Assembly (NCBI GenBank): GCA_008727115.1
Contig: CP044131.1
Coordinates: forward strand, 2,232,001 to 2,296,000
DNA: 64,000 nucleotides
Reading direction: 5' to 3'
Source: Comamonas testosteroni
GTDB lineage: Bacteria > Pseudomonadota > Gammaproteobacteria > Burkholderiales > Burkholderiaceae_C
The notes below the pieces were generated by a model that saw only the letters and a list, made by a program, of their open reading frames with translations, made no database searches and had not been told where the DNA came from. Of this stretch, positions 1 through 64,000 are shown one piece after another; positions within the stretch are counted from its first letter, which is position 1, and every line of letters starts with the position of its first letter. The position numbers were made by a program, and so were the translations under genes.

Positions 1-11
1 GGTTTGAATTT

Positions 12-88
12 TGGCAGGGGAAGAAGGATTCGAACCTTCGCATGCTGGAATCAAAATCCAGTGCCTTAACCAGCTTGGCGACTCCCCT
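12..88 (-). tRNA. tRNA-Gln (anticodon TTG)
   Basis: On the minus strand a full cloverleaf can be read. The 7-bp acceptor stem starts at 88, the anticodon loop holds TTG, the T-arm contains GGTTCGAATCC, and the 3' CCA is encoded (12-14). Length is 77 nt. The identity follows from the anticodon. Confidence 0.95.
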
Positions 89-202
89 ACGATGAATCGA
101 ATTGTACAACGGTTTTTCGCTAGCAATTTCGAAGTAGAAGAAAATTGTGCGTCTGCACAAATTCAGCCCGCATCAGGTCTTGGCCACCAGATCCCGGATC
201 GC

Positions 203-523
203 CTATTCCACCACCACAGCCGTCCCGCTGGCCGACACCATCAACATACCGTTGCCCTGACCCAGCACTTCAAAATCCAGATCCACGCCCACCACCGCGT
301 TGCCTCCTGCCTCCGCCGCCCGCTGCTCCAGTTCCTTGAGAGCGATTTCTCGCGCTTTTTGCAGCTCTCGCTCATAGGTACCGGAGCGGCCGCCGACGAT
401 GTCACGAATGCCGGCAAAGAAATCCTTGAACACATTGGCCCCCAGAATGGCCTCGCCTGCGACTACGCCGCAGTAACGGATGATGCGCTTGCCTTCGATG
501 GAGGGAGTGGTGGTGACGATCAT
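203..523 (-). CDS. YbjQ/UPF0145 family protein
   Basis: This 106-residue protein matches the YbjQ (UPF0145) family in length and in its conserved blocks: an N-terminal [12 protein letters not shown] strand, a central GGRSGTYE segment, an amphipathic helix rich in Glu/Arg, and a [13 protein letters not shown] strand near the C-terminus. The family forms small soluble oligomers sometimes called heavy-metal-binding domains, but no biochemical role is firm. There is no signal peptide. It stands alone between tRNA-Gln and the LysR gene. Confidence 0.85.
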
Positions 524-644
524 GGACTGTCCTTGAAGTTCATCAGACGGCCATCGTAATCCAAACGGGGCTCAGGCTAATTTTCATTAAAAACAGGCTG
601 TAGGCCAATATACAGAAGCGCTGACAGCTATCAATTCTGAATTT

Positions 645-1547
645 TCAGTGCGCAGGGCATAACAAAGCCTGCATCCCCTGCACAGCGTCGCGCAGAAAGC
701 TCCAGGTCGTGGCAATGCGCGGAATCTGGCGTGACTCCACGGGCATGCTCATCCAGAAGGTGCGCGTAAAACAAGCCTGCTCTGGCAGCACACGGCTCAG
801 TATCGGATCCTTGTCTGCCACAAATGCAGGCAGCACGGCCAGGCCGGCACCGGCGCGCACGGCCTCATATTGCGCGGTGATGCTGGTGCTGCGCAGTGCA
901 AATCTCTCGGGCCGGTGCAAGGTGTCCAGCAGCTGCAGCTCGCGTGTGAACAGCAGATCGTCCACATAGTGCACAAAGCGGTGGTGGCGCAAATCCTCGG
1001 TTCTGGCAACCAGCGGCTTGCGCGCCAGATATTCACGCTGCCCATACAGGTAGAGGCGGTAGTCGCTCAGCTTGGTGACGACGACCGAGCCGCGCTTGGG
1101 CCGCTCCAGCGAGATGACGATATCGGCCTCGCGACTGGACAGGTGCAGCATGCGTGGCAGTGCCAGCAAGTCCACGCTGAGCTGCGGATAGCGCAGCGTC
1201 AACTTGGCCAGCTCGGAGGCCAGCATCTGCGTGCCAAAGCCCTCGGTAGCTCCAACCCGTACCAGACCGGCCGGCCCTTCGCTGGTCGAAGCCTGGGCCA
1301 GAGGCCCTCGCTCCAGCCCATCGACTGCGCTTTGCATGGTGTTGGTCACCTCTTGCAGCTGCCTGCCCGCCTCGGTCAAGCGCCACTGACCGCCTTCGCG
1401 CGCAAACAGAACGGCCCCCAGCTGCTTTTCCAGCGCCTGAATGCGCCGCGACACTGTCGTGTGCTCAACACCCATGCGCCGCGCCGCTGCGGCCATGCTG
1501 CCACTGCGGGCCAGCTCAGCAAAAAAACGCAGATGGTCCCAGTCCAA
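645..1547 (-). CDS. LysR-family transcriptional regulator
   Basis: A 300-residue protein with an N-terminal winged helix-turn-helix (about residues 1-60, MDWDHLRFFAELARSGS followed by AAARRMGVEHTTVSRRI) and a C-terminal periplasmic-binding-protein-like effector domain, the standard LysR length and layout. The start is TTG at 1547, preceded at good spacing by AAGGAAA. It is the second gene of a minus-strand pair with the MarR gene (23-bp gap), divergent from the gentisate operon. It could regulate that operon, but its inducer cannot be read from sequence. Confidence 0.88.
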   Translation of the reverse strand: MDWDHLRFFAELARSGSMAAAARRMGVEHTTVSRRIQALEKQLGAVLFAREGGQWRLTEAGRQLQEVTNTMQSAVDGLERGPLAQASTSEGPAGLVRVGATEGFGTQMLASELAKLTLRYPQLSVDLLALPRMLHLSSREADIVISLERPKRGSVVVTKLSDYRLYLYGQREYLARKPLVARTEDLRHHRFVHYVDDLLFTRELQLLDTLHRPERFALRSTSITAQYEAVRAGAGLAVLPAFVADKDPILSRVLPEQACFTRTFWMSMPVESRQIPRIATTWSFLRDAVQGMQALLCPAH

Positions 1548-1570
1548 TGTCTTTCCTTGTGATCGGTGGC

Positions 1571-2119
1571 TCAGTCATTCACGCTGCCCTGCGCCTTGCC
1601 TGTCAGGCCCTTGACCGCCTTGACGGCAGCGCTGCGTTTGCGCTCGGCACTGCGCTGGGCCACCGCGCTCGGGGCGCGCGCGAATTCGTCGTTCTCGTGA
1701 ATCAGCAGCGACAGCATTTCCATGAACTGCGCCCGCTTGTCGTCAGGGAGAGGCTCCAGCATGCGGCGCTGGGCGCGCAGCACCGAAGGCTCGGCGGCCA
1801 CCAGCAGACTGCGCCCCTCTTCGGTCAGGCTCAGCAAGCGCACGCGCCGGTCAGCCGGGCAGGCATTGCGCTCCATCAGGCCACGGGCTTCCAGACGGTC
1901 GATCACGCTGCCTATCGTTGATGTGTCAAAGCCAATGCTGCGTGCCAGCGTGCGCTGGTCAATGCCGGGCTGGCGCAGCACGGCAGACAGGGCTGCGTAC
2001 TGCACGGGCGTGACGCCAAACTCTTCGGTTTCTTCCATGAACACGGCAACGGCGATCTGCTGCAGCCTGCGAATGTGGTAGCCGGGATAGTTTTCTAGTT
2101 CTGCGGGTTGGTATTGCAT
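1571..2119 (-). CDS. MarR-family transcriptional regulator
   Basis: This 182-residue protein has the MarR winged-helix core: YHIRRLQQIAVAVF as the first dimerisation helix, then FGVTPVQYAALSAV, the recognition helix region RTLARSIGFDTSTIGSVIDRL, and the beta-wing NACPADRRVRLLSLTEEG. The C-terminal ~30 residues are basic and low-complexity. It is divergent from the gentisate 1,2-dioxygenase gene, and a 10-bp inverted repeat lies between them. MarR regulators commonly control adjacent aromatic catabolic operons, so repression of the gentisate genes is the likely role (inference). Confidence 0.88.
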   Translation of the reverse strand: MQYQPAELENYPGYHIRRLQQIAVAVFMEETEEFGVTPVQYAALSAVLRQPGIDQRTLARSIGFDTSTIGSVIDRLEARGLMERNACPADRRVRLLSLTEEGRSLLVAAEPSVLRAQRRMLEPLPDDKRAQFMEMLSLLIHENDEFARAPSAVAQRSAERKRSAAVKAVKGLTGKAQGSVND

Positions 2120-2256
2120 GTCTTGAGAAGCCGAAGCCGGGCCCGCCCTGCCGCGCGGCAGTTGAAGGGCAATGACTGAGAAACCCCGATATTCGCACGA
2201 CTGCCACCCCGGCTTGCGCCAACTGCACTACCGGGTTTCACCCAATCGGCGCTGAT

Positions 2257-2299
2257 GCAAATCAACATTATGCTAATCATCAGTGTGCTGTTGATTTGC
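2257..2299. promoter_or_regulatory. Inverted repeat, candidate MarR operator upstream of gentisate genes
   Basis: GCAAATCAAC (2257-2266) and its exact reverse complement GTTGATTTGC (2290-2299) are separated by 23 bp. They lie between the divergent marR-like gene and gentisate dioxygenase. The AT-rich centre contains TATGCTAAT, which could include a -10 element. Binding by the neighbouring MarR protein is inferred from position only. Confidence 0.5.
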
Positions 2300-2391
2300 T
2301 TTGCAGCCTCTATTCATCCTCATTTCAGGCCGCAAGCCCACTGACCAGGCAGCAATGCACTGCCAAGAGATACCCAAGAAAGAGACCAACC

Positions 2392-3519
2392 ATGAGTCTT
2401 GCGCAAGCCCAGCCCTCACCCGTCAAGCTCATGGCCCGCCACGCCCCCGGCCAACCCGAGCCCTCACCGGCGCTGGAGCAGCTGTATCGCGGCTTCGAGC
2501 AGGAAATGCTGGTGCCGCTGTGGACGGAAATCGGCGGCCTGATGCCCGCCCATCCCCAAAGCCAGGCCACCCCCCATCTCTGGCGCTGGGACAATCTGCT
2601 CAAGCTGGCAGATGAGGCCGGCCGCATCGTCCCCGTGGGCCGCGGCGGCGAGCGCCGCGCGATTGCGCTGGCCAACCCTTCTCTGGGCGGCCGCCCCTTT
2701 GCCACGCCCACGCTGTGGGCCGCCATCCAGTACCTGATGCCCGGCGAAGATGCGCCCGAGCACCGTCACACCCAGCATGCCTTCCGCTTTGTGGTCGAAG
2801 GTGAAGGCGTGTGGACCGTGGTCAACGGCGACGCCATCCGCATGTCGCGCGGCGACTTTCTGCCCCAGGGCGGCTGGAACTGGCACGCCCACCACAATGC
2901 GGCCAGCCAGCCCATGGCCTGGATAGACGGGCTGGATATTCCGTTTGCCTACACCACCGAATCCCAGTTCTTCGAGCATGGCCGCCTGCATCTGGAGCCG
3001 CAGGAGCGCATCACGCCCGAGTTTTCACGCTCCGAGCGCCTCTGGGCCCACCCCGGACTGCGCCCTGTCGCTCATCTGCAGGACGCCCCCACAACGCCTT
3101 TGCTGGCCTACCGCTGGGTGGACACCGACCGCGCACTGAGCGAACAACTGGCACTGGAAGCTGAAGGCTATGCCGCAACGGTCAGCCCTGGCCATGCCGC
3201 CGTGCGCTACAGCAATCCCACCAACGGCCGCGATGTGCTGCCCACCATCCGCTGCGAAATGCACCGCGTGACTCGCGGCGCCAGCACCCGTGCCAAGCGC
3301 GAAGTGGGCTCCGCCGTCTTCCAGGTCTTTGACGGCCAGGGCACGGTCACCGTGGGCGACAAGCAGTGGAGCGTACGCCGTGGCGACATGTTCGTCGTGC
3401 CGTCCTGGCAGCTGTTCAGCGCGCAATGTGATGCCGACCAGCCGCAGCTGGACCTGTTCCGCTTTGCCGACACGCCGATTTTCGAGGCCATCCACGCATA
3501 CAGGGCAGAAACCCCCTGA
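2392..3519 (+). CDS. gtdA: Gentisate 1,2-dioxygenase
   Basis: This ring-cleavage enzyme opens gentisate (2,5-dihydroxybenzoate) to maleylpyruvate with Fe(II) and O2. The 375-residue protein is a bicupin. The N-terminal cupin carries the metal-binding block EHRHTQHAFRFVVEGEG, and a second cupin near the C-terminus includes VFDGQGTVTVGDKQWSVRRGDMFVVP. Length fits the family (~350-375). I chose ATG 2392 (MSLAQAQ) because AGAGA lies just upstream and the longer frame adds a non-conserved tail overlapping the promoter. It is the first gene of a pathway operon with the next two enzymes. Confidence 0.93.
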   Translation: MSLAQAQPSPVKLMARHAPGQPEPSPALEQLYRGFEQEMLVPLWTEIGGLMPAHPQSQATPHLWRWDNLLKLADEAGRIVPVGRGGERRAIALANPSLGGRPFATPTLWAAIQYLMPGEDAPEHRHTQHAFRFVVEGEGVWTVVNGDAIRMSRGDFLPQGGWNWHAHHNAASQPMAWIDGLDIPFAYTTESQFFEHGRLHLEPQERITPEFSRSERLWAHPGLRPVAHLQDAPTTPLLAYRWVDTDRALSEQLALEAEGYAATVSPGHAAVRYSNPTNGRDVLPTIRCEMHRVTRGASTRAKREVGSAVFQVFDGQGTVTVGDKQWSVRRGDMFVVPSWQLFSAQCDADQPQLDLFRFADTPIFEAIHAYRAETP

Positions 3520-3645
3520 GGCGCTACGCCTCGTCCCCTCAAGAGGGACGGGACAGCCCTTGCTGGCTGTCTCACGCATAGAACCTGCACATAGAACCTA
3601 CCTTTTTCAAGCACCCAGTCATCGATACCCGTCAGGAATCACACC

Positions 3646-4353
3646 ATGACCCAAGCCAACTATCTCTGGACACCATCCCCCGTGCAGTCCCTGCCCGTGC
3701 GCGACAGCGAACAGCGCCTGCCCATCAACCGCCTGTTCTTTGTAGGCCGCAACTACCACGCCCATGCGGTGGAGATGGGCCGCCCCGTGGACAAGAGCGT
3801 GGAGCGCCCTTTTTACTTCACCAAAGCCCCGCAAACGCTGACCGAATCGGGCGCCACCGTGGCCTACCCGCCTGAAACCAAGAACTACCACTTCGAGATG
3901 GAGCTGGTCGTGGCCATTGGCAAGGCCGGTTTCCGTATTCCTGCCGACCAAGCCCATGAATACATCTATGGCTACGCCTGCGGCCTCGACATGACGCGCC
4001 GCGATCTGCAGCTGGTGGCACGCGACAAGGGCCGCCCCTGGGATCTGGGCAAGGATGTGGAGCAGTCCTCCGTCGCCAGCGAAGTCGTGCCCATGGCCGG
4101 CAAGGTGATCGAATCCGGCCTGATCGAGCTGAGCGTCAACGGTCAGCTCAAGCAGCAGTCCGATGTGAGCAAGCTGATCTGGAACATCCGCGAAATCATT
4201 GCCGATCTGTCCCTGTTCTATCACCTGCAACCCGGCGACCTGATCTATACCGGTACGCCAGAGGGCGTGGGGGCGGTGCTTCCCGGCGACCGGATCACGG
4301 GCCGCGTCGAAGGCGTGGGCGAGATTGCCCTGAACATAGGCCAACCCGAGTAA
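3646..4353 (+). CDS. nagK: Fumarylpyruvate hydrolase (FAH family)
   Basis: A 235-residue member of the fumarylacetoacetate hydrolase family. It shows the [14 protein letters not shown] start of the fold, the metal-binding acidic residues in [11 protein letters not shown], the [14 protein letters not shown] block and the C-terminal [15 protein letters not shown] signature. In gentisate degradation this enzyme splits fumarylpyruvate into fumarate and pyruvate. An AGGA ribosome-binding site precedes ATG 3646. It lies between the dioxygenase and the isomerase, with only 12 bp to the latter. The fumarylpyruvate assignment rests on this context; the fold alone would allow related diketo acids. Confidence 0.9.
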
Positions 4354-4365
4354 GGCGCGCAGACC

Positions 4366-5010
4366 ATGAAACTCTACAGTTTCTTTCGCAGCGGCACCTC
4401 CCACCGTCTGCGCATCGCCCTCAACCTCAAGGGCCTCACACCCGATTACATCCCCGTCGATCTGCGTGTGGATGAACAGGCCGAAGCGCCGTTCAAAAAC
4501 GTGAACCCGCAAGGCCTGGTTCCGGCCTTGACGCTGGACAGCGGCGAAACGCTGATCCAGTCGCCCGCCATCATCGAATGGCTGGAAGAGCGCTATCCCA
4601 CGCCGGCACTGCTGCCTGCCGCGCCCGAGGCCCGTGCCCATGTGCGCGCCCTTGCGGCCATCGTGGGCTGTGATGTGCACCCCATCAACAACCGCCGCAT
4701 CCTGCAAACCCTGCGCCAGCAGTTCGGTGCCGACGAGGCCGCCATCAACGCCTGGTGCGCTACCTGGATCACGGCCGGCTTTGACGCCATCGAAGCCTTG
4801 CTGGCGCAGGACGACTCACGCGGCAGCTTCTGCTTTGGCAATGCGCCGGGCATGGCCGATGTCTACCTGATTCCTCAGGTCGAGAGCGCACGTCGATTTG
4901 GCGTGGATCTGGCCCGCTGGCCACTGATCAGCGCCGTCGATGCGGCTTGCAGCGCCCTGCCCGCCTTTGCCCAGGCAGCGCCTCTGTCCCAGCCCGACGC
5001 CCCGCAATAG
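4366..5010 (+). CDS. nagL: Maleylpyruvate isomerase (zeta-class GST)
   Basis: This 214-residue zeta-class glutathione transferase carries the N-terminal SSCSxR-like motif as RSGTSHRLRIAL, the cis-Pro block NPQGLVPALTLDSG, the glutathione-binding ESPA equivalent IQSPAIIEWLEERYP, and the C-terminal helical domain with CDVHPINN and MADVYLIPQV. The expected reaction is glutathione-dependent cis-trans isomerisation of maleylpyruvate to fumarylpyruvate, between the two flanking enzymes. Maleylacetoacetate isomerases share the same fold, but the gentisate context favours maleylpyruvate. Confidence 0.9.
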   Translation: MKLYSFFRSGTSHRLRIALNLKGLTPDYIPVDLRVDEQAEAPFKNVNPQGLVPALTLDSGETLIQSPAIIEWLEERYPTPALLPAAPEARAHVRALAAIVGCDVHPINNRRILQTLRQQFGADEAAINAWCATWITAGFDAIEALLAQDDSRGSFCFGNAPGMADVYLIPQVESARRFGVDLARWPLISAVDAACSALPAFAQAAPLSQPDAPQ

Positions 5011-5097
5011 CCCCCATGCAACCGTGCCCAGACACGGTTGTCCTTCAACGCTCTGCAGTCCCTAACAACATCTACCAACGCCCACCGGAGACAAACT

Positions 5098-6126
5098 GTG
5101 AAAAATGAGCAAAATCAGCCTCAAAGGCAATCCACACCTTCGCAAACAGCTATCAAAACAATAGTTTCCGCAGGTGCCCTGCTGGCTGCTGGCGGCCAGG
5201 CACTGGCCCAAGGCGATGCATCCAGCTATCCCAACCGCCCCGTGACCGTGGTCACCGCCTTTGCCGTAGGCAGCGGTCCCGATGCCGTATTGCGCATCGT
5301 GGGTGAAAAACTGGCCCAGCGCTGGAAGCAAGGTGTGACGGTGGACAACCGCCCCGGTGGCGCTGGCTTTGTAGCCATCGAGTACGCGCGCCGCGCCAAG
5401 CCCGACGGCTACACCCTGCTGCAACTGGACAGCGAGCATGTCTCCGCCCTGCCTTATCTCTACAAGAACAAGAACTTCAACACGCTGAGCCACTTCGACC
5501 CCGTGGCCCCGCTGTTCCTGACACCCTTCTTTGTGGCCGTCCCTACGAACTCGCCCTGGAAGAACATGGGCGACCTGATCAAGTCCGCCAAGGCCGAGCC
5601 TGGCAAGCTCAGCTATGGCTCCTGGGGCGTGGGCAGTCCTGGCCACCTGGGCGGCGAATGGCTGGACTATCTGACGGGCAGCAAGATGACCCATGTGCCT
5701 TATCGCGAGGTCAGCCAGCTGTTCACTTCCGTGGCCAATGGCGACCCGACCTGGAGCTTTGCCAGCCTGCCCTCCAGCCAGGGCATCTACAAAAGCGGCA
5801 AGATTCGCTATCTGGCCGTGGCTGCACCCAAGCGCATTGCGCAAATGCCGGATGTGCCCACGGTCGCCGAAGCGGGCGGCCCCGCCGAGCTGGATGTGAA
5901 CTCCTTTGTCTCCCTGCTTTCGCCCAAGGGTCTGGATGCCGCCACCCGCGACAAGATTCGCAGCGATGTGGTGTCCGTATTGCAGGACCCTCAGGTCAGG
6001 GAAAAATTTGCCACCTTCGCATTCCAGCCCATTACCTGGACCGTGCCCGAAATGCAGCAGTTCGCTCAAAAGAAGTCCGGGCAATACAAGCTGTTGATTG
6101 AAAAAGCCCAGATCAGCCTGGATTGA
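5098..6126 (+). CDS. Bug/TctC-type periplasmic receptor
   Basis: A tripartite tricarboxylate transporter receptor protein. I read the start as GTG 5098, preceded by GGAG at 5087-5090, not the upstream TTG. An N-terminal signal peptide ([13 protein letters not shown], cleavage near ALAQ-GD) leads into [12 protein letters not shown], the canonical Bug start, then [26 protein letters not shown] split over two strands. Mature length fits the family. No membrane TctA/B partners lie nearby, which is usual for Bug proteins. Position after the gentisate enzymes suggests it binds an aromatic acid (inference). Part of its leader is encoded by a degenerate copy of the dispersed repeat. Confidence 0.9.
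5109..5165 (+). repeat. Degenerate copy of the ~45-nt dispersed repeat inside a leader-coding region
   Basis: The stretch ending GCAAACAGCTATCAAAACAATAG aligns with the right half of the repeat seen in the intergenic copies (for example 51647-51703 and 10727-10778). The left half is only loosely preserved. It lies inside the Bug receptor CDS and encodes the segment before and into the signal peptide. Confidence 0.45.
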
Positions 6127-6154
6127 GCCGGGCCTCACAACAGGGCCTCACAGA

Positions 6155-6187
6155 AGCCCCGCGCATTCCCATGTGCGGGGCTTTTTC
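6155..6187 (+). terminator. Rho-independent terminator of the gentisate operon
   Basis: AGCCCCGC (6155-6162) pairs with GCGGGGCT (6175-6182) around a 12-nt loop and is followed by a T run. It lies 29 bp after the Bug receptor stop codon. Confidence 0.85.
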
Positions 6188-6218
6188 GTCTGCGCTCGAT
6201 ATTTTCGATGTGCACATT

Positions 6219-6235
6219 TGCACACCCTATGTGCA
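6219..6235. promoter_or_regulatory. Palindrome upstream of mmsA, candidate operator
   Basis: TGCACA-CCCTA-TGTGCA forms a perfect 6-bp inverted repeat, flanked by ATTTGC-like and GCAAAT half sites, with another TGTGCACA just upstream. It lies 70 bp before the mmsA start codon. The binding protein is unknown. Confidence 0.4.
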
Positions 6236-6304
6236 GCAAATCCTATTGCCCCCGCAAAACTGCACACATACCATGGAGCACAAATTCACCACAGGAGACA
6301 CTGC

Positions 6305-7828
6305 ATGAACGCCCCCACATCCGCCAAGGTTCTGGCGCCTACGGTCAAGCTGCTTATCAATGGGCAATTGGTCGAATCAAAAACCACCCAGTGGCGCGAT
6401 GTGATCAACCCCGCGACGCAGGAAGTGCTGGCCCGCGTGCCCTTTGCCACGCCCGAAGAGGTCAATGCTGCGGTCGCCAATGCCAAGCAAGCCTTCAAGA
6501 CCTGGAAGAAGACGCCCATCGGCGCACGCGCCCGCATCTTCCTGAAGCTGCAGCAGCTGATCCGCGAGAACATGAAAGAGTTGGCCGCCCTGCTGACTGC
6601 CGAGCAAGGCAAGACCCTGCCCGACGCCGAAGGCGATGTCTTCCGCGGGCTGGAGGTGGTGGAGCACGCCGCCAACATCGGTACCTTGCAGCTGGGCGAG
6701 CTGGCCAACAATGTGGCCAATGGCGTCGATACCTATACGCTGAACCAGCCACTGGGCGTGTGCGCTGGCATCACACCCTTCAACTTCCCGGCCATGATTC
6801 CGCTGTGGATGTTCCCCATGGCGATCGCCACGGGCAACACCTTCATCCTCAAGCCCTCCGAGCAGGACCCCATCGTCACCATGCGCCTGGCAGAGCTGGC
6901 ACTGGAAGCCGGCGTTCCCCCGGGCGTGCTGAACGTTATTCACGGCGGCGAAGACGTGGTCAACGCCATTTGCGATCACCCCGATATCAAGGCCATCAGT
7001 TTTGTCGGCTCGACAAAGGTCGGCACCCATGTCTACAACCGCGCCAGCCTCAACGGCAAGCGTGTGCAGTGCATGATGGGCGCCAAAAACCATGCCATCG
7101 TGGTGCCTGACGCCAACAAGGAGCAGACCTTGAACGCCATTGCCGGCGCCGCCTTTGGCGCAGCAGGCCAGCGCTGCATGGCACTGTCCGTCGTGGTGCT
7201 GGTCGGCGAGTCGCAGCAATGGATTCCCGACCTGGTGGCCAAGGCCAAGACGCTCAAGGTCTCTGGCGGCACCGAGCCTGGTACCGATGTAGGCCCCGTT
7301 GTCTCCTGCTCTGCGCTGTCACGCATTGAAGGACTGATTGAGCGCGGCGTCGCAGAAGGCGCGGTACTGGAGCTGGACGGCCGCAAGCCCAGCGTGGAAG
7401 GCTACCCCCAGGGCAATTTTGTGGCCCCCACCATCTTCAGCGGCGTCAAGCCCGGCATGAGCATTTATGAGCAGGAAGTCTTTGGCCCTGTTCTGGCCAT
7501 CATGGGAGCCGACACTCTGGACGATGCCATCGAGATCATCAATGCCAACCCCAACGGCAACGGAACGGCCATCTTCACCCAGTCGGGCGCAGCGGCGCGC
7601 AAGTTCCAGGAAGAGATCGACGTAGGCCAGGTCGGCATCAACGTGCCCATTCCCGTGCCCGTGCCCCTGTTCTCCTTCACGGGCAGCCGCGCCTCCAAGC
7701 TCGGCGACCTGGGCCCTTACGGCAAACAGGTGGTGATGTTCTACACCCAGACCAAGACCATCACGGCGCGCTGGTTTGATGATTCGACCACCAGCCAGGG
7801 CGTGAACACCACCATCAGCCTGAAGTAA
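6305..7828 (+). CDS. mmsA: Methylmalonate-semialdehyde dehydrogenase (CoA-acylating)
   Basis: A 507-residue aldehyde dehydrogenase that oxidises methylmalonate semialdehyde to propionyl-CoA in valine degradation. Visible family features are the NAD-binding [15 protein letters not shown] block, ILKPSEQDP, the [12 protein letters not shown] segment and the catalytic cysteine in GQRCMALS. The MMSDH-type [14 protein letters not shown] and [13 protein letters not shown] blocks near the C-terminus distinguish it from other ALDHs. I chose ATG 6305, after AGGAGACACTGC; the longer frame upstream runs through the promoter. With mmsB and the acyl-CoA dehydrogenase it makes a valine/isobutyrate catabolic cluster. 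Confidence 0.95.
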
Positions 7829-7845
7829 GACGGCCATGCAATCCG

Positions 7846-7886
7846 ACAGTGCAGCCCTGCCTCGTGCCTGGCCCCGGCTGCACTGT
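7846..7886 (+). other. Stem-loop 3' of mmsA
   Basis: ACAGTGCAGCC (7846-7856) pairs perfectly with GGCTGCACTGT (7876-7886) around a 19-nt loop, 18 bp after the mmsA stop. There is no T run, so it may be an mRNA 3'-end or processing structure and not an intrinsic terminator. Confidence 0.5.
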
Positions 7887-8055
7887 ATGGCTATGTCGAT
7901 GATGGCGGGCAGGCTCCACACCTCGAAGTTGTCACGCTTTCTTCAAAAGCCAGTGCTTCGCTGACCAAGAGTGCACAGGATGAAAAGCAGCCATGAGCCA
8001 GGCCATCTCGCACCGGTTGCGCCAGCCAAGCCTTTCTGGCTGCGATGATGCTGGC

Positions 8056-8484
8056 ATGACGATCCGCATTCAGAAAATCAGACGCTCATGGCCCATGGCC
8101 ATCGACGCCAAAGCGCTCACAGCTCTTTTTATGGCAGCACTCTTCAGTCAGCAGACCCAGGCCCAGGCCGGTGCCGACTGCGTGCCCGGCGGCAATACGG
8201 CCCAGACCAATGCCTGTGCCATCAAGGACTTTCAGGAGGCCGACACCGCCAACCAGATTCTGTATGGCGATGTCATGCGCGCCATGTCTGCCCATGAGCG
8301 CCCCGCCTTGCGCAAGGAACAAAGTGAATGGAGCCGCCAGCGCATTACACAGTGCAAACAGGCAAGCAAGGCCTTTGAAGCTCAGCCGGACTGGCCCAGC
8401 CGCTACCACGCCTGCCTGCTGCAGCAAATTCACACCCGTGAAGCCGTGCTCAAGCGCTGGCTGCACTTTGGGCCGCCTGACTGA
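8056..8484 (+). CDS. Small secreted LprI/DUF1311-like protein
   Basis: About 142 residues. A hydrophobic stretch (ALTALFMAALFSQQTQAQA) looks like a signal peptide. The mature part has cysteines in DCVPGGNTAQTNACAIKDFQEAD and a QSEWSRQRITQC block. This pattern resembles the LprI N-terminal (DUF1311) family of envelope proteins, some of which inhibit lysozyme. The start is uncertain: ATG 8056 or ATG 8095 could serve, and neither has a clear ribosome-binding site. It lies between mmsA and the acyl-CoA dehydrogenase but is probably not part of that pathway. Confidence 0.6.
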   Translation: MTIRIQKIRRSWPMAIDAKALTALFMAALFSQQTQAQAGADCVPGGNTAQTNACAIKDFQEADTANQILYGDVMRAMSAHERPALRKEQSEWSRQRITQCKQASKAFEAQPDWPSRYHACLLQQIHTREAVLKRWLHFGPPD

Positions 8485-8502
8485 GAGCACTCACAACGGA
8501 TA

Positions 8503-8555
8503 TTTAAAAACAATAGCTGCAGGCGCATACCCAGCAAGGGCTACAAGCCAAAAAC
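8503..8555 (-). repeat. Copy of the ~45-nt dispersed repeat
   Basis: Contains CAATAGCTGCAGGCGCATACCC, the inverse of the CAGCTAT...ATAG half, and AGCAAGGGCTACAAG. It sits between the LprI-like stop and the ribosome-binding site of the acyl-CoA dehydrogenase gene. Confidence 0.65.
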
Positions 8556-8571
8556 AATAAGGAGATATGAG

Positions 8572-9738
8572 ATGAACTTTGAACTCAGCCAAGATCAGCA
8601 GGCCTTTGCCGACACGGCCCGAGCATTTGCGCAGGCAGAACTAGCCCCCCATGCTGCGCAGTGGGATCGCGAAGCGCACTTTCCCCGCGAAGCCATTGCC
8701 AAGGCGGGCGAGCTGGGCTTTTGCGGCTTGTATGCACCTGAGAGCGCAGGCGGCCTGGCCCTGCCGCGTCTCGATGCCACGCTGGTGTTCGAAGAGTTGG
8801 CTGCCGTCGATCCATCGACCACCGCCTTTATCACCATCCACAATATGGCGACCTGGATGCTGGGCACCTGGGCCACCGGTGCCGTACGCGAGCAATGGGG
8901 CGAGCAACTGACCAGCGGGCAGAAGCTCGCCAGCTATGCGCTGACCGAGCCCGGTGCAGGCTCGGATGCTGCCTCGCTCAAGACCCGGGCCGAGCTGGCG
9001 GGCAACGAATACATCATCAACGGCAGCAAAGCCTTTATCAGCGGCGCGGGCAGCACCGATGTGCTGGTGCTGATGGCAAGAACCGGAGACGCACAATCGG
9101 GCGCATCCGGCATCAGCGCCTTTGCCGTGCCCGCCAACGCAGAGGGCATCAGCTACGGCAAGAAGGAAGAAAAAATGGGCTGGAACAGCCAGCCCACGCG
9201 CGTCATCAATTTCGACAATGTGCGCATCCCCGCTAACCACCTGCTGGGCCAGGAAGGTGAAGGTTTCAAGATTGCGATGAAGGGCTTGGACGGCGGCCGC
9301 ATCAATATCGCCACCTGCTCCGTCGGCGCGGCGCAAGGTGCGCTGACTCAGGCGCAGCAGTACATGCAGGAGCGCAAACAGTTCGGCAAGCCCATTGCCA
9401 GCTTTCAGGCCCTGCAGTTCAAGCTGGCCGATATGGCCACCGAGCTGGTCGCCGCCCGCCAGATGGTGCGGCTGGCTGCCTCCAAACTGGACGCCGGTGC
9501 GCGCGATGCGTCCACCTACTGCGCCATGGCCAAGCGTTTCGCCACGGATGCAGGCTTTGCCGTCTGCAACGAAGCGCTGCAAATCCACGGAGGCTATGGC
9601 TATCTGAACGACTTCCCGCTGGAGCGCCTGGTGCGCGACGCCCGCGTGCACCAGATTCTGGAAGGCACGAACGAGATCATGCGCGTCATCATCGCGCGGC
9701 GCATGCTGGATGGCGATGCATGTGACGCCATTCGCTGA
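8572..9738 (+). CDS. Acyl-CoA dehydrogenase, probable isobutyryl-CoA dehydrogenase
   Basis: A 388-residue FAD enzyme with the acyl-CoA dehydrogenase signatures YALTEPGAGSDAASL (about residues 122-136) and QIHGGYGYLNDFPLERLVRDAR near the C-terminus. The catalytic Glu falls in LEGTNEIMRVIIARR. An AGGAGATATGAG ribosome-binding site precedes ATG 8572. Its position between mmsA and mmsB points to isobutyryl-CoA to methacrylyl-CoA in valine degradation; short branched-chain acyl-CoA dehydrogenases are very similar, so the exact substrate is inferred from context. Confidence 0.88.
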   Translation: MNFELSQDQQAFADTARAFAQAELAPHAAQWDREAHFPREAIAKAGELGFCGLYAPESAGGLALPRLDATLVFEELAAVDPSTTAFITIHNMATWMLGTWATGAVREQWGEQLTSGQKLASYALTEPGAGSDAASLKTRAELAGNEYIINGSKAFISGAGSTDVLVLMARTGDAQSGASGISAFAVPANAEGISYGKKEEKMGWNSQPTRVINFDNVRIPANHLLGQEGEGFKIAMKGLDGGRINIATCSVGAAQGALTQAQQYMQERKQFGKPIASFQALQFKLADMATELVAARQMVRLAASKLDAGARDASTYCAMAKRFATDAGFAVCNEALQIHGGYGYLNDFPLERLVRDARVHQILEGTNEIMRVIIARRMLDGDACDAIR

Positions 9739-9758
9739 AATTGCCTGAAACAGATCCC

Positions 9759-10268
9759 ATGCCCGCCCGCCCCATCTCCCCCGAAACTCTGCAGCTCATT
9801 GATGCCGTGCGCGAAGCGCTGGCCCAGCATGCGCCTGCCGCGGAAGTGGAGGAAAAGTCCATGTTTGGCTGCCTGGTGTTCATGGTCAACGGCAAGATGT
9901 GCCTGGGTGTGGAGGACGACGAGCTGCTGGTGCGTCTGCCGCCGGACACGCATGACGCCGTAGCCGAAACGCCGGGCCTGCGCCCGCTGTCGCTGCGCGG
10001 TGGCATGCAGGGATATTTTCTGGTCTCGCCCACAGCCTATGCCACACGTGCGGCCTGGAATCACTGGGTGCAGGCGGCGCTGGATTTCAACCCGCAGGCA
10101 AGGGCAACGCCCAAGCGTAAATCGGCCCGCAAGCCAGAAACAGAAGACAAGTCCGCCAAAGACTCTCAAAACAGAAGCACGCAGCGAACGCCAGACAAGG
10201 GCAAAGAACCAAAAACATTGAAAGATCCGCGCCCGTGCAAAGTCCATCCCATCTTTGGCAGCGAGTAG
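9759..10268 (+). CDS. TfoX N-terminal domain protein with basic tail
   Basis: A protein of about 169 residues. Its first ~110 residues match the TfoX N-terminal/YjbR-like fold: a helix followed by EKSMFGCLVFMVNGKMCLGVEDDELLVRLPP, and GMQGYFLVSPTAY. The remaining ~60 residues are Lys/Arg-rich low-complexity sequence. Full TfoX regulates competence, but stand-alone N-domain proteins have no assigned role. I prefer ATG 9759 to the in-frame TTG 9741. It starts 21 bp after the acyl-CoA dehydrogenase stop, so co-transcription is likely. Confidence 0.7.
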   Translation: MPARPISPETLQLIDAVREALAQHAPAAEVEEKSMFGCLVFMVNGKMCLGVEDDELLVRLPPDTHDAVAETPGLRPLSLRGGMQGYFLVSPTAYATRAAWNHWVQAALDFNPQARATPKRKSARKPETEDKSAKDSQNRSTQRTPDKGKEPKTLKDPRPCKVHPIFGSE

Positions 10269-10304
10269 CGAACCATCGCGCAGACCTCAAACAGGAGCAG
10301 CCCC

Positions 10305-10724
10305 ATGGCAGTGAGCATTGTTCAGCTAGGCAGCGACCGCGCACCCGGTGAAGGCTTGCGCATTGGCACGGTGCGCCGCCCGCCGCGTGGCGTGCCCAAG
10401 GCGGAATTTGCCAGCCGCAATTTCTACGATGTCTGGTATCCCGAGCTCTCGCCCGAGGTGGAGCTGATGCACCAGGCTCTGCAAAGCATCAAGCTGCGGG
10501 TCAGTGACCAGACGGCCGAGGCCGACAAGCTCTGGAAGCAGTTTGAAAAACAGTTCCGCAAGCAGATGTCAGAACCGGCTGCACAGCACACGTTAAAACT
10601 GCTGGCGGCGCTATCGCACAGCAGCGCTTTTTCGCTGGGCTGCTATTGCGAGGACGAAGCGCATTGCCACCGCAGCATCTTGCGCAGCCTGCTGCAAGAG
10701 CAAGGCGCGGCCATCAAAAGTTAA
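10305..10724 (+). CDS. DUF488 family protein
   Basis: This 139-residue protein has the DUF488 pattern: IGTVRRPPRGVPKAEFA, NFYDVWYPELSPEVEL, and the cysteine-containing LGCYCEDEAHCHRSIL motif near the C-terminus, where the family has its conserved C-H-R residues. The biochemical role of DUF488 is unknown. A CAGGAG ribosome-binding site lies 8 nt before ATG 10305. It sits between the TfoX-like gene and mmsB. Confidence 0.82.
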   Translation: MAVSIVQLGSDRAPGEGLRIGTVRRPPRGVPKAEFASRNFYDVWYPELSPEVELMHQALQSIKLRVSDQTAEADKLWKQFEKQFRKQMSEPAAQHTLKLLAALSHSSAFSLGCYCEDEAHCHRSILRSLLQEQGAAIKS

Positions 10725-10726
10725 GT

Positions 10727-10778
10727 CAAATCCATCGAAAACGCTTACCCATCAAGCGCAAGCAGCTATCAAATCAGA
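10727..10778 (+). repeat. Copy of the ~45-nt dispersed repeat
   Basis: Reads ACGCTTACCCATCAAGCGCA followed by AGCAGCTATCAAA. This is one of the best-preserved copies, with the CGCTT-N6-AAGCG stem intact. It fills the gap between the DUF488 stop and the mmsB ribosome-binding site. Confidence 0.75.
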
Positions 10779-10799
10779 TAAACCACAAGGAGACAAAGC

Positions 10800-11696
10800 A
10801 TGCAGATCGCATTTATCGGCCTCGGCAATATGGGCGCCCCCATGGCTATCAATCTGGTCAAGGCGGGGCACAGCGTCAAGGCGTTTGACCTCAGCGCCGA
10901 TGCGCTGGCGCGCGTGAAGGCCGAAGGCGGCCAGACCGCCAGCAGCGCACAAGATGCCGTTCAAGGCGCTGAAGTGGTGATTTCCATGCTGCCCGCCAGC
11001 CAGCATGTGCAAGCCCTGTATCTGGGCAAGGACGGTGCGCCCGGCCTGCTGGCCAGCATCGCCAAGGGGGCGCTGATTATCGACAGCTCCACCATTGCCG
11101 CTGCCACCAGCCAGCAAGTGGCCAAGGCCGCAGCGGCTGCAGGCATGGGCTTTATCGATGCCCCCGTCTCCGGCGGCACGGGCGGCGCCATTGCAGGCAC
11201 GCTGACCTTTATGGTGGGCGGCTCGGACGCCGATCTGGAACGTGCCCGCCCGCTGCTGGAGAAGATGGGCAAAAACATCTTCCACGCCGGTGATGTGGGC
11301 GCGGGCCAGACGGCCAAGATCTGCAACAACATGCTGCTGGGCATTTTGATGATTGGCACCAGCGAAGCCATTGCTCTGGGCGTGGCCAACGGGCTGGACC
11401 CCAAGGTGCTGAGCGAAATCATGCGCCGCAGCTCCGGCGGCAACTGGGCGCTGGAGGTTTACAACCCTTTCCCCGGCGTGCAGGAAACCAGCGCCGCCAC
11501 GCGCGGCTACACCGGCGGATTTGGCACGGATCTGATGCTCAAGGATCTGGGCCTGGCCCAGGAAAGCGCCATGAGCGTCAAGGCCAGCACCCCGCTGGGC
11601 GGCATGGCGCGCCAGATCTATGCGGCGCACAGCATTGCCGGCCACGGCCCGGAGGACTTTTCCAGCGTCATCAAGATGCTGCAAAAGCCTGCCTAA
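10800..11696 (+). CDS. mmsB: 3-hydroxyisobutyrate dehydrogenase
   Basis: A 298-residue NAD-dependent beta-hydroxyacid dehydrogenase that converts 3-hydroxyisobutyrate to methylmalonate semialdehyde, the substrate of MmsA. It begins with the Rossmann signature IAFIGLGNMGAPMAINLVKAG. The substrate block FIDAPVSGGTGGAIAGTL follows, then the catalytic Lys in GAGQTAKICNNMLLG and the FGTDLMLKDLGLA segment. AAGGAGACAAAGC precedes ATG 10800. Together with mmsA and the acyl-CoA dehydrogenase this supports valine catabolism to propionyl-CoA. Confidence 0.95.
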   Translation: MQIAFIGLGNMGAPMAINLVKAGHSVKAFDLSADALARVKAEGGQTASSAQDAVQGAEVVISMLPASQHVQALYLGKDGAPGLLASIAKGALIIDSSTIAAATSQQVAKAAAAAGMGFIDAPVSGGTGGAIAGTLTFMVGGSDADLERARPLLEKMGKNIFHAGDVGAGQTAKICNNMLLGILMIGTSEAIALGVANGLDPKVLSEIMRRSSGGNWALEVYNPFPGVQETSAATRGYTGGFGTDLMLKDLGLAQESAMSVKASTPLGGMARQIYAAHSIAGHGPEDFSSVIKMLQKPA

Positions 11697-11737
11697 ACTC
11701 CGCTACAGTGCTTTCCTAAGTCACTCAAGGCCGCGCC

Positions 11738-12025
11738 ATGCAATACCCTGTTCAGCACGAAGAAGCCCCATCCAAGGGCATGTTTCACATTGAAAAGAAT
11801 GGCCAGCGCGTGGCCGAGATGACCTACAGCCGTACCAATGCCACGATGATCATCATCGACCACACGGATGTGGATGAATCGCTGCGCGGCGAAGGCGTGG
11901 GCCGCCAGCTGCTGGATGCGCTGGTGGCCTGGGCGCGCAGCACTGGCACCAAGGTGCTGCCGCTGTGCCCATTTGCCAAAGCACAGTTCGGTAAGGACGC
12001 CAGCATTCGTGACGTGCTGGTTTAG
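11738..12025 (+). CDS. Small GNAT-like N-acetyltransferase
   Basis: This 95-residue protein matches the short YjdJ-type GNAT family: GMFHIEKNGQRVAEMTYSR, an IIIDHTDVDESLRGEGVGRQLLDALV acetyl-CoA-binding segment (R-G-E-G-V-G), and VLPLCPFAKAQF near the C-terminus. Substrates of these mini-GNATs are unknown. The stop codon coincides with the edge of a ~130-bp repeat. Confidence 0.82.
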   Translation: MQYPVQHEEAPSKGMFHIEKNGQRVAEMTYSRTNATMIIIDHTDVDESLRGEGVGRQLLDALVAWARSTGTKVLPLCPFAKAQFGKDASIRDVLV

Positions 12026-12150
12026 AGCCGCTAACACCACCCTTAATACGTCGTTGCTTCGCCTTGCCCTACGCTTGTACTGCCTGCGGCTTCGCGCCTC
12101 GCCTCAACCGCAAACCTGCGGTTTGCTGAGTGGTGTTAGTCGCTCTTAAA
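12023..12150 (-). repeat. ~130-bp dispersed repeat with terminal inverted repeats, copy 1
   Basis: On the minus strand this reads AGAGCGACTAACACCACT at one end and GGTGGTGTTAGCGGCTCT at the other. A conserved interior contains GGCGCGAAGCCGCAGGCAGT and GCAAGGCGAAGCAACGA. The same sequence recurs in the opposite orientation at 16030-16166. It has no coding capacity, and one end overlaps the GNAT stop codon. Confidence 0.75.
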
Positions 12151-12164
12151 GCACTCTTGCATTC

Positions 12165-12407
12165 ATGATTCTTGCCTCGGTTCTGCTGTCGCTGCTGTCC
12201 TTGCCACTGCTGTGGCTGGTGCTGCCTATTTTTGTCATGCCGCCTCTGGCGTTTTACTGCGGCTGGGTCGGCTTCAAACGCGCGGTACTGCAAGCGCCCG
12301 AGCCCGTAAGCGCGGTGATGCAAGTGCTTTACGCCCTGCCCATGGTGCTGGCCGTGGTGGCTCTGGTGCTGGAGCTGTGGATCATGAACACGGGCTACAA
12401 GGCTTGA
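12165..12407 (+). CDS. Small two-helix membrane protein of unknown function
   Basis: 80 residues with two strongly hydrophobic stretches (about residues 2-30 and 53-74) separated by a short basic loop (GFKRAVLQAPEP). The protein is therefore probably an inner-membrane hairpin. I do not recognise a family. The start ATG 12165 lies just after the 130-bp repeat, so the promoter, if separate, would be in or near the repeat. Confidence 0.55.
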   Translation: MILASVLLSLLSLPLLWLVLPIFVMPPLAFYCGWVGFKRAVLQAPEPVSAVMQVLYALPMVLAVVALVLELWIMNTGYKA

Positions 12408-12535
12408 GACAAGCTAGCACCTCGCAACAGCAGTCAACGTGACACATCCATCAGCGATTGTCATCAAACTGTGATTGAACTTGCACAGCAAGCGCAGGAC
12501 AATGGTGCGTTGTCGCTTGTGCAAGAGGTGTCGCC

Positions 12536-12868
12536 ATGGACCATATTCTCTCCATGCCCGCTCAGCCGCTGGATGTGGCGCCGTTTGGCCCCAGACTCAC
12601 GGGTGCGCGTTCCGCAGTTCTGTTCAAGGCCGAAGATCTGGAGGTCATCCGTATCGTGCTGCGCAAGGGCCAGGCCCTTCCGCCGCATCGCGTGGCGGGC
12701 AGCGTCAGCCTGCAGTGCCTGGAAGGCAGTCTGGAGGTGATGCTAGGCCAGAACCTTCACAAGCTGCAGCGCGATCAGCTCATTCATCTGCCCCGGGGTT
12801 TGCCACATGCGGTGCGTGCGCTGGAGGATTCCTCAGCCATTGTCACCATCGTGCTGTGCGGCGACTGA
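12536..12868 (+). CDS. Cupin-domain protein
   Basis: A 110-residue single cupin: LRKGQALPPHRVAGSVSLQCLEGSLEVMLG corresponds to motif 1 and DQLIHLPRGLPHAVRALEDSSAIVTIVL to motif 2. Motif 1 keeps one His only, so metal binding is uncertain. AAGAGGTG precedes ATG 12536. No pathway context is evident. Confidence 0.78.
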   Translation: MDHILSMPAQPLDVAPFGPRLTGARSAVLFKAEDLEVIRIVLRKGQALPPHRVAGSVSLQCLEGSLEVMLGQNLHKLQRDQLIHLPRGLPHAVRALEDSSAIVTIVLCGD

Positions 12869-12883
12869 GCGATTGAGAAAGTC

Positions 12884-13672
12884 TTAGCGCACAGGCAGAA
12901 ACTGCATGAAAGGCCCGGCAAGCAGGCCTTGTGCATAGCCGATGACGGAGCGCCGATAGCGCTCGGTGGTGTAGTCCGCCACCAGATCAAGGCGGCCAAT
13001 GATCTTGCCCATCTCGCGCTCAAAGCTCAGGTTTCGTTCCTCTTGCCCGATCTGGTTGGACAGCAGCAAGGGTTGGCCGTTGAGCGTCTTGCGCGAGTTG
13101 AGAATCCAGTTGGCAATCTCCAGATTGCGAGCGGCATTGAAGACATGCTGCGGATCCAGCCCATCAATCAGCGTGAACTGGGTACGCCCGCCATGCGAAG
13201 TGATCAGCATGTCGGCAGCGGCATAGACAAAGGCCGCTACCCTGTCCCCCTGAAACTCGGGCTGCAGTGCCAGCGACAAAGCAGCCACATCGCGCTTGTC
13301 CTGCAACTCGTGCCAGGGCTGGCGCTCCATGATGGCAATGCGCACATAGGCAATAGCCGCCTCACGACTGTCGGCCGTCTTTTTCCACTCTGCGGGGTTG
13401 CGGCGGTAGAGCTTGTCCATGATGACGAACAGGCTCTCCAGGTTCTCCTTCATGGCCAGCGTCGCCATGCGGTTGCTGTCGGACTGAACCAGCTCTCGCG
13501 AATGAAAGCTCTCACCCTGCACTTCGCCATGGTTTGTCGGTGCACTGGAGCATGCGCTCAGTCCACCACACAGCAGTGCCAGAGACAGCAAACCCCATGT
13601 CCCACGCGCTGCAAAGCATGCGTGAAAGCGGTGGCCGGCGGCGGCAAGGGGCAAGGCTCGTGCAGCTGTCAT
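12884..13672 (-). CDS. Predicted lipoprotein of unknown function
   Basis: A 262-residue protein whose N-terminus has a hydrophobic stretch ending in the lipobox LSAC (about residues 38-41), so lipidation and envelope anchoring are expected. The leader is long, and a shorter start within it is possible. The mature part is mostly helical with no recognised domain. Residues near FVYAAADMLITSHGGRTQF and LDPQHVFNAARNLEIANW look conserved-like, but I cannot name the family. It is convergent with the cupin gene. Confidence 0.7.
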   Translation of the reverse strand: MTAARALPLAAAGHRFHACFAARGTWGLLSLALLCGGLSACSSAPTNHGEVQGESFHSRELVQSDSNRMATLAMKENLESLFVIMDKLYRRNPAEWKKTADSREAAIAYVRIAIMERQPWHELQDKRDVAALSLALQPEFQGDRVAAFVYAAADMLITSHGGRTQFTLIDGLDPQHVFNAARNLEIANWILNSRKTLNGQPLLLSNQIGQEERNLSFEREMGKIIGRLDLVADYTTERYRRSVIGYAQGLLAGPFMQFLPVR

Positions 13673-13787
13673 GCTACAAACATAACAGCAGATCGCTGTC
13701 CGTCAACGCCATCAACGGTCCGCGATTGTGATCAATCGTGAATGAGGAGCGCTATAGCGGAGCACTCCGCTTTGGCGCTCTTTGTCG

Positions 13788-15257
13788 CTATCTGCGCAGT
13801 TGAGCGAGGATTTGCTCCAGCACCTTCCAGGGTGCCGCTTGGTCGGCCATGGCCACCGGCACGCGCAGCTTGCTACTGGTCGCCTGCTGGGGTGAGAACA
13901 GCAAGCCCGGCGCCAGCAGCAAGTTGCTCAGCGCGGCCTGCCGGGCCAGCACTTCGGTATCCACGCCGCAATCAACCCAGGCAAAGGTGCCCGCCACGGG
14001 CTCATGCTCGGCATGACAGCCCAGGGCTTCGAGTTTGCGCAGACAGCGGCTGCGCGCCCTGTCCACGCGCTCGCGCAGGCGATCCACATGCTTGCGGTAG
14101 GAGCCGTCGGCCAGGATGTGATGCACGATCTGCTCGGCCGGCAGCGAGGAAGTCAGCCCGGCCAGCAGCTTCATATCCGTGAGCCGGTGCACATACTCGG
14201 GCTTGGCGGCGATATAGCCCACGCGCAGCCCTCCCGACAAGGTCTTGGAATAGCCACCCACCAGAATCACGCGCTGCAGTCGGTCCATGGCCGCAAGCCG
14301 AAGCGGCATGACGCCCAGAAAGTCGGCATAGGTGTCGTCCTCCACCAGCAAGAAGTCGTGACGCTCGGCAATGCGCAGCACCTCGTGCGCCACGCCAGCA
14401 GACAGGCTCAGACCGGTGGGGTTGTGGACCGCCGTATTGAGGATGAAGAGCTTGGGCTGATGGGCCTGCGCCAGCGACTGCAGCGCCTGCACATCGGGGC
14501 CGCCGGGCAGGCGCGGCACGCCTACGACATTCACGCCCATGTATTTGAGCCGGCCAAAGATCAGAAACCAGGCCGGGTCTTCGACCAGCACGGTATCGCC
14601 AGGCCGCAAAAAGCAGCGCACGATCAGATCCAGCCCCTGCGTCACGCCACCTACCGTCATCATGTTCAGTTCGGGATGCGCAGGCACCTCCTGCACCTGC
14701 AACCAGGAAGCAATGTGCTGGCGCAGCGGCACAAAACCTTGCGGCAAACCGTAGCTGAGCAAGCCCTGCTCGGCCCGTGCGCCTTGGCGGGTAATGGCAC
14801 GCATGGCACCGGTGATCAGACCTTGATCCATCCAGCTCGCTGGCAAGCAGCCCGCACTGCCTGTGCCATCGCCATCCTCGCGAAAGATGCCACGTAGCAA
14901 ATAGGCCGTATCAAACTCCACCGCCTGGGCTGCTGCAGCTTCAGCCACGGCGGGTGCAGTGACCTGGCGCTGGGCTGTGACATAAAAGCCGCTGCCTCGG
15001 CGCGACTGAATCAGTCCTTTGGCGGCCAAGCGGTCATAGGCCTGTACCACCGTATCGCGACTGACGCCCGCGCTCTGCGCCAGCGCTCGCACGGAAGGCA
15101 GACGCGCCCCTGCACGCAAGCCATGGTTGCGCACCAGCGTGCCGAAGTATTCAACCAGTTGCTCGACCAGCCCTACAGAGCTGGAACGCACAGGCTGCCA
15201 GCCCAGACTGTCTGCGCAGGCACTGGAAAAAGAGGGTTGCGATGAGGTATCGAGCAT
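13788..15257 (-). CDS. MocR-type GntR/aminotransferase-fold regulator
   Basis: About 489 residues. The first ~75 form a GntR winged helix (LRAGARLPSVRALAQSAGVSRDTVVQAYDRLAAKGLI). The rest is a fold-type I aminotransferase-like domain that should bind pyridoxal phosphate, with the Lys in GGYSKTLSGGLRVGYI. This is the PdxR/GabR (MocR) architecture. The start is uncertain; ATG 15257 fits the family, but in-frame codons reach 15329. It is divergent from a LysE-type exporter with a direct-repeat operator between them, so it probably regulates that exporter. Confidence 0.88.
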   Translation of the reverse strand: MLDTSSQPSFSSACADSLGWQPVRSSSVGLVEQLVEYFGTLVRNHGLRAGARLPSVRALAQSAGVSRDTVVQAYDRLAAKGLIQSRRGSGFYVTAQRQVTAPAVAEAAAAQAVEFDTAYLLRGIFREDGDGTGSAGCLPASWMDQGLITGAMRAITRQGARAEQGLLSYGLPQGFVPLRQHIASWLQVQEVPAHPELNMMTVGGVTQGLDLIVRCFLRPGDTVLVEDPAWFLIFGRLKYMGVNVVGVPRLPGGPDVQALQSLAQAHQPKLFILNTAVHNPTGLSLSAGVAHEVLRIAERHDFLLVEDDTYADFLGVMPLRLAAMDRLQRVILVGGYSKTLSGGLRVGYIAAKPEYVHRLTDMKLLAGLTSSLPAEQIVHHILADGSYRKHVDRLRERVDRARSRCLRKLEALGCHAEHEPVAGTFAWVDCGVDTEVLARQAALSNLLLAPGLLFSPQQATSSKLRVPVAMADQAAPWKVLEQILAQLRR

Positions 15258-15332
15258 GTGATGAAGGCTGAGGGCCTCTCCAACTGTCCGGGTCATACAA
15301 GCAGGCCAGCTCATGAACTGGCATGGCAAAGT

Positions 15333-15351
15333 GTACTGATACTGTACTGAT
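15333..15351. promoter_or_regulatory. Direct-repeat operator between MocR and LysE-type genes
   Basis: GTACTGAT occurs twice in the same direction (15333-15340 and 15344-15351), giving an 11-bp period. MocR regulators are known to bind direct repeats on one DNA face in divergent promoters, which matches this position. Confidence 0.7.
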
Positions 15352-15415
15352 TGACGAGCTTAGCATTGAACCCAGTTTCACCTCAATGTCTGAGCCCATC
15401 TGCCAGCGAACACCC

Positions 15416-16033
15416 ATGACTCTGCTGCCCCAGTCCCTGTCCTTTGTTCTGCCACTGGCCATGTTTGCCTTTGTCAGCTCCGTCACGCCCGGCCCTAACA
15501 ATGTGATGCTGACCGCATCGGGAGCCACCTTTGGCTACCGCCGCAGCGTGCCGCACATGCTCGGCATCTGCCTCGGTGTGGTCGTCATGGTGCTGCTCAT
15601 CGGCGCAGGGCTGGGCAAGCTGTTCGAGACTGAGCCACGCATCTACACCTTGCTCAAATATGTGGGTGCGGCCTATCTGATCTGGCTGGCCTGGAAAATC
15701 GCCAGAGCAGGCAATGTCGATCAGGGGCAATCGGGCAGTCGCCCGTTCAGCTTCTGGCAGGCTGCAGCATTTCAGTGGGTCAACCCCAAGGCCTGGATCA
15801 TGGCCGTGGGCGTGGTTGCGACCTACACACCGCGCGAAGGTTTTTTTGTCAATCTGATGCTGTCGGCCCTGGTTCTGGGACTGGTCAACTACCCCAGCAT
15901 CAGCGTCTGGACGCTGTTTGGCAGCACCGTGGGCCGCGCCCTTCGCACTCCACAAGCGCTTCGCACCTTCAACGGCGTCATGGCAGGCCTGCTGCTGCTG
16001 TCACTGGTACCTATTTTTGCCGAGCATATTTAG
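15416..16033 (+). CDS. LysE/RhtB-family amino-acid exporter
   Basis: About 205 residues with five or six membrane segments. It starts LSFVLPLAMFAFVSSVTPGPNNVML, which carries the family hallmark TPGPNN. Further conserved pieces are GATFGYRRSVPHMLGICLG, KYVGAAYLIWLAWKIA and FQWVNPKAWIMA. These inner-membrane proteins export amino acids or related metabolites using the proton gradient. The substrate is not predictable. I chose ATG 15416 because longer in-frame starts would cover the operator. Its stop overlaps the second 130-bp repeat. Confidence 0.9.
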   Translation: MTLLPQSLSFVLPLAMFAFVSSVTPGPNNVMLTASGATFGYRRSVPHMLGICLGVVVMVLLIGAGLGKLFETEPRIYTLLKYVGAAYLIWLAWKIARAGNVDQGQSGSRPFSFWQAAAFQWVNPKAWIMAVGVVATYTPREGFFVNLMLSALVLGLVNYPSISVWTLFGSTVGRALRTPQALRTFNGVMAGLLLLSLVPIFAEHI

Positions 16034-16166
16034 AGCGGCTAACACCACCCAGCCAATCGAAGACTTGCGGTTGAGAAGAGGCGCGAAGCCGCAGGCAGTA
16101 CCAAAGTACGGCAAGGCGAAGCAACGATGTATCAAGGGTTGTGTTCAAGGGTCTTAAGCGCTCTAG
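16030..16166 (+). repeat. ~130-bp dispersed repeat with terminal inverted repeats, copy 2
   Basis: Begins TAGAGCGGCTAACACCACCC at the LysE-type stop codon, contains GGCGCGAAGCCGCAGGCAGT and GCAAGGCGAAGCAACGATG, and ends with a degenerate inverted end (GTCTTAAGCGCTCTA). It is the same family as 12023-12150, in the opposite orientation. Confidence 0.75.
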
Positions 16167-16176
16167 ACTTCAGGGC

Positions 16177-16686
16177 ATGCACTACGCCATACGCCCACTT
16201 GAAGAACGCGACCTACCCAACTATCGAGCCCTGCGCCTGCAGGCGCTTACCGAATGCCCGACAGCATTCGGAGCAACGCCCGAAAGCGAGCTGGCTCTCA
16301 GTGATGCACAGATTCTGAGCTGCTTTGGCGACACTGGAGGTCGGGCCATGTGGGGTGGCTTTGACGACAGCGGCCAGCTTTTCGGCTTTCTGGGCTTGTA
16401 TTGCGACCAGGGCGAGAAGGTGGCGCACAAAGGTCACCTCTTTGCCATGTACGTCACCCAGCAGGCCCGCGGCCAAGGTCTGGCGCGCAAGCTCCTGCAA
16501 ACCGCCACGGCCTATGGCCGGTCACTGAAACTGCGACAACTCTTGCTCAGCTGCAATGCCCGCAATCACAATGCGCTGCGCCTATATGAGCAATCCGGTT
16601 TTAGCCGCTACGGGCTGGAACCTGCAGCGCTTTGCATTGCAGGTCATTTCTTCGATGAGGTGCTGATGGTGCAGGAGCTTGCCTAG
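16177..16686 (+). CDS. GNAT-family N-acetyltransferase
   Basis: 169 residues reading HYAIRPLEERDLPNYRALRLQAL at the start, with the acetyl-CoA site MYVTQQARGQGLARKLLQTA and the C-terminal NHNALRLYEQSGF block typical of GNATs. Start ATG 16177 is preferred over the upstream in-frame ATG inside the repeat. The acceptor substrate is unknown. Its TAG stop overlaps the selU stop tail-to-tail. Confidence 0.85.
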   Translation: MHYAIRPLEERDLPNYRALRLQALTECPTAFGATPESELALSDAQILSCFGDTGGRAMWGGFDDSGQLFGFLGLYCDQGEKVAHKGHLFAMYVTQQARGQGLARKLLQTATAYGRSLKLRQLLLSCNARNHNALRLYEQSGFSRYGLEPAALCIAGHFFDEVLMVQELA

Positions 16687-17735
16687 GCCTTCAGGGCCAT
16701 CACCTGCTCTGCCAGACGAATAATGCTCTCGTCGGACAGATCATCCGTCTCCAGCACCTGACGCTGAGGCCATTGCTCGAAGTGGTTGGACTGTGAGCGC
16801 TCGTAGTGCGGGTCGTAGTGGCGCAGCATCAGCTCCTCAAACAAAGGCGGCAAATCCTTGGCCAGCGCCCATTGCTGCCAGCGTGCAATGGTTTCCTTGC
16901 CCTGCAGCTCCTTGAGCCAGCCCAGCTTGGCCGCCAGCGCTTCGGGGTTGTCGCCTAGATAGGCATAGTCCCGCAGCAGATAGGACAGGCGTGCGCCTGT
17001 CGTCGCGCGCACTTCGATCACTGGCGCCTTGTGCAGGTGCTGCACCAGCACCAAAGGCAGGCCTACGCGGCCAATCTTGGCGCTCTCGCCTTCCAGATAG
17101 ACCGGGCGCGAAAGATCAAAGGTTTCGATCTGCTCGGCCAGCAAGGTCTCAAAGCGCTTCTGGCTGGGCTGCTCAATGCCAGGCAGATTGCCCAGCAAGG
17201 AGCCTTTGTGGTTGGCATAGCCCTCCAGATCCAGGACCTGCTCGCCGCGCTCTGCCAGCGCATGCAGCACGCGGGTCTTGGCCGAGCCAGTGGCGCCGCA
17301 CAGCACCCGCATCTGCAGTTGCGGCACCAGCGTCTCCAGCTTTTCAATCACATGGCCGCGAAACGCCTTGTAGCCGCCCGCGAGTTGTTGGGCGTCCCAG
17401 CCCACCAGGCGCAGCCAGGTCACCATGGAGCCGCTGCGCAGACCGCCGCGCCAGCAATAGACCAGCGGCTTCCAGTTGGCAGGTTTGTCGGCAAAGGTTT
17501 CACGCAGGTGCCGCGCCAGATTGGCCGACACATAGGCCGCGCCCAGACGCTTGGCTTCAAAGGGACTGACCTGCTTGTAGATGGTGCCGATCTCGGCGCG
17601 CTCGGCATTGCTCAGCACCGGGCAGTTGATCGCCCCGGGAATGTGATCCTGTTCGAACTCGGCCGGAGAGCGGGCATCAATCAAGGCATCGAACTGGTGG
17701 CGTTCAGGAACGCGAACGGGCTGGCGGTGGGACAC
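16683..17735 (-). CDS. selU: tRNA 2-selenouridine synthase
   Basis: A 350-residue protein with an N-terminal rhodanese domain (FDALIDARSPAEFEQDHIPGAINCP) whose catalytic loop YCWRGGLRSGSM holds the reactive cysteine. It is followed by a P-loop domain (LCGATGSAKTRVLHAL). This is the SelU/MnmH architecture, which replaces sulfur by selenium at the wobble 2-thiouridine via a geranylated intermediate. No selD (selenophosphate synthase) lies in the window. The gene ends overlapping the convergent GNAT gene by 4 bp. Confidence 0.93.
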   Translation of the reverse strand: MSHRQPVRVPERHQFDALIDARSPAEFEQDHIPGAINCPVLSNAERAEIGTIYKQVSPFEAKRLGAAYVSANLARHLRETFADKPANWKPLVYCWRGGLRSGSMVTWLRLVGWDAQQLAGGYKAFRGHVIEKLETLVPQLQMRVLCGATGSAKTRVLHALAERGEQVLDLEGYANHKGSLLGNLPGIEQPSQKRFETLLAEQIETFDLSRPVYLEGESAKIGRVGLPLVLVQHLHKAPVIEVRATTGARLSYLLRDYAYLGDNPEALAAKLGWLKELQGKETIARWQQWALAKDLPPLFEELMLRHYDPHYERSQSNHFEQWPQRQVLETDDLSDESIIRLAEQVMALKA

Positions 17736-18141
17736 GGCAGACTATCCATGACAGCGCCCAAATGGCCTGGCAGCCGAGGGCAATGGCTTGTGTCGGGCGT
17801 AAAGCGATGATCGCAGAAGCTCTGGCGATCCGATTTGAGGCTCGGCAACATGAAAAACCTGCTGCACCTGTCTCGCAAGACAAAGTCGCAACAGGCCACG
17901 AAGCCAGGGCGTGGATCGAGCCTCGATACGCACAACGGCGTGCAGCACGCCTGCAGCCGTCATTCCCTGAAAGGCAGGTATTTTCGCAGATGCAGCGCCA
18001 CAGTTCAGACTGGAGCCACCAAAACCGCACAGGGCGCAGCTGCTTGTACAACTGCGCCCTGTGCTCTTGCCTTCTCATTCAGATAAAGGCTAAATCATGC
18101 TCTAGCGCTTATGCATCAAGCGCTTTCAGCTATCAAAATAA
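17736..18141. other. Intergenic, no gene seen
   Basis: This 406-bp stretch lies between the divergent selU start and the AGCS symporter stop. Open frames here lack conserved features or starts with ribosome-binding sites. A hairpin with GGGCGCAG/CTGCGCCC-like arms is visible near 18035-18060, and a dispersed-repeat copy fills 18088-18145. Confidence 0.5.
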
Positions 18142-18145
18142 TCAG
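18088..18145 (+). repeat. Copy of the ~45-nt dispersed repeat
   Basis: Reads CTCTAGCGCTTATGCATCAA followed by GCGCTTTCAGCTATCAAAAT. It lies directly 3' of the AGCS symporter gene (minus strand). Confidence 0.75.
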
Positions 18146-19497
18146 ATTTGATTTTCCTTGCGTGCAAAATACTCACGCGTGAGCTGCACGATCACGGGCG
18201 AGAGCAGCAGCAGCGAGATCAGGTTGGGAATGGCCATCAGCGCGTTCAGCGTATCGGCCACCAGCCAGGCAAAATCCAGCGTGGCCACCGCGCCCACAAA
18301 GGCACTGATGGTCCACAGAATGCGGAACGGCTTTTCGCAGACGGTGCCAACCAAATAAGTCCAGCACTTCTCACCGTAGTAGGCCCAACCCAAGATGGTG
18401 GTGAAGGCAAACACGGACAGAGAAAGGGCCAGCACATACTTGCCCACGCCGGGCATGGCGGCTTCAAAGCTCTGGGTCGAGAGCACGGCGCCCGTCGCGC
18501 CAGAGTTCCAGACACCGCTGACCACGATGGCCAGACCCGTCATGGTGCAGACAATGATGGTGTCGATGAAGGTGCCCATCATGCCCACCAGGCCCGAGAA
18601 CACGGGGTCACGCGTGGCACCTGCTGCCTGAGCAATACCTGCGGTACCCAGACCGGCTTCGTTCGAGAAAATGCCGCGTGCCACACCCATGCGGATAGCC
18701 ATCAGCACGGTGGAACCCAGAAAGCCACCGGTGGCAGCCGTAGGATTGAACGCCTGCTCGAAGATCAGCGCAAATGCGGCAGGAATGCGGTCAAAGTACA
18801 CGCCCAGCACATAGAGCACGCAGATCACATAGAGCACGCACATGGCGGGCACCAGCTTCTCGGCCACGGCGCCAATGCGGGTGATGCCGCCCAGCACCAC
18901 GGCCCCTGTCAGCACGGCCAGCGCCAAGCCGGTCACCCAGTTCTCCAGCCCGAAAGCCGTGTGCATGGCCGATGCAATGCCGTTGGACTGGACCATGGAG
19001 CCAATGCCGAAGCCAGCCAGCCCGCCAAAGATGGCAAACAGCGTGCCCAGCCATTTCCAGTTCTTGCCCAGACCATTCTTAATGGCGTACATGGGGCCGC
19101 CCACCCACTGGCCGTGGTCATTCTTCTCACGGAACTTGACCGCCAGCACCACCTCCCCATACTTGGTGGCCATGCCCAGCAGCGCCGTCATCCACATCCA
19201 GAACAAGGCTCCCGGGCCGCCCACGGCAATGGCTGTCGCCACGCCGGCGATATTGCCCGTACCCACCGTGGCGGACAGCGCCGTCATCAGCGCCGCATAG
19301 GGTGTGATGTCGCCATCGGCCTTGTCGCCAGGACGGCGGCTGCGCCAGATCATCCGGAAGCCGCGCACGATATTGCGCAGCGGCATGAAGCCAAGGCGAA
19401 TCTGAAGATAAAAACCCGTGCCGAGAATCAGCACAATCATGGGCACGCCCCAGACGACATCGTTGAGGCTTTTGAAGATTTGGGTTAACCAGTCCAT
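18142..19497 (-). CDS. Sodium:alanine/glycine symporter (AGCS family)
   Basis: 451 residues with about ten membrane segments. It has the AGCS signatures ALSATVGTGNIAGVATAIAVGGPGALFWMW and GMATKYGEVVLAVKFR (each longer than quoted pieces show), and IFSNEAGLGTAGIAQAAG. Family members such as AlsT/DagA import alanine or glycine with Na+. Length is normal. The gene is monocistronic and ends at a dispersed repeat. Substrate choice among small neutral amino acids is not readable. Confidence 0.93.
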   Translation of the reverse strand: MDWLTQIFKSLNDVVWGVPMIVLILGTGFYLQIRLGFMPLRNIVRGFRMIWRSRRPGDKADGDITPYAALMTALSATVGTGNIAGVATAIAVGGPGALFWMWMTALLGMATKYGEVVLAVKFREKNDHGQWVGGPMYAIKNGLGKNWKWLGTLFAIFGGLAGFGIGSMVQSNGIASAMHTAFGLENWVTGLALAVLTGAVVLGGITRIGAVAEKLVPAMCVLYVICVLYVLGVYFDRIPAAFALIFEQAFNPTAATGGFLGSTVLMAIRMGVARGIFSNEAGLGTAGIAQAAGATRDPVFSGLVGMMGTFIDTIIVCTMTGLAIVVSGVWNSGATGAVLSTQSFEAAMPGVGKYVLALSLSVFAFTTILGWAYYGEKCWTYLVGTVCEKPFRILWTISAFVGAVATLDFAWLVADTLNALMAIPNLISLLLLSPVIVQLTREYFARKENQI

Positions 19498-19725
19498 TGA
19501 TGAGATTCACTGTCCGCTCAAGGCAGGCAGTCCATTGAATGGCAACAGTTCCAGAACATGTCTTTCACTCATGAATGGTCAATGCAGCAGCCACAGTAGC
19601 TCCGTGTCGGACCTATGCACAGCGCACTTCTCTGTTCGCCGGTTGGTAAAGCGCCCTACTCTAATCCAGACTTTGGGCGCTTTCGGGCTGCAAAAGTCAT
19701 TGCGCGGCAGAAACAAGAGAAATCC

Positions 19726-20271
19726 CTAAGAACGTTTTCTCGGACTCAGCAGCATTTCATCGCCGCTCATCTGCACATCAAAAAAGCGCAAGAAATTCTG
19801 CCCCAGCAAGGCGTCATCGCTGTCTTCTCCTGTGTAGCCGGTACCCACGCGCACGTTGCGCACGCTCAAGCTCGCAACCCTGACGACATCAGCCGTCACC
19901 ATGCGCCCTTCACGCTCGCCATTGGCGGTGCGAAAGCGCACCTTCTCGCCGCCCTCCAGTCCTGCACTTGTGGCCAGTGCATCCGTAATGCTGACCGACG
20001 TGGCTCCGGTATCGACCATGAACATGACAGGCTGATCGTTGACATAGCCTCGGACACGAAAGTGCCCATCCATGCCGCGCTCTATGCGCACCGAACCGTC
20101 CTCCATGACCTGGGCCCGCGAAGGCTTCAGAAAGTGCTGCATAGCCAGATACATCACGGCCATGGCAAGCATCCAGAACACCAAGAACCAAAAGGTGCTG
20201 CGCCTCACCACCGATTGTGTGGAAGGCTCAGAGGAAGACTGGGGTGGCGTGACATTCAGGCGCATGGACAA
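19726..20271 (-). CDS. Retropepsin-like clan AA aspartic protease (TIGR02281 type)
   Basis: 181 residues. One membrane segment (TFWFLVFWMLAMAVMYLAM) near residues 27-45 is followed by a retropepsin-like domain with the catalytic triplet VDTGATSVSI. Later blocks VRFRTANGEREGR and LLGQNFLRFFD are typical of this single-domain periplasmic protease family. A membrane-anchored protein facing the periplasm is expected; physiological substrates are unknown. Confidence 0.87.
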   Translation of the reverse strand: MSMRLNVTPPQSSSEPSTQSVVRRSTFWFLVFWMLAMAVMYLAMQHFLKPSRAQVMEDGSVRIERGMDGHFRVRGYVNDQPVMFMVDTGATSVSITDALATSAGLEGGEKVRFRTANGEREGRMVTADVVRVASLSVRNVRVGTGYTGEDSDDALLGQNFLRFFDVQMSGDEMLLSPRKRS

Positions 20272-20407
20272 AAAGTGCAGAGGGAAAGGATCGCCATTTT
20301 GCCAAGACCGGTGACAAGGTCATCTCGCCAACAGCGAAGTACGCACGGCATCAGCGCGTACATTGGGGCCTGTTTCAATTGACCGGCCCGTGGCCCCCCC
20401 TCCGACC

Positions 20408-21184
20408 ATGAACACATCCTCATTGCCTCCTCTTGTGCTGCACTATGTCTTTGATCCACTTTGTGGCTGGTGCTACGCCGCCGCCCCTCTGGTCAAGGCG
20501 GCACGCGAAGTACCCGGCATTCAGGTGCAATGGCATGCAGGTGGCATGCTCACCGGCCCGCACACTCGCACCATCACGGAGGACTGGCGTGAAAAAGTCA
20601 TGGCCAGCGACCAGCGCATTGCAGAGATGACCGGCCAGCCCTTTGGTGAAGGCTACTTCAATGGCTTGCTCAACGACATCGGTGCGCCTTTGGACTCCGA
20701 GCCTCCCACTACCGCCCTGCTGGCCGCCGAAGCGCTGGCAGGCAAGGGGCTGGAGATGCTGTCCGCCGAGCAAAAAGCCCACTACGTTGATGGCCTGCGC
20801 ATCAGCGAGCCCGCCGTTTTGCGTGAACTGGCCAGCAGCATAGGCCTGGACAGTGCCGCCTATGACACGGCTTATGCCGAGAAAAGTGGAGCCGCAACCC
20901 AGAAGCACATTGCCGAAAGCCGTCAATGGCTGAACATGCTGCAAGGCCAGGGCTTTCCCACCATTGGCCTGGAATTCGACCATCCCGAACAAGCCGGCCA
21001 GCGCGCCGTGCAGCGCATTGAAATCGGCGAATGGCTGGGTGACGTCGAAGGCTGGAAGCAGCAGCTGGCCGACTGGGCCGAACAAGTGGCCGACCTCAAC
21101 ACCCACGCCTCTCAAGTTGAGCAAGCCGCTGAAGATGCCAACCCCAGCTGTGGCCCAGATGGCTGCGAGCTGCCGGCTCGCTAA
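20408..21184 (+). CDS. DsbA-family thioredoxin-fold protein (FrnE-like)
   Basis: A cytoplasmic 258-residue protein with no signal peptide. Near the N-terminus VFDPLCGWCYAAAP carries a CxxC (C-G-W-C) active site, followed by a large helical insertion. GFPTIGLEF supplies the cis-proline region. This fits FrnE/DsbA-like oxidoreductases. The C-terminus has an additional Cys pair (NPSCGPDGCELPAR), which could bind metal or exchange disulfides. I chose ATG 20408; the upstream frame is non-conserved. Confidence 0.85.
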   Translation: MNTSSLPPLVLHYVFDPLCGWCYAAAPLVKAAREVPGIQVQWHAGGMLTGPHTRTITEDWREKVMASDQRIAEMTGQPFGEGYFNGLLNDIGAPLDSEPPTTALLAAEALAGKGLEMLSAEQKAHYVDGLRISEPAVLRELASSIGLDSAAYDTAYAEKSGAATQKHIAESRQWLNMLQGQGFPTIGLEFDHPEQAGQRAVQRIEIGEWLGDVEGWKQQLADWAEQVADLNTHASQVEQAAEDANPSCGPDGCELPAR

Positions 21185-21201
21185 TTCATTAAGACTCTTA
21201 T

Positions 21202-21247
21202 AAAAAAGCCTGCTCGCTGAACTTAGATCCAGCGAACAGGCTTTTTT
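21202..21247. terminator. Bidirectional intrinsic terminator
   Basis: AAAAAAGCCTG (21202-21212) pairs with CAGGCTTTTTT (21237-21247), with an inner CGCTG/CAGCG extension. It can serve both the DsbA-like gene and the convergent lipoprotein gene. Confidence 0.85.
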
Positions 21248-21268
21248 GTGAGCGGCCCAGGATGGGAC

Positions 21269-21628
21269 TTAGCGCTTCATTTCCTTGATTTCAATCGGGC
21301 GATCTTTCACCAGCTCCAGCACACCCTCGCCATTCTTGAAGTGAATGGATGCCCCCTTGCCATCCGTCATGCGAATACCGCTGGCAGCGGGCACGCTGCG
21401 CATCTGGAAGGCGCGATCAGCGTTATCGGTCATTACGGCTGTCTCGAAATTGTCCTGCGTCTTGAGCGTGATCGTCAGGTCCATAGGCCCAACAAAATGA
21501 AGTTCCTGGGTATTCAGCGCTGCCGTCTGACTCTGGGCTACACCTGATTGAAGAGGCTGCGTAGCGCTGCACCCCAGCACAGCCATGGCCACCAGCGGCA
21601 TGGTCAGCATCCATTTCATGCGTTTCAT
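21269..21628 (-). CDS. Small predicted lipoprotein
   Basis: 119 residues starting with a basic n-region and a hydrophobic stretch that ends in the lipobox VLGC (Cys about 20). The remaining ~100 residues look beta-rich (DLTITLKTQDNFETAVMTDN, then DGKGASIHFKNGEGVLEL). The size and pattern recall MliC-type lysozyme inhibitors, but the family's cysteines are missing, so I leave function open. It is the last gene downstream of icd, with a 34-bp gap. Confidence 0.7.
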   Translation of the reverse strand: MKRMKWMLTMPLVAMAVLGCSATQPLQSGVAQSQTAALNTQELHFVGPMDLTITLKTQDNFETAVMTDNADRAFQMRSVPAASGIRMTDGKGASIHFKNGEGVLELVKDRPIEIKEMKR

Positions 21629-21662
21629 GTGTTTCTCCCCTGTTTTTTAAACGGTTGCGTGC

Positions 21663-22922
21663 TCAATCCATCATGGAGATCACAACATCTCCAAAGCGCG
21701 AGCACGACACCTGGGTTGCGCCATCCATCAGGCGGGCAAAGTCATAGGTCACATGCTTGCTCTGAATGGCCTTTTCCAGGGACTCGACGATCAGGTCGGC
21801 CGCCTCGCGCCAGCCCATGTGGCGCAGCATCATCTCGGCGCACAGAATCATGGAGCCAGGGTTCACATAGTCCTTGCCTGCATAGCGGGGTGCCGTGCCA
21901 TGCGTGGCCTCAAAGCAGGCAATGCTCTCCGACATATTCGCGCCCGGTGCAATGCCGATGCCGCCCACCTGGGCCGCCAGTGCATCCGAAATATAGTCGC
22001 CGTTGAGGTTGAGCGTGGCGACCACCGAATACTCTGCCGGACGCATCAGAATCTGCTGCAAGAAGGCATCGGTGATCGAATCCTTGATGATGATGTCCTT
22101 GCCAGTCTTCGGGTTCTTCAGGCGGCTCCATGGGCCGCCATCGATCAGCTCGGCTCCGAACTCTCGCTGCGCCAGCGCATAGCCCCAGTCACGGAAAGCG
22201 CCTTCCGTGTACTTCATGATGTTGCCCTTGTGAACCAGAGTCACACTGGGCTTGTTGTGGTCGATGGCGTATTGAATGGCCTTGCGCACCAGGCGTTCCG
22301 TGCCTTCACGCGAGACGGGCTTGATGCCAATGCCCGAGGTTTCAGGAAAGCGGATCTTGTTGGCTCCCATCTCCTTGGCAAGGAAGTCGATGAGCTTCTT
22401 CGCCTTCTCGCTGCCCGCTGCGTACTCGATGCCCGCATAGATGTCTTCCGAGTTCTCGCGGAAGATCACCATATGGGTCTTTTCGGGCTCCTTGAGCGGC
22501 GATGGCACGCCTTTGAAGTACTGCACGGGACGCAGGCAGACATACAGATCCAGTTCCTGGCGCAGGGCGACGTTCAGTGAACGAATGCCACCGCCAACCG
22601 GCGTAGTGAGCGGCCCCTTGATGGACACGGCATAGTCGCGCACGGCAGCCACAGTCTCTTCGGGCAGCCACATATCGGGACCATAGACTCGCGTGGCTTT
22701 CTCTCCTGCAAACACTTCCATCCAGGCGATCTTGCGTTGGCTGCCATAGACCTTGGCCACCGCCGCATCGGCCACCTTTCGCATCACAGGCGTCACATCC
22801 ACGCCCACGCCATCACCCTCAATGAACGGGATGATGGGCTGATCGGGGACATTCAATGTCTTGTCCGCATTGACGGTGATCTTCTCGCCCTGCGATGGAA
22901 CCTGGATGTGGGACATGCTCAT
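21663..22922 (-). CDS. icd: Isocitrate dehydrogenase, NADP-dependent, dimeric type
   Basis: A 419-residue TCA-cycle enzyme that makes 2-oxoglutarate. Signatures seen are [15 protein letters not shown], the phosphorylatable/substrate Ser region [52 protein letters not shown], and [20 protein letters not shown] chose ATG 22922, with AGGAG upstream; ATG 22916 is an alternative. The window also holds a second, unrelated monomeric isocitrate dehydrogenase 1.4 kb away. Confidence 0.95.
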
Positions 22923-23240
22923 GCTGTGAAATCTCCTAGTCTTGAATACTGTGCGGCGATGCACCTTGCTGGTGCGGACTGTTGCACCCGATTTTGGCAT
23001 CGGTATCTCGAGGAATTCTAAGAAATGCCGCATAAATGGCCGTCAAGGCAGAGACATGACCCGGCTTGCAGCAATATGCCTGCTGAAAACAACCACCAAG
23101 GGAGCGGCGGTACCGCACCACCTTCTTCCTGGGAGCCGCAAACACCGCGACTCCACCTGATTTACTTCCACGCTCTCTCTCACAGACGAACTTTGCATTA
23201 GGCTTGCAGCTTCCGATCCTCTGTTTGGCTTGCAAGGCTC

Positions 23241-23741
23241 ATGAAGAACCTCTCCCCTAACACCCATTCTCAGCGTAGCCTGCGCATCAGCCTGCTGGCA
23301 CTGGCCGCCTCCAGCTTGCTGGGGCTTTTCGCCCCCCATGCCCTGGCCCGCGACGAAGGCCAGCCGCAGATGAACCTGCGCCGCATTGACCTGACTGCCG
23401 GGATGTACCGTATCGATACCCAGCTGGCCATCACCCCTCAGCAGCGCGAGATCGGTCTGATGTTCCGCAAGGAAATGCCACAGCAGGAGGGCATGCTCTT
23501 TGTCTTCGATATGCCCGGCGTGCAGTGCTTCTGGATGCGCAACACCCTCTTGCCGTTGACGGCTGCCTTTGTGGCCGATGACGGAACCATCGTCAACCTA
23601 GCAGACATGAAGCCCATGAGCGACGAATCCCACTGCTCGGCCAAGCCCGTGCGCTATGTGCTGGAGATGAATCAGGGCTGGTTTGCCAAACGCGGCATCA
23701 AGGCCGGCGCCAAGCTAGGCGGCGAAATCTTCAAGCGCTAG
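23241..23741 (+). CDS. DUF192 family exported protein
   Basis: 166 residues with a signal peptide (SLRISLLALAASSLLGLFAP, cleavage near ALA-RD). The DUF192 domain follows: QLAITPQQREIGLMFRKEMP, the MLFVFDMPGVQCFWMRNTLLPL block, and VLEMNQGWFAKRGIKAGAKL. DUF192 proteins are small beta-barrels of unknown role in the envelope. It is divergent from icd. Confidence 0.9.
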   Translation: MKNLSPNTHSQRSLRISLLALAASSLLGLFAPHALARDEGQPQMNLRRIDLTAGMYRIDTQLAITPQQREIGLMFRKEMPQQEGMLFVFDMPGVQCFWMRNTLLPLTAAFVADDGTIVNLADMKPMSDESHCSAKPVRYVLEMNQGWFAKRGIKAGAKLGGEIFKR

Positions 23742-23869
23742 GCGCTGCCAAAACCAGCCCCTTTCATGCTCTATCAGCCCCGGTTTCCACAAGCACTGAG
23801 CGATAGCCGCTGCGCTGCTGCACCAGCATCCAGGCCTCCGGTTTCTGCAATGGCTGAATGAAGCAAGAA

Positions 23870-24160
23870 TCATGGCCGCACGCGGATTGAAGCTGCCCTG
23901 TGCAGCTTGCGTGGCCGATGCGGGTAGCGGCCACGCTCCGCAGGTGCCAGCACGTGCTTGAGCATTCGATAATCGCAGGCACCAAAGCGCTGAAAGTTGC
24001 GCCGACCTTCGCGCAGCGTCATATGGTTGGGGCCGGAATATTCATCCGGGCAGTCCACATCCCAGCCGTCGTCTTCCCAGAAGCAGACGCTGCAGATGCC
24101 GTACTCGCCACAGTCATCCAAAGAGAAGTAGTCACAGCATGGGCACTGATACAACGGCAT
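23870..24160 (-). CDS. CPCC-family cysteine-rich protein
   Basis: 96 residues. The N-terminus YQCPCCDYFSLDDCGEYGICSVCFWEDDG is the CPCC domain, with paired cysteines expected to bind zinc, and SGPNHMTLREGRRNF follows. The C-terminal third is basic and not conserved-looking. Function of CPCC proteins is unknown; some members occur in toxin or immunity contexts, but nothing here points to that. Confidence 0.85.
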   Translation of the reverse strand: MPLYQCPCCDYFSLDDCGEYGICSVCFWEDDGWDVDCPDEYSGPNHMTLREGRRNFQRFGACDYRMLKHVLAPAERGRYPHRPRKLHRAASIRVRP

Positions 24161-24183
24161 GGTGCACCCTTCATGAATTCATA

Positions 24184-24232
24184 ATCAAATCAAGCTCTAA
24201 CGCTTACCCATCAAGCGAAAACAGCTTCCATT
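24184..24232 (+). repeat. Copy of the ~45-nt dispersed repeat
   Basis: Reads CAAGCTCTAACGCTTACCCA then TCAAGCGAAAACAGCTTCCA. It lies between the CPCC gene start and the terminator of monomeric icd. Confidence 0.7.
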
Positions 24233-24260
24233 TATATAGCAAAAAACTAACACCGGACAC

Positions 24261-24293
24261 AAAAAAGCCGGCAACCTTTTCAGGTTACCGGCT
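24261..24293 (-). terminator. Intrinsic terminator of monomeric isocitrate dehydrogenase
   Basis: On the minus strand AGCCGGTAACCT pairs with AGGTTGCCGGCT (one mismatch) and is followed by TTTTTT. Confidence 0.85.
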
Positions 24294-24343
24294 GGCTTCA
24301 AGGCCTGCAGGCAGCCGAGGCTGCACTGCAGAAAACCCTTGAT

Positions 24344-26575
24344 TTACGCGGCGGCGATGGCGGCGTTGAAGGTGGCGCTGGGGCGCATCACGGCGTCCAG
24401 CTTGGCCACGTCGGGCATGTAGTAGCCGCCGATGTCGGCAGCCTTGCCTTGCACGTCCTTCATCTCAGCCACGATCTTGGCTTCGTTTTCGGCCAGGGTC
24501 TTGGCCAGAGGCGCGAACTTGCCAGCCAGTTCTGCGTCTTCTGTCTGAGCGGCCAGAGCCTGTGCCCAGTACAGAGCGATGTAGAACTGCGAGCCACGGT
24601 TGTCCAGCTCGCCGGTACGGCGCGAAGGCGACTTGTTCAGGTCCAGCAGCTTGCCAGTGGCTTCGTCCAGAGTCTTGGCCAGCAGCTTGGCGCGGGCGTT
24701 GTTTTCCTTGATGCCCAAGTCTTCAAACGAGACAGCCAGGGCCAGGAATTCACCTAGCGAGTCCCAGCGCAGGTGGTTTTCTTCCACCAGTTGCTGAACG
24801 TGCTTGGGAGCGGAGCCGCCGGCACCGGTTTCGTACATGCCGCCACCAGCCATCAGGGGAACGATGGACAGCATCTTGGCCGAGGTACCCAGCTCCAGAA
24901 TCGGGAACAGGTCGGTCAGGTAATCACGCAGAATGTTGCCGGTCACCGAGATGGTGTCCAGACCACGGGCCACACGCTCCAGCGTGAAGCGCATGGCGCG
25001 CACTTGCGACAGGATGTGGATTTCCAGGCCGTTCGTGTCGTATTCCTTCAGGTAGGTCTGGACCTTCTTGATCAGCTCGGCTTCGTGGGGACGGTAGGGG
25101 TCCAGCCAGAACACGGCAGGCATGCCGGAGTTGCGGGCACGCGTGACAGCCAGCTTCACCCAGTCGCGGATAGGCGCATCCTTGACCTGGCACATGCGCC
25201 AGATATCGCCCGCCTCCACGTTCTGGCTCAGCAGCACTTCGCCGGTGGCGATGTCCACGATGTTGGCCACGCCGTCTTCAGCGATTTCGTAGGTCTTGTC
25301 GTGCGAGCCGTACTCTTCGGCCTTCTGCGCCATCAGACCCACGTTGGGCACGGTGCCCATGGTCTTGGGGTCGAAGTTGCCGTGCCACTTGCAGAAGTTG
25401 ATCACTTCCTGGTAGATGCGGGCAAAGGTGGACTCGGGCATCACGGCCTTGCAGTCGTAAGGCTTGCCGTCGGCAGCCCACATCTTGCCGCCCACGCGGA
25501 TCATGGCAGGCATGGAGGCGTCCACGATCACGTCGTTGGGCGAGTGGAAGTTGGTGATGCCCTTGGCGGAATCCACCATGGCCAGACGAGGACGATCTTC
25601 CTGGCACTTGTGCAGGTCACGCTCGATCTCTTCGCGCAGTGTGGCGGGCAGCGTGGCAATCTTCTCGTACAGATTGGCCATGCCGTTGTTCACGTTCACG
25701 CCCAGTTCGTCGAACAGCTTGCCGTGTTTCTCGAAGGCTTCCTTGTAGAAGATCTTCACGCAGTGGCCGAACACGATGGGGTGGGACACCTTCATCATCG
25801 TGGCCTTGACGTGCAGCGAGAACAGAATGCCGGACTCCTTGCAGTCCTCGATTTCCTTTTCATAGAAATCGCACAGGGCCTTCTTGCTCATGAACATGGA
25901 GTCGATCACTTCTGCTTCCTGCAGCTTGACCTTTTCCTTCAGAACGATGGACTTGCCGGAAGCGGTTTCCAAAACCATCTTCACGTCACGGGCCTTGTCC
26001 AGAGTCATGGACTTTTCGCCGTGGTAGAAGTCGCCCTTGTCCATGTGGGACACATGGGTCTGCGACCACTGCTTCCACTCACCCATGGAGTGAGGGTTCT
26101 TCTTGGCGAAGTTCTTGACGGCAGCAGGGGCGCGGCGGTCGGAATTGCCTTCGCGCAGCACGGGGTTCACCGCGGAGCCCAGGCACTTGCTGTAGCGCGC
26201 CTTGATCTGCTTTTCTTCTTCGGTGGTGGGGTTCTCAGGGAAGCTGGGAACGTTGAAGCCCTTGGACTGCAGCTCCTTGATGGCAGCAGTCAGCTGGCCC
26301 ACGGAAGCGGAAATATTAGGCAGCTTGATGATGTTGGCTTCGGGGGTCAGCGTCAGCTTGCCCAGTTCAGCCAGGTTGTTGGGAACGCGCTGTTCTTCGG
26401 TCAGAAATTCGGGGAACTCGCCCAGGATACGACCTGCGAGGGAGATGTCGCTGGTTTCCACATTGATGCCGGCCGGTGCTGCGAAAGCACGGATCACGGG
26501 CAGGAATGCGCTGGTTGCCAGGCGAGGCGCCTCGTCGGTCAAGGTATAGATGATGGTGGGTTGCTGCGTACTCAT
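24344..26575 (-). CDS. icd2: Isocitrate dehydrogenase, NADP-dependent, monomeric type
   Basis: A 743-residue single-chain isocitrate dehydrogenase (IDH-II type). Family blocks seen include [20 protein letters not shown] at the start, [58 protein letters not shown], and [21 protein letters not shown], with GSAPKHVQQ and [18 protein letters not shown] near the C-terminus. It catalyses the same reaction as the dimeric enzyme but is not homologous over most of its length. It has its own terminator and is monocistronic. Confidence 0.95.
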
Positions 26576-27153
26576 CTCTTGTCTCAGGTTGTGAAAAAAG
26601 GGGGAAGGTGCCTAGGGCCTGCATCCCGAGCTTGCGCAATGGGGCCTGACACAGCGGGACGACACTTTCTTTATGCAATGCGTTCCCACAATACAAAATT
26701 CTAAGCGCAACCGGGCCATTTTTTTTAAGTCTTGTACAAGACCCAGGGATTTAGCTCGGCATTCATACCTTGTTTTCATTGGGAAACGAGATTTTTCTTA
26801 ATGTTTGCCGCCATGTAAAAAATGTCGTAATACCGCACTCCCTGGGCCTGTATGGATGGCTTGAAGGTACCCCTTTCATCATCTGAGTCCTATCTGCTCA
26901 AGCAATACGCCCCACTCCCTTACCTCAGATTACTGCGCCTGCCGCCATGACACCTGACCAATGTCTTGCGCATCTGCAGGCTGTATATGCCGCTTTCGAT
27001 GGAGCTTTGCTTCCATGCCTGCGGCCAGCGCGCAAGAGCTGATCTCACTGAGCACCGCGCTGGAGCCACTGGCTGCAGGCCTGCACCGACTCGATTGACG
27101 ATGACAGGGAAGAGTTTTTGAGTGGGCCAGTGGACAAGCAGGCAGGAGCCTGC
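26576..27153. other. Intergenic, no confident gene
   Basis: 578 bp between icd2 and the LigB-type gene (both minus). The first part is AT-rich and likely holds the icd2 promoter. At 26947-27100 a short plus-strand frame (MTPDQCLAHLQAVYAAFDGA) stops early, but a second frame continues as MPAASAQELISLSTALEPLA; this could be a decayed ~55-residue gene. The evidence is weak. Confidence 0.35.
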
Positions 27154-28020
27154 TCAGCACCCAGCCTCTGACGACAGGCAATAGCTCGATACCGTCGCCG
27201 AATCCATGAAGGCCTCTTCAAAGTACACCCGGCGCGCTGCGTCCTGTTCGGCAGCGCCCACCGCCACCATCAGTGGCAGCAGATGCTCTTCTCGCGGATG
27301 AGCCATGCGCGCTCCCGGGGCCTGTTCCCAGGCGCTCAGCCGCTGACTGCGCTCTGCCGGCGTCACGAGCATCAATGTTTCGGCAAGCCAGTCATCAAAC
27401 AGCTTGGAAGGCCCGCGACCACTAGGGCCGAAAGTACGCATGTTGTGATAGCTGGAGCCACTGCCGATGATGAGCACCCCCTCGTCGCGCAATGACGCCA
27501 GCGCACGCCCCGCTGCCAGATGCTCGGCGGCGCTGAAGCTGCTGCGCAGACTCAGCTGCAGCACAGGCACATCGGCCTGCGGATAGATCACCGCCATGGG
27601 AGCAAACATGCCGTGGTCATAGCCACGCTGACTGTCTTCACGCACCTTGATGCCTGCCCGCGCCAACAGATGCAGCACATGCTCCGCCAGCTCCGGGGCA
27701 CCGGGCGAGCGGTAATGCAGGCTGTAGGTATTCGGAGGAAAGCCCCCATAGTCATACAGCATGCCGGGCTGGGCGGCGGATTGCACAGTGAACTCCGCCT
27801 CCTCCCAATGGGCCGAAATCAGTAGTACGGCACGCGGCTTGCGCCCTAGTTGCCGAGGAATGTCACGCAGCCCTGCAGCCATCTGTGCATGCCAGTCCTG
27901 CATCTCCGACACCCAGGGCCAGGGACCGGCCCCATGACAGAGAAAATACACAGGCAGGCGAGCCTCTGCTTCTTTTGCGGCGAAATCCGCCTGCTGCCCC
28001 AGCCTTTCAAGCTCACCCAT
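27154..28020 (-). CDS. Class III extradiol dioxygenase, LigB/DODA type
   Basis: 288 residues. The family motifs are VYFLCHGAGPWPWV near the N-terminus, VLLISAHWEEAEFTVQ, the metal/substrate block SQRGYDHGMFAPMAVIYPQ, LIIGSGSSYHNMRTFG, and ARMAHPREEHLLPLMVAVGAA near the C-terminus. Its histidines and glutamate match the Fe/Zn-binding LigB fold of bacterial 4,5-DOPA dioxygenase-like proteins (YgiD type). The true substrate is unknown. It is separated from sodB by a terminator and a dispersed repeat. Confidence 0.9.
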   Translation of the reverse strand: MGELERLGQQADFAAKEAEARLPVYFLCHGAGPWPWVSEMQDWHAQMAAGLRDIPRQLGRKPRAVLLISAHWEEAEFTVQSAAQPGMLYDYGGFPPNTYSLHYRSPGAPELAEHVLHLLARAGIKVREDSQRGYDHGMFAPMAVIYPQADVPVLQLSLRSSFSAAEHLAAGRALASLRDEGVLIIGSGSSYHNMRTFGPSGRGPSKLFDDWLAETLMLVTPAERSQRLSAWEQAPGARMAHPREEHLLPLMVAVGAAEQDAARRVYFEEAFMDSATVSSYCLSSEAGC

Positions 28021-28044
28021 GTCTTCTCCCTCTTCGCCAAGTGT

Positions 28045-28107
28045 ATAAAAAGCATAGCTACAAGCGCTTACCCAGCAAGCGCTAGAGCCCTAAAAGCCTT
28101 CAAATAA
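28045..28107 (-). repeat. Copy of the ~45-nt dispersed repeat
   Basis: Reads AGCATAGCTACAAGCGCTTA then CCCAGCAAGCGCTAGAGC. It is well preserved and sits just upstream of the LigB-type gene and 3' of sodB. Confidence 0.75.
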
Positions 28108-28120
28108 AAATCCAGGCACA

Positions 28121-28146
28121 AAAAAACCTCCTTACGGAGGTTTTTG
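28121..28146. terminator. Bidirectional intrinsic terminator after sodB
   Basis: AAAAAACCTCC pairs with GGAGGTTTTT around TTAC. On the minus strand it follows sodB and ends in a T run. Confidence 0.85.
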
Positions 28147-28200
28147 CCCAACATCGGATCTGCGCCATTCAGTCACAGACCCGATGCGGTATCTCGCAGC

Positions 28201-28785
28201 TTAGGCAGCGAAGTTGGCTTCAGCGAACTTCCAGTTCACCAGCTTGTCGAAGAAGGTTTCGACAAACTTGGGACGGGCGTTGCGGTAGTCGATGTAGTAA
28301 GCGTGTTCCCACACGTCCACGGTCAGCAGAGCCTTGTCGCCTGTGGTCAGGGGAGTGCCGGCAGCGCCCATGTTCACGATGTCCACGGAACCGTCGGCCT
28401 TCTTCACCAGCCAGGTCCAGCCGGAGCCGAAGTTGCCCACGGCGGAGGCCACGAAGGCCTTCTTGAACTCGGCGTAAGAGCCCCACTTCTTGTTGATGGC
28501 TTCTGCCAGAGCGCCTGTGGGCTCTGCACCACCGTTGGGGGTCATGCAGTTCCAGAAGAAAGTGTGGTTCCAGATCTGAGCAGCCTGGTTGTAGATACCG
28601 CCGGAGGACTTCTTGATCACGTCTTCCAGTTCCATGTTTTCAAACTCGGTGCCCACTTGCAGCTCGTTGAGCTTGACCACGTAAGCGTTGTGGTGCTTGC
28701 CGTGGTGGAACTCCAGAGTTTCCTGGCTGTAGGCAGGAGCCAGAGCGTCAATGGCGTAAGGCAGGGGGGGCAGAGTGCGTTCCAT
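28201..28785 (-). CDS. sodB: Superoxide dismutase, Fe type
   Basis: A 194-residue enzyme that dismutates superoxide. Metal ligands can be read in LEFHHGKHHNAYV (His), IWNHTFFWNCM (His), and VDVWEHAYYIDYRNARPKF (Asp and His). GGAEPTGALAEAI and the length match bacterial Fe-SOD. I chose ATG 28785, with GAGGAAAACCATC upstream; the longer open frame is non-conserved. Fe over Mn is suggested by the sequence around AAQIWNHTFFW, not proven. Confidence 0.94.
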   Translation of the reverse strand: MERTLPPLPYAIDALAPAYSQETLEFHHGKHHNAYVVKLNELQVGTEFENMELEDVIKKSSGGIYNQAAQIWNHTFFWNCMTPNGGAEPTGALAEAINKKWGSYAEFKKAFVASAVGNFGSGWTWLVKKADGSVDIVNMGAAGTPLTTGDKALLTVDVWEHAYYIDYRNARPKFVETFFDKLVNWKFAEANFAA

Positions 28786-29124
28786 GATGGTTTTCCTCGT
28801 GGTTGAAATTGTGGGGCTGCCAGCATGACTCATGCCAGGCAGTAGCCGTTGTGCCAAGCAGCACGGCTCGTACATTGCTGTACTACAGCCGTCAAGTATT
28901 GCACTAACCGGGACATTGTAGAAAGAACTGAAGGCCGTGAAGGCATTCATCAGGACTATTGCCTACGCAAACAGCAGCGCTTGCTTACCGCTAATGGCGC
29001 ATGCCTTCTTGCTTGCAAGGCATTGCCTCCGTCCACGGCAAAAGAGTTCTGATCCAGTGCCCGCAGCCCTCAAAGGCCTTTACGGCTCTTTGATGCCCTT
29101 AAAGCCGCCATCGAACATCCTGGT

Positions 29125-30462
29125 TCACAGCAAACGCGGCTGGGTCACGACCAAGTCCACCGCTCCGTCGCAGAGCTGAGCCGTCAGCGCAGCGCCCGGC
29201 ACGGCCTCCTGAACGCTGGTCACGGGTCGCCCCTTGTCATCGCTGAGCAAGGCATAGCCACGCTGCAGTACCAGGCGTGGATCCAGCAGTTGCAGGCGCA
29301 TATCCATGCGCTCCAGCATCTGTTGACGTTGCGCCAGGCTACGTTGAAATATTTGAGGCAAATTGGCTTCAAACACTTTCTGACTGTGCGCCATTCGCTC
29401 CAATTTCAATAGCACTCCATGTTGCAGTCGCTGCGCCTGCCGGCTCAAGTGCAAATGATTGCGTGCCAGTTGTTCACTGGGCCGCCCAAGGCGCTGGGCC
29501 GCAATATCCAGACGCTGGGCCTGTCGGTCCAGCACACGCTGCATTCCGTTATCCAACCGGTCTTGCATCAATTCCAATGCACCCAGCCAGACCTCACGTG
29601 GCTGTGCCACCAGTTCAGCGGCCGCTGTCGGCGTAGGCGCGCGCAAGTCGGCGCAGAAGTCCGCAATGGTGAAGTCTGTCTCATGCCCCACCCCGCTGAT
29701 CAATGGCACCGGGCTTTGCACGATGGTTCGCGCCAGTTGCTCGTCATTGAAAGCCCACAAGTCTTCCAGCGAGCCACCGCCACGCACCAGCAAGATGGTG
29801 TCAATCACTGGCCTGTTCGCAGAGTTTGAGATCAAATCACCCTCAACCCCTTTCCCCTCCTGCGCTAACTGATACATTTTTGAGAGCGCCTGAACCAGCG
29901 ACTGAGGGGCTTGGGCTCCTTGCACAAGCGCTGGCACGATCATCACCGGAATATGCGGCACACGTCGGCGCAGCGCCGTCACCACATCATGCAAGGCTGC
30001 AGCACCCAGTGAAGTCACCACCCCGATGCCGCGCGGCAACGCAGGCAAAGGGCGCTTGCGGGCCATCTCAAACAGGCCTTCGGACTCCAGTTGTGCCTTC
30101 AGGCGCAAAAACTGCTCGAACAAAGCGCCCTGCCCGGCCCTCTGCATACTCTCGACCACCAGTTGCAAGTCGCCACGCTGCTCATACACGCCCAGCTTGC
30201 CACGCACTTCCACCAGCTCTCCGTCACGCGGAGAAAAACCGACTTGGTCGGCCGCACGGCGGAACATGGCACAGCGAATCTGGCCACTGGCATCCTTGAG
30301 GTTGAAGTAGCAATGCCCACTGGATGCGCGAGAAAAGCCACTGAGCTCGCCACGCACCGCTACCGGATTGAAGCGGGCCTGCAAAGCATCAGCAATGGCG
30401 TGGCATAGCGCGCCAACATCCCATACACGTGGCGTGATTGCTGGGCTGGAGCCGTCAAACAT
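29125..30462 (-). CDS. xseA: Exodeoxyribonuclease VII large subunit
   Basis: About 445 residues. An N-terminal OB fold (VAVRGELSGFSRASSGHCYFNLKD) is followed by the nuclease domain with RPLPALPRGIGVVTSLGAAALHDV, TILLVRGGGSLEDLWAFND and PVPLISGVGHETDFTIADF. A long coiled-coil part precedes the C-terminal RGYALLSDDKGRPV. The enzyme with XseB degrades single-stranded DNA from both ends. The start is uncertain; ATG 30462 (MFDGSS) best matches the family start, while in-frame codons extend to 30558. It is divergent from exbB. Confidence 0.93.
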   Translation of the reverse strand: MFDGSSPAITPRVWDVGALCHAIADALQARFNPVAVRGELSGFSRASSGHCYFNLKDASGQIRCAMFRRAADQVGFSPRDGELVEVRGKLGVYEQRGDLQLVVESMQRAGQGALFEQFLRLKAQLESEGLFEMARKRPLPALPRGIGVVTSLGAAALHDVVTALRRRVPHIPVMIVPALVQGAQAPQSLVQALSKMYQLAQEGKGVEGDLISNSANRPVIDTILLVRGGGSLEDLWAFNDEQLARTIVQSPVPLISGVGHETDFTIADFCADLRAPTPTAAAELVAQPREVWLGALELMQDRLDNGMQRVLDRQAQRLDIAAQRLGRPSEQLARNHLHLSRQAQRLQHGVLLKLERMAHSQKVFEANLPQIFQRSLAQRQQMLERMDMRLQLLDPRLVLQRGYALLSDDKGRPVTSVQEAVPGAALTAQLCDGAVDLVVTQPRLL

Positions 30463-30883
30463 TGAATTCATGCGGTGTCCGTGTGGCTTCAGTTGCTCCA
30501 GTTTCTCCACAGAACTCATCTTCCAGCCCAGTACACACCTGCGCTGACCAAGCCCCAATCAAGACAACCAAAAACAACCACAAGCCGTTGATTTAAAACA
30601 ATTTATTAATCGTCACAAAGCTACCAAGGTCGTAACAAAACTTGAAGCAGCATGACTGCCTGTTGAGCAAGGCTCAGCAAGTCACAAAGTTATCCACAGA
30701 TTTCTGTGTTATACGGAGATCAACATTCAAGCGACTCGAGATCTCCTGTACGGCGGCTGGCGACCTAACTTCTCTTTGCGCTGACACAAGCCTCTGGCAA
30801 GTGGTGAGAAATACCCGCCAGAGTAGCGTCACAGTGGGTGATAATCGCTGGCTGCAATTTCTGTACGACGAGGGAGAGCAACG
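30463..30883. other. Divergent intergenic region with a DnaA-box-like site
   Basis: Separates xseA from exbB. It is AT-rich around 30585-30720 and contains one TTATCCACA (about 30690), identical to the DnaA-box consensus. Being single, it does not indicate an origin. Promoters for both genes should lie here. No gene was recognised. Confidence 0.45.
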
Positions 30884-31513
30884 TTGCTGTCGATCATACA
30901 AGCCGCAGGATGGCCAATTTGGCCCTTGATTGCCTGCTCGATTTTGGCCCTGGCCCTGATTTTTGAGCGCTTCACTTCGCTGAAGACAAGCAAGGTCGCA
31001 CCGAGCAACCTGCTCAACGAGGCGATTTCCGTTTCCTCCAAAGCCTTACCGAGCACAGAGACCACGGAGCAGCTTGCCCAAAGCTCCGTGCTGGGCGAAG
31101 TACTAGCCACCGGCCTGCGCACCCGTCAGGCAGCCCCCGAAAGCAGCGAGGAAGAACTGCGCTCCGCCATGGAGGGCGCCGGCCGCGCGGCTGCACACAA
31201 GCTAGAAAAATACCTGAGCGCACTGGCCACCATTGCATCGGCGGCCCCATTGCTGGGTCTGCTGGGCACTGTGATCGGCATGATTGAAATCTTTGGCTCA
31301 CAGCCTGGTGCCAGCTCAGGTGCCGGCAATCCCGCCCAACTGGCACACGGCATCTCGATTGCCCTGTACAACACAGCATTTGGCCTGATGGTCGCAATCC
31401 CGGCCTTGATCTTCTGGCGCTATTTCCGCGCCCGCGTGGACGGCTATCTGCTGGGCATGGAACTGGCCTCCGAACAATTCGTGCGCCATCTGAGCCGCCT
31501 GCAGGCCAAGTAA
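30884..31513 (+). CDS. exbB: ExbB/TolQ-type proton channel protein
   Basis: 209 residues with three membrane segments: IQAAGWPIWPLIACSILALA at the N-terminus, a second at LATIASAAPLLGLLGTVIGMI, and a third at ALYNTAFGLMVAIPALIFWRY. These are the MotA/TolQ/ExbB signature regions. The start is TTG 30884, supported by GGGAGAG at proper spacing. With ExbD (18-bp gap) it forms the inner-membrane motor that energises TonB-type transport. In related genomes this pair leads into lpxK; here that link is interrupted by a peroxidase gene and an island. Confidence 0.9.
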   Translation: MLSIIQAAGWPIWPLIACSILALALIFERFTSLKTSKVAPSNLLNEAISVSSKALPSTETTEQLAQSSVLGEVLATGLRTRQAAPESSEEELRSAMEGAGRAAAHKLEKYLSALATIASAAPLLGLLGTVIGMIEIFGSQPGASSGAGNPAQLAHGISIALYNTAFGLMVAIPALIFWRYFRARVDGYLLGMELASEQFVRHLSRLQAK

Positions 31514-31531
31514 GAAGCGGAACGCTCCACC

Positions 31532-31963
31532 ATGAACTTCCGTCCCCGTCACCGCGATGAACCCGAGATCAATCTGATCGCCTTCATCGACGTGCTGCTG
31601 GTGGTGCTGATCTTTTTGATGCTCTCCACCACCTACAGCAAGTTCACCGAGCTGCAACTGACTCTGCCCGTCGCCGATGTCGAGCAGCAGCGAGACCGCC
31701 CCAAGGAAATCATTGTCGGCGTCTCTGCCGATGGTCGCTACTCGGTGAACAAGCAAGGCGTGGATGACCACAGTGTCGCCTCCGTCTCAGCCGCCCTGTC
31801 AGGCGCGGCATCTGCAGGTGATGAAAGCGTGGTCATCATCAGCGCTGATGCCAATGCTCCGCACCAATCGGTGGTGACAGTCATGGAAGCAGCCCGCCAT
31901 GCCGGTCTGTCCCAGATTACCTTTGCCACCCAAACATCAGCCAGCGCAGGCAAGGCCAACTAA
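31532..31963 (+). CDS. exbD: ExbD/TolR-type proton channel protein
   Basis: 143 residues with a single N-terminal membrane segment. EPEINLIAFIDVLLVVLIFLM carries the proton-path Asp (in IDVLLV), typical of ExbD/TolR. The periplasmic part contains VVIISADANAPHQSVVTVMEAAR. It is the partner of the preceding ExbB. Confidence 0.92.
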   Translation: MNFRPRHRDEPEINLIAFIDVLLVVLIFLMLSTTYSKFTELQLTLPVADVEQQRDRPKEIIVGVSADGRYSVNKQGVDDHSVASVSAALSGAASAGDESVVIISADANAPHQSVVTVMEAARHAGLSQITFATQTSASAGKAN

Positions 31964-32004
31964 GCGGTCTTCGACCCGCCCGGCAACGGGCAAGTACATC
32001 ATTA

Positions 32005-32028
32005 AAAACGGGCCAGATGGCCCGTTTT
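32005..32028. terminator. Bidirectional terminator after exbD
   Basis: AAAACGGGCC pairs perfectly with GGCCCGTTTT around AGAT. It lies between exbD and the convergent peroxidase gene. Confidence 0.88.
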
Positions 32029-32049
32029 CTTTATGCACTCATACCTTTA

Positions 32050-32970
32050 TCAAGCCTGCAGACCCAGCGCAGTCAAGTCCAGTTGCCCGCCAGAAACCGG
32101 AGGGCACCAGAAGTAGCAGCCAGTCAGAGGCTTGGAGAAGCGAAACAACGCATCGCTGATGCCATCATCCATGCCCAGCATGCGACGCATCTGAGCCTCA
32201 AATGCATCAAAGCTGCAACCGAAGGCCGAAAACATCAGGCCGCTGCGATCCACTCCTTGCGGGCTGACACTCCACCAAGGCATGGAGCGGCGCACCACAA
32301 AGGCTTCAGGCTCAAAGCTCTCCTGAGCTGTGCGTTTGACATGGGCAGACTCAGGAGCATCTTCCAGCTCCTCGTTATCGCTGCGGCGGCGCCCCACCGC
32401 ATGGTCCTGCTCCTGGCTGTTCATGCCATCGAAGGCCGAGTAATCATGCTCCCACTGCTGCAATGCCCAGTAGCTCCCGCCGTCCAGCCCCTCGCCCTGC
32501 TCTGCAGCAATACCTGCAGTCACGGCTGCATCATCTGCAGGGTTCTCCGTCCCGTCTTCATAGCCCGTCAGGTCACGGCCATGGCCACTATCCGTGCGCT
32601 GATGCACAAAAGTATCGACGACATGATCAAGCTTGAAAGCAGGTGCCAGCAAAGTCGATAGCTTGGCCGTCAATGCAATCAGTTCGCCCCTCTGCTCCCC
32701 TCGCAGCCACAGGCACAGCGCATAAGGCGTGCTCGGGACTTCAAACTGCGGCCCTTTGAGGTGAGGAAACTCGCGCATCAACGGCAGTCGAACGCCCAAC
32801 GCGTGCAGAAGCTGTTGACCCATCCCTGCAACCACCTGCTGACCATCCACACTGGCCTGCAGCTTCTTCAGTGCGACTGGCAGCGCTGCCCCAGACTCAA
32901 CCAGGGTGAAAAAGACATAGCGCCCCTGATCAGGAAGAGACGCCAGAATGCCCGCTTGTGCTTTTGTCAT
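32050..32970 (-). CDS. Dye-decolorizing (DyP-type) heme peroxidase
   Basis: 306 residues with the DyP signature GXXDG as GYEDGTENPAD (about residues 136-146). The downstream EPEAFVVRRSMPW holds the proximal region, with SGLMFSAFGCSFDAFEAQMRRMLG and the C-terminal GCYFWCPPV. No signal peptide is seen, which suggests a cytoplasmic or encapsulin-type peroxidase of the YfeX-like class. It lies just upstream of tRNA-Val, on the opposite strand, outside the island. Confidence 0.92.
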   Translation of the reverse strand: MTKAQAGILASLPDQGRYVFFTLVESGAALPVALKKLQASVDGQQVVAGMGQQLLHALGVRLPLMREFPHLKGPQFEVPSTPYALCLWLRGEQRGELIALTAKLSTLLAPAFKLDHVVDTFVHQRTDSGHGRDLTGYEDGTENPADDAAVTAGIAAEQGEGLDGGSYWALQQWEHDYSAFDGMNSQEQDHAVGRRRSDNEELEDAPESAHVKRTAQESFEPEAFVVRRSMPWWSVSPQGVDRSGLMFSAFGCSFDAFEAQMRRMLGMDDGISDALFRFSKPLTGCYFWCPPVSGGQLDLTALGLQA

Positions 32971-33145
32971 GAAATTGCCGATTCAATAGATAGAAGACAT
33001 CTCAAAGTTTAGTAGCGAATCGCAACAGATCTACTCAGTCATGCCTGAGTGCAGGATTTCAGAAAACTTTCACTTTCCGTGGAAAAAAGTTAGATGTTTC
33101 TCAAAAGTGGATTTTTACGCTGCTACAATTCATCCCATCGACAAC

Positions 33146-33222
33146 AGGCGCGTAGCTCAGCTGGTTAGAGCACCACCTTGACATGGTGGGGGTCGTTGGT
33201 TCGAGTCCAATCGCGCCTACCA
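33146..33222 (+). tRNA. tRNA-Val (anticodon GAC)
   Basis: Full cloverleaf with acceptor AGGCGCG/CGCGCCT, anticodon GAC in CACCTTGACATGGTG, T-arm GGTTCGAGTCC, and encoded CCA at the 3' end. It is the integration target of the island that follows. Confidence 0.95.
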
Positions 33223-33284
33223 AATATCGCAAGCTAAACCAGAGCTTGCAACGAAAGTGCCCGCTAACAAGCGGGCATTTTTTT
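33175..33284. repeat. attL: tRNA-Val 3' half plus terminator
   Basis: From ACCTTGACATGGTGG through the T-arm, CCA, an AAATATCGCAAGC stretch and the GTGCCCGCT/AGCGGGCA terminator, this segment recurs with few changes at 42321-42434. It marks the left junction of a tRNA-integrated element. Confidence 0.85.
33258..33284 (+). terminator. Terminator after tRNA-Val
   Basis: TGCCCGCT (33258-33265) pairs with AGCGGGCA (33270-33277), followed by seven T. A copy is carried at attR (about 42405-42430). Confidence 0.88.
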
Positions 33285-33310
33285 GTACGGAATACGGAAG
33301 AAGTACGGAA
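33285..33310. promoter_or_regulatory. Arm-type repeats, left end of island
   Basis: GTACGGAA (33285-33292), TACGGAAG (33293-33300) and GTACGGAAAA (33303-33312) are three closely spaced direct repeats just inside attL. The same motif occurs at the other end, upstream of the integrase. Such repeats usually bind the integrase N-terminal arm domain. Confidence 0.6.
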
Positions 33311-33530
33311 AACTTCTACAAACAGTCCAGTACAAAGCAGCACTTTTCAGCACACAAAAGTGTTGTCTACATAGAACACCTCTGCCAGTCCTACCGCCCC
33401 TCGTTGCACTCTTGTTTGGCAACAGTCCACCAGACTTGGTCTGCAAAGGCGGTCTTTGTGATCACTACATAGCTGCCATATAGCAATCGTTTTAGCTTTA
33501 GGATGTTTCCGGGCGGCCACTTCTTGGCTC
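33311..33530. other. Island left flank, no gene seen
   Basis: 220 bp between the arm-type repeats and the stop of the McrC-like gene. No open frame with supporting features was found here. Confidence 0.5.
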
Positions 33531-36056
33531 TCACCCAGTTGCTAAAGCGGAAACAGCCAAGAATTCCTTATCGAAGTAGGCACCGCATGAGGGACACATG
33601 ACGTTCGTAATCTGCTCCGCAAGCGTGCGGTGATAGGTCAGATCGGTGCCGTTCTTGAAGAGCGTTGCATCACAGTCGTAGCAGTGGGTTCGAACGGTTT
33701 CCATACCGCAATTTCTGCAATTCTGAGACCAATAATCCCTACCTCTGCGGGTCTGTCGCTGCTTGATGTCGACAGACTCGTGCTTGGTACCACAGCGGAT
33801 ACAGCAACTCATACTGTTCCAGTTGTATTCCTCATCGGGGCTAGGGGGCTGCGGAAACACTGCTTGTAACTCCATGGCGATCAAACGACGCAGGTTCTGT
33901 TGCGCCCCCCCGCCTTGCACCCCCGCCGCGAGTTGGATGCTTCCGGTTCGGTGATTTGTGGGCGCCTCCTGTCCATAGTCACAGTGTTGCCCCCAGGCAA
34001 GCGGAGATGATGGTTCAGAAACAGCATTCGACTCAGGCTGCAAGATGAACACACGGTCCCTTTTTCCTCCGTAGCGTTTCACATCGACCAGCTCAATAAG
34101 TAAGTCGGCAAGTTCGCCCCGTCGCCAGCGTGTGCGGAACTTGGCGTCCATGACGATGGCGCCCACATCGCCAGAATCTGAAGTTTTGAATCTCAAGCGG
34201 AAATCTGGGCGCCTGCCGTTTTCGAGAACTGGCTGGATCTCTAAGGTGGCCGAAATACCAATGTCCTTTCTGTTGAACAGAAGGCTCGCACTATCTGGCC
34301 GCCCGGTCACAGCTCTAATAACCAACTCTTGCCATCCAGGACTTGGCTCAAAGTCGAAATCCTCGATAAGGGTGCCGATGATCTTCACCAGACACCAGCG
34401 TTCATAGACGGCACTAGCATGCAAGATGCTGATCCGATGGAGTTCGTCAATTGACTCACCACCGATGCCCCCGCGCTCTGTAAGTTCGCGTACCCGGGTG
34501 TAGGCTTTGAGAACCGCTGCATAGTCGGGACTCAAGACATAGCGCATGCCCATCGGAAATGTCGACTGTGGCAGAACGCCCAGCGAGTGCCAATGGGCGT
34601 CCTGTTGACGTAATGCGGCCTGAGTGGATGCAAGCTCAGAGGCCGACTTCATTGCCTCTCTGGCTAATCTCTTATAAGTCTTAGATCGTGACGCTGCGGT
34701 GTGCGACTCGCGCTGCATCTCTGCCCGTTCCGTACGAGAAAGTTCGTGCTGCCAGCCGCTTCTTTCGAGGCGCGTCCTAGTGCGCTGTTTGGCTTCAATA
34801 GCTTGGCGGTCTGGGTTAACCGCAAATACACTCGAAAATTCCAAATGACGGTACGACTTCCCATTTGCATTCTTTTTGAGGGCGATGGATGGTCTACCTG
34901 TTAGCGTAAATATGCTGCAGAAATTCTGCGCAGCAACCACGAGCTTGCTCAATGTCTCGGGAAGACGGACAACGTTGTAGCCGATGCCCATCTTGTCGTC
35001 ATATTCGCTGCGTCCTTCAAGCTTTTCATAGAAGAACTCGTTGCCTCTACGTCCATACTTCTTGGTGATCTTGATTTGGTAGTCTTGAAAGGCGTCTCGA
35101 TCTTCGTCGGGGGCGCTGTCTGACCACGCCGCTAGTCGGTCCAACTTCTCGGTTAATTCCGCGATCTGGCGATCGAAAATCTCTGGATTCACTTGGCGAG
35201 TTTCGGTTGTTCCGTAATCCACGCTGCGTTCGTCTTCGAAGCGCGCGAGTTCCGCTAAACGTTCAGCCTGCTGATGTGCCGCTTGATGGACAGTTAATGC
35301 GATGCGATTGCAAACCTGCACCATGTGTCGCAGATAGCGGTTGTCAGCAGTCTCAGCAGACTCTTCGCTCGCGCGCCCGACAAGGCGTGGCCTGTAGGGC
35401 TGCCGGGCATGCTGCCGAAAACTCGCCATACTAGGACGCAAACGGGATCGGTGCGTCTCGGCTGAGACTTCGCGCAGGATTCGTGCCGGCCGGGAACCCA
35501 CTCGGGCCACTGACGAAGCAAACTCCGTCAGTGCTGCTAGCAAATCCCCTCGACAAGAAGCCGTAGTTCTGGAGGACGTTGCTGTGCCCGAACTCAGAAC
35601 TAACCAAATTAGGTCGTTCTTGAAGTCTTGCAGGTATTCTTCAAGCTGTACCAGGCCGAGGCCAGAGGCCAAGTTCTCGATGAGCAAACGATGATCATCA
35701 ATACGCACATCGAAGCGACCCATCGTGCGATGCAACTCACTGAGATGCTTCTGCTGCCGCGCATCCCAGCCATCATCTTGCACCCACCAGGTACCGCCAG
35801 CACCATCGTCCACTGCAAGCATGGGATGCTCTTGCCCTTGCGCATCAACGAAGACTGGCGAGCTCTGGCGCAACTGACCACTGAGCCGCAGCCCGAGCCA
35901 AGGGTGAAAGTCATGGAATATCTGGGTCTCGATCCTCAGCACGCCGTCTGGGCTTAGCTCGATATCAAGCGGATCCGGCGAAACGACAACGCGTCGTGCA
36001 CGCCCGGGCTCCAACCATTCCACGGCAAGGTAGTGAGCCTCGATTTCCGGCTGCAT
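33531..36056 (-). CDS. McrC-like nuclease, DUF2357 type with C-terminal zinc ribbons
   Basis: An 841-residue protein starting at ATG 36056, which overlaps the stop of the McrB-like gene by one base (TGATG). The N-terminal part (VEWLEPGRARRVVVSPDPLD, later HDFHPWLGLRLSG) resembles DUF2357. Around residues 632-660 a PD-(D/E)XK-like core reads GAIVMDAKFRTRWRRGELAD, with Asp and Lys as likely catalytic residues. The last ~95 residues hold Cys pairs near 752/755, 780/783, 792/795 and 821/824, so two zinc ribbons are likely. With the ATPase this looks like a type IV (McrBC-like) restriction system. Target specificity is unknown. Confidence 0.75.
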   Translation of the reverse strand: MQPEIEAHYLAVEWLEPGRARRVVVSPDPLDIELSPDGVLRIETQIFHDFHPWLGLRLSGQLRQSSPVFVDAQGQEHPMLAVDDGAGGTWWVQDDGWDARQQKHLSELHRTMGRFDVRIDDHRLLIENLASGLGLVQLEEYLQDFKNDLIWLVLSSGTATSSRTTASCRGDLLAALTEFASSVARVGSRPARILREVSAETHRSRLRPSMASFRQHARQPYRPRLVGRASEESAETADNRYLRHMVQVCNRIALTVHQAAHQQAERLAELARFEDERSVDYGTTETRQVNPEIFDRQIAELTEKLDRLAAWSDSAPDEDRDAFQDYQIKITKKYGRRGNEFFYEKLEGRSEYDDKMGIGYNVVRLPETLSKLVVAAQNFCSIFTLTGRPSIALKKNANGKSYRHLEFSSVFAVNPDRQAIEAKQRTRTRLERSGWQHELSRTERAEMQRESHTAASRSKTYKRLAREAMKSASELASTQAALRQQDAHWHSLGVLPQSTFPMGMRYVLSPDYAAVLKAYTRVRELTERGGIGGESIDELHRISILHASAVYERWCLVKIIGTLIEDFDFEPSPGWQELVIRAVTGRPDSASLLFNRKDIGISATLEIQPVLENGRRPDFRLRFKTSDSGDVGAIVMDAKFRTRWRRGELADLLIELVDVKRYGGKRDRVFILQPESNAVSEPSSPLAWGQHCDYGQEAPTNHRTGSIQLAAGVQGGGAQQNLRRLIAMELQAVFPQPPSPDEEYNWNSMSCCIRCGTKHESVDIKQRQTRRGRDYWSQNCRNCGMETVRTHCYDCDATLFKNGTDLTYHRTLAEQITNVMCPSCGAYFDKEFLAVSALATG

Positions 36057-38179
36057 CAACGCAACCAGTAGTTGGCAATTCCGTTGTTGCCATCAGCAGC
36101 AGCGATGATCTGGTCCAGCGCATCCACACTGGATTCGGAAACAGTTTGACGATCCATTCCGCCCAACGTGTCTGCCACCTCCGCACGCAAGTCGAGCAAT
36201 ATGTCACGGCGTGACCTTCCCTCAACTGAGGTTCGACCCAGATCCAACATTAGTTTGGGTAGTACCTTATGCAGCACGATGTTGTTAAGGGCGGCCTGAC
36301 GCCCAATGCCTGCAACATGCGCTTGGCGCAGATAGTGGAGCGACTGCCGAATGGCTCTCATCCCGAATTCGACGCCTAGTGGATCCAAATGACGGCGTGC
36401 CAAACCGGCAAGAAGCGTAGCGTCCGGATCGTGCCGGTCGAAAGGAGGATATTCCTCCCTTGTGCCCAGGCCCTCGGCGCCCAATCCCACGGGGAGTTGA
36501 AGATCAACACCAAACGTCTGAATTTCAGCCTCCACCTCATCCCAGTCGATGAGCACGGGATTGCGAAAGCGGAGCACGTGCACGCGGTCAAGCACCTTTG
36601 GCGAAAGGTAGTGAGTAGTCTCATCAATGTTGACAGTGCCAATGATTCGCACGTTTGCAGGAAGATAGAGCGCAGTGGGCGTTCGCGTAACTGCCGCCAG
36701 AGAGCGACGCAACCTTGCATGGTGAACCAGGACAGATTCCGCGTCCTTGAACCCCCCCAGGCGATGCAGCAGCGCATTGGCCTCTTCGTTCTTCAGCATT
36801 TCTTCCAGAGTCGCGGCTTCGGAAAGTCCGACACGAGAACGGACTTCAGCCTCGATAGACAGAAAAACCCCATTTTCCATCACCGCATGACGCTCCTCGT
36901 CAGATGTGTAGAGCGGGATCTGCGGATTGCCTTTGCGGGTCTCTAGCAAACTGAGGAAGTCTGCGAAGTAGTGTTCGACGCGCGCAAGATTCATCTCGTC
37001 CAAGCAGATGAAATGAGGCACCTCCGGCTCGGCTTGCGCGGCCTGCAGAGCTTTCAGAAAGGGGGTGGGCTGGTAGCTGCGCTCAATTGGGTTGTAGTAG
37101 CCGAGCAGATCCTCTGGCCCTGTCCAATTGGGTTTGACTGGAATCACGGTGCAGCGACCACCGATAGACTCTGCAACAGTCCGCACCATGCTCGTCTTAC
37201 CCGCGCCTGAGTCTCCAGCCAGGACGATCACGTCGTGCGTCCTCAGAAGCGCTAGGAAGTCTCGCAACTGTGCCTGGGTGAAAAGCATGCCGGTCCGCCA
37301 AAGACGCGCCTGTACAAAGGGGGCAAGCCGGGAGAAATCCGCACCAAGAAACCCTTGGAAGTCGTGCTTAGGCTGCTCATCATTCACATTGCACGGTGGC
37401 AGGAGCTCCTGCAAGTCGACTTCGTCCAGCAGACCAAGTGCGACTAAGCGTTGCCCTTTTTCATTCAACAGGTCGGAGAGTCGATTCAAGCGACCAGTCA
37501 TCGCACGTATCTCTTTCGTGAAATTTTCTTTGTGCTCGGCCTGCCGAATACCTTCGGCAAGCGCATTGCTGCGCAACTCGAGAATCTCTTTGTCGTATGA
37601 GTTCTTGGTTCGCTCCAACAGAGAAAGTTCTTCAGCATGCCGCGCAAGCGTCTCGGATCGTTGTTTCCCCAAGTCATCGAGTTCTGCAGCCGAGCGCTCG
37701 AGAATATGTATTTGTTGAGCTTGGATAGCATCGTATGCCGCTTCGGAAATGCGCCGCACGGCGGCCCTCCCGGTGACTGTGACGTTCCATGCTTCAGGGA
37801 TGTCGCGTAAGGGCCGAAGGGTCCCCCTTCGCACCGTGCATGCATAGGGGTTCTCCCGTTTTAGCCGTTCATCAACTGGTGAAAGCTCGAGCTCAGCAAC
37901 GGCCCACAGTTGTCGCGACAGATCAAGGTGACGAACGTCCGGAGGAGGCACGAACGCGCTCGCTGCGTTAGGCCCTTGATTTGGATAAAGTAGCCCAACC
38001 CCGGTAACTGGATCCTCTAGGCCATCGAGAAAGTAAAGAGTCTGCCCGGATGCGACTTTTCTCGAGTTGAGTTGCCCGACCACAACAATCGGCGCGATTG
38101 GCGCTATGCCCCACACCTCGCGCAGTTCATTCAAAAGAGCCAAATCATTTGGCAGGACGCCGACGTCGGCATCTCGCAC
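36056..38179 (-). CDS. McrB-like AAA+ ATPase, 5' end separated by an IS element
   Basis: 707 residues from GTG 38179, the first in-frame start inside the IS junction. An N-terminal domain of unknown type is followed by a coiled coil (about 150-250, ERSAAELDDLGKQRSETLARH). The AAA+ core has Walker A GDSGAGKT (about 322-329), the McrB-like block PNWTGPEDLLGYYNPIERSY, Walker B HFICLDEMNLARVEHYFADF (about 389-408) and a sensor region IIGTVNIDETTHYLSPKVLD. The classic McrB GTP motif is not preserved there, so ATP use is possible. The original gene started at GTG 39700 and is interrupted by the ISL3 element. Function may persist if GTG 38179 is used. Confidence 0.78.
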   Translation of the reverse strand: MRDADVGVLPNDLALLNELREVWGIAPIAPIVVVGQLNSRKVASGQTLYFLDGLEDPVTGVGLLYPNQGPNAASAFVPPPDVRHLDLSRQLWAVAELELSPVDERLKRENPYACTVRRGTLRPLRDIPEAWNVTVTGRAAVRRISEAAYDAIQAQQIHILERSAAELDDLGKQRSETLARHAEELSLLERTKNSYDKEILELRSNALAEGIRQAEHKENFTKEIRAMTGRLNRLSDLLNEKGQRLVALGLLDEVDLQELLPPCNVNDEQPKHDFQGFLGADFSRLAPFVQARLWRTGMLFTQAQLRDFLALLRTHDVIVLAGDSGAGKTSMVRTVAESIGGRCTVIPVKPNWTGPEDLLGYYNPIERSYQPTPFLKALQAAQAEPEVPHFICLDEMNLARVEHYFADFLSLLETRKGNPQIPLYTSDEERHAVMENGVFLSIEAEVRSRVGLSEAATLEEMLKNEEANALLHRLGGFKDAESVLVHHARLRRSLAAVTRTPTALYLPANVRIIGTVNIDETTHYLSPKVLDRVHVLRFRNPVLIDWDEVEAEIQTFGVDLQLPVGLGAEGLGTREEYPPFDRHDPDATLLAGLARRHLDPLGVEFGMRAIRQSLHYLRQAHVAGIGRQAALNNIVLHKVLPKLMLDLGRTSVEGRSRRDILLDLRAEVADTLGGMDRQTVSESSVDALDQIIAAADGNNGIANYWLR

Positions 38180-38205
38180 TCTGTTTGGATTAGATGGATT
38201 AGCTC
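38180..38205 (-). pseudogene. Codons of the McrB-like gene between the IS and GTG 38179
   Basis: Upstream of GTG 38179 the frame stays open to the IS boundary, reading ANPSNPNR. It joins in frame to the 5' fragment at 39679-39700 once the IS and one target copy are removed. Confidence 0.75.
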
Positions 38206-39670
38206 GGCTCTATGCCGTTTTGTGTGGAAACGCTTCGCGTCATGTCGGCATGGCTGGCGCGAACGGACTGGCCGGCAGGTGCTTGAGCTTGGACATGCGC
38301 AGGTAGGCGATGGCGATGAAGTTCTGGCTCGTCCTGAAGCCGCGCGCGGCGCGCTTGGCCTGCTGCAGCAGCCCGTTCATCGCCTCGACGAAGGCGTTGC
38401 TGCGGTGATCGACCATGCCGCGCACCACCGCGTCGAACCGCTCCTTGAGCGTGGCGGCCAGCTTCTTGAACGGCTCGAGCCGACAGCGCCGCGCCCAGCT
38501 CAGCCAGGCCCTGAGGTCGGATGCGGCCTGTTCGATGCTGTTGTGCGCTGTGGCCCGTGCGTACACCGCGCGCAGCGCCATCTTCAGCCGCCACGCCCGC
38601 GCGCTCTTGAGCGTCGAGCGCTGCAGCCAGTGCATGGCATCGAGCTGGCGGGCGCTCCAGGTGCTGGGGTTGCGCCGCATGCCCCACAGCAGCTGCCTGA
38701 GCGTCTTGCGGCCGCCAGCGCCCAGCGCGGCTCGCACCGCCTGCGCGTCGGTGGCCATCTCCGCGCGGCGCACCTGGTCCATCGCATCGATGGCCATCGA
38801 GACGACGTGAAAGCGGTCGTAGCTGATCTGCGCCTCGGGCAGCGCCAGCGCCACGCCCTTGGCGTAGGCTGCGCTCATGTCCATGCACACGTGCCGCACC
38901 TGGGCGGGATCGCCGCCATGGGCCTTCAGATCCTCGGCGAACTCCACCACCGTGCGGTGCTCGCGCCCCTCGGTGGCGAACAGCAGCCGCTTGCGATCCA
39001 GGTCGTGCACGACGGTGATGTAGTGCTGCCCGCGCCGCAGGCTGGTCTCGTCGATGCCCACCGTGCGCACGCCGGCGAAGTCTTCCAGCGCACGCGCCTG
39101 CGCGACGTAGAACTCGATGCGCCGCCACAGCCGCTTGTCCTTGCAGCGCAGCAACTCGGCGGCCTGGCGCACCGGCAGGTCCAGGCACAAGGTCAGCGCC
39201 AGCGCTTCGAACGCCGCGGTGAAGCCCGAGCCCGGACGCGCCCAGGGCACGGCCACCTGCGTGGTCTTGCCGCAGGCACCGCAGGCCACGCGCGGCACGT
39301 CGCAGTGCAGCCAGGCCTCGAACTGGAAGAAGTCCAGGTGCCGCCAGGATCGGCGCAGCCGGTCGTGCACCGGTTGCGTGGCCGCACCGCATGCCGGGCA
39401 GGCGAGCCTGCTGGTGTGGCAGCCGATCTCGAAGTCGATACGCCGCTTGGCGGTGTCGAGCCTGACGTCATCGACGACCCACGGCGGCTGCAAGCCCAGC
39501 GCGCTGGTGAACAGAGCTTCTACGGCAATGCCCATGGACTCATCCTCCTGATCAAACACGCCTCGTGGACATGTGCACAGGCCGGCCAGCGGCCTGCACA
39601 CATGCCCACCGGGCTCAACAACCAGGGGAGCATTGTGAGTGTTGTGTTCCACACGAAATGACGAAGGACC
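38206..39670 (-). mobile_element. ISL3-family insertion sequence
   Basis: 1465 bp with imperfect ~24-bp terminal inverted repeats. The left end reads GGCTCTATGCCGTTTTGTGT and the right end, on the minus strand, GGTCCTTCGTCATTTCGTGT. It is flanked by a perfect 8-bp target duplication ATTAGCTC (38198-38205 and 39671-39678), the size expected for ISL3 transposition. The intact duplication implies insertion without later rearrangement. Confidence 0.92.
38240..39535 (-). CDS. ISL3-family transposase
   Basis: A 431-residue transposase. Its N-terminal zinc finger has CPACGAATQPVHD and VACGACGKTTQ. The DDE catalytic core begins near VRTVGIDETSLRRGQHYITV, then HVCMDMSAAYAKGVALALP, and the C-terminal part holds NAFVEAMNGLLQQAKRAARG. 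I chose ATG 39535 because AGGAGG lies at good spacing. An in-frame continuation runs upstream across the IS end into the McrB-like start codon (GTG 39700), which would give a fusion if used. Confidence 0.92.
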   Translation of the reverse strand: MGIAVEALFTSALGLQPPWVVDDVRLDTAKRRIDFEIGCHTSRLACPACGAATQPVHDRLRRSWRHLDFFQFEAWLHCDVPRVACGACGKTTQVAVPWARPGSGFTAAFEALALTLCLDLPVRQAAELLRCKDKRLWRRIEFYVAQARALEDFAGVRTVGIDETSLRRGQHYITVVHDLDRKRLLFATEGREHRTVVEFAEDLKAHGGDPAQVRHVCMDMSAAYAKGVALALPEAQISYDRFHVVSMAIDAMDQVRRAEMATDAQAVRAALGAGGRKTLRQLLWGMRRNPSTWSARQLDAMHWLQRSTLKSARAWRLKMALRAVYARATAHNSIEQAASDLRAWLSWARRCRLEPFKKLAATLKERFDAVVRGMVDHRSNAFVEAMNGLLQQAKRAARGFRTSQNFIAIAYLRMSKLKHLPASPFAPAMPT

Positions 39671-39678
39671 ATTAGCTC

Positions 39679-39700
39679 CCTGCTGTTTTATCAAACTCAC
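39679..39700 (-). pseudogene. 5' fragment of the McrB-like gene
   Basis: On the minus strand GTG 39700 opens the frame MSLIKQQG and continues across the target duplication as AN. A TAG stop lies three codons upstream of GTG, so 39700 is the only start in that frame. The IS therefore sits directly after codon 10. Confidence 0.7.
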
Positions 39701-40399
39701 GTGTGCCTACATATCCAAGTAACCGCTGTCAAAAATCGGCGTATTCGCTCAAAGCTTCAATTGATACTTCTAGCCACCGACTTGGCGATCGACAGCCGCT
39801 CGAATCCGTGGGCTGTTTCCCTTGCTAAGGGTCTGAGCTTTGGATATTACCCCACAAGTGATTACGGTTTGACTGACCTACTGTTTGGTGTTGGCGGGTT
39901 CGACCTTTTTAGGTTCAGCGTAGGTACTCAAGGTCACCGAAAACATCTGCACGTATAACGACTTCATCGTTCTCGCAAATCAGCTTCTTCAAAGTACAGC
40001 GTTGTGATGCTTGTGTGCCGCGCAGTGTATTACGCTCCATGCCAGCCCCTGTAGGTCCGCAATCTACGACGTTAGCAATCTCCAGTATCGCGAGGAGGCA
40101 GAGGTATCTCGTCGACGTGGGCTAGGAAGGTGTTGACAACCAGTCGATGCTAAGCGGCAGCTTTTGGGCGTTGGGCTGCTGCCGGTCTCGTAGCCGCTGG
40201 CGGCTGTGTGAAAACTCCGTCGCGTGCAAGGCAATTAGGTAATCGACCTTTCAGATCGATCCAGGATCGACGATCACGATGTTGGGAATGGTTTTGCTAC
40301 TCTCGAAAACATGACCTTTTCGCGTTTTCACACAGCCTCGCTGCTTTGCAGACGCACAGAAACCAAAAATCATCAGGAATTTCCTAACTAATCCTCGGC
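39701..40399. other. Island segment between two IS elements, no confident gene
   Basis: About 700 bp. A 41-residue minus-strand frame (39915-40040, MERNTLRGTQASQRC) could be a small gene upstream of the McrB-like gene but has no recognised family. I looked for the missing integrase catalytic domain on the minus strand next to the IS30 end and did not find it. A MITE-like element lies at 40202-40337. Confidence 0.4.
40202..40337. mobile_element. 136-bp MITE-like element
   Basis: GGCTGTGTGAAAAC (40202-40215) and its exact reverse complement GTTTTCACACAGCC (40324-40337) bracket 108 bp with no open frame. The size and perfect 14-bp ends fit a miniature inverted-repeat element or an IS remnant. 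I did not see a clear target duplication. Confidence 0.55.
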
Positions 40400-41515
40400 G
40401 GATTCAAATGTGAAGTGCAACACCTGCAACCGTTAAGGTCAGCAGATGTCAGCAAGTCGTTCGTCCTATCGCCAACTTCAACCAGAAGACAGAGTCACCA
40501 TAGCCAGTTTGCTGCTGCAGCGTCATAGCGTACGCAGCATTGCGCGTTTGCTAGGGCGCAGTGCCAGCACCGTCAGCCGTGAGATTGCTCGCAACTCAGT
40601 ATCCAGCGATGGATATGCCAGCAGGCAAGCGCAACAGCAGTGGCTTTACAGAAGACGCAGCACAAGATCTGATCCCAAGCTTCATTCACAAGGGATCTTG
40701 TGGTTCTTGGTATTGCATTTCTTGCGTTTGCGTTGGTCACCAGAGCAAATTGCGCTGACACTTGCACGCCTGTACCCCAAAGGCCATGAGCTACGCGTGT
40801 CGCACGAAACCATCTACAACTGCATCTATGCCCAGCCCGTGGGTGAGTTGCGCAAGGAATTGATTGCCACTTTGCGCCATGCTCACAACAAACGGCTGCC
40901 CCGTAGCAAAGGACAGGATCGTCGTGGACAGATCCCAGACATGCTCAGCATCCACGTACGTCCGCCTGAAGTTGAGGATCGGCAGTTCCCAGGGCATTGG
41001 GAAGGTGACCTCATCAAGGGTGCTGGCAATGCAAGTGCCGTAGGCACCTTGGTCGAGCGCACCAGCCGACTGCTCATGCTGGTCAAGTTGCCTGCGTTCA
41101 AACCAGCCAGTGCAGCCAATGTCATGCAAGCCTTTACAGATAAGCTGCTGGGCATTGCGCAGCCCATGCGCCAAAGCATGACGTACGACCAGGGCAAGGA
41201 GATGGCGCTACACAAGCAATTGACCGCCAACACGGGCGTGGCGGTGTACTTCTGTGACCCACACAGCCCGTGGCAGCGTGGCTCCAACGAGAACATGAAT
41301 GGCTTGGTGCGCCAGTACCTGCCCAAAGGCATGGATCTGAGCATCTACAGCCAAGAGCAACTCGATGCGATTGCTGATGAAATCAACAACCGCCCTCGCA
41401 AGGGCCTTGGGGTACGATCACCGCTGTCGGTTTATCGAGAGCTACTGATCAACTCTCCCCAGCACTCCACCCTCATCCATTGAATTCAAGGGTGTTGCAC
41501 TTCACATTTGAATCC
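40400..41515 (+). mobile_element. IS30-family insertion sequence
   Basis: Long, nearly perfect terminal inverted repeats: the left end reads GGATTCAAATGTGAAGTGCA and continues ACACC, and the right end is its reverse complement. Flanking GC/GC may be a 2-bp target duplication. It interrupts the island integrase at its right end. Confidence 0.85.
40446..41483 (+). CDS. IS30-family transposase
   Basis: 345 residues. The N-terminal helix-turn-helix (SVRSIARLLGRSASTVSREIARN) is followed by the IS30 DDE domain: PGHWEGDLIKGAGNASAVGTLVER for the first Asp, MTYDQGKEMALHKQL for the second, and FCDPHSPWQRGSNENMNGLVRQYLPKG with the catalytic Glu, ending INNRPRKGLG. The length is normal, so the element looks active. 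Confidence 0.94.
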   Translation: MSASRSSYRQLQPEDRVTIASLLLQRHSVRSIARLLGRSASTVSREIARNSVSSDGYASRQAQQQWLYRRRSTRSDPKLHSQGILWFLVLHFLRLRWSPEQIALTLARLYPKGHELRVSHETIYNCIYAQPVGELRKELIATLRHAHNKRLPRSKGQDRRGQIPDMLSIHVRPPEVEDRQFPGHWEGDLIKGAGNASAVGTLVERTSRLLMLVKLPAFKPASAANVMQAFTDKLLGIAQPMRQSMTYDQGKEMALHKQLTANTGVAVYFCDPHSPWQRGSNENMNGLVRQYLPKGMDLSIYSQEQLDAIADEINNRPRKGLGVRSPLSVYRELLINSPQHSTLIH

Positions 41516-42175
41516 GCCAAGGTATAGCTGGCGCTTGGTATCCGCATTTTTGAGCGGTTTGAGCTTATTCTTCCACGCAAAATCGCTGCTGATATACGCT
41601 TGACCCAGTGCGTAATTTAAGGCTGCCCTGAATGGAGTGATGTCACGATTGAGGGTGCTATCACTGCGCAACTGCCCCCGATTAGCTCCGGCTGTGCTGG
41701 GCCTCTTTCGAACTCTGTCCAGCCATTTCTCAATCACTTGCGGGGTCAACTTTGAAAGCTCGAGACTCGCAAAAGATGGATCGTCCAGCACGTAGTTCTT
41801 GAAGCGAGTAGATGCATCATTCGCTGCTTTGACTCCCTTTGTACTACGCACGTGTTTGGCGTAGTCGCCGCAAGCATCTGAGACTGTATAAATGCCTGCT
41901 TGTCCACCTCTGCCTAGGTGTTGGAACCACTTTTCGGCCTCAATTTTTGCTGCGGTGAATCTTTGGTTCTTGGGAAGCTCTCGAAATTCGCCAAGTGACT
42001 TCATTGGCTTCTTACTCTGGATGGGGTCCCAGTACCTAGCAATCCAAGTACCTTCAGAACTGTTCGTCATCCTGCGAAAGCCCAAAGAGTTGCCAGTCCC
42101 CAGTCGCATCCAGTGAGGCTCCCTGCGCAACTCCAAGTTTTCTCGGCCAGAAACCTTTGAAAGATCAACATCCAT
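41516..42175 (-). pseudogene. Truncated tyrosine-recombinase integrase
   Basis: From ATG 42175, with AAGGAGG at ideal spacing, the frame encodes an arm/N-terminal domain (NSLGFRRMTNSSEGTWIARYWD) and the SAM-like core-binding domain (YTVSDACGDYAKHVRS, PQVIEKWLDRVRKRPSTAGA, FRAALNYALGQAYI), ending KNADTKRQLYL. The IS30 element then begins. The catalytic domain with the R-HxxR-Y residues is not present on the other side of the IS, so the gene is dead. It is the integrase of the tRNA-Val island. Confidence 0.85.
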
Positions 42176-42196
42176 TCGAACCTCCTTACGCAGATA

Positions 42197-42293
42197 GTAC
42201 GGAAAAAGTACGGAAAACAATCCAGCACTTGTTGATACTATCAAGTACGCATGGTGGGGCGTCAAGAATGAAAAATTAGAAAATATTCCGTAC
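42197..42293. promoter_or_regulatory. Arm-type repeats, right end of island
   Basis: GTACGGAAAA at 42197-42206 and 42208-42217, plus an inverted copy TTCCGTAC at 42286-42293, match the repeats at the left end (33285-33312). Position between integrase start and attR fits integrase arm sites. Confidence 0.6.
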
Positions 42294-42320
42294 TTTTAAC
42301 CGTTTTATGTCTATTTCCCG

Positions 42321-42434
42321 ACCTTGACATGGTGGGGGGTCGTTGGTTCAAGTCCAATAGCGCCTACCAAATATCGCAAGCAAAACCAGAGCTTGCAGCA
42401 AAAGTGCCCGCTAACAAGCGGGCACTTTTGTTTT
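42321..42434. repeat. attR: partial tRNA-Val copy plus terminator
   Basis: ACCTTGACATGGTGG through CGCCTACCA and the GTGCCCGCT/AGCGGGCAC hairpin repeat attL with a few substitutions (for example TTCAAGTCC for TTCGAGTCC). The 5' half of the tRNA is missing, so it cannot be a functional tRNA. Confidence 0.85.
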
Positions 42435-42626
42435 CAGGGCACGAAAAAGGCATACACAGCACTTCTGCTCATTGGCACCCAATCCTGTATCCAGCCACAG
42501 ACTCAGGCATGAGTCCTACGCCTCAATATGCATTGGATGGGCAGCCTCCACGAACAAGACAAATTTTGGTGACTTTGTCCACTCGATTCAGCAGCAAAGC
42601 CTTGCTCTTATGATCGAGACTCCGCC

Positions 42627-43658
42627 ATGTCCAGCTTTACCCCTCTCTCTTCCCATCATCAACACGGGCTACGCGCCGTATGGCGACAGCGCGGGCCTCT
42701 GGCCTGGCTGCTCTGGCCTCTGTCATTCATTTACGGCTCCTTGCAAGGCTGGAATGCCAAGCGCATGCGCAGTCATCAGCAAAGTGCAGGCGTTCCTGTC
42801 ATTGTGGTTGGCAATGTCATCGCAGGAGGTGCTGGCAAGACACCCGTCACTCAAGCCGTTGTCGCCCACCTCCAATCGAAAGGTTGGCAGCCGGGCATCA
42901 TCTCGCGCGGCTATGGCCGCAAGATCGAAAACGGTCAGGATTGCCGCGAAGCATTGGCAGACAGCCCCGCCAGTGAAGTAGGGGATGAGCCTGCCTTACT
43001 GGCTCGTAGCACAGGCGTTCCCGTCTTTGTTGCCACCAAGCGCATTGATGCCGCACGGGCGATGCGCCAACGCTACCCTCAGATCAATGTCATCGTCAGC
43101 GATGACGGCCTGCAGCATCTGCGCTTGGCGCGAGACATTGAGCTGTGCGTCTTCAACGATGAAGGCACTGGCAACGGATTTCTACTACCTGCCGGGCCTC
43201 TGCGTGAACCTTGGCCACGCACCGTGACAGCCGTGCTTTATGCAGGTAAGCCCCCTCACCCTGCAGGCTCCTCACCTACTTTTGCGCTGCAGCGCAATCT
43301 GGCCAGCAAAGCACGCAATGGCCATGGACAGAGCATCGCCCTGAAAGACCTCAGCGATCGACCGATAGAGGCTGTGGCTGCTGTAGCACGCCCTGAATCG
43401 TTTTTTAGCATGCTGGCGACACAGGGTGTGCTCCCTGCAGCAACACAGGCCTTGCCAGATCACTATGATTTCGAGAGCTTTAACCGCAAGCTGGGTAAGG
43501 AAAATCCATTGATTTGCACTGAAAAAGATGCAATCAAGCTCTGGCGCAAACACCCTGATGCCTGGGCGGTGCCTTTGCAGCTGCAACTGCCCGACGAATT
43601 CTGGCGCTTGCTGGATACGAGACTGGCCGCAGTTTGCGCAACAGACCGCGCAGGCTGA
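42627..43658 (+). CDS. lpxK: Tetraacyldisaccharide 4'-kinase
   Basis: 343 residues. An N-terminal membrane-associated helix (GPLAWLLWPLSFIYGSLQGWN) is followed by the P-loop VIVVGNVIAGGAGKTPVTQAV, GIISRGYGRKI, DDGLQHLRLARDIELCVFND, and PAGPLREPWPR. It phosphorylates the lipid A precursor at the inner membrane. It opens an operon with Trm112-like and kdsB. In related bacteria it follows exbD; here 10 kb intervenes. Confidence 0.95.
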   Translation: MSSFTPLSSHHQHGLRAVWRQRGPLAWLLWPLSFIYGSLQGWNAKRMRSHQQSAGVPVIVVGNVIAGGAGKTPVTQAVVAHLQSKGWQPGIISRGYGRKIENGQDCREALADSPASEVGDEPALLARSTGVPVFVATKRIDAARAMRQRYPQINVIVSDDGLQHLRLARDIELCVFNDEGTGNGFLLPAGPLREPWPRTVTAVLYAGKPPHPAGSSPTFALQRNLASKARNGHGQSIALKDLSDRPIEAVAAVARPESFFSMLATQGVLPAATQALPDHYDFESFNRKLGKENPLICTEKDAIKLWRKHPDAWAVPLQLQLPDEFWRLLDTRLAAVCATDRAG

Positions 43659-43736
43659 CTATCATTAGCGCCAGTTTTCAGACTTCAGACATTTGCAGCC
43701 TACCCGGCTGCCCACTCATTGATTGCAGGATTCCCC

Positions 43737-43925
43737 ATGGACGCCAAACTTCTTGAACTACTGGTCTGCCCCGTCACCAAGGGCCCACTGCGCTTTGACC
43801 GCGAGCATCAGGAGCTGATCAGCCATAGCGCGCGCCTGGCCTATCCCGTTCGCGATGGCATCCCTGTGCTGCTGGAAAATGAAGCACGCCCTTTGTCCGA
43901 CGAAGAGCTGAGCGACGAGCAATAA
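43737..43925 (+). CDS. Trm112/YcaR-family small protein
   Basis: 62 residues beginning [18 protein letters not shown] with [23 protein letters not shown], the YcaR/Trm112-like zinc-ribbon family pattern, though only one Cys is retained. Start ATG 43737 has AGGA upstream. It lies between lpxK and kdsB as in many proteobacteria. Confidence 0.9.
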
Positions 43926-43930
43926 AAGCC

Positions 43931-44707
43931 ATGAGCTACACGGTACTGATTCCAGCCCGCCTGTCATCCTCGCGCTTGCCCGGAAAGCCACTGGCAGATA
44001 TTGCCGGCCTGCCCATGATCGTGCGCGTGGCGGAACGCGCTGCATTGGCCGGGGCCGCGCGCTGCGTGGTTGCCGCCGATGACGAGAGCATTTTGAAGGC
44101 TTGCGCCGAGCATGGCGTCCACGCCATCCTCACCCGCAAAGATCACCCCAGCGGCAGTGACCGCCTGGCCGAGGCCTGCTCACTGCTGGGTCTTTCAGGC
44201 AACGATGTGGTTGTCAACGTGCAAGGCGACGAGCCGTTGATCGATCCCAAGTTGATTGACGCCGTCGCTCAACTGCTGCTGGCCCGCCCCGAAGCAAGCA
44301 TGGGCACGGCAGCACACCCCATCAGCAGCCTGGCTGACTACCGCAACCCCAATGTGGTGAAAGTTGTCTGCGATGCAAGCAGATTGGCCAACTACTTCAG
44401 TCGCGCTCCTATCCCTTTCTCTCGCGACCACTCTGATGAAAAGTGGTGGGAGACAGCAACCCCTCAGTACGGTCACACAGGTTTCGCACCATTGCGCCAT
44501 ATCGGCATCTATAGCTACAAGGCGGGCTTTCTGCGTCAGTTCCCGCAGCTTCCTCCCTCCCCGACAGAGGCCATGGAGCAGCTTGAGCAACTGAGAGCCT
44601 TATGGCATGGACATCGTATTGCGGTACATATCACCCCTGATGTGCCCGGCGCTGGCGTGGACACCCCCGAAGACCTAGAGCGCGTACGCGCCGTCTTCTC
44701 GCACTGA
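43931..44707 (+). CDS. kdsB: 3-deoxy-manno-octulosonate cytidylyltransferase
   Basis: 258 residues. The nucleotide-binding start [28 protein letters not shown] is followed by [43 protein letters not shown], and [13 protein letters not shown]. It makes CMP-KDO for lipopolysaccharide. The start is 5 bp after the preceding stop, supporting co-translation. Confidence 0.96.
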
Positions 44708-45797
<1,090 letters not shown>

Positions 45798-45860
45798 CCA
45801 TTTGATCTCTCGGTCATAGTGCGCTTCGCATATGAAGTGCACTAGAGAAAAGCTGCCCTA

Positions 45861-45888
45861 AAGGCTGGTGGAAACACCAGCCTTTTTT
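45861..45888 (+). terminator. Intrinsic terminator of adk
   Basis: AAGGCTGGTG pairs perfectly with CACCAGCCTT around GAAA and is followed by a T run. Confidence 0.92.
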
Positions 45889-46019
45889 ATTCTGAGCACC
45901 ACATCTCATGCAGCTCAGTTACACAAATACATAGCACCTCCCCTTTGAGGGCATTGAGCTGCAGCCTGAAAGAGATGTTTACCGACCTCCTCAGATCTCA
46001 TTGAGCATGTTCTCGGTAT

Positions 46020-47012
46020 CTAGCACCTATCGGTGCGTGGCCAGCCCATCAGCTCCAGCATCACACTGATTCTGGCCTTGACTGCAGGCAGCGTACTCAC
46101 CAGAGGATCAGTCACTCCTGCGGCCTGCACCACTTGACCCTGCTCACAACGCGTGGTCAACCTCACAAACATGCCTTGCTCTTGCGCCCAATCCAAGGCT
46201 GGAATCAGCGCTTGATGGACCGTTCCATTGCCAGTCCCAGCCACCACAACACCTCTCACCCCGACCGCATGCCAAGCCTTCAACAATGTCATGGCCACCA
46301 CATTGTTATAGCCAGCATGACTGGTGAGCATCTCGACCAAAGGCCAAGTTTGCGGGTCAGGCAGTGCCTGAACGGATGGCTGCTCCACCAAGCCAAGCTG
46401 ATGAGGCACGGCTTGTGACCAGCGCACAACCCCCTCCTCCACCCAGCCTTGCGCTCCCGAGTCAGTGCCTTCAAAGGCATCCACTCTATAAGGGTGAGAT
46501 TTCCGCACTTCCCGCGCTGTAAAGATGCGTCCAGCCACCACTGCCAGCACTCCTCGGCCTGCAGCCTGGGCATCCATAGTACAAACAACTGCATCGCGCA
46601 AATTGCCGGGCCCATCAGCAGAAATCGCCGTGGCGGGGCGCATGGCACATGTCAGTACCACGGGCTTGACAGGCTGCAATACACATTGCAAAAACCATGC
46701 AGTTTCCTCCAGAGTATCGGTACCGTGGGTAATGACAATGCCGGCCACTTCCCCATCTGCCAACAGCTCTGCACAACGCTGTACCAATGCCTGCCATGTG
46801 ACGTAATCCATGTCCTTGCTGTCGAGCTGAGCAACCTGCTCGACCTGCAGTTCACCCTGACCAGCAATCCGCTGCAAACCAGGCACCGCCTGCAGCAATT
46901 CGCTCACCTCCAGCTGGGCCGCTCGGTAGCCAACATTCGCCCCCGCCTGATCCGCCACCCCTGCAATCGTTCCACCTGTCCCCAATATGACGATATTTTT
47001 GCCACGCTCCAC
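46020..47012 (-). CDS. ansA: L-asparaginase (type I/II fold)
   Basis: 330 residues. The two catalytic Thr motifs are VILGTGGTIAGVADQ near the N-terminus and VITHGTDTLEETAWFLQ near residue 95. ADGPGNLRDAVVCT and the C-terminal VVVAGTGNGTVHQAL follow. No signal peptide is seen, so it is probably cytoplasmic. It is divergent from lexA, with only ~80 bp between. Confidence 0.9.
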   Translation of the reverse strand: MERGKNIVILGTGGTIAGVADQAGANVGYRAAQLEVSELLQAVPGLQRIAGQGELQVEQVAQLDSKDMDYVTWQALVQRCAELLADGEVAGIVITHGTDTLEETAWFLQCVLQPVKPVVLTCAMRPATAISADGPGNLRDAVVCTMDAQAAGRGVLAVVAGRIFTAREVRKSHPYRVDAFEGTDSGAQGWVEEGVVRWSQAVPHQLGLVEQPSVQALPDPQTWPLVEMLTSHAGYNNVVAMTLLKAWHAVGVRGVVVAGTGNGTVHQALIPALDWAQEQGMFVRLTTRCEQGQVVQAAGVTDPLVSTLPAVKARISVMLELMGWPRTDRC

Positions 47013-47048
47013 TTGCAGTCCTCTTCAAACTGATTAAAAATACAGGTA

Positions 47049-47064
47049 CTGGATGAAAAGACAG
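47049..47064. promoter_or_regulatory. SOS (LexA) box
   Basis: CTGGATGAAAAGACAG fits CTG-N10-CAG, with flanking TACTG close to the E. coli-type consensus. It lies 31 bp before the lexA start chosen here and overlaps an upstream in-frame ATG (47053). LexA autoregulation is expected from this position. Confidence 0.6.
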
Positions 47065-47094
47065 CCCTCATCCTCGATCGATCAAGGAATGCCC

Positions 47095-47766
47095 ATGGCC
47101 CCCCCCAAGCTCACTCCCCGCCAGCAGCAGATACTGGATCTCATTCAGTCCAGCATCGCGCGCACTGGCGCACCGCCGACCCGAGCAGAGATTGCCAGCA
47201 CCTTCGGCTTCAAGTCTGCCAATGCAGCTGAAGAACATCTGCAAGCACTGGCCCGCAAAGGAGTGATCGATCTGGTCAGCGGTACCTCACGAGGCATTCG
47301 TCTGCGTGCAGAGACCGTGCGCAATATCAACGCAGCCCGCGGAGCCAGCTTCGCCTTGCCGTTGTCGGCTATGGCTCCTCTGGTACTCCCCCTGGTCGGC
47401 CGTGTGGCTGCAGGCTCGCCTATTCTGGCGCAGGAACATATCGATCAAAGCTATTCCGTCGAACCCAGCCTGTTCGCCGCCAAGCCCGACTACCTGCTCA
47501 AAGTACGCGGCATGTCCATGCGCGATGCGGGCATCATGGACGGCGACCTGCTGGCCGTTCAGTCCACACACGAAGCTCGCAATGGACAGATTGTGGTGGC
47601 CCGCCTGGGAGATGATGTCACGGTCAAACGCTTCAAACGTACACCTCAAGGCATTGAGCTGCTGCCTGAAAACCCTGACTACAAAGTCATTCACGTAGCT
47701 CCAGAGGAGCCATTTGCCATCGAAGGCTTGGCCGTGGGTCTGATCCGCAACAGCATGTTCATGTAA
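47095..47766 (+). CDS. lexA: LexA repressor
   Basis: 223 residues. The N-terminal winged helix [20 protein letters not shown] with [23 protein letters not shown] leads to the self-cleavage region [16 protein letters not shown] (Ala-Gly). The catalytic Ser lies in [13 protein letters not shown] and the Lys in [11 protein letters not shown] 47095 is preferred because AAGGA lies 6 nt upstream and the earlier ATG 47053 falls in a likely SOS box. Confidence 0.96.
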
Positions 47767-47950
47767 CGGCCTTGCGATCCATTCAGCGAGGACTCGACAG
47801 TACGCCGCTGAAGCTCTTTCTTAATCCAACACTCCAGCCCCAGAGGTAGGTGCGAAGCCATTGAGCTTCGCCCTAGGCGGAGCTATTTCGAAAAATGCAG
47901 TCCTGCCCTTATCCATTCCGATGATTCTGATCATCACAAGGAGTTGCCAA

Positions 47951-48376
47951 ATGGGATTCGCCACATCACTTCAGTCTTTCAACCTCCCCAGCCAGAAAGA
48001 CCCATCCTCTATGCTTGCCGCCAGCCTGGAGCCAAATATGGCGCCCTCTCCCTCTGCAGCCGAATCTTCCAACGAGGAATATTCAAACGCCAAAGTCACT
48101 CGTCACCGCGTTCCTTTTATGCGGGCCAACCGCAGTCGCGGTCGCAAAAGCAGCGCCATATCGCGGTCCAGAGCTTCCAGAGACCCTTCGCAACTGCTAA
48201 CAGTGCCAGCAACTGTCAGCACACAGATAAAAAGCACTCCTCATAAAGCGCTAAGAATCGTTCAGCGCGAACCTAGCAAGCATCCAGAATGTCTTTTTAT
48301 CTCTGGTCGCATGGCAGATGTCTGTGCTGCACTCGAGCGTATGGCTTTGGACGAGCAAGCTGCTCAGCAAGCCTGA
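47951..48376 (+). CDS. Hypothetical protein, basic and low-complexity
   Basis: 141 residues starting MGFATSLQSFNLPSQKDP, with AAGGAG 8 nt upstream of ATG 47951. The middle is Arg/Ser-rich (RANRSRGRKSSAISRSRASR). The C-terminus (HPECLFISGRMADVCAALERMALDEQAAQQA, about 31 residues) looks more structured and conserved-like. I do not recognise the family. It is downstream of lexA, possibly co-regulated. Confidence 0.55.
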   Translation: MGFATSLQSFNLPSQKDPSSMLAASLEPNMAPSPSAAESSNEEYSNAKVTRHRVPFMRANRSRGRKSSAISRSRASRDPSQLLTVPATVSTQIKSTPHKALRIVQREPSKHPECLFISGRMADVCAALERMALDEQAAQQA

Positions 48377-48432
48377 AAGCCCGTGATTGAATCACAGGCT
48401 ACAGCCCCGAAAAATGGATCTGAGATTTACTC

Positions 48433-48831
48433 CTAAGGAAGAGAGTCCCCTCGCTCAGACAGCAAAGACTCATTCAGTGCTCCTCCGCGACCAGGTAGTG
48501 TGAAGAGAATCTGAAGATTGTCAGCATCCATTTGCTGTACGACGATGGTGCCGTCGTCATGCAGGTAGATCCGCACAGACTGAACATCATCCAGATCCCA
48601 GTACGCGACATTGGTACCTACTCCATGCCAGCCATGTTCTTCGCAAAGTCGTCTGCGTCTCAGAGCTTGCAAAAATTGCTGTGGAGCACCCATATCTGAG
48701 TTGACCCTCACCCAACTCTCGATCACCAGTGCATAAGCAACTTGCTGTGACTCACAAGGCTCTGCTGCCTTCAAATGCTTGATCCAAGAATTCAAACGCG
48801 AAGCAAAGCTGTATTGCAGGTCGTGGACCAT
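48433..48831 (-). CDS. Hypothetical protein
   Basis: 132 residues, no signal peptide or membrane segment. Notable parts are LNSWIKHLKAAEPCESQQVA, QFLQALRRRRLCEEHGWHG, and VRIYLHDDGTIVVQQMDADN, suggesting an alpha/beta protein. No family recognised. The start ATG 48831 lacks a strong ribosome-binding site. Confidence 0.5.
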   Translation of the reverse strand: MVHDLQYSFASRLNSWIKHLKAAEPCESQQVAYALVIESWVRVNSDMGAPQQFLQALRRRRLCEEHGWHGVGTNVAYWDLDDVQSVRIYLHDDGTIVVQQMDADNLQILFTLPGRGGALNESLLSERGDSLP

Positions 48832-49367
48832 GAAGCCCCCAAAAAATGAGAGAAAAACTGAGACAGATCAACACTTTTACATAAGCAGCGGAAATATCCT
48901 ACAGACAATTTACCAACAAACACCAATGAAGCAGATTGTGATGATTTGCCTCTCAGGCCGAGATCAAGAACCGTCTGCAAGCCACCACAGCGACATAACT
49001 TTGGCAAAGAGTGCGCGAACAGGCCTCCTGGAAAGATGCACAGGAGCCCCTCAACCTAAACCTCAATGTCATTTACCCAAAGGCCTGTTCAAACCGCCTC
49101 TGATGTAACTCCAGCAATCTCAGCTTTACTCTCTGCGCTTGCAGACCCCATTCGGGTTGCAGCCAGCGAGCGCAAAACCAATTAGTCTCGCTAAGCATCT
49201 TCATCTACAGGCGTTGATTCAATTCAGTCACAGTTCAGAATCAAAAGCCAAGACCCATATCTCAGCATTTACCAAGCCTTTGATGCAAAAAAGGGGAGAT
49301 TCTTTTCAGAATTTCCCCTTGCTCATTACAACGTGATCTTGCAGATCAGGATCGCGATACCCCTGAC
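48832..49367. other. Intergenic, no gene seen
   Basis: 536 bp between a hypothetical gene and the rng stop. The frames present have no ribosome-binding sites or recognisable blocks. No repeat copy was found. Confidence 0.45.
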
Positions 49368-50855
49368 TCACAGCAACACGATGTCGTACTGCTCCTGCGC
49401 CATCGCTGTTTCGGACTGCAGCGAGATGGGCTTGCCAATGAAGTCGGACAGGCTAGCTAGGTGCTGGCTTTCCTCGTCCAGGAACATTTCCACCACTTTG
49501 GGCGAAGCCACAATACGAAACTCATGGGGGTTGAACTGGCGGGCCTCACGCAAAATCTCGCGCAGCACTTCGTAGCAAATACTGCGCGCCGTCTTGACGT
49601 TGCCCTTGCCAGAGCAGGCTGTGCAGGGCTCACACAGCATGTGGGCCAGAGACTCACGCGTGCGCTTGCGCGTCATCTCAACCAGGCCCAGTTGCGAAAA
49701 GCCTCCTGCCATGGTCTTGACTCGGTCACGCCCCAACTGGCGACGGAACTCGGAGAGCACTTCACTCTGGTGATCTTCCCGCACCATGTCGATGAAATCC
49801 ACAATGATGATGCCCCCCAGATTGCGTAGTCTCAGCTGACGCGCAATGGCATGTGCGGCTTCAAGATTCGTCTTAAAAATAGTCTCATCGAAATTGCGCG
49901 CACCAACATAACCTCCGGTGTTCACATCGATAGTCGTCAGCGCCTCGGTCTGGTCAACAATCAAGTAGCCACCGGACTTCAAGTCGACTCGACGCCCCAG
50001 TGCTCGCGCAATTTCTTCGTCAATGGAGTACAGGTCAAAAATAGGACGCTCGCCCTTGTACAGCTGCAGCTTGGGCACCGCCGCCGGCATGTATTCCTGC
50101 CCGAAGTTCTTGAGCAGCGCGAACTGCTCACGAGAATCAATGCGAATGCTCTGAGTGTTTTCTCCCACCAGATCTCGCAGCACACGCTGCAGCAGATTCA
50201 GGTCCTGATGCAGCACCGACATGGCCGGCAACTTTTGCGCCGCATCCTTGATGCGTGCCCAAGTCTTGCGCAGATAACGGATGTCATCGGCCAGCTCAGC
50301 ATCACTGGACTCCTCTCCGTTCGTACGCAGAATGAAGCCTCCGCCACCGCCGCCCTCCTTGGTACCCACCAACTCCTGCAGGCGTGCGCGCAAGACATCG
50401 CGTTCATTTTGCGGAATCTTCTGGGAGATGCCGATATGGTCGTCCTGCGGCAAGAACACCAGCAAGCGCCCGGCCACACTGATCTGCGTGGAAAGGCGTG
50501 CACCCTTGGTACCTATGGGGTCCTTGATGACCTGTACCATGATGGACTGGCCTTCAAACACCTGTTTTTCGATAGGAACCAGGGGCTGATCCTTGCGCGC
50601 AAACATGGGGGCTTCGCCATTGTCCTGACGCTGCCACACATCGGCCACATGCAAGAAGGCCGCACGCTCCAAACCAATATCGATGAAAGCCGACTGCATG
50701 CCTGGGAGCACGCGCGAGACCTTGCCCAGGTAGATATTGCCCACCAGCCCTCGCTCCAACGGGCGCTCCATGTGCAATTCCTGCACAGCACCGTTTTCGA
50801 CGATCGCCACCCGCGTTTCCTGAGGCGACCAGTTGATCAGAATATCTTGCTGCAT
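49368..50855 (-). CDS. rng: Ribonuclease G
   Basis: About 495 residues, Rne/Rng family. The S1 domain reads ERGLVGNIYLGKVSRVLPGMQSAFIDIG (longer than one block). The central RNase H-like/DNase I-like part holds LIVDQTEALTTIDVNTGGYVG and IIIVDFIDMV with catalytic Asp residues. The Zn-link cysteines lie in CEPCTACSGKGNVK. ATG 50855 is the family start (MQQDILINWSPQETRVA). It processes 16S rRNA and mRNAs. It ends the yebC-purD-hemF-rsfS-rlmH-maf-rng run. Confidence 0.95.
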   Translation of the reverse strand: MQQDILINWSPQETRVAIVENGAVQELHMERPLERGLVGNIYLGKVSRVLPGMQSAFIDIGLERAAFLHVADVWQRQDNGEAPMFARKDQPLVPIEKQVFEGQSIMVQVIKDPIGTKGARLSTQISVAGRLLVFLPQDDHIGISQKIPQNERDVLRARLQELVGTKEGGGGGGFILRTNGEESSDAELADDIRYLRKTWARIKDAAQKLPAMSVLHQDLNLLQRVLRDLVGENTQSIRIDSREQFALLKNFGQEYMPAAVPKLQLYKGERPIFDLYSIDEEIARALGRRVDLKSGGYLIVDQTEALTTIDVNTGGYVGARNFDETIFKTNLEAAHAIARQLRLRNLGGIIIVDFIDMVREDHQSEVLSEFRRQLGRDRVKTMAGGFSQLGLVEMTRKRTRESLAHMLCEPCTACSGKGNVKTARSICYEVLREILREARQFNPHEFRIVASPKVVEMFLDEESQHLASLSDFIGKPISLQSETAMAQEQYDIVLL

Positions 50856-51022
50856 TGACTGTCGTTCTTTCTTTATAGGTCTTGCAATTCGGCTGCACCC
50901 AGTGTGCGACGCCCACATGGCAGGCGCAAGACGGCCAGCATGCTAAGCAACCCTAGCGGGTTGGAGTCCCAAGCCTGCGCTGAGTTCAGGAGCCTTGTTA
51001 TGTACCAGGTCTTGGCTAGGCC

Positions 51023-51637
51023 TCAGAGTGACCAGCCCAGCTGGCGCAGCAACTGGGCAGTTTCATAGACCGGCAATCCCATGATGGCTGAATAGCTGCC
51101 GCGAATTTGTGCAATATGTGCTGCCGCCCTGCCCTGTATGCCATAGGCGCCAGCCTTGCCCATGGGCTCACCAGACGCCACATAGGCATCAATCTGAGCT
51201 TCGCTCATGGGTGCAAAGTGAACTGTCGAGACACACAAGGCCTGTAGACGCTGAGCTCCACTTTGCATCGCGATGGCAGTCAACACCTCATGCTCCGTGC
51301 CCGAAAGCAAGCGCAGAATGCGGCGCGCATCCGCCTCGTCCTCGGGCTTACCCAGAATCTGCATACCCAGTGCAACCGTAGTGTCGGAGCACAGAATGGG
51401 GGCAGCTGCCAACCCGCGACGTGCATGGCGCGCCACGGCGGCCTCAAGTTTGCCTTCTGTCACGCGCTGCACATAGTCACGCGGGGCTTCACCTTTGCGC
51501 TCTGCCTCTATGGCCTCGGCATCCTCGGCAATATCACCCGCTGCATTGGGCAGCAGTAACTCATGCGCCACCCCCAACTGCTCCAGCAGCTGACGACGGC
51601 GAGGACTTTGGGATGCGAGGTAGATAAAGGGCGTCAT
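51023..51637 (-). CDS. maf: Maf-family nucleoside triphosphate pyrophosphatase
   Basis: 204 residues. It starts IYLASQSPRRRQLLEQLGV, the Maf signature, then ILCSDTTVALGMQILGKPED, YVASGEPMGKAGAYGIQGRA, and SYSAIMGLPVYETAQLL. It hydrolyses non-canonical nucleotides such as dTTP/UTP analogues (YhdE-type). Follows rlmH across a dispersed repeat. Confidence 0.94.
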   Translation of the reverse strand: MTPFIYLASQSPRRRQLLEQLGVAHELLLPNAAGDIAEDAEAIEAERKGEAPRDYVQRVTEGKLEAAVARHARRGLAAAPILCSDTTVALGMQILGKPEDEADARRILRLLSGTEHEVLTAIAMQSGAQRLQALCVSTVHFAPMSEAQIDAYVASGEPMGKAGAYGIQGRAAAHIAQIRGSYSAIMGLPVYETAQLLRQLGWSL

Positions 51638-51646
51638 GACTTTGAA

Positions 51647-51703
51647 TGAAAAAGGCCGTCAGCGCTTATGTATCAAGCGCAAACGGCTATCAAAATCATA
51701 GTA
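51647..51703 (+). repeat. Copy of the ~45-nt dispersed repeat
   Basis: Reads AGCGCTTATGTATCAAGCGC followed by AAACGGCTATCAAAATCATA. The GCGCTT-N7-AAGCGC stem is intact. It fills the maf-rlmH gap within an otherwise compact operon. Confidence 0.75.
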
Positions 51704-51747
51704 TCACGCACCGCGTGAAATTGCACGCAGCGCGAATTGCAGGCGTA

Positions 51748-52215
51748 TCACTCGCGGTGATAGGGATGTCCGGCATTGACCGACCAGGCACGATACAACT
51801 GCTCAATCAGCAGCACACGCACCATGGCGTGGGGCAAGGTCAGGTCAGACAGGCGGATGCGCTCATGCGCCAGCGCTCTGAACTCGGGGTCCAGACCGTC
51901 CGGGCCACCAATAATCAAGGCCACATCGTCGCTCTCCAGCTGCCAGCCTTTGAGGCGCTGAGCCAGTGCCTTGGTGGTCAGGTTCGTACCGCGCTCATCC
52001 AGCACCACGATACGGGTGCCGCGAGGAATGGCCGCCTCGATACGCTTGCGCTCGGCCGCATACAAGGTCTCCAGCGTCTTGGAGCCACGTGGCTCGGTCT
52101 TGACGGCTTTGAGTTCGACCTTGAGCTCGGGTGGAAAGCGCTTGGCGTAATCGTCGTAGGCTGTCTGCGCCCAATCGGGCACATGCAGACCTACGGCCAC
52201 GATGATCAGCTTCAT
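51748..52215 (-). CDS. rlmH: 23S rRNA pseudouridine1915 N3-methyltransferase
   Basis: 155 residues, SPOUT superfamily. [14 protein letters not shown] opens the protein, [20 protein letters not shown] and [13 protein letters not shown] form the knot, and the C-terminal [20 protein letters not shown] with NAGHPYHRE completes it. Its start follows directly after the rsfS stop. It methylates helix 69 of 23S rRNA. Confidence 0.96.
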
Positions 52216-52893
52216 TTAAGCCTTGGCGCGGGGAGCACGCTTGGCAGCGGGCTTGGCCTCAGCAGACTTGGCGGTGCGAGGTGTGCTGGGCTTGACGACC
52301 ACGGTCTTGACCGTCTTGGCAGCCGCAGACTTGGCAGCGGGCTTCTTGGCTGCAGGCTTTGCCGCAGCCGCAGACTTGGTCGCTGGCTTTTTGGCTGCAG
52401 CCTTCTTGGCAGCAGGCTTTTTCTCGACCACGGTGTTTTCTGCAGCGGCCTTTTCCACAGCCATCTTGGCAGCCAGCTTCTTGGCAGCCAATTCGGCGGG
52501 CTTGGGCTTGGCAGCACCAAGCTTCATACGCACCGGTGTCTCACCCCAGATTTCTTCCAGGCGATAGTACTGGCGAATGGCAGGCTGCATGATGTGGCAA
52601 ACAGCGGTTCCGCAGTCCACGATGATCCACTCGCCGTTTTGCTCACCTTCTTGGCGAGGCACAGGAAAGCCGGCATCCTTGACGGCTTCGCGCACGCTGG
52701 AGGCAAGGGCCTTGGTCTGGCGGTTGGAGGTACCCGAGGCCACGATCACGCGCTCGAACAGCGGGGACAGCGCTTCGGTGTTGAACACCTGGATGTCGTG
52801 GGCCTTGACGTCTTCGAGACCGTCAACGATGGCTCGCTGGAGTTTGGTGACGTCGCGCTTGGCTGCGGAATCCGATTTGGTGGAGGTGGTCAT
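52216..52893 (-). CDS. rsfS: Ribosomal silencing factor with long Lys/Ala-rich tail
   Basis: 225 residues, twice the usual ~105-120. The first ~120 residues are the RsfS domain: QRAIVDGLEDVKAHDIQVFN, IVASGTSNRQTKALASSVRE, GEWIIVDCGTAVCHIMQP, and YYRLEEIWG. Residues ~124-225 are a histone H1-like run of AAKK/PAAKK repeats. RsfS binds L14 and blocks subunit joining. The tail could add nucleic acid or ribosome binding (inference). The gene abuts rlmH; nadD, often upstream, is absent. Confidence 0.93.
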   Translation of the reverse strand: MTTSTKSDSAAKRDVTKLQRAIVDGLEDVKAHDIQVFNTEALSPLFERVIVASGTSNRQTKALASSVREAVKDAGFPVPRQEGEQNGEWIIVDCGTAVCHIMQPAIRQYYRLEEIWGETPVRMKLGAAKPKPAELAAKKLAAKMAVEKAAAENTVVEKKPAAKKAAAKKPATKSAAAAKPAAKKPAAKSAAAKTVKTVVVKPSTPRTAKSAEAKPAAKRAPRAKA

Positions 52894-53125
52894 CAGGCGA
52901 TGGGATCAGTAAATGATGGGATCAATATAGCGTGTGCCGCGCCACACCCGTATCAGGGCTGGGTTAGCGTAAGCGTACGGTCCGTACAAGACCTGAGCTT
53001 TTCACGCATTGAAAAAGGTTGATGCGCCAATTGATGATTGCGCATCCAGCTATGGAAATTATAGTTTTCTAGAGATTTCCTTGCTGACAGGGCTTTATGC
53101 ACGTAATCAGCAAGGATTTGTCGCC
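52894..53125. other. Intergenic between hemF and rsfS, no nadD
   Basis: 232 bp. In many betaproteobacteria nadD lies here; no such frame exists. A degenerate dispersed repeat is at 53021-53067. Confidence 0.5.
53021..53067 (+). repeat. Degenerate copy of the ~45-nt dispersed repeat
   Basis: Reads GATGCGCCAATTGATGATTG, CGCATCCAGCTATGGAAATT, ATAG, aligning with the copy at 51647-51703 but with the stem partly lost. Confidence 0.5.
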
Positions 53126-54079
53126 TTACAGCCAGTCGCGGCGGATCAGGAACTTGTCGAGCAACTCACGCTCGGGAGTTCCTGGCGCATCTTCCCGCTG
53201 ATAGCTCCAGTCCGCATGGGGCGGCATGGACAGCAAGATGGACTCGGTACGGCCTCCGGACTGCAAACCAAAATGCGTTCCACGATCCCAGACCAGATTG
53301 AACTCCACATAGCGGCCACGGCGATAGCGCTGAAAGTCCACCTGCTGCTGCGTGTACTGCGCATTCTGGCGGCGCTCCACGATGGGCAAATAGGCCTTCA
53401 GGAAAGCATCGCCCACCGACTGCAGCATGGAAAAACTGCCTCGCTGACCCAGCTCGCTGAAGTCATCGAAAAAGATGCCGCCAATGCCACGCTGCTCGTT
53501 GCGGTGCTTCAGGAAGAAGTACTCATCGCACCAGGTCTTGAAGCGCGGATAGAGCTGATCGCCGAACGGCACCAGCGCATCTTTGCAAGCCTGATGGAAA
53601 TGCACGGCATCTTCTTCAAAGCCGTACACCGGCGTCAAATCCATGCCGCCGCCAAACCAGCAGGTCTTGGGCTGGCCTTCATGACCGGCGGAGATCATGC
53701 GCACATTCATGTGCACCGTAGGCACCATGGGGTTGCGCGGGTGAAACACCAGCGACACGCCCATGGCTTCAAACGGAGCACCCGCCAGCTCAGGGCGGTG
53801 CTGAGTGGCCGAGGGAGGCAATTGCGGCCCGCGCACATGCGAGAAGCCACAGCCTGCGCGCTCAAACACACGACCACCTTCCATGATCTTGGTGATGCCG
53901 TCGCCCTGCAGCTTCTCGCCGGGAGCCTTGTGCCAGGCATCGGCCAGAAAGCGTGCGCCCTCCTCACCTTCAATCGCTTCCAGCGCTTCGGTGATTCGGG
54001 CCTGCAGTCCCATCAGGTACTCACGAACCTCGGTTGCAGGCAACTGGTCAGCCACGGAAGTTGAGGAGTTCTGCGTCAT
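53126..54079 (-). CDS. hemF: Coproporphyrinogen III oxidase, aerobic
   Basis: 317 residues. Family blocks are [79 protein letters not shown], and [20 protein letters not shown]. This O2-dependent enzyme makes protoporphyrinogen IX in the cytosol. It shares a base with the purD stop, so they are probably co-transcribed. Confidence 0.96.
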
Positions 54080-55371
54080 CAGTCAGCCTTCTTCACGGCA
54101 CGAAAGCCAATGTCGCGGCGGTACTGAGCACCATCGAAATGGATGCCGCGTGCCACGTCATACACCTTCTGCTGCGCCTGCTTGACGCTATCGGCCAGGC
54201 CAGTCACGCACAGCACGCGACCACCGCTGGTCACGGGCAGACCCTCGTCATTCAGCTGTGTTCCAGCGTGGAAGACCATCGCATCGTCGGCTGCTGCAGG
54301 CAGGCCGGTGATGACATCACCCTTGCGGGGGGCTTCTGGGTAGCCGGCAGCGGCCATGACCACGCCCAGAGCGGTGCGACGATCCCACTGCAGCTCCAGC
54401 TGATCGAGCTTGCCTTCAGTGGCTGCCAGCATCACATCGACCAGATCGCTCTTGAGGCGCATCATGATGGGCTGAGTCTCAGGGTCACCCATGCGGCAGT
54501 TGAACTCCAGCGTTTTCAACTGGCCGGCCTTGTCGATCATCAGACCCGCATACAGGAAGCCGGTGTAGGTGATGCCGTCTTTTTCCATGCCACGGATGGT
54601 GGGCAGAATGATCTCGCGCATGGCGCGGTGATGCACATCGGCCGTCACCACCGGAGCGGGCGAGTAAGCACCCATGCCACCTGTATTGGGCCCCTGGTCA
54701 TCATCCTTGAGGCGCTTGTGATCCTGGCTGGTAGCCAGCGCCAGCGCACTCTTGCCGTCGCACAGCACGATGAAGCTGGCCTCTTCGCCATCGAGGAACT
54801 CCTCGATCACCACGCGCGCACCACCTTCGTTATGGGCCACGCCGTACTTGTTGTCCACCAGCATGAAGTCCACGGCATCGTGAGCTTCCTGCAGCGACAT
54901 GGCCACGACCACGCCCTTGCCGGCAGCCAGACCGTCGGCCTTGACGACGATGGGTGCCCCGAGGCGATCCACATAAGCATGGGCGGCGACGGGATCGGTG
55001 AAGGTTTCGTATTGCGCCGTAGGAATGCCATGGCGCGCCATGAAGTCCTTGGAGAAAGCCTTGGACGACTCCAGCTGGGCAGCTTGCTTGGTCGGGCCAA
55101 AAATCTTCAGGCCATGGGCACGGAACTCATCAACCACTCCGGCTGCCAGCGGGGCTTCTGGGCCCACCACGGTCACCGCGATCTTTTCGGCTTGAGCCCA
55201 TTCGCGCAAGGCCTTTACATCGGTGATGTTGAGGTTCTCCAGCTTGCCTCCGGCCAAGGCCGTGCCACCGTTGCCGGGAGCCACATACACCTTGGTCGCC
55301 TTGGGCGATTCGGCCAATTTCCACGCCAGAGCGTGCTCACGGCCACCGCCGCCAATCACAAGAATTTTCAT
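54079..55371 (-). CDS. purD: Phosphoribosylamine-glycine ligase
   Basis: 430 residues, ATP-grasp fold. It opens [21 protein letters not shown], has [63 protein letters not shown] and [16 protein letters not shown]. It makes GAR in purine synthesis. ATGA overlap with the yebC stop supports an operon. Confidence 0.97.
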
Positions 55372-56087
55372 AGGTCTGCGTTGTGGTAGACGTCCTGAAC
55401 GTCATCCAAGTCTTCAATCATGTCCAGCAGCTTCTGCATGCGAGCTGCGTCGTCGCCTTCAAGGGCAATGGTGTTTTCGGGGCGCATGGTCACTTCTGCC
55501 ATGTCCGGAGTCAAGCCTGCCGCTTGCAGTGCATCGCGCACCGCTTCAAAGTCGCCGGGCGTGGTCAGCACTTCAATGCCACCTTCGTCATCGGTAATCA
55601 CGTCATCGGCTCCGGCTTCCAGGGCAAGCTCCATGACTTTTTCTTCGTCCGTGCCGGGAGCAAACAGAATCTGCCCCACATTCTTGAACTGGAAAGCCAC
55701 CGAGCCTTCGGTGCCCATATTGCCGCCATGCTTGCTAAAAGCATGGCGAACCTCGGCCACCGTACGTACGCGATTGTCCGTCATTGTGTCGACGATGATG
55801 GCCGCACCGCCGATGCCATAGCCTTCGTAGCGAATTTCTTCGTAGGTCACGCCATCGAGATTGCCGGTGGCCTTGTCGATGTTGCGCTTGATATTGTCGG
55901 CCGGCATGTTGGCCGCCTTGGCCTTGTCCACCGCCAGTCGCAGACGTGGGTTGGCCGTCAGATCACCGCCGCCCTGACGGGCTGCCACCATGATTTCACG
56001 AATGATGCGGGTCCAGATACGGCCGCGCTTTTCATCCTGGCGACCCTTGCGGTGCTGGATGTTGGCCCATTTGCTGTGTCCTGCCAC
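55368..56087 (-). CDS. YebC/PmpR-family regulatory protein
   Basis: 239 residues. [21 protein letters not shown] opens it, followed by [41 protein letters not shown] and [20 protein letters not shown]. The family includes DNA-binding regulators and a translation factor relieving proline stalls. First gene of the minus-strand operon. Confidence 0.95.
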
Positions 56088-56168
56088 AGGGAATCCTTTG
56101 ATATTTGATTTAACCTAGCGGGTGAGATTTTACTTTTGACTGTAAGCCCCCCTCAGAGGAAACCCGAA

Positions 56169-57695
56169 ATGGCTTCACCCTTATTGATTGCCCAGCACTC
56201 TGCCACAGAATGTGCCCTGCTGCCCGGACTGGCCAATCGGCATGGCCTGATCACCGGAGCGACAGGCACCGGCAAAACCGTCACCCTGCAAAAACTGGCT
56301 GAGAGCTTCTCACAAATTGGCGTGCCCGTTTTCATGGCCGACGTCAAAGGCGATTTAAGCGGCATCAGCCAAAACGGCAAAGTCGGCGACAAGCTCGCCG
56401 CTTCGCTCAAGGATAGAGGCATTGAGCTGCCAGAACCCCTGGCCTGCCCCACCACGCTCTGGGATGTGTTCGGGGAGCAAGGCCACCCGGTGCGCGCCAC
56501 CATTTCGGACATGGGGCCCCTGCTCATCGGCCGCATGCTGAACCTGAACGACACGCAGATGGGCGTGCTCACACTGGTCTTCAAGATTGCCGATGACAAC
56601 GGCATGCTGCTGCTGGATCTCAAGGACCTGCGCGCCATGCTCACCTTTGTGGGCGACAACGCCAAGCAGTTCACCACGCAGTACGGCAACATCAGCGCCG
56701 CCAGCGTGGGCGCCATCCAGCGTGGCCTGCTGACCATTGAGAGCCAGGGCGGAGACAAGTTCTTTGGCGAGCCCATGCTCGACATCAACGACCTGATGCA
56801 GACCGGCGCCAACGGCATGGGCGTCATCAATGTGCTGGCCGCCGACAAGCTGATGAACGCGCCGCGCCTGTACTCGACCTTTTTGCTGTGGCTGCTGTCC
56901 GAGCTGTTCGAGCAACTGCCCGAAATCGGCGACCCTGAAAAACCCAAGCTGGTCTTTTTCTTCGACGAGGCCCACCTGCTGTTCAACGACGCACCCAAGG
57001 TGCTGATCGAGCGTATCGAACTGGTCGTGCGTCTGGTGCGATCCAAGGGTGTGGGCGTGTATTTCGTCACCCAGAACCCGCTGGACATTCCCGACTCCGT
57101 ACTGGGCCAGCTGGGCAACCGCGTGCAACATGCCTTGCGCGCTTTTACCCCGCGCGACCAGAAGGCCGTCTCGTCGGCCGCATCCACCATGCGCCCCAAC
57201 CCGGGTCTGGACATTGCCGCCGCCATCACCGAGCTGGCCGTGGGCGAGGCGCTGATCAGCTTCCTCGACGAAAAAGGCCGCCCCAGCGTGACGGAGCGCG
57301 TCTTCGTGATTCCTCCCGGCAGCCAGCTGGGTCCAATTACGGCCGAGCAGCGCCAGGCGCTGATCAGCAGCTCGCTGGTCGCCGGTGTGTATGAAGAGGC
57401 CGTGGATCGCGAATCAGCCTTCGAGATGCTGAAGGGCCGTGCGGACAGCGCTACCCCCGCCAAGCCCGGCGAAGCACCTGCAGCTGCCGGAGCTGCTCAG
57501 CAAGGCGCAGCATCGGACACCATGATGGATGGTCTCAAAGAGCTGCTGTTCGGCCGCACCGGCCCGCGCGGCGGCCAGCACGATGGGCTGGTGCAGACCA
57601 TGGCCAAGTCCACCATGCGCACCATGGGCAACAATCTGGGCAAGGAAATTTTGCGCGGCGTGCTGGGTGGCATTCTGGGCAACAAGAAGCGCTAA
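56169..57695 (+). CDS. HerA-like DUF853 ATPase
   Basis: About 508 residues, YjgR-type. It has Walker [20 protein letters not shown], Walker [13 protein letters not shown], and [20 protein letters not shown]. The C-terminal region includes an Ala/Gly-rich linker and ends [25 protein letters not shown] precedes ATG 56169; the longer frame uses a TTG without support. DUF853 proteins are hexameric ATPases related to HerA helicase; the cellular role is unknown. Confidence 0.9.
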
Positions 57696-57722
57696 ATTCA
57701 TAGCTACTTGCGCTTGACAGGC
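57695..57722 (-). repeat. Half copy of the ~45-nt dispersed repeat
   Basis: ATTCATAGCTACTTGCGCTTG matches the ATAGCT...GCGCTT half of the repeat in inverse orientation. It begins at the HerA-like stop codon. Confidence 0.5.
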
Positions 57723-57742
57723 CTGCCTTGCAGGCCTTTTTC
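57719..57742 (+). terminator. Intrinsic terminator after the HerA-like gene
   Basis: AGGCCTGC (57719-57726) pairs with GCAGGCCT (57730-57737) around CTT and runs into T's. Confidence 0.85.
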
Positions 57743-57824
57743 ATTGCCAACCGGGGAAATTACCGAGAAGCCCAGTCACACCGGGGACTTCCATCCATCC
57801 CAGCACCGGGCCACCATCTGTGCC

Positions 57825-58802
57825 ATGTCGCACACACCATCCAGCCCCCACACCACTACCCCCTACACTGCATCGGACGATGCTTTGCCCGCTATGAAGC
57901 TGAGTTGCTTTCGGCTGGAGCAAAGCGATCACATTGCCCATCTGGTGCTCAATCGCCCCGACGCCTTCAACACTCTGAACCCCAAGCTCTGGCAGGAGCT
58001 GGACGCAGTGCTGGATGAGCTTCACCGCAGTGGCACTGCCCGCGCCCTGGTCATCAGCAGCACTGGCAAGCATTTCTGTGCGGGCATGGCCCTGGACACC
58101 TTTGCCGACCCCCACTTTGCGCCCAACGACCGCACCCCCGAAGGGCGCGCCGCCATCATCGACGCCTTGGCTCAGTTGCAGGCCACCTTCAACAAGATCG
58201 AGGCACTGCGCATGCCTGTGATCTGTGCCATTCAGGGCGGCTGCGTGGGCGGCGGGCTGGATCTCGTGGCTACGGCCTGCATACGCTATGCCAGCGCCGA
58301 GGCATTCTTCTGCATCCAGGAAATCAATATCGGCATGACGGCCGACCTGGGCAGTCTGCAGCGCCTGCCCAAGCTTATGCCCCTGGGCATCGTCAAGGAG
58401 CTGGCCTATACCGGCAGGCGCATGAGCGCCCAGGAAGCGGCCAGCCACGGCCTGGTCAATGCTGTTTATGAGAGCCATGAAGCCAGCGTCACCGCAGCGC
58501 TGGCCTGTGCCCAGGAAATTGCGGCCAAGCCGCCCATTGCCATCTGGGGCAGCAAGCAAGCTATCAACTATGCGCGCGACCACAGCGTTGCCGACTCGCT
58601 GCAGCAGATGGGCTGGGTACAAAGCGGAATCTGGAGCAACCGCCATGTGATGGAAGCTGTCAGCGCCATGCAGGCCAAGCGCACAGGCGCACAGGCGACT
58701 TTGCACCGCTGGAGCCGCTGCGTGCATTTGCGCCTGCCACGCCAAAGCCAGGTAAAGAGTCCTGATTTCATAGCTACTAGCGCTTGCAGGAAAAGGGTTT
58801 AA
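57825..58802 (+). CDS. Enoyl-CoA hydratase/isomerase family, dienoyl-CoA isomerase-like, C-terminus frameshifted
   Basis: 325 residues from ATG 57825 (57894 also possible). The crotonase core has AHLVLNRPDAFNTLNPKLW, HFCAGMALDTFA, VICAIQGGCVGGGLDLVATA and the acidic block EINIGMTADLGSLQRLPKLM, typical of delta3,5-delta2,4-dienoyl-CoA isomerase (ECH1-like). An 8-bp tandem duplication at 58680-58695 shifts the frame. With one copy removed the end would read KRTGDFAPLEPLRAFAPA and stop at 58765, as is usual for the family; as sequenced it runs through a dispersed repeat to 58802. Confidence 0.85.
   Translation: MSHTPSSPHTTTPYTASDDALPAMKLSCFRLEQSDHIAHLVLNRPDAFNTLNPKLWQELDAVLDELHRSGTARALVISSTGKHFCAGMALDTFADPHFAPNDRTPEGRAAIIDALAQLQATFNKIEALRMPVICAIQGGCVGGGLDLVATACIRYASAEAFFCIQEINIGMTADLGSLQRLPKLMPLGIVKELAYTGRRMSAQEAASHGLVNAVYESHEASVTAALACAQEIAAKPPIAIWGSKQAINYARDHSVADSLQQMGWVQSGIWSNRHVMEAVSAMQAKRTGAQATLHRWSRCVHLRLPRQSQVKSPDFIATSACRKRV
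58680..58695. repeat. 8-bp tandem duplication in the isomerase gene
   Basis: CGCACAGG occurs twice in tandem (58680-58687 and 58688-58695). Removing one copy restores a frame ending at TGA 58765 with a family-like C-terminus. Confidence 0.8.
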
Positions 58803-58812
58803 AGGCTTTTTT
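58764..58812 (-). repeat. Copy of the ~45-nt dispersed repeat
   Basis: Reads GATTTCATAGCTACTAGCGC then TTGCAGG...TTTAAAGGCTTTTTT. It is partly degenerate. It overlaps the frameshifted end of the isomerase gene, but would lie exactly after the unshifted stop. Confidence 0.65.
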
Positions 58813-58959
58813 ACTGATATTTTCAATGTGTATCTATCGCACGCCAGACCTTGCCCGGATGCTCTCCCCGCAGTCATGTAAAGCAGCTGCGCTGCATCAG
58901 GCGAAGCTGGTCGATGCACCGTTATCATGGTTTCAGTCTCTACACCAGCCTGTACTGCC

Positions 58960-59943
58960 ATGAGCACCACAAACACCTCCTCGCCTGCCTTGCCCACTTA
59001 TGACGACGTTGCTGCGGCGGCCCTGCGCCTCCAAGGCGTCGCCCACCGCACACCCGTGCTGACCAGCCGCACCATGGACGAGCAACTGGGCGCGCGCCTG
59101 TTCTTCAAGTGCGAGAACCTGCAGCGCATCGGCGCTTTCAAGTTTCGTGGTGCCTACAACGCCCTGTCCCAGTTCACCCCCGAGCAGCGCAAGGGCGGTG
59201 CGCTGGCCTTTTCCTCGGGCAACCATGCCCAGGCCATTGCCCACGCGGCGCAGCTGCTGGACATGCCGGCCCTGATCGTCATGCCCGAAGATGCCCCCGC
59301 CTCCAAAATGGCCGCCACACGCGGCTACGGTGCCCAGGTCGTCACCTACAACCGTTTTAGCGAAGACCGCGAAGCCATTGCCGCCAAACTGGCCGCCGAG
59401 CGCGGCATGACGCTGATCCCGCCCTACAACCACCGCGATGTAATTGCTGGCCAGGGCACGGCGGTAATGGAGCTGCTGCAGGAGCAGCCCGACCTGGACT
59501 ACCTTTTTGTCTGCCTGGGCGGCGGTGGCCTGCTCTCGGGTAGTCTGCTGGCAGCCAATGCGCTCGCCCCCCGGTGTCAGGTCATCGGCGTGGAGCCTGA
59601 AGCCGGCAATGATGTGCAGCAATCGCTGCGCGCAGGCCATATCGTCCCAATCCCCACGCCACGCACCATTGCCGATGGCGCTCAGACCCAGGCTCCTGGC
59701 GATATCACTTTCGCCATCATCCAGCAGCGCGTCAGCGAGGTTCTGACCGTGAGCGACCCCCAATTGATAGAGTCCATGCGCTTTTATGCCGAACGCATGA
59801 AAATCGTGGTTGAACCCACCGGCGCACTCTCGCTGGCAGCGGCCATTCACGGCGGCCTGCCCCTGCAGGGCAAACGCGTAGGCATTGTGATCAGCGGTGG
59901 CAATGTGGATTTAGCGCGTTTTGCCAGCCTGCTATCCGAGTGA
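58960..59943 (+). CDS. Threonine/hydroxyaspartate ammonia-lyase-type PLP enzyme
   Basis: About 327 residues, fold-type II. The PLP Lys lies in NLQRIGAFKFRGAYNALSQF, followed by ALAFSSGNHAQAIAHAAQLL, PEDAPASKMAATRGYGAQVV, and the glycine-rich FVCLGGGGLLSGSLLAANAL. The single-domain length without an ACT domain fits catabolic threonine dehydratase, serine racemase or threo-3-hydroxyaspartate ammonia-lyase; I cannot choose. I prefer ATG 58960. Confidence 0.87.
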   Translation: MSTTNTSSPALPTYDDVAAAALRLQGVAHRTPVLTSRTMDEQLGARLFFKCENLQRIGAFKFRGAYNALSQFTPEQRKGGALAFSSGNHAQAIAHAAQLLDMPALIVMPEDAPASKMAATRGYGAQVVTYNRFSEDREAIAAKLAAERGMTLIPPYNHRDVIAGQGTAVMELLQEQPDLDYLFVCLGGGGLLSGSLLAANALAPRCQVIGVEPEAGNDVQQSLRAGHIVPIPTPRTIADGAQTQAPGDITFAIIQQRVSEVLTVSDPQLIESMRFYAERMKIVVEPTGALSLAAAIHGGLPLQGKRVGIVISGGNVDLARFASLLSE

Positions 59944-60053
59944 CAGCGAAAATAACGCCTGTTGCGAATGACTCCGCATCCCGTTCTCCCCTATTTCCGC
60001 AGACATGGCTGCCATAAGCGACTGCGCCTGCCTTCAACACAAAGACCAAGAAC

Positions 60054-60686
60054 ATGAGCACTTTGCATTTGATCGACCACCCTCTGGTCCAGCACAAACT
60101 GACGCTGATGCGCCGCAAGGAAGCCAGCACCAACAGCTTTCGCCGCATGCTGGGCGAGCTGTCCACGCTGATGGCCTATGAGCTGACACGCGACTTCCCG
60201 CTGCAAGATATTGAAATCGAAACCCCCATGGAAAAGATGACCGGCAAGGTCATTGATGGCAAGAAGTTGGCTCTGGTCTCCATCCTGCGCGCGGGTAACG
60301 GTTTCCTGGACGGCATGCTCAACGTAGTGCCCGGTGCGCGCATCGGCCACATCGGCCTGTTCCGCGACCCCGAGACGCTCAAGCCCGTCGAGTACTACTA
60401 CAAGATGCCCGAGAACATGTGCGAGCGCGATGTGATCGTGGTCGACCCCATGCTGGCCACCGGCAACTCCGCCGTCGCCGCCGTGCAGCAGCTCAAGGAC
60501 AAGAGCGCTCCCAAGTCCATCAAGTTCATGTGCCTGCTGGCGGCCCCCGAAGGCGTCAAGACCATGCAGGCCGCCCACCCCGACGTGGACATTTACACCG
60601 CCGCCGTGGATCGCGAGCTGGACAGCCACGGCTACATCCTGCCCGGCCTGGGTGATGCAGGCGACCGCATCTTCGGCACCAAATAA
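60054..60686 (+). CDS. upp: Uracil phosphoribosyltransferase
   Basis: 210 residues. [21 protein letters not shown] opens the family pattern; [20 protein letters not shown] and [20 protein letters not shown] are the uracil and PRPP sites; the C-terminus is [17 protein letters not shown]. It salvages uracil to UMP. A strong terminator follows. Confidence 0.97.
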
Positions 60687-60710
60687 GCGCCCTGCTCGCT
60701 CCCAGACAAA

Positions 60711-60742
60711 AAGCCTCGAGGTTTACACCTCGAGGCTTTTTT
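60711..60742 (+). terminator. Intrinsic terminator of upp
   Basis: AGCCTCGAGG pairs with CCTCGAGGCT around TTTACA, then TTTTTT. Confidence 0.92.
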
Positions 60743-61118
60743 ATTTGCTGACTCTTGACCGACTCTGCGCCATTGCACTCGTCGTGCTTCGCCACATTGA
60801 CCGCTAAGCCTGCGCTGTATGTGCACTGTGTCTTGAGGTTTCCAGCTCTCTCCTCGCTTACCCTGAGTCACTGTCTATTTTTTACGGACCGATATTTCGC
60901 CCAGCTGCTGATTACTGACTCAAAAACTGGCGCCACTTTCATGTCCAGTTCTGGCTAATTTTGAATCTCATATTCTTTAGCGATTAAACGCATGCAACTT
61001 GAAATGCGTTGCCTCTCCACTCCTATTAATAAAACATTTGCACACATCAATTAACAAATAGTATCTTTTTGACAGAAAATCACTCTCTACGACAAAGACT
61101 AGAAACTAGGAGATAAAG
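60743..61118. other. 5' region of the Sel1 gene, cut off by IS3
   Basis: 376 bp, AT-rich over its last 150 bp, which suggests a promoter region. It ends with AGGAG (61108-61112) and ATAAAG. These would be the ribosome-binding site and spacer of the Sel1 gene if the IS were absent. Confidence 0.6.
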
Positions 61119-61167
61119 TGAATCGCACCGGCTTCCGTGGAGGCTCAACTCCTGAGAGGATTGAGTC

Positions 61168-61494
61168 ATGAACACTAAAGCTGCTCGTTTTAGCCCTGAG
61201 GTACGTGAACGTGCCGTACGTTTGGTGCAGGAATGCCAAGCGGATTACGCATCACTGTGGGGTGCGTGTGAATCGATTGCCCCCAAGATAGGTTGCTCGG
61301 TCAGCACCCTGCATGGGTGGGTGCAGCGCAAAGAAATAGATGCAGGCCAACGCCCAGGATTGACCACGGATGAACGTGAGCGGCTCAAACAACTTGAGCG
61401 AGAGAACAAGGAACTGCGCCGTGCCAATGACATCCTCAAGGCTGCGAGCGCTTTTTTTGCGCAGGCGGAGCTGGACCGTCGCATCAAGAGTTAA
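61168..61494 (+). CDS. IS3 transposase OrfA
   Basis: 108 residues. The helix-turn-helix part has [18 protein letters not shown] and [20 protein letters not shown]; the leucine-zipper part has [22 protein letters not shown]. Seven T's at 61452-61458 precede the OrfB overlap, a likely -1 frameshift site. Confidence 0.93.
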
Positions 61495-62414
61495 TTGACT
61501 TTGTAGACCAGTATCGTGATGCCTATGGGGTCGAGCCAATTTGCAGGTTGCTGCAAATTGCCCCATCGGGCTACAGGCGCAGGGTTCAACAAAGAAACTG
61601 CCCTTGGCTGCGCTGCAAGCGCAGCCAATCAGATGAAGAACGTTGCAGTCATATTCAACGGGTGTGGCATGCCAATTGGCAGGTGTATGGCATCGTCAAA
61701 GTCTGGAAGCAGATGCACCGAGAGGGTTTGCCGATTGCCCGCTGCACAGTGCAACGCCTGATGCGCAAGCTGGGCCTTGAAGGTGCAAGGCGAGGCAAGA
61801 AGGTACGTACGACACGCCCAGATGTGGCACGGCCAAGCCCGCTAGACCTGGTCAACCGCCAGTTCACAGCCCAGCGCCCTGACCAGCTTTGGGTTGCAGA
61901 CTTCACCTATATATCAACATGGCAAGGGCAAATGTTTGTGGCCTTTGTGATTGATGTCTATGCCCGCCGCATAGTGGGCTGGCGGGTCAGCAGCCACATG
62001 CGTACGGACTTTGTGGTGGATGCGCTGGAGCAGGCGCTGTATGCCAGACAACCTTCAAGCGATACGAAACTGATTCACCACTCCGATAGGGGGAGCCAGT
62101 ATGTGTCTATTTGCTACACAGAGCGTTTGGAGGAAGCTGGCCTGATGCCTTCGGTGGGCAGTACCGGCGATTCCTATGACAACGCCTTGGCCGAAACCAT
62201 CAATGGTCTTTACAAAACAGAGGTTATCTATAAGCGAGGGCCGTGGAAAACACGGGAATCACTGGAGCTGGCAACACTGCAATGGGTGCACTGGTTCAAC
62301 CACGGCAGATTGCTGGAGTCCATAGGGCATATACCGCCAGCGGAAGCTGAGGCAAACTACTGGCGGCAAGTTGCCAATACCGTGCAGGCTAGCGCCTGCA
62401 CTTCAACAAACTAG
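61491..62414 (+). CDS. IS3 transposase OrfB (via -1 frameshift)
   Basis: About 307 residues in the -1 frame, reading [20 protein letters not shown] from the OrfA end. The DDE core holds [20 protein letters not shown] (first Asp), [20 protein letters not shown] (second Asp) and [20 protein letters not shown] (Glu). Family length. There is no independent strong start, so translation by frameshift from OrfA is expected. Confidence 0.92.
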
Positions 62415-62443
62415 CCTCCACCAAACCCGGTGCGATTCAAAGC

Positions 62444-64000
62444 GTGAGGTTTCATAAAAAGACGATTGGAGTGGCATCTTTACTGGCATCGCTGTGGGTG
62501 GGAGCCCAGCCCGTGGAACTGTTCAATGATGCACAGAAGGGCGATGCAGAAGCACAGCACAACCTGGCAGTATTAATGACCCGAGGCGCAGCCCAGTGGT
62601 ATCGACGCGCAGCAGAGCAAGGTCATGCTTCTGCCCAGACCAGCCTGGCAGAGTTCTACGAGTACGGCCAAGGTGTAGAAAAAGATATCGCTGAAGCCGC
62701 ACACTGGTACAAAAGTGCTGCCGAGCAGGGTCATTTGCTTGCCCAGACTCGCATCGCCATCATGTATCACTACGGTCACGGTGTAGAAGCGGACCAGCAG
62801 GAAGCCATTGAATGGAGCCTGCGCGCAGCAGAACAAGGCAATGCGGGGGCTCAGGCGTATCTGGGGCAGTGCCTGGACTATGGTCAAGGTCTCGATCAAG
62901 ACAAAGCACAAGCAGCTCATTGGTATCGGCTTTCGGCCGATCAGGGCAATGCTCTGGCTCAGAACAACTTGGGTGTCTTGCTGGAAGAAGGCCAAGGCGT
63001 AGAAAAAAACCAGACTGAAGCATTCGAGTTGTACCAGCGTGCAGCCCAAAAGGGGTATGTCCAAGCACAAGCCAATTTAGGGGTGATGCTGGCCAATGGC
63101 CGAGGAATTGCACAGAACCTTCCCGAAGCAGCGAAGTGGTACCGACTCGCTGCCACCAAGGGAAACGGTCGAGCTCAAAATAGCTTGGGAGTACTGCTGA
63201 GCAATGGCACAGGTGTCGAGAAGAACGATCCCGAAGCCGCGCGGTTATTCCGGCTCGCCGCCACACAAGGAAATTCCTTCGCACAGGCAAACTTGGCTTA
63301 TATGTTGGTCAGTGGCCGAGGCGTGCAGCAGAACCACGCAGAAGCCGCCCAGTGGTACAGGCGTGCGGCCTCCCAAGGCCATATACGGGCTCAGTTCAAC
63401 CTGGGGGCGATGCTGGAAAAAGGCACAGGCGTGGACCAAAACCACGCCGAAGCAGCTCAGTGGTACAGACGAGCAGCTGATCAAGGACACATACAGGCCA
63501 AGACCAACTTGGGACTCATGCTTGCTAATGGTCGCGGAGTAGAGCCCAACCCCGTTGAAGCAGTCCAGTTGTACCGAGCCGCCGCCGAGAAGGGTGATGT
63601 ACGGGCCCAAACCTATCTGGGACAAATGCTGGCAAGCGGCCAGGGTGTGGCACAGAACTCGACAGAAGCCCTGCAATTATTCCGGCGTGCCGCTGAACTA
63701 GGCAATGCGCTCGCCCAGTCCAATTTGGGAGCGATGCTGGCAGAAGGTCAAGGCATTGCAAAAGACCAAACCGAAGCGGTGAAGTGGCTTCAGCGTGCTG
63801 CCGGTCAGGGCGACTCATTCGCTCAGCAAATACTCAGCGCAGCCCAAGGAGGCAACAGCAACGCAGCAATTGAAAAAGGCCTGAGCATGGCGGTAGTAGT
63901 CGTGCGCAAGAATTTCAAGATGCTCGATCAAGGCCTTGGCATCGCAGAAGACTTGAATCAAGGTAACTTCACTGAAGCCATGAGAAAAGGCTTTGTCATG
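62444..64000 (+). CDS. Secreted Sel1-repeat protein (partial, runs off the edge)
   Basis: 519 codons without a stop to the window end. GTG 62444 opens MRFHKKTIGVASLLASLWVG, a signal peptide, then about 12 Sel1-like repeats of ~36 residues with the motif AAxWYRRAAEQGHAxAQxxL followed by GxGVxxNxxEA. The first repeat is shortened. After the repeats a non-repeat part begins (AAIEKGLSMAVVVVRKNFKM). Sel1 arrays bind proteins and often act in envelope or host interaction; the role here is unknown. The ribosome-binding site is now 1.3 kb away because IS3 inserted between it and GTG. Confidence 0.88.
   Translation, partial: MRFHKKTIGVASLLASLWVGAQPVELFNDAQKGDAEAQHNLAVLMTRGAAQWYRRAAEQGHASAQTSLAEFYEYGQGVEKDIAEAAHWYKSAAEQGHLLAQTRIAIMYHYGHGVEADQQEAIEWSLRAAEQGNAGAQAYLGQCLDYGQGLDQDKAQAAHWYRLSADQGNALAQNNLGVLLEEGQGVEKNQTEAFELYQRAAQKGYVQAQANLGVMLANGRGIAQNLPEAAKWYRLAATKGNGRAQNSLGVLLSNGTGVEKNDPEAARLFRLAATQGNSFAQANLAYMLVSGRGVQQNHAEAAQWYRRAASQGHIRAQFNLGAMLEKGTGVDQNHAEAAQWYRRAADQGHIQAKTNLGLMLANGRGVEPNPVEAVQLYRAAAEKGDVRAQTYLGQMLASGQGVAQNSTEALQLFRRAAELGNALAQSNLGAMLAEGQGIAKDQTEAVKWLQRAAGQGDSFAQQILSAAQGGNSNAAIEKGLSMAVVVVRKNFKMLDQGLGIAEDLNQGNFTEAMRKGFVM

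Follow-up and report, generated by a model that had tools for sequence, protein, structure and literature searches.

A probable Type I-A CoCoNuT, interrupted by an insertion sequence, in a tRNA-Val island of Comamonas testosteroni

What kind of system is encoded by the two adjacent genes, one for an McrB-like ATPase and one for its presumed nuclease partner, that lie beside a tRNA-Val gene of Comamonas testosteroni? The window analysed here is a stretch of 64,000 nucleotides (2232001-2296000 of a single-contig genome of 4,136,480 bases). Judged by the published description, the locus is probably a Type I-A CoCoNuT (cnuB-cnuC). The pair would form a two-gene type IV restriction-like defence system that is the cargo of a tRNA-Val integrative island, and an ISL3-family element, which appears to have transposed recently, interrupts cnuB near its start. 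With this assignment, an unexplained gene pair is placed in a named class and the reading of its GTP motif is corrected. The island and its genes are laid out as follows:

33146 to 33222, plus strand: tRNA-Val (GAC), the likely integration site (tRNA prediction)
33175 to 33289, plus strand: att-like repeat at the tRNA end, about 115 bp, near-identical to the far copy and comprising the 3' part of the tRNA and its flank
33531 to 36059, minus strand: cnuC-like gene (McrC homologue), from the ORF list, PADLOC PDC-M26B, a weak DUF2357 match and invariant residues
36056 to 38179, minus strand: remainder of a cnuB-like gene (McrB homologue) downstream of the IS, from the ORF list, PADLOC PDC-M26A and AAA_5
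40388 to 41527, plus strand: IS30-family element with a transposase at 40446-41483 and 37-bp inverted repeats; outer limits approximate
41486 to 42265, minus strand: probable tyrosine integrase, N-terminal fragment cut by IS30 (weak Phage_int_SAM match, below cut-off)
42321 to 42436, plus strand: att-like repeat at the far end, a near-copy of 33175-33289

The att-like repeats bound an island of 9.1 kb and, together with the tRNA gene, they substantiate the tRNA-Val island that the initial annotation had proposed. The other large island ORFs are transposases and the integrase fragment, and none of the five large island ORFs scanned against Pfam and NCBIfam was a methyltransferase, a response regulator or a pilus protein. 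In the ORF list, nothing of 70 aa or longer is read on the minus strand between 39701 and 40445 that could supply the catalytic half of the integrase. Two smaller features were seen in the island: a 21-bp repeat lies inside both ends (33293-33313 and 42187-42218) and possibly represents integrase arm-binding sites, and inverted copies of a short GGCTGTGTGAAAAC motif, picked out by eye, bound about 140 bp at 40180-40350, perhaps a decayed IS or a small non-autonomous element.

The ORF list gives a cnuB remnant of 707 aa from GTG 38179, while CnuC has 842 aa if it starts at TTG 36059 and 841 aa if it starts at ATG 36056. The two genes overlap by TGATG, so that the translational-coupling overlap noted earlier is confirmed in the sequence. 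Both proteins match the PADLOC candidate system PDC-M26 (A and B) over nearly their whole length, with 867 bits for CnuB (residues 11-705 of 707) and 1248 bits for CnuC (residues 2-833 of 842); a pair encoded on an E. coli plasmid scores 1107 and 1428 bits. The PADLOC entry carries neither a description nor a mechanism, and the name PDC-M26 was absent from the literature searched. Two peptide patterns, run against 84,980 genomes (one for each species), picked up 25 cnuC loci, a lower bound, in Comamonas, Pseudomonas, Aromatoleum, a Moraxellaceae bin and Alphaproteobacteria. The gene cnuB was found upstream of cnuC in all 20 loci with upstream DNA, one of which (L018) holds it only in part, and a TGATG or TAATG stop/start overlap was present in 12 of these 20; the loci whose contig ends before cnuB (L017, L028, L030, L031 and L032) were left out of this count. 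At the Aromatoleum anaerobium locus (L025), a 393-codon frame at the start of cnuC (8673-9917), a transposase by eye, parts cnuB from cnuC. Among 20 neighbouring ORFs compared with Pfam, the one recurrent type was the tyrosine integrase (4 of 20). A comparison of the flanks with PADLOC (69 of 159 flanking ORFs, E up to 1e-10) revealed no recurrent family among those listed that could be a defence partner; 65 families were matched, and each of the 25 listed was matched by one member only, so that the scanned flanks show no fixed partner.

In the genome studied here, the start of cnuB is itself disrupted:

38198 to 38205, no strand: 8-bp target-site duplication, copy 1
38206 to 39670, minus strand: ISL3-family insertion sequence of 1465 bp, interrupting cnuB near its start
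39671 to 39678, no strand: 8-bp target-site duplication, copy 2
39671 to 39700, minus strand: first cnuB codons, stranded beyond the IS and matching the start of the intact relative P0002

P0002 (723 aa, 88% identical) has the same first residues as the frame that starts at 39700, and cnuB was therefore interrupted after about 10 codons; position 39700, at which the interval first annotated had ended, is the start of the pre-insertion cnuB frame. Genome-wide, there are 15 identical full 1465-bp copies of the ISL3-family element, including the one in cnuB, and one 70-bp piece. The 15 identical copies are a sign of recent expansion, and since they are identical, the insertion in cnuB is probably recent. 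Because the IS parts the native cnuB start from the rest of the gene, activity has probably been lost or much reduced, and from its sequence the cnuB copy of this strain is probably weak or dead. The database protein P0005 (567 aa) starts later than GTG 38179 and is presumably this strain's gene call.

It is moderately likely that the pair is by now a relic in this strain, the island being immobile and the system dead, a view that is compatible with the Type I-A reading. This would fit the splitting of cnuB near its start and an integrase that is cut by IS30 and has no ORF for its catalytic half. It would also fit the finding that the stretch 38150-39950 contains no sigma-70-like promoter by consensus, a weak test since only 0.1 such promoters are expected by chance and weak promoters are missed. 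Against it, the frame from GTG 38179 is uninterrupted over 707 of about 723 codons, transposase and cnuB share one orientation, so that read-through is possible, and the identity of the IS copies makes a recent insertion probable.

The assignment to Type I-A rests on features of both proteins. In CnuB, an N-terminal domain is followed by a coiled-coil-like stretch and an AAA+ NTPase domain with an NxD motif. AAA_5 matched at 1.7e-9, above the family cut-off, and E. coli McrB chains were matched by its AAA+ domain (1.2e-5) in a profile search of the PDB. Residues 141-250 are heptad-like, as judged by eye in the alignment, and DUF7201, a coiled-coil family in Pfam, matched below its cut-off (8.4e-4). 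For the N-terminal part, we compared 17 loci (the E. coli plasmid pair, the window itself and 15 from the set of 25): an S1/CSD-like family was matched by one of the 17 regions, at 0.0047, the window's own region being without a match, and none of the regions matched an OB-fold chain in the PDB profile search. Some Pseudomonas-type members carry an FGFL...FVPPSEL pattern, which by eye we take to resemble cold-shock domains, a likeness that is suggestive only. Neither YTH nor EVE gave a Pfam match on CnuB, and the reader families DUF3578, EVE and SRA were absent from the Pfam and NCBIfam matches at E up to 1, a screen that a strongly diverged reader could escape. The McrB-like AAA+ ORF of the initial annotation is thereby confirmed as described, its N-terminal coiled coil is made likely by the stretch that looks heptad-like by eye and by the single below-cut-off DUF7201 match, and its statement that no known modified-base reader is visible stands within these searches.

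The initial annotation was mistaken in one respect, namely in holding that the GTP motif is not preserved. The motif is kept in a shortened form, NxD, and the sequence between it and Walker B is long:

36623 to 36631, minus strand: NxD motif N517-I518-D519 of CnuB, with N and D present throughout the 55 aligned proteins
36665 to 36892, minus strand: additional segment separating Walker B from NxD, defined by length only, limits approximate and estimated by eye

In the window protein the motif reads N517-I518-D519-E520. An alignment of this protein with 54 near-full-length relatives (51-88% identical), taken from the 120 listed of 1631 found, showed N517 and D519 to be invariant, with E as the next residue in 43 sequences and D in 12. 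The distance from Walker B to NxD is 123 residues in all 55 proteins and in all 17 loci, the E. coli plasmid protein among them, whereas 61 residues separate the two in another Comamonas testosteroni CnuB, itself CoCoNuT-like.

CnuC is ordered as an N-terminal region, a weakly recognizable DUF2357 part, a PD-(D/E)xK nuclease and a C-terminal zinc-type tail:

33825 to 34457, minus strand: nuclease region of cnuC, residues 535-745, with E553, D619, D638 and K640
33534 to 33827, minus strand: C-terminal tail, a pair of putative zinc ribbons made up of four CxxC motifs, from the alignment

The DUF2357-type nuclease ORF is real; its match to DUF2357 is weak (16.7 bits with a Pfam cut-off of 23.3). 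For the residue comparison, the window protein was aligned with 53 of the 59 relatives listed, leaving out its own copy (P0121) and the shorter P0148, P0151, P0152, P0153 and P0179. Loss of the nuclease active-site residues, which the initial annotation had named as grounds for refuting its proposal, was not what this alignment showed: E553, D619, D638 and K640 are invariant in all 54 sequences (38-88% identical) and in all 17 loci, including the E. coli protein, so that the residues expected of an active enzyme are retained in the CnuC nuclease. At E up to 1, PDDEXK_7 was detected in all but one of the 17 nuclease regions (best 6.9e-8); in the region from the window the match, at 0.025, falls short of the cut-off. 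The same 54 proteins and 17 loci also share eight cysteines without exception (753, 756, 781, 784, 793, 796, 822 and 825), which form the four CxxC motifs of the tail. Judging from this alignment, the tail is strongly constrained, in keeping with the zinc-ribbon tail proposed initially, with the ribbons themselves still putative. A PDB search with the whole-CnuC profile found no relevant solved structure, and profile searches with the N-terminal, nuclease and zinc parts found no meaningful PDB match. Since the NxD motif, the nuclease tetrad and the eight cysteines are conserved across Alpha-, Beta- and Gammaproteobacteria, they make up a residue-level list that is usable for a bench test.

These features can be compared with the CoCoNuT description by Bell et al. 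2024 (PMC11090510; reference proteins ROR86958.1 and APL73566.1). There, Type I-A systems likewise consist of cnuB and cnuC only and have the NxD motif, a coiled-coil-like stretch before the GTPase, and a PD-(D/E)xK nuclease with a zinc-type tail in CnuC. The extra length between Walker B and NxD is shared too, although its helical nature is the paper's feature. The same text assigns to Type I-A a CSD-like OB-fold at the CnuB N terminus without a YTH domain, and to its CnuC an Ig-like N-terminal domain and a CSD/coiled-coil insert in DUF2357; the CnuC sequence of the window leaves room for both. Two differences were seen, in that the window CnuC has four CxxC motifs, one of which is CPxC, where that description implies three CPxC for Type I-A, and in that the window cnuB is interrupted by an IS. 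The tentative kinship with published coiled-coil McrBC variants suggested in the initial annotation is thus borne out, as the NxD motif, the spacing, the nuclease residues and the zinc-type tail all fit. The kind is already named, and is also present as PADLOC PDC-M26A/B, and the window pair is not a new kind. Since the family has already been described, novelty is lower, and the description of the pair is unaffected. According to the initial annotation, matches that placed both proteins in a well-described restriction family of identical domain composition would refute its proposal. Here the outcome is divided: the family is described, but no experiment on any Type I-A member was found in the parts of the literature covered by the search, and according to PMC11090510 no NxD McrB has been characterised.

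It is improbable that the pair belongs elsewhere in the NxD branch, as a Type I-C system, a CoCoPALM or a methyltransferase-associated NxD system. In PMC11090510, NxD, usually followed by E or D, is a mark of the whole McrB-like branch, and coiled coils occur in some of its members. The helical insert between Walker B and NxD is said there to separate Type I-A from all other CoCoNuTs, and from these only, not from every NxD relative, which leaves some ground for such a placement. On the other hand, a spacing of 123 residues fits Type I-A, and the five island ORFs scanned included none of the three accessory protein types named above. Type I-B is described in the same source as having a separate coiled-coil gene, cnuA, and no coiled coil on CnuB, and the fusion of the coiled-coil-like stretch to CnuB in the window argues against that reading. 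E. coli K-12 McrBC likewise pairs an AAA+ partner with a DUF2357-nuclease partner in the order B then C, and it is not known to have a coiled coil, the insert or zinc ribbons. It is a highly improbable model for the pair, and a diverged canonical McrBC that cuts modified-cytosine DNA was rejected on the NxD motif. In its favour, E. coli McrB chains are matched by the AAA+ domain, but K-12 McrBC has NxxD and a methylcytosine reader domain (PMC11090510), whereas the window pair has NxD, the long spacing and no known base-reader domain among the Pfam or NCBIfam matches.

If the pair is a Type I-A CoCoNuT, a mechanism can be proposed to which, taken as a whole, we give an even chance. CnuB would form an AAA+ NTPase ring, and its N-terminal domain, possibly a CSD-like OB-fold, would sense with the coiled coil a nucleic-acid or translation-linked cue of infection. 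CnuC would dock via its DUF2357 part and stimulate hydrolysis; the engaged nucleic acid would be cut by the PD-(D/E)xK nuclease of CnuC with help from the zinc-type tail. The hexamer, the docking through DUF2357, the use of NTP and the coupling to the nuclease are features that we infer from McrBC as presented in PMC11090510, in which RNA-related targets are predicted for CoCoNuTs. It is conceivable, but unlikely, that Type I-A reads RNA and cuts DNA, the OB-fold and zinc ribbons holding a nascent or foreign transcript while the nuclease cuts the template; if this were true, a Type I-A CoCoNuT would be a transcript-directed DNA restriction system. Elsewhere in the family, of three further papers (PMC12458937, PMC12707154 and PMC12554148), one names Druantia I and II a fourth CoCoNuT group, another reports a Type I-B CoCoNuT in Staphylococcus aureus, and the remaining one does no more than cite Bell et al.

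The gene cnuC is patchily distributed, as one would expect of a mobile defence gene. It was present in 4 of 100 genomes including the window's own, all of one genus, one of these (G034) covering model residues 516-840 only, and in a class-wide sample of 369 genomes, with at most two candidates per genome scored, it was seen only in the window's own genome. By tblastn, 166 of 72,556 plasmid records matched, 126 of them from Klebsiella, all with less than 60% identity, and in a DNA search 9 of 5426 E. coli genomes matched over a 126-base stretch only. Viral contigs contained 17 matches to the patterns, but at none of them is a relative encoded, and phage records gave two partial AAA+ matches only. 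A tyrosine integrase is the next ORF after cnuC in L008, L017, L020, L024 and L026, and at 5 of the 25 loci (L009, L012, L017, L024 and L026) the end of cnuC has a tRNA or tmRNA gene no more than about 2 kb away. A tRNA-Gly was also predicted inside cnuC of two Pseudomonas loci (L022 and L027). Inspection by eye led us to discard it, since both loci have the same sequence there and this sequence does not resemble the tRNA-Gly of L009.

The window's own genome (C1) contains a second, larger CoCoNuT-like operon at about 2197000-2217000 (L038, L033), some 50 kb from the window pair. It encodes a CARF-PDDEXK protein (PADLOC, 970 bits), a protein kinase, an SF1 helicase of 1118 aa, which by its position we take to be UPF1-like, a 655-aa protein in the CnuE position, a coiled-coil-like McrB and a DUF2357 fragment, and it lies near a type III restriction enzyme. 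By its layout, this operon may be a type II or III-A CoCoNuT. It is cut by an IS as well, with identical inverted 1034-bp copies, one following the McrB frame and the other the DUF2357 frame. The presence of IS in two CoCoNuT-type operons of one genome and in cnuC of Aromatoleum anaerobium may mean that these systems are costly or easily lost; the plain alternative for the interruptions is the general IS wealth of this genome. A second CoCoNuT-like gene was also observed in Comamonas testosteroni SWCO2 (L008, 17461-20034), where a coiled-coil-like CnuB with an NHDE motif and a spacing of 61 lies about 5 kb from the strain's Type I-A-like pair.
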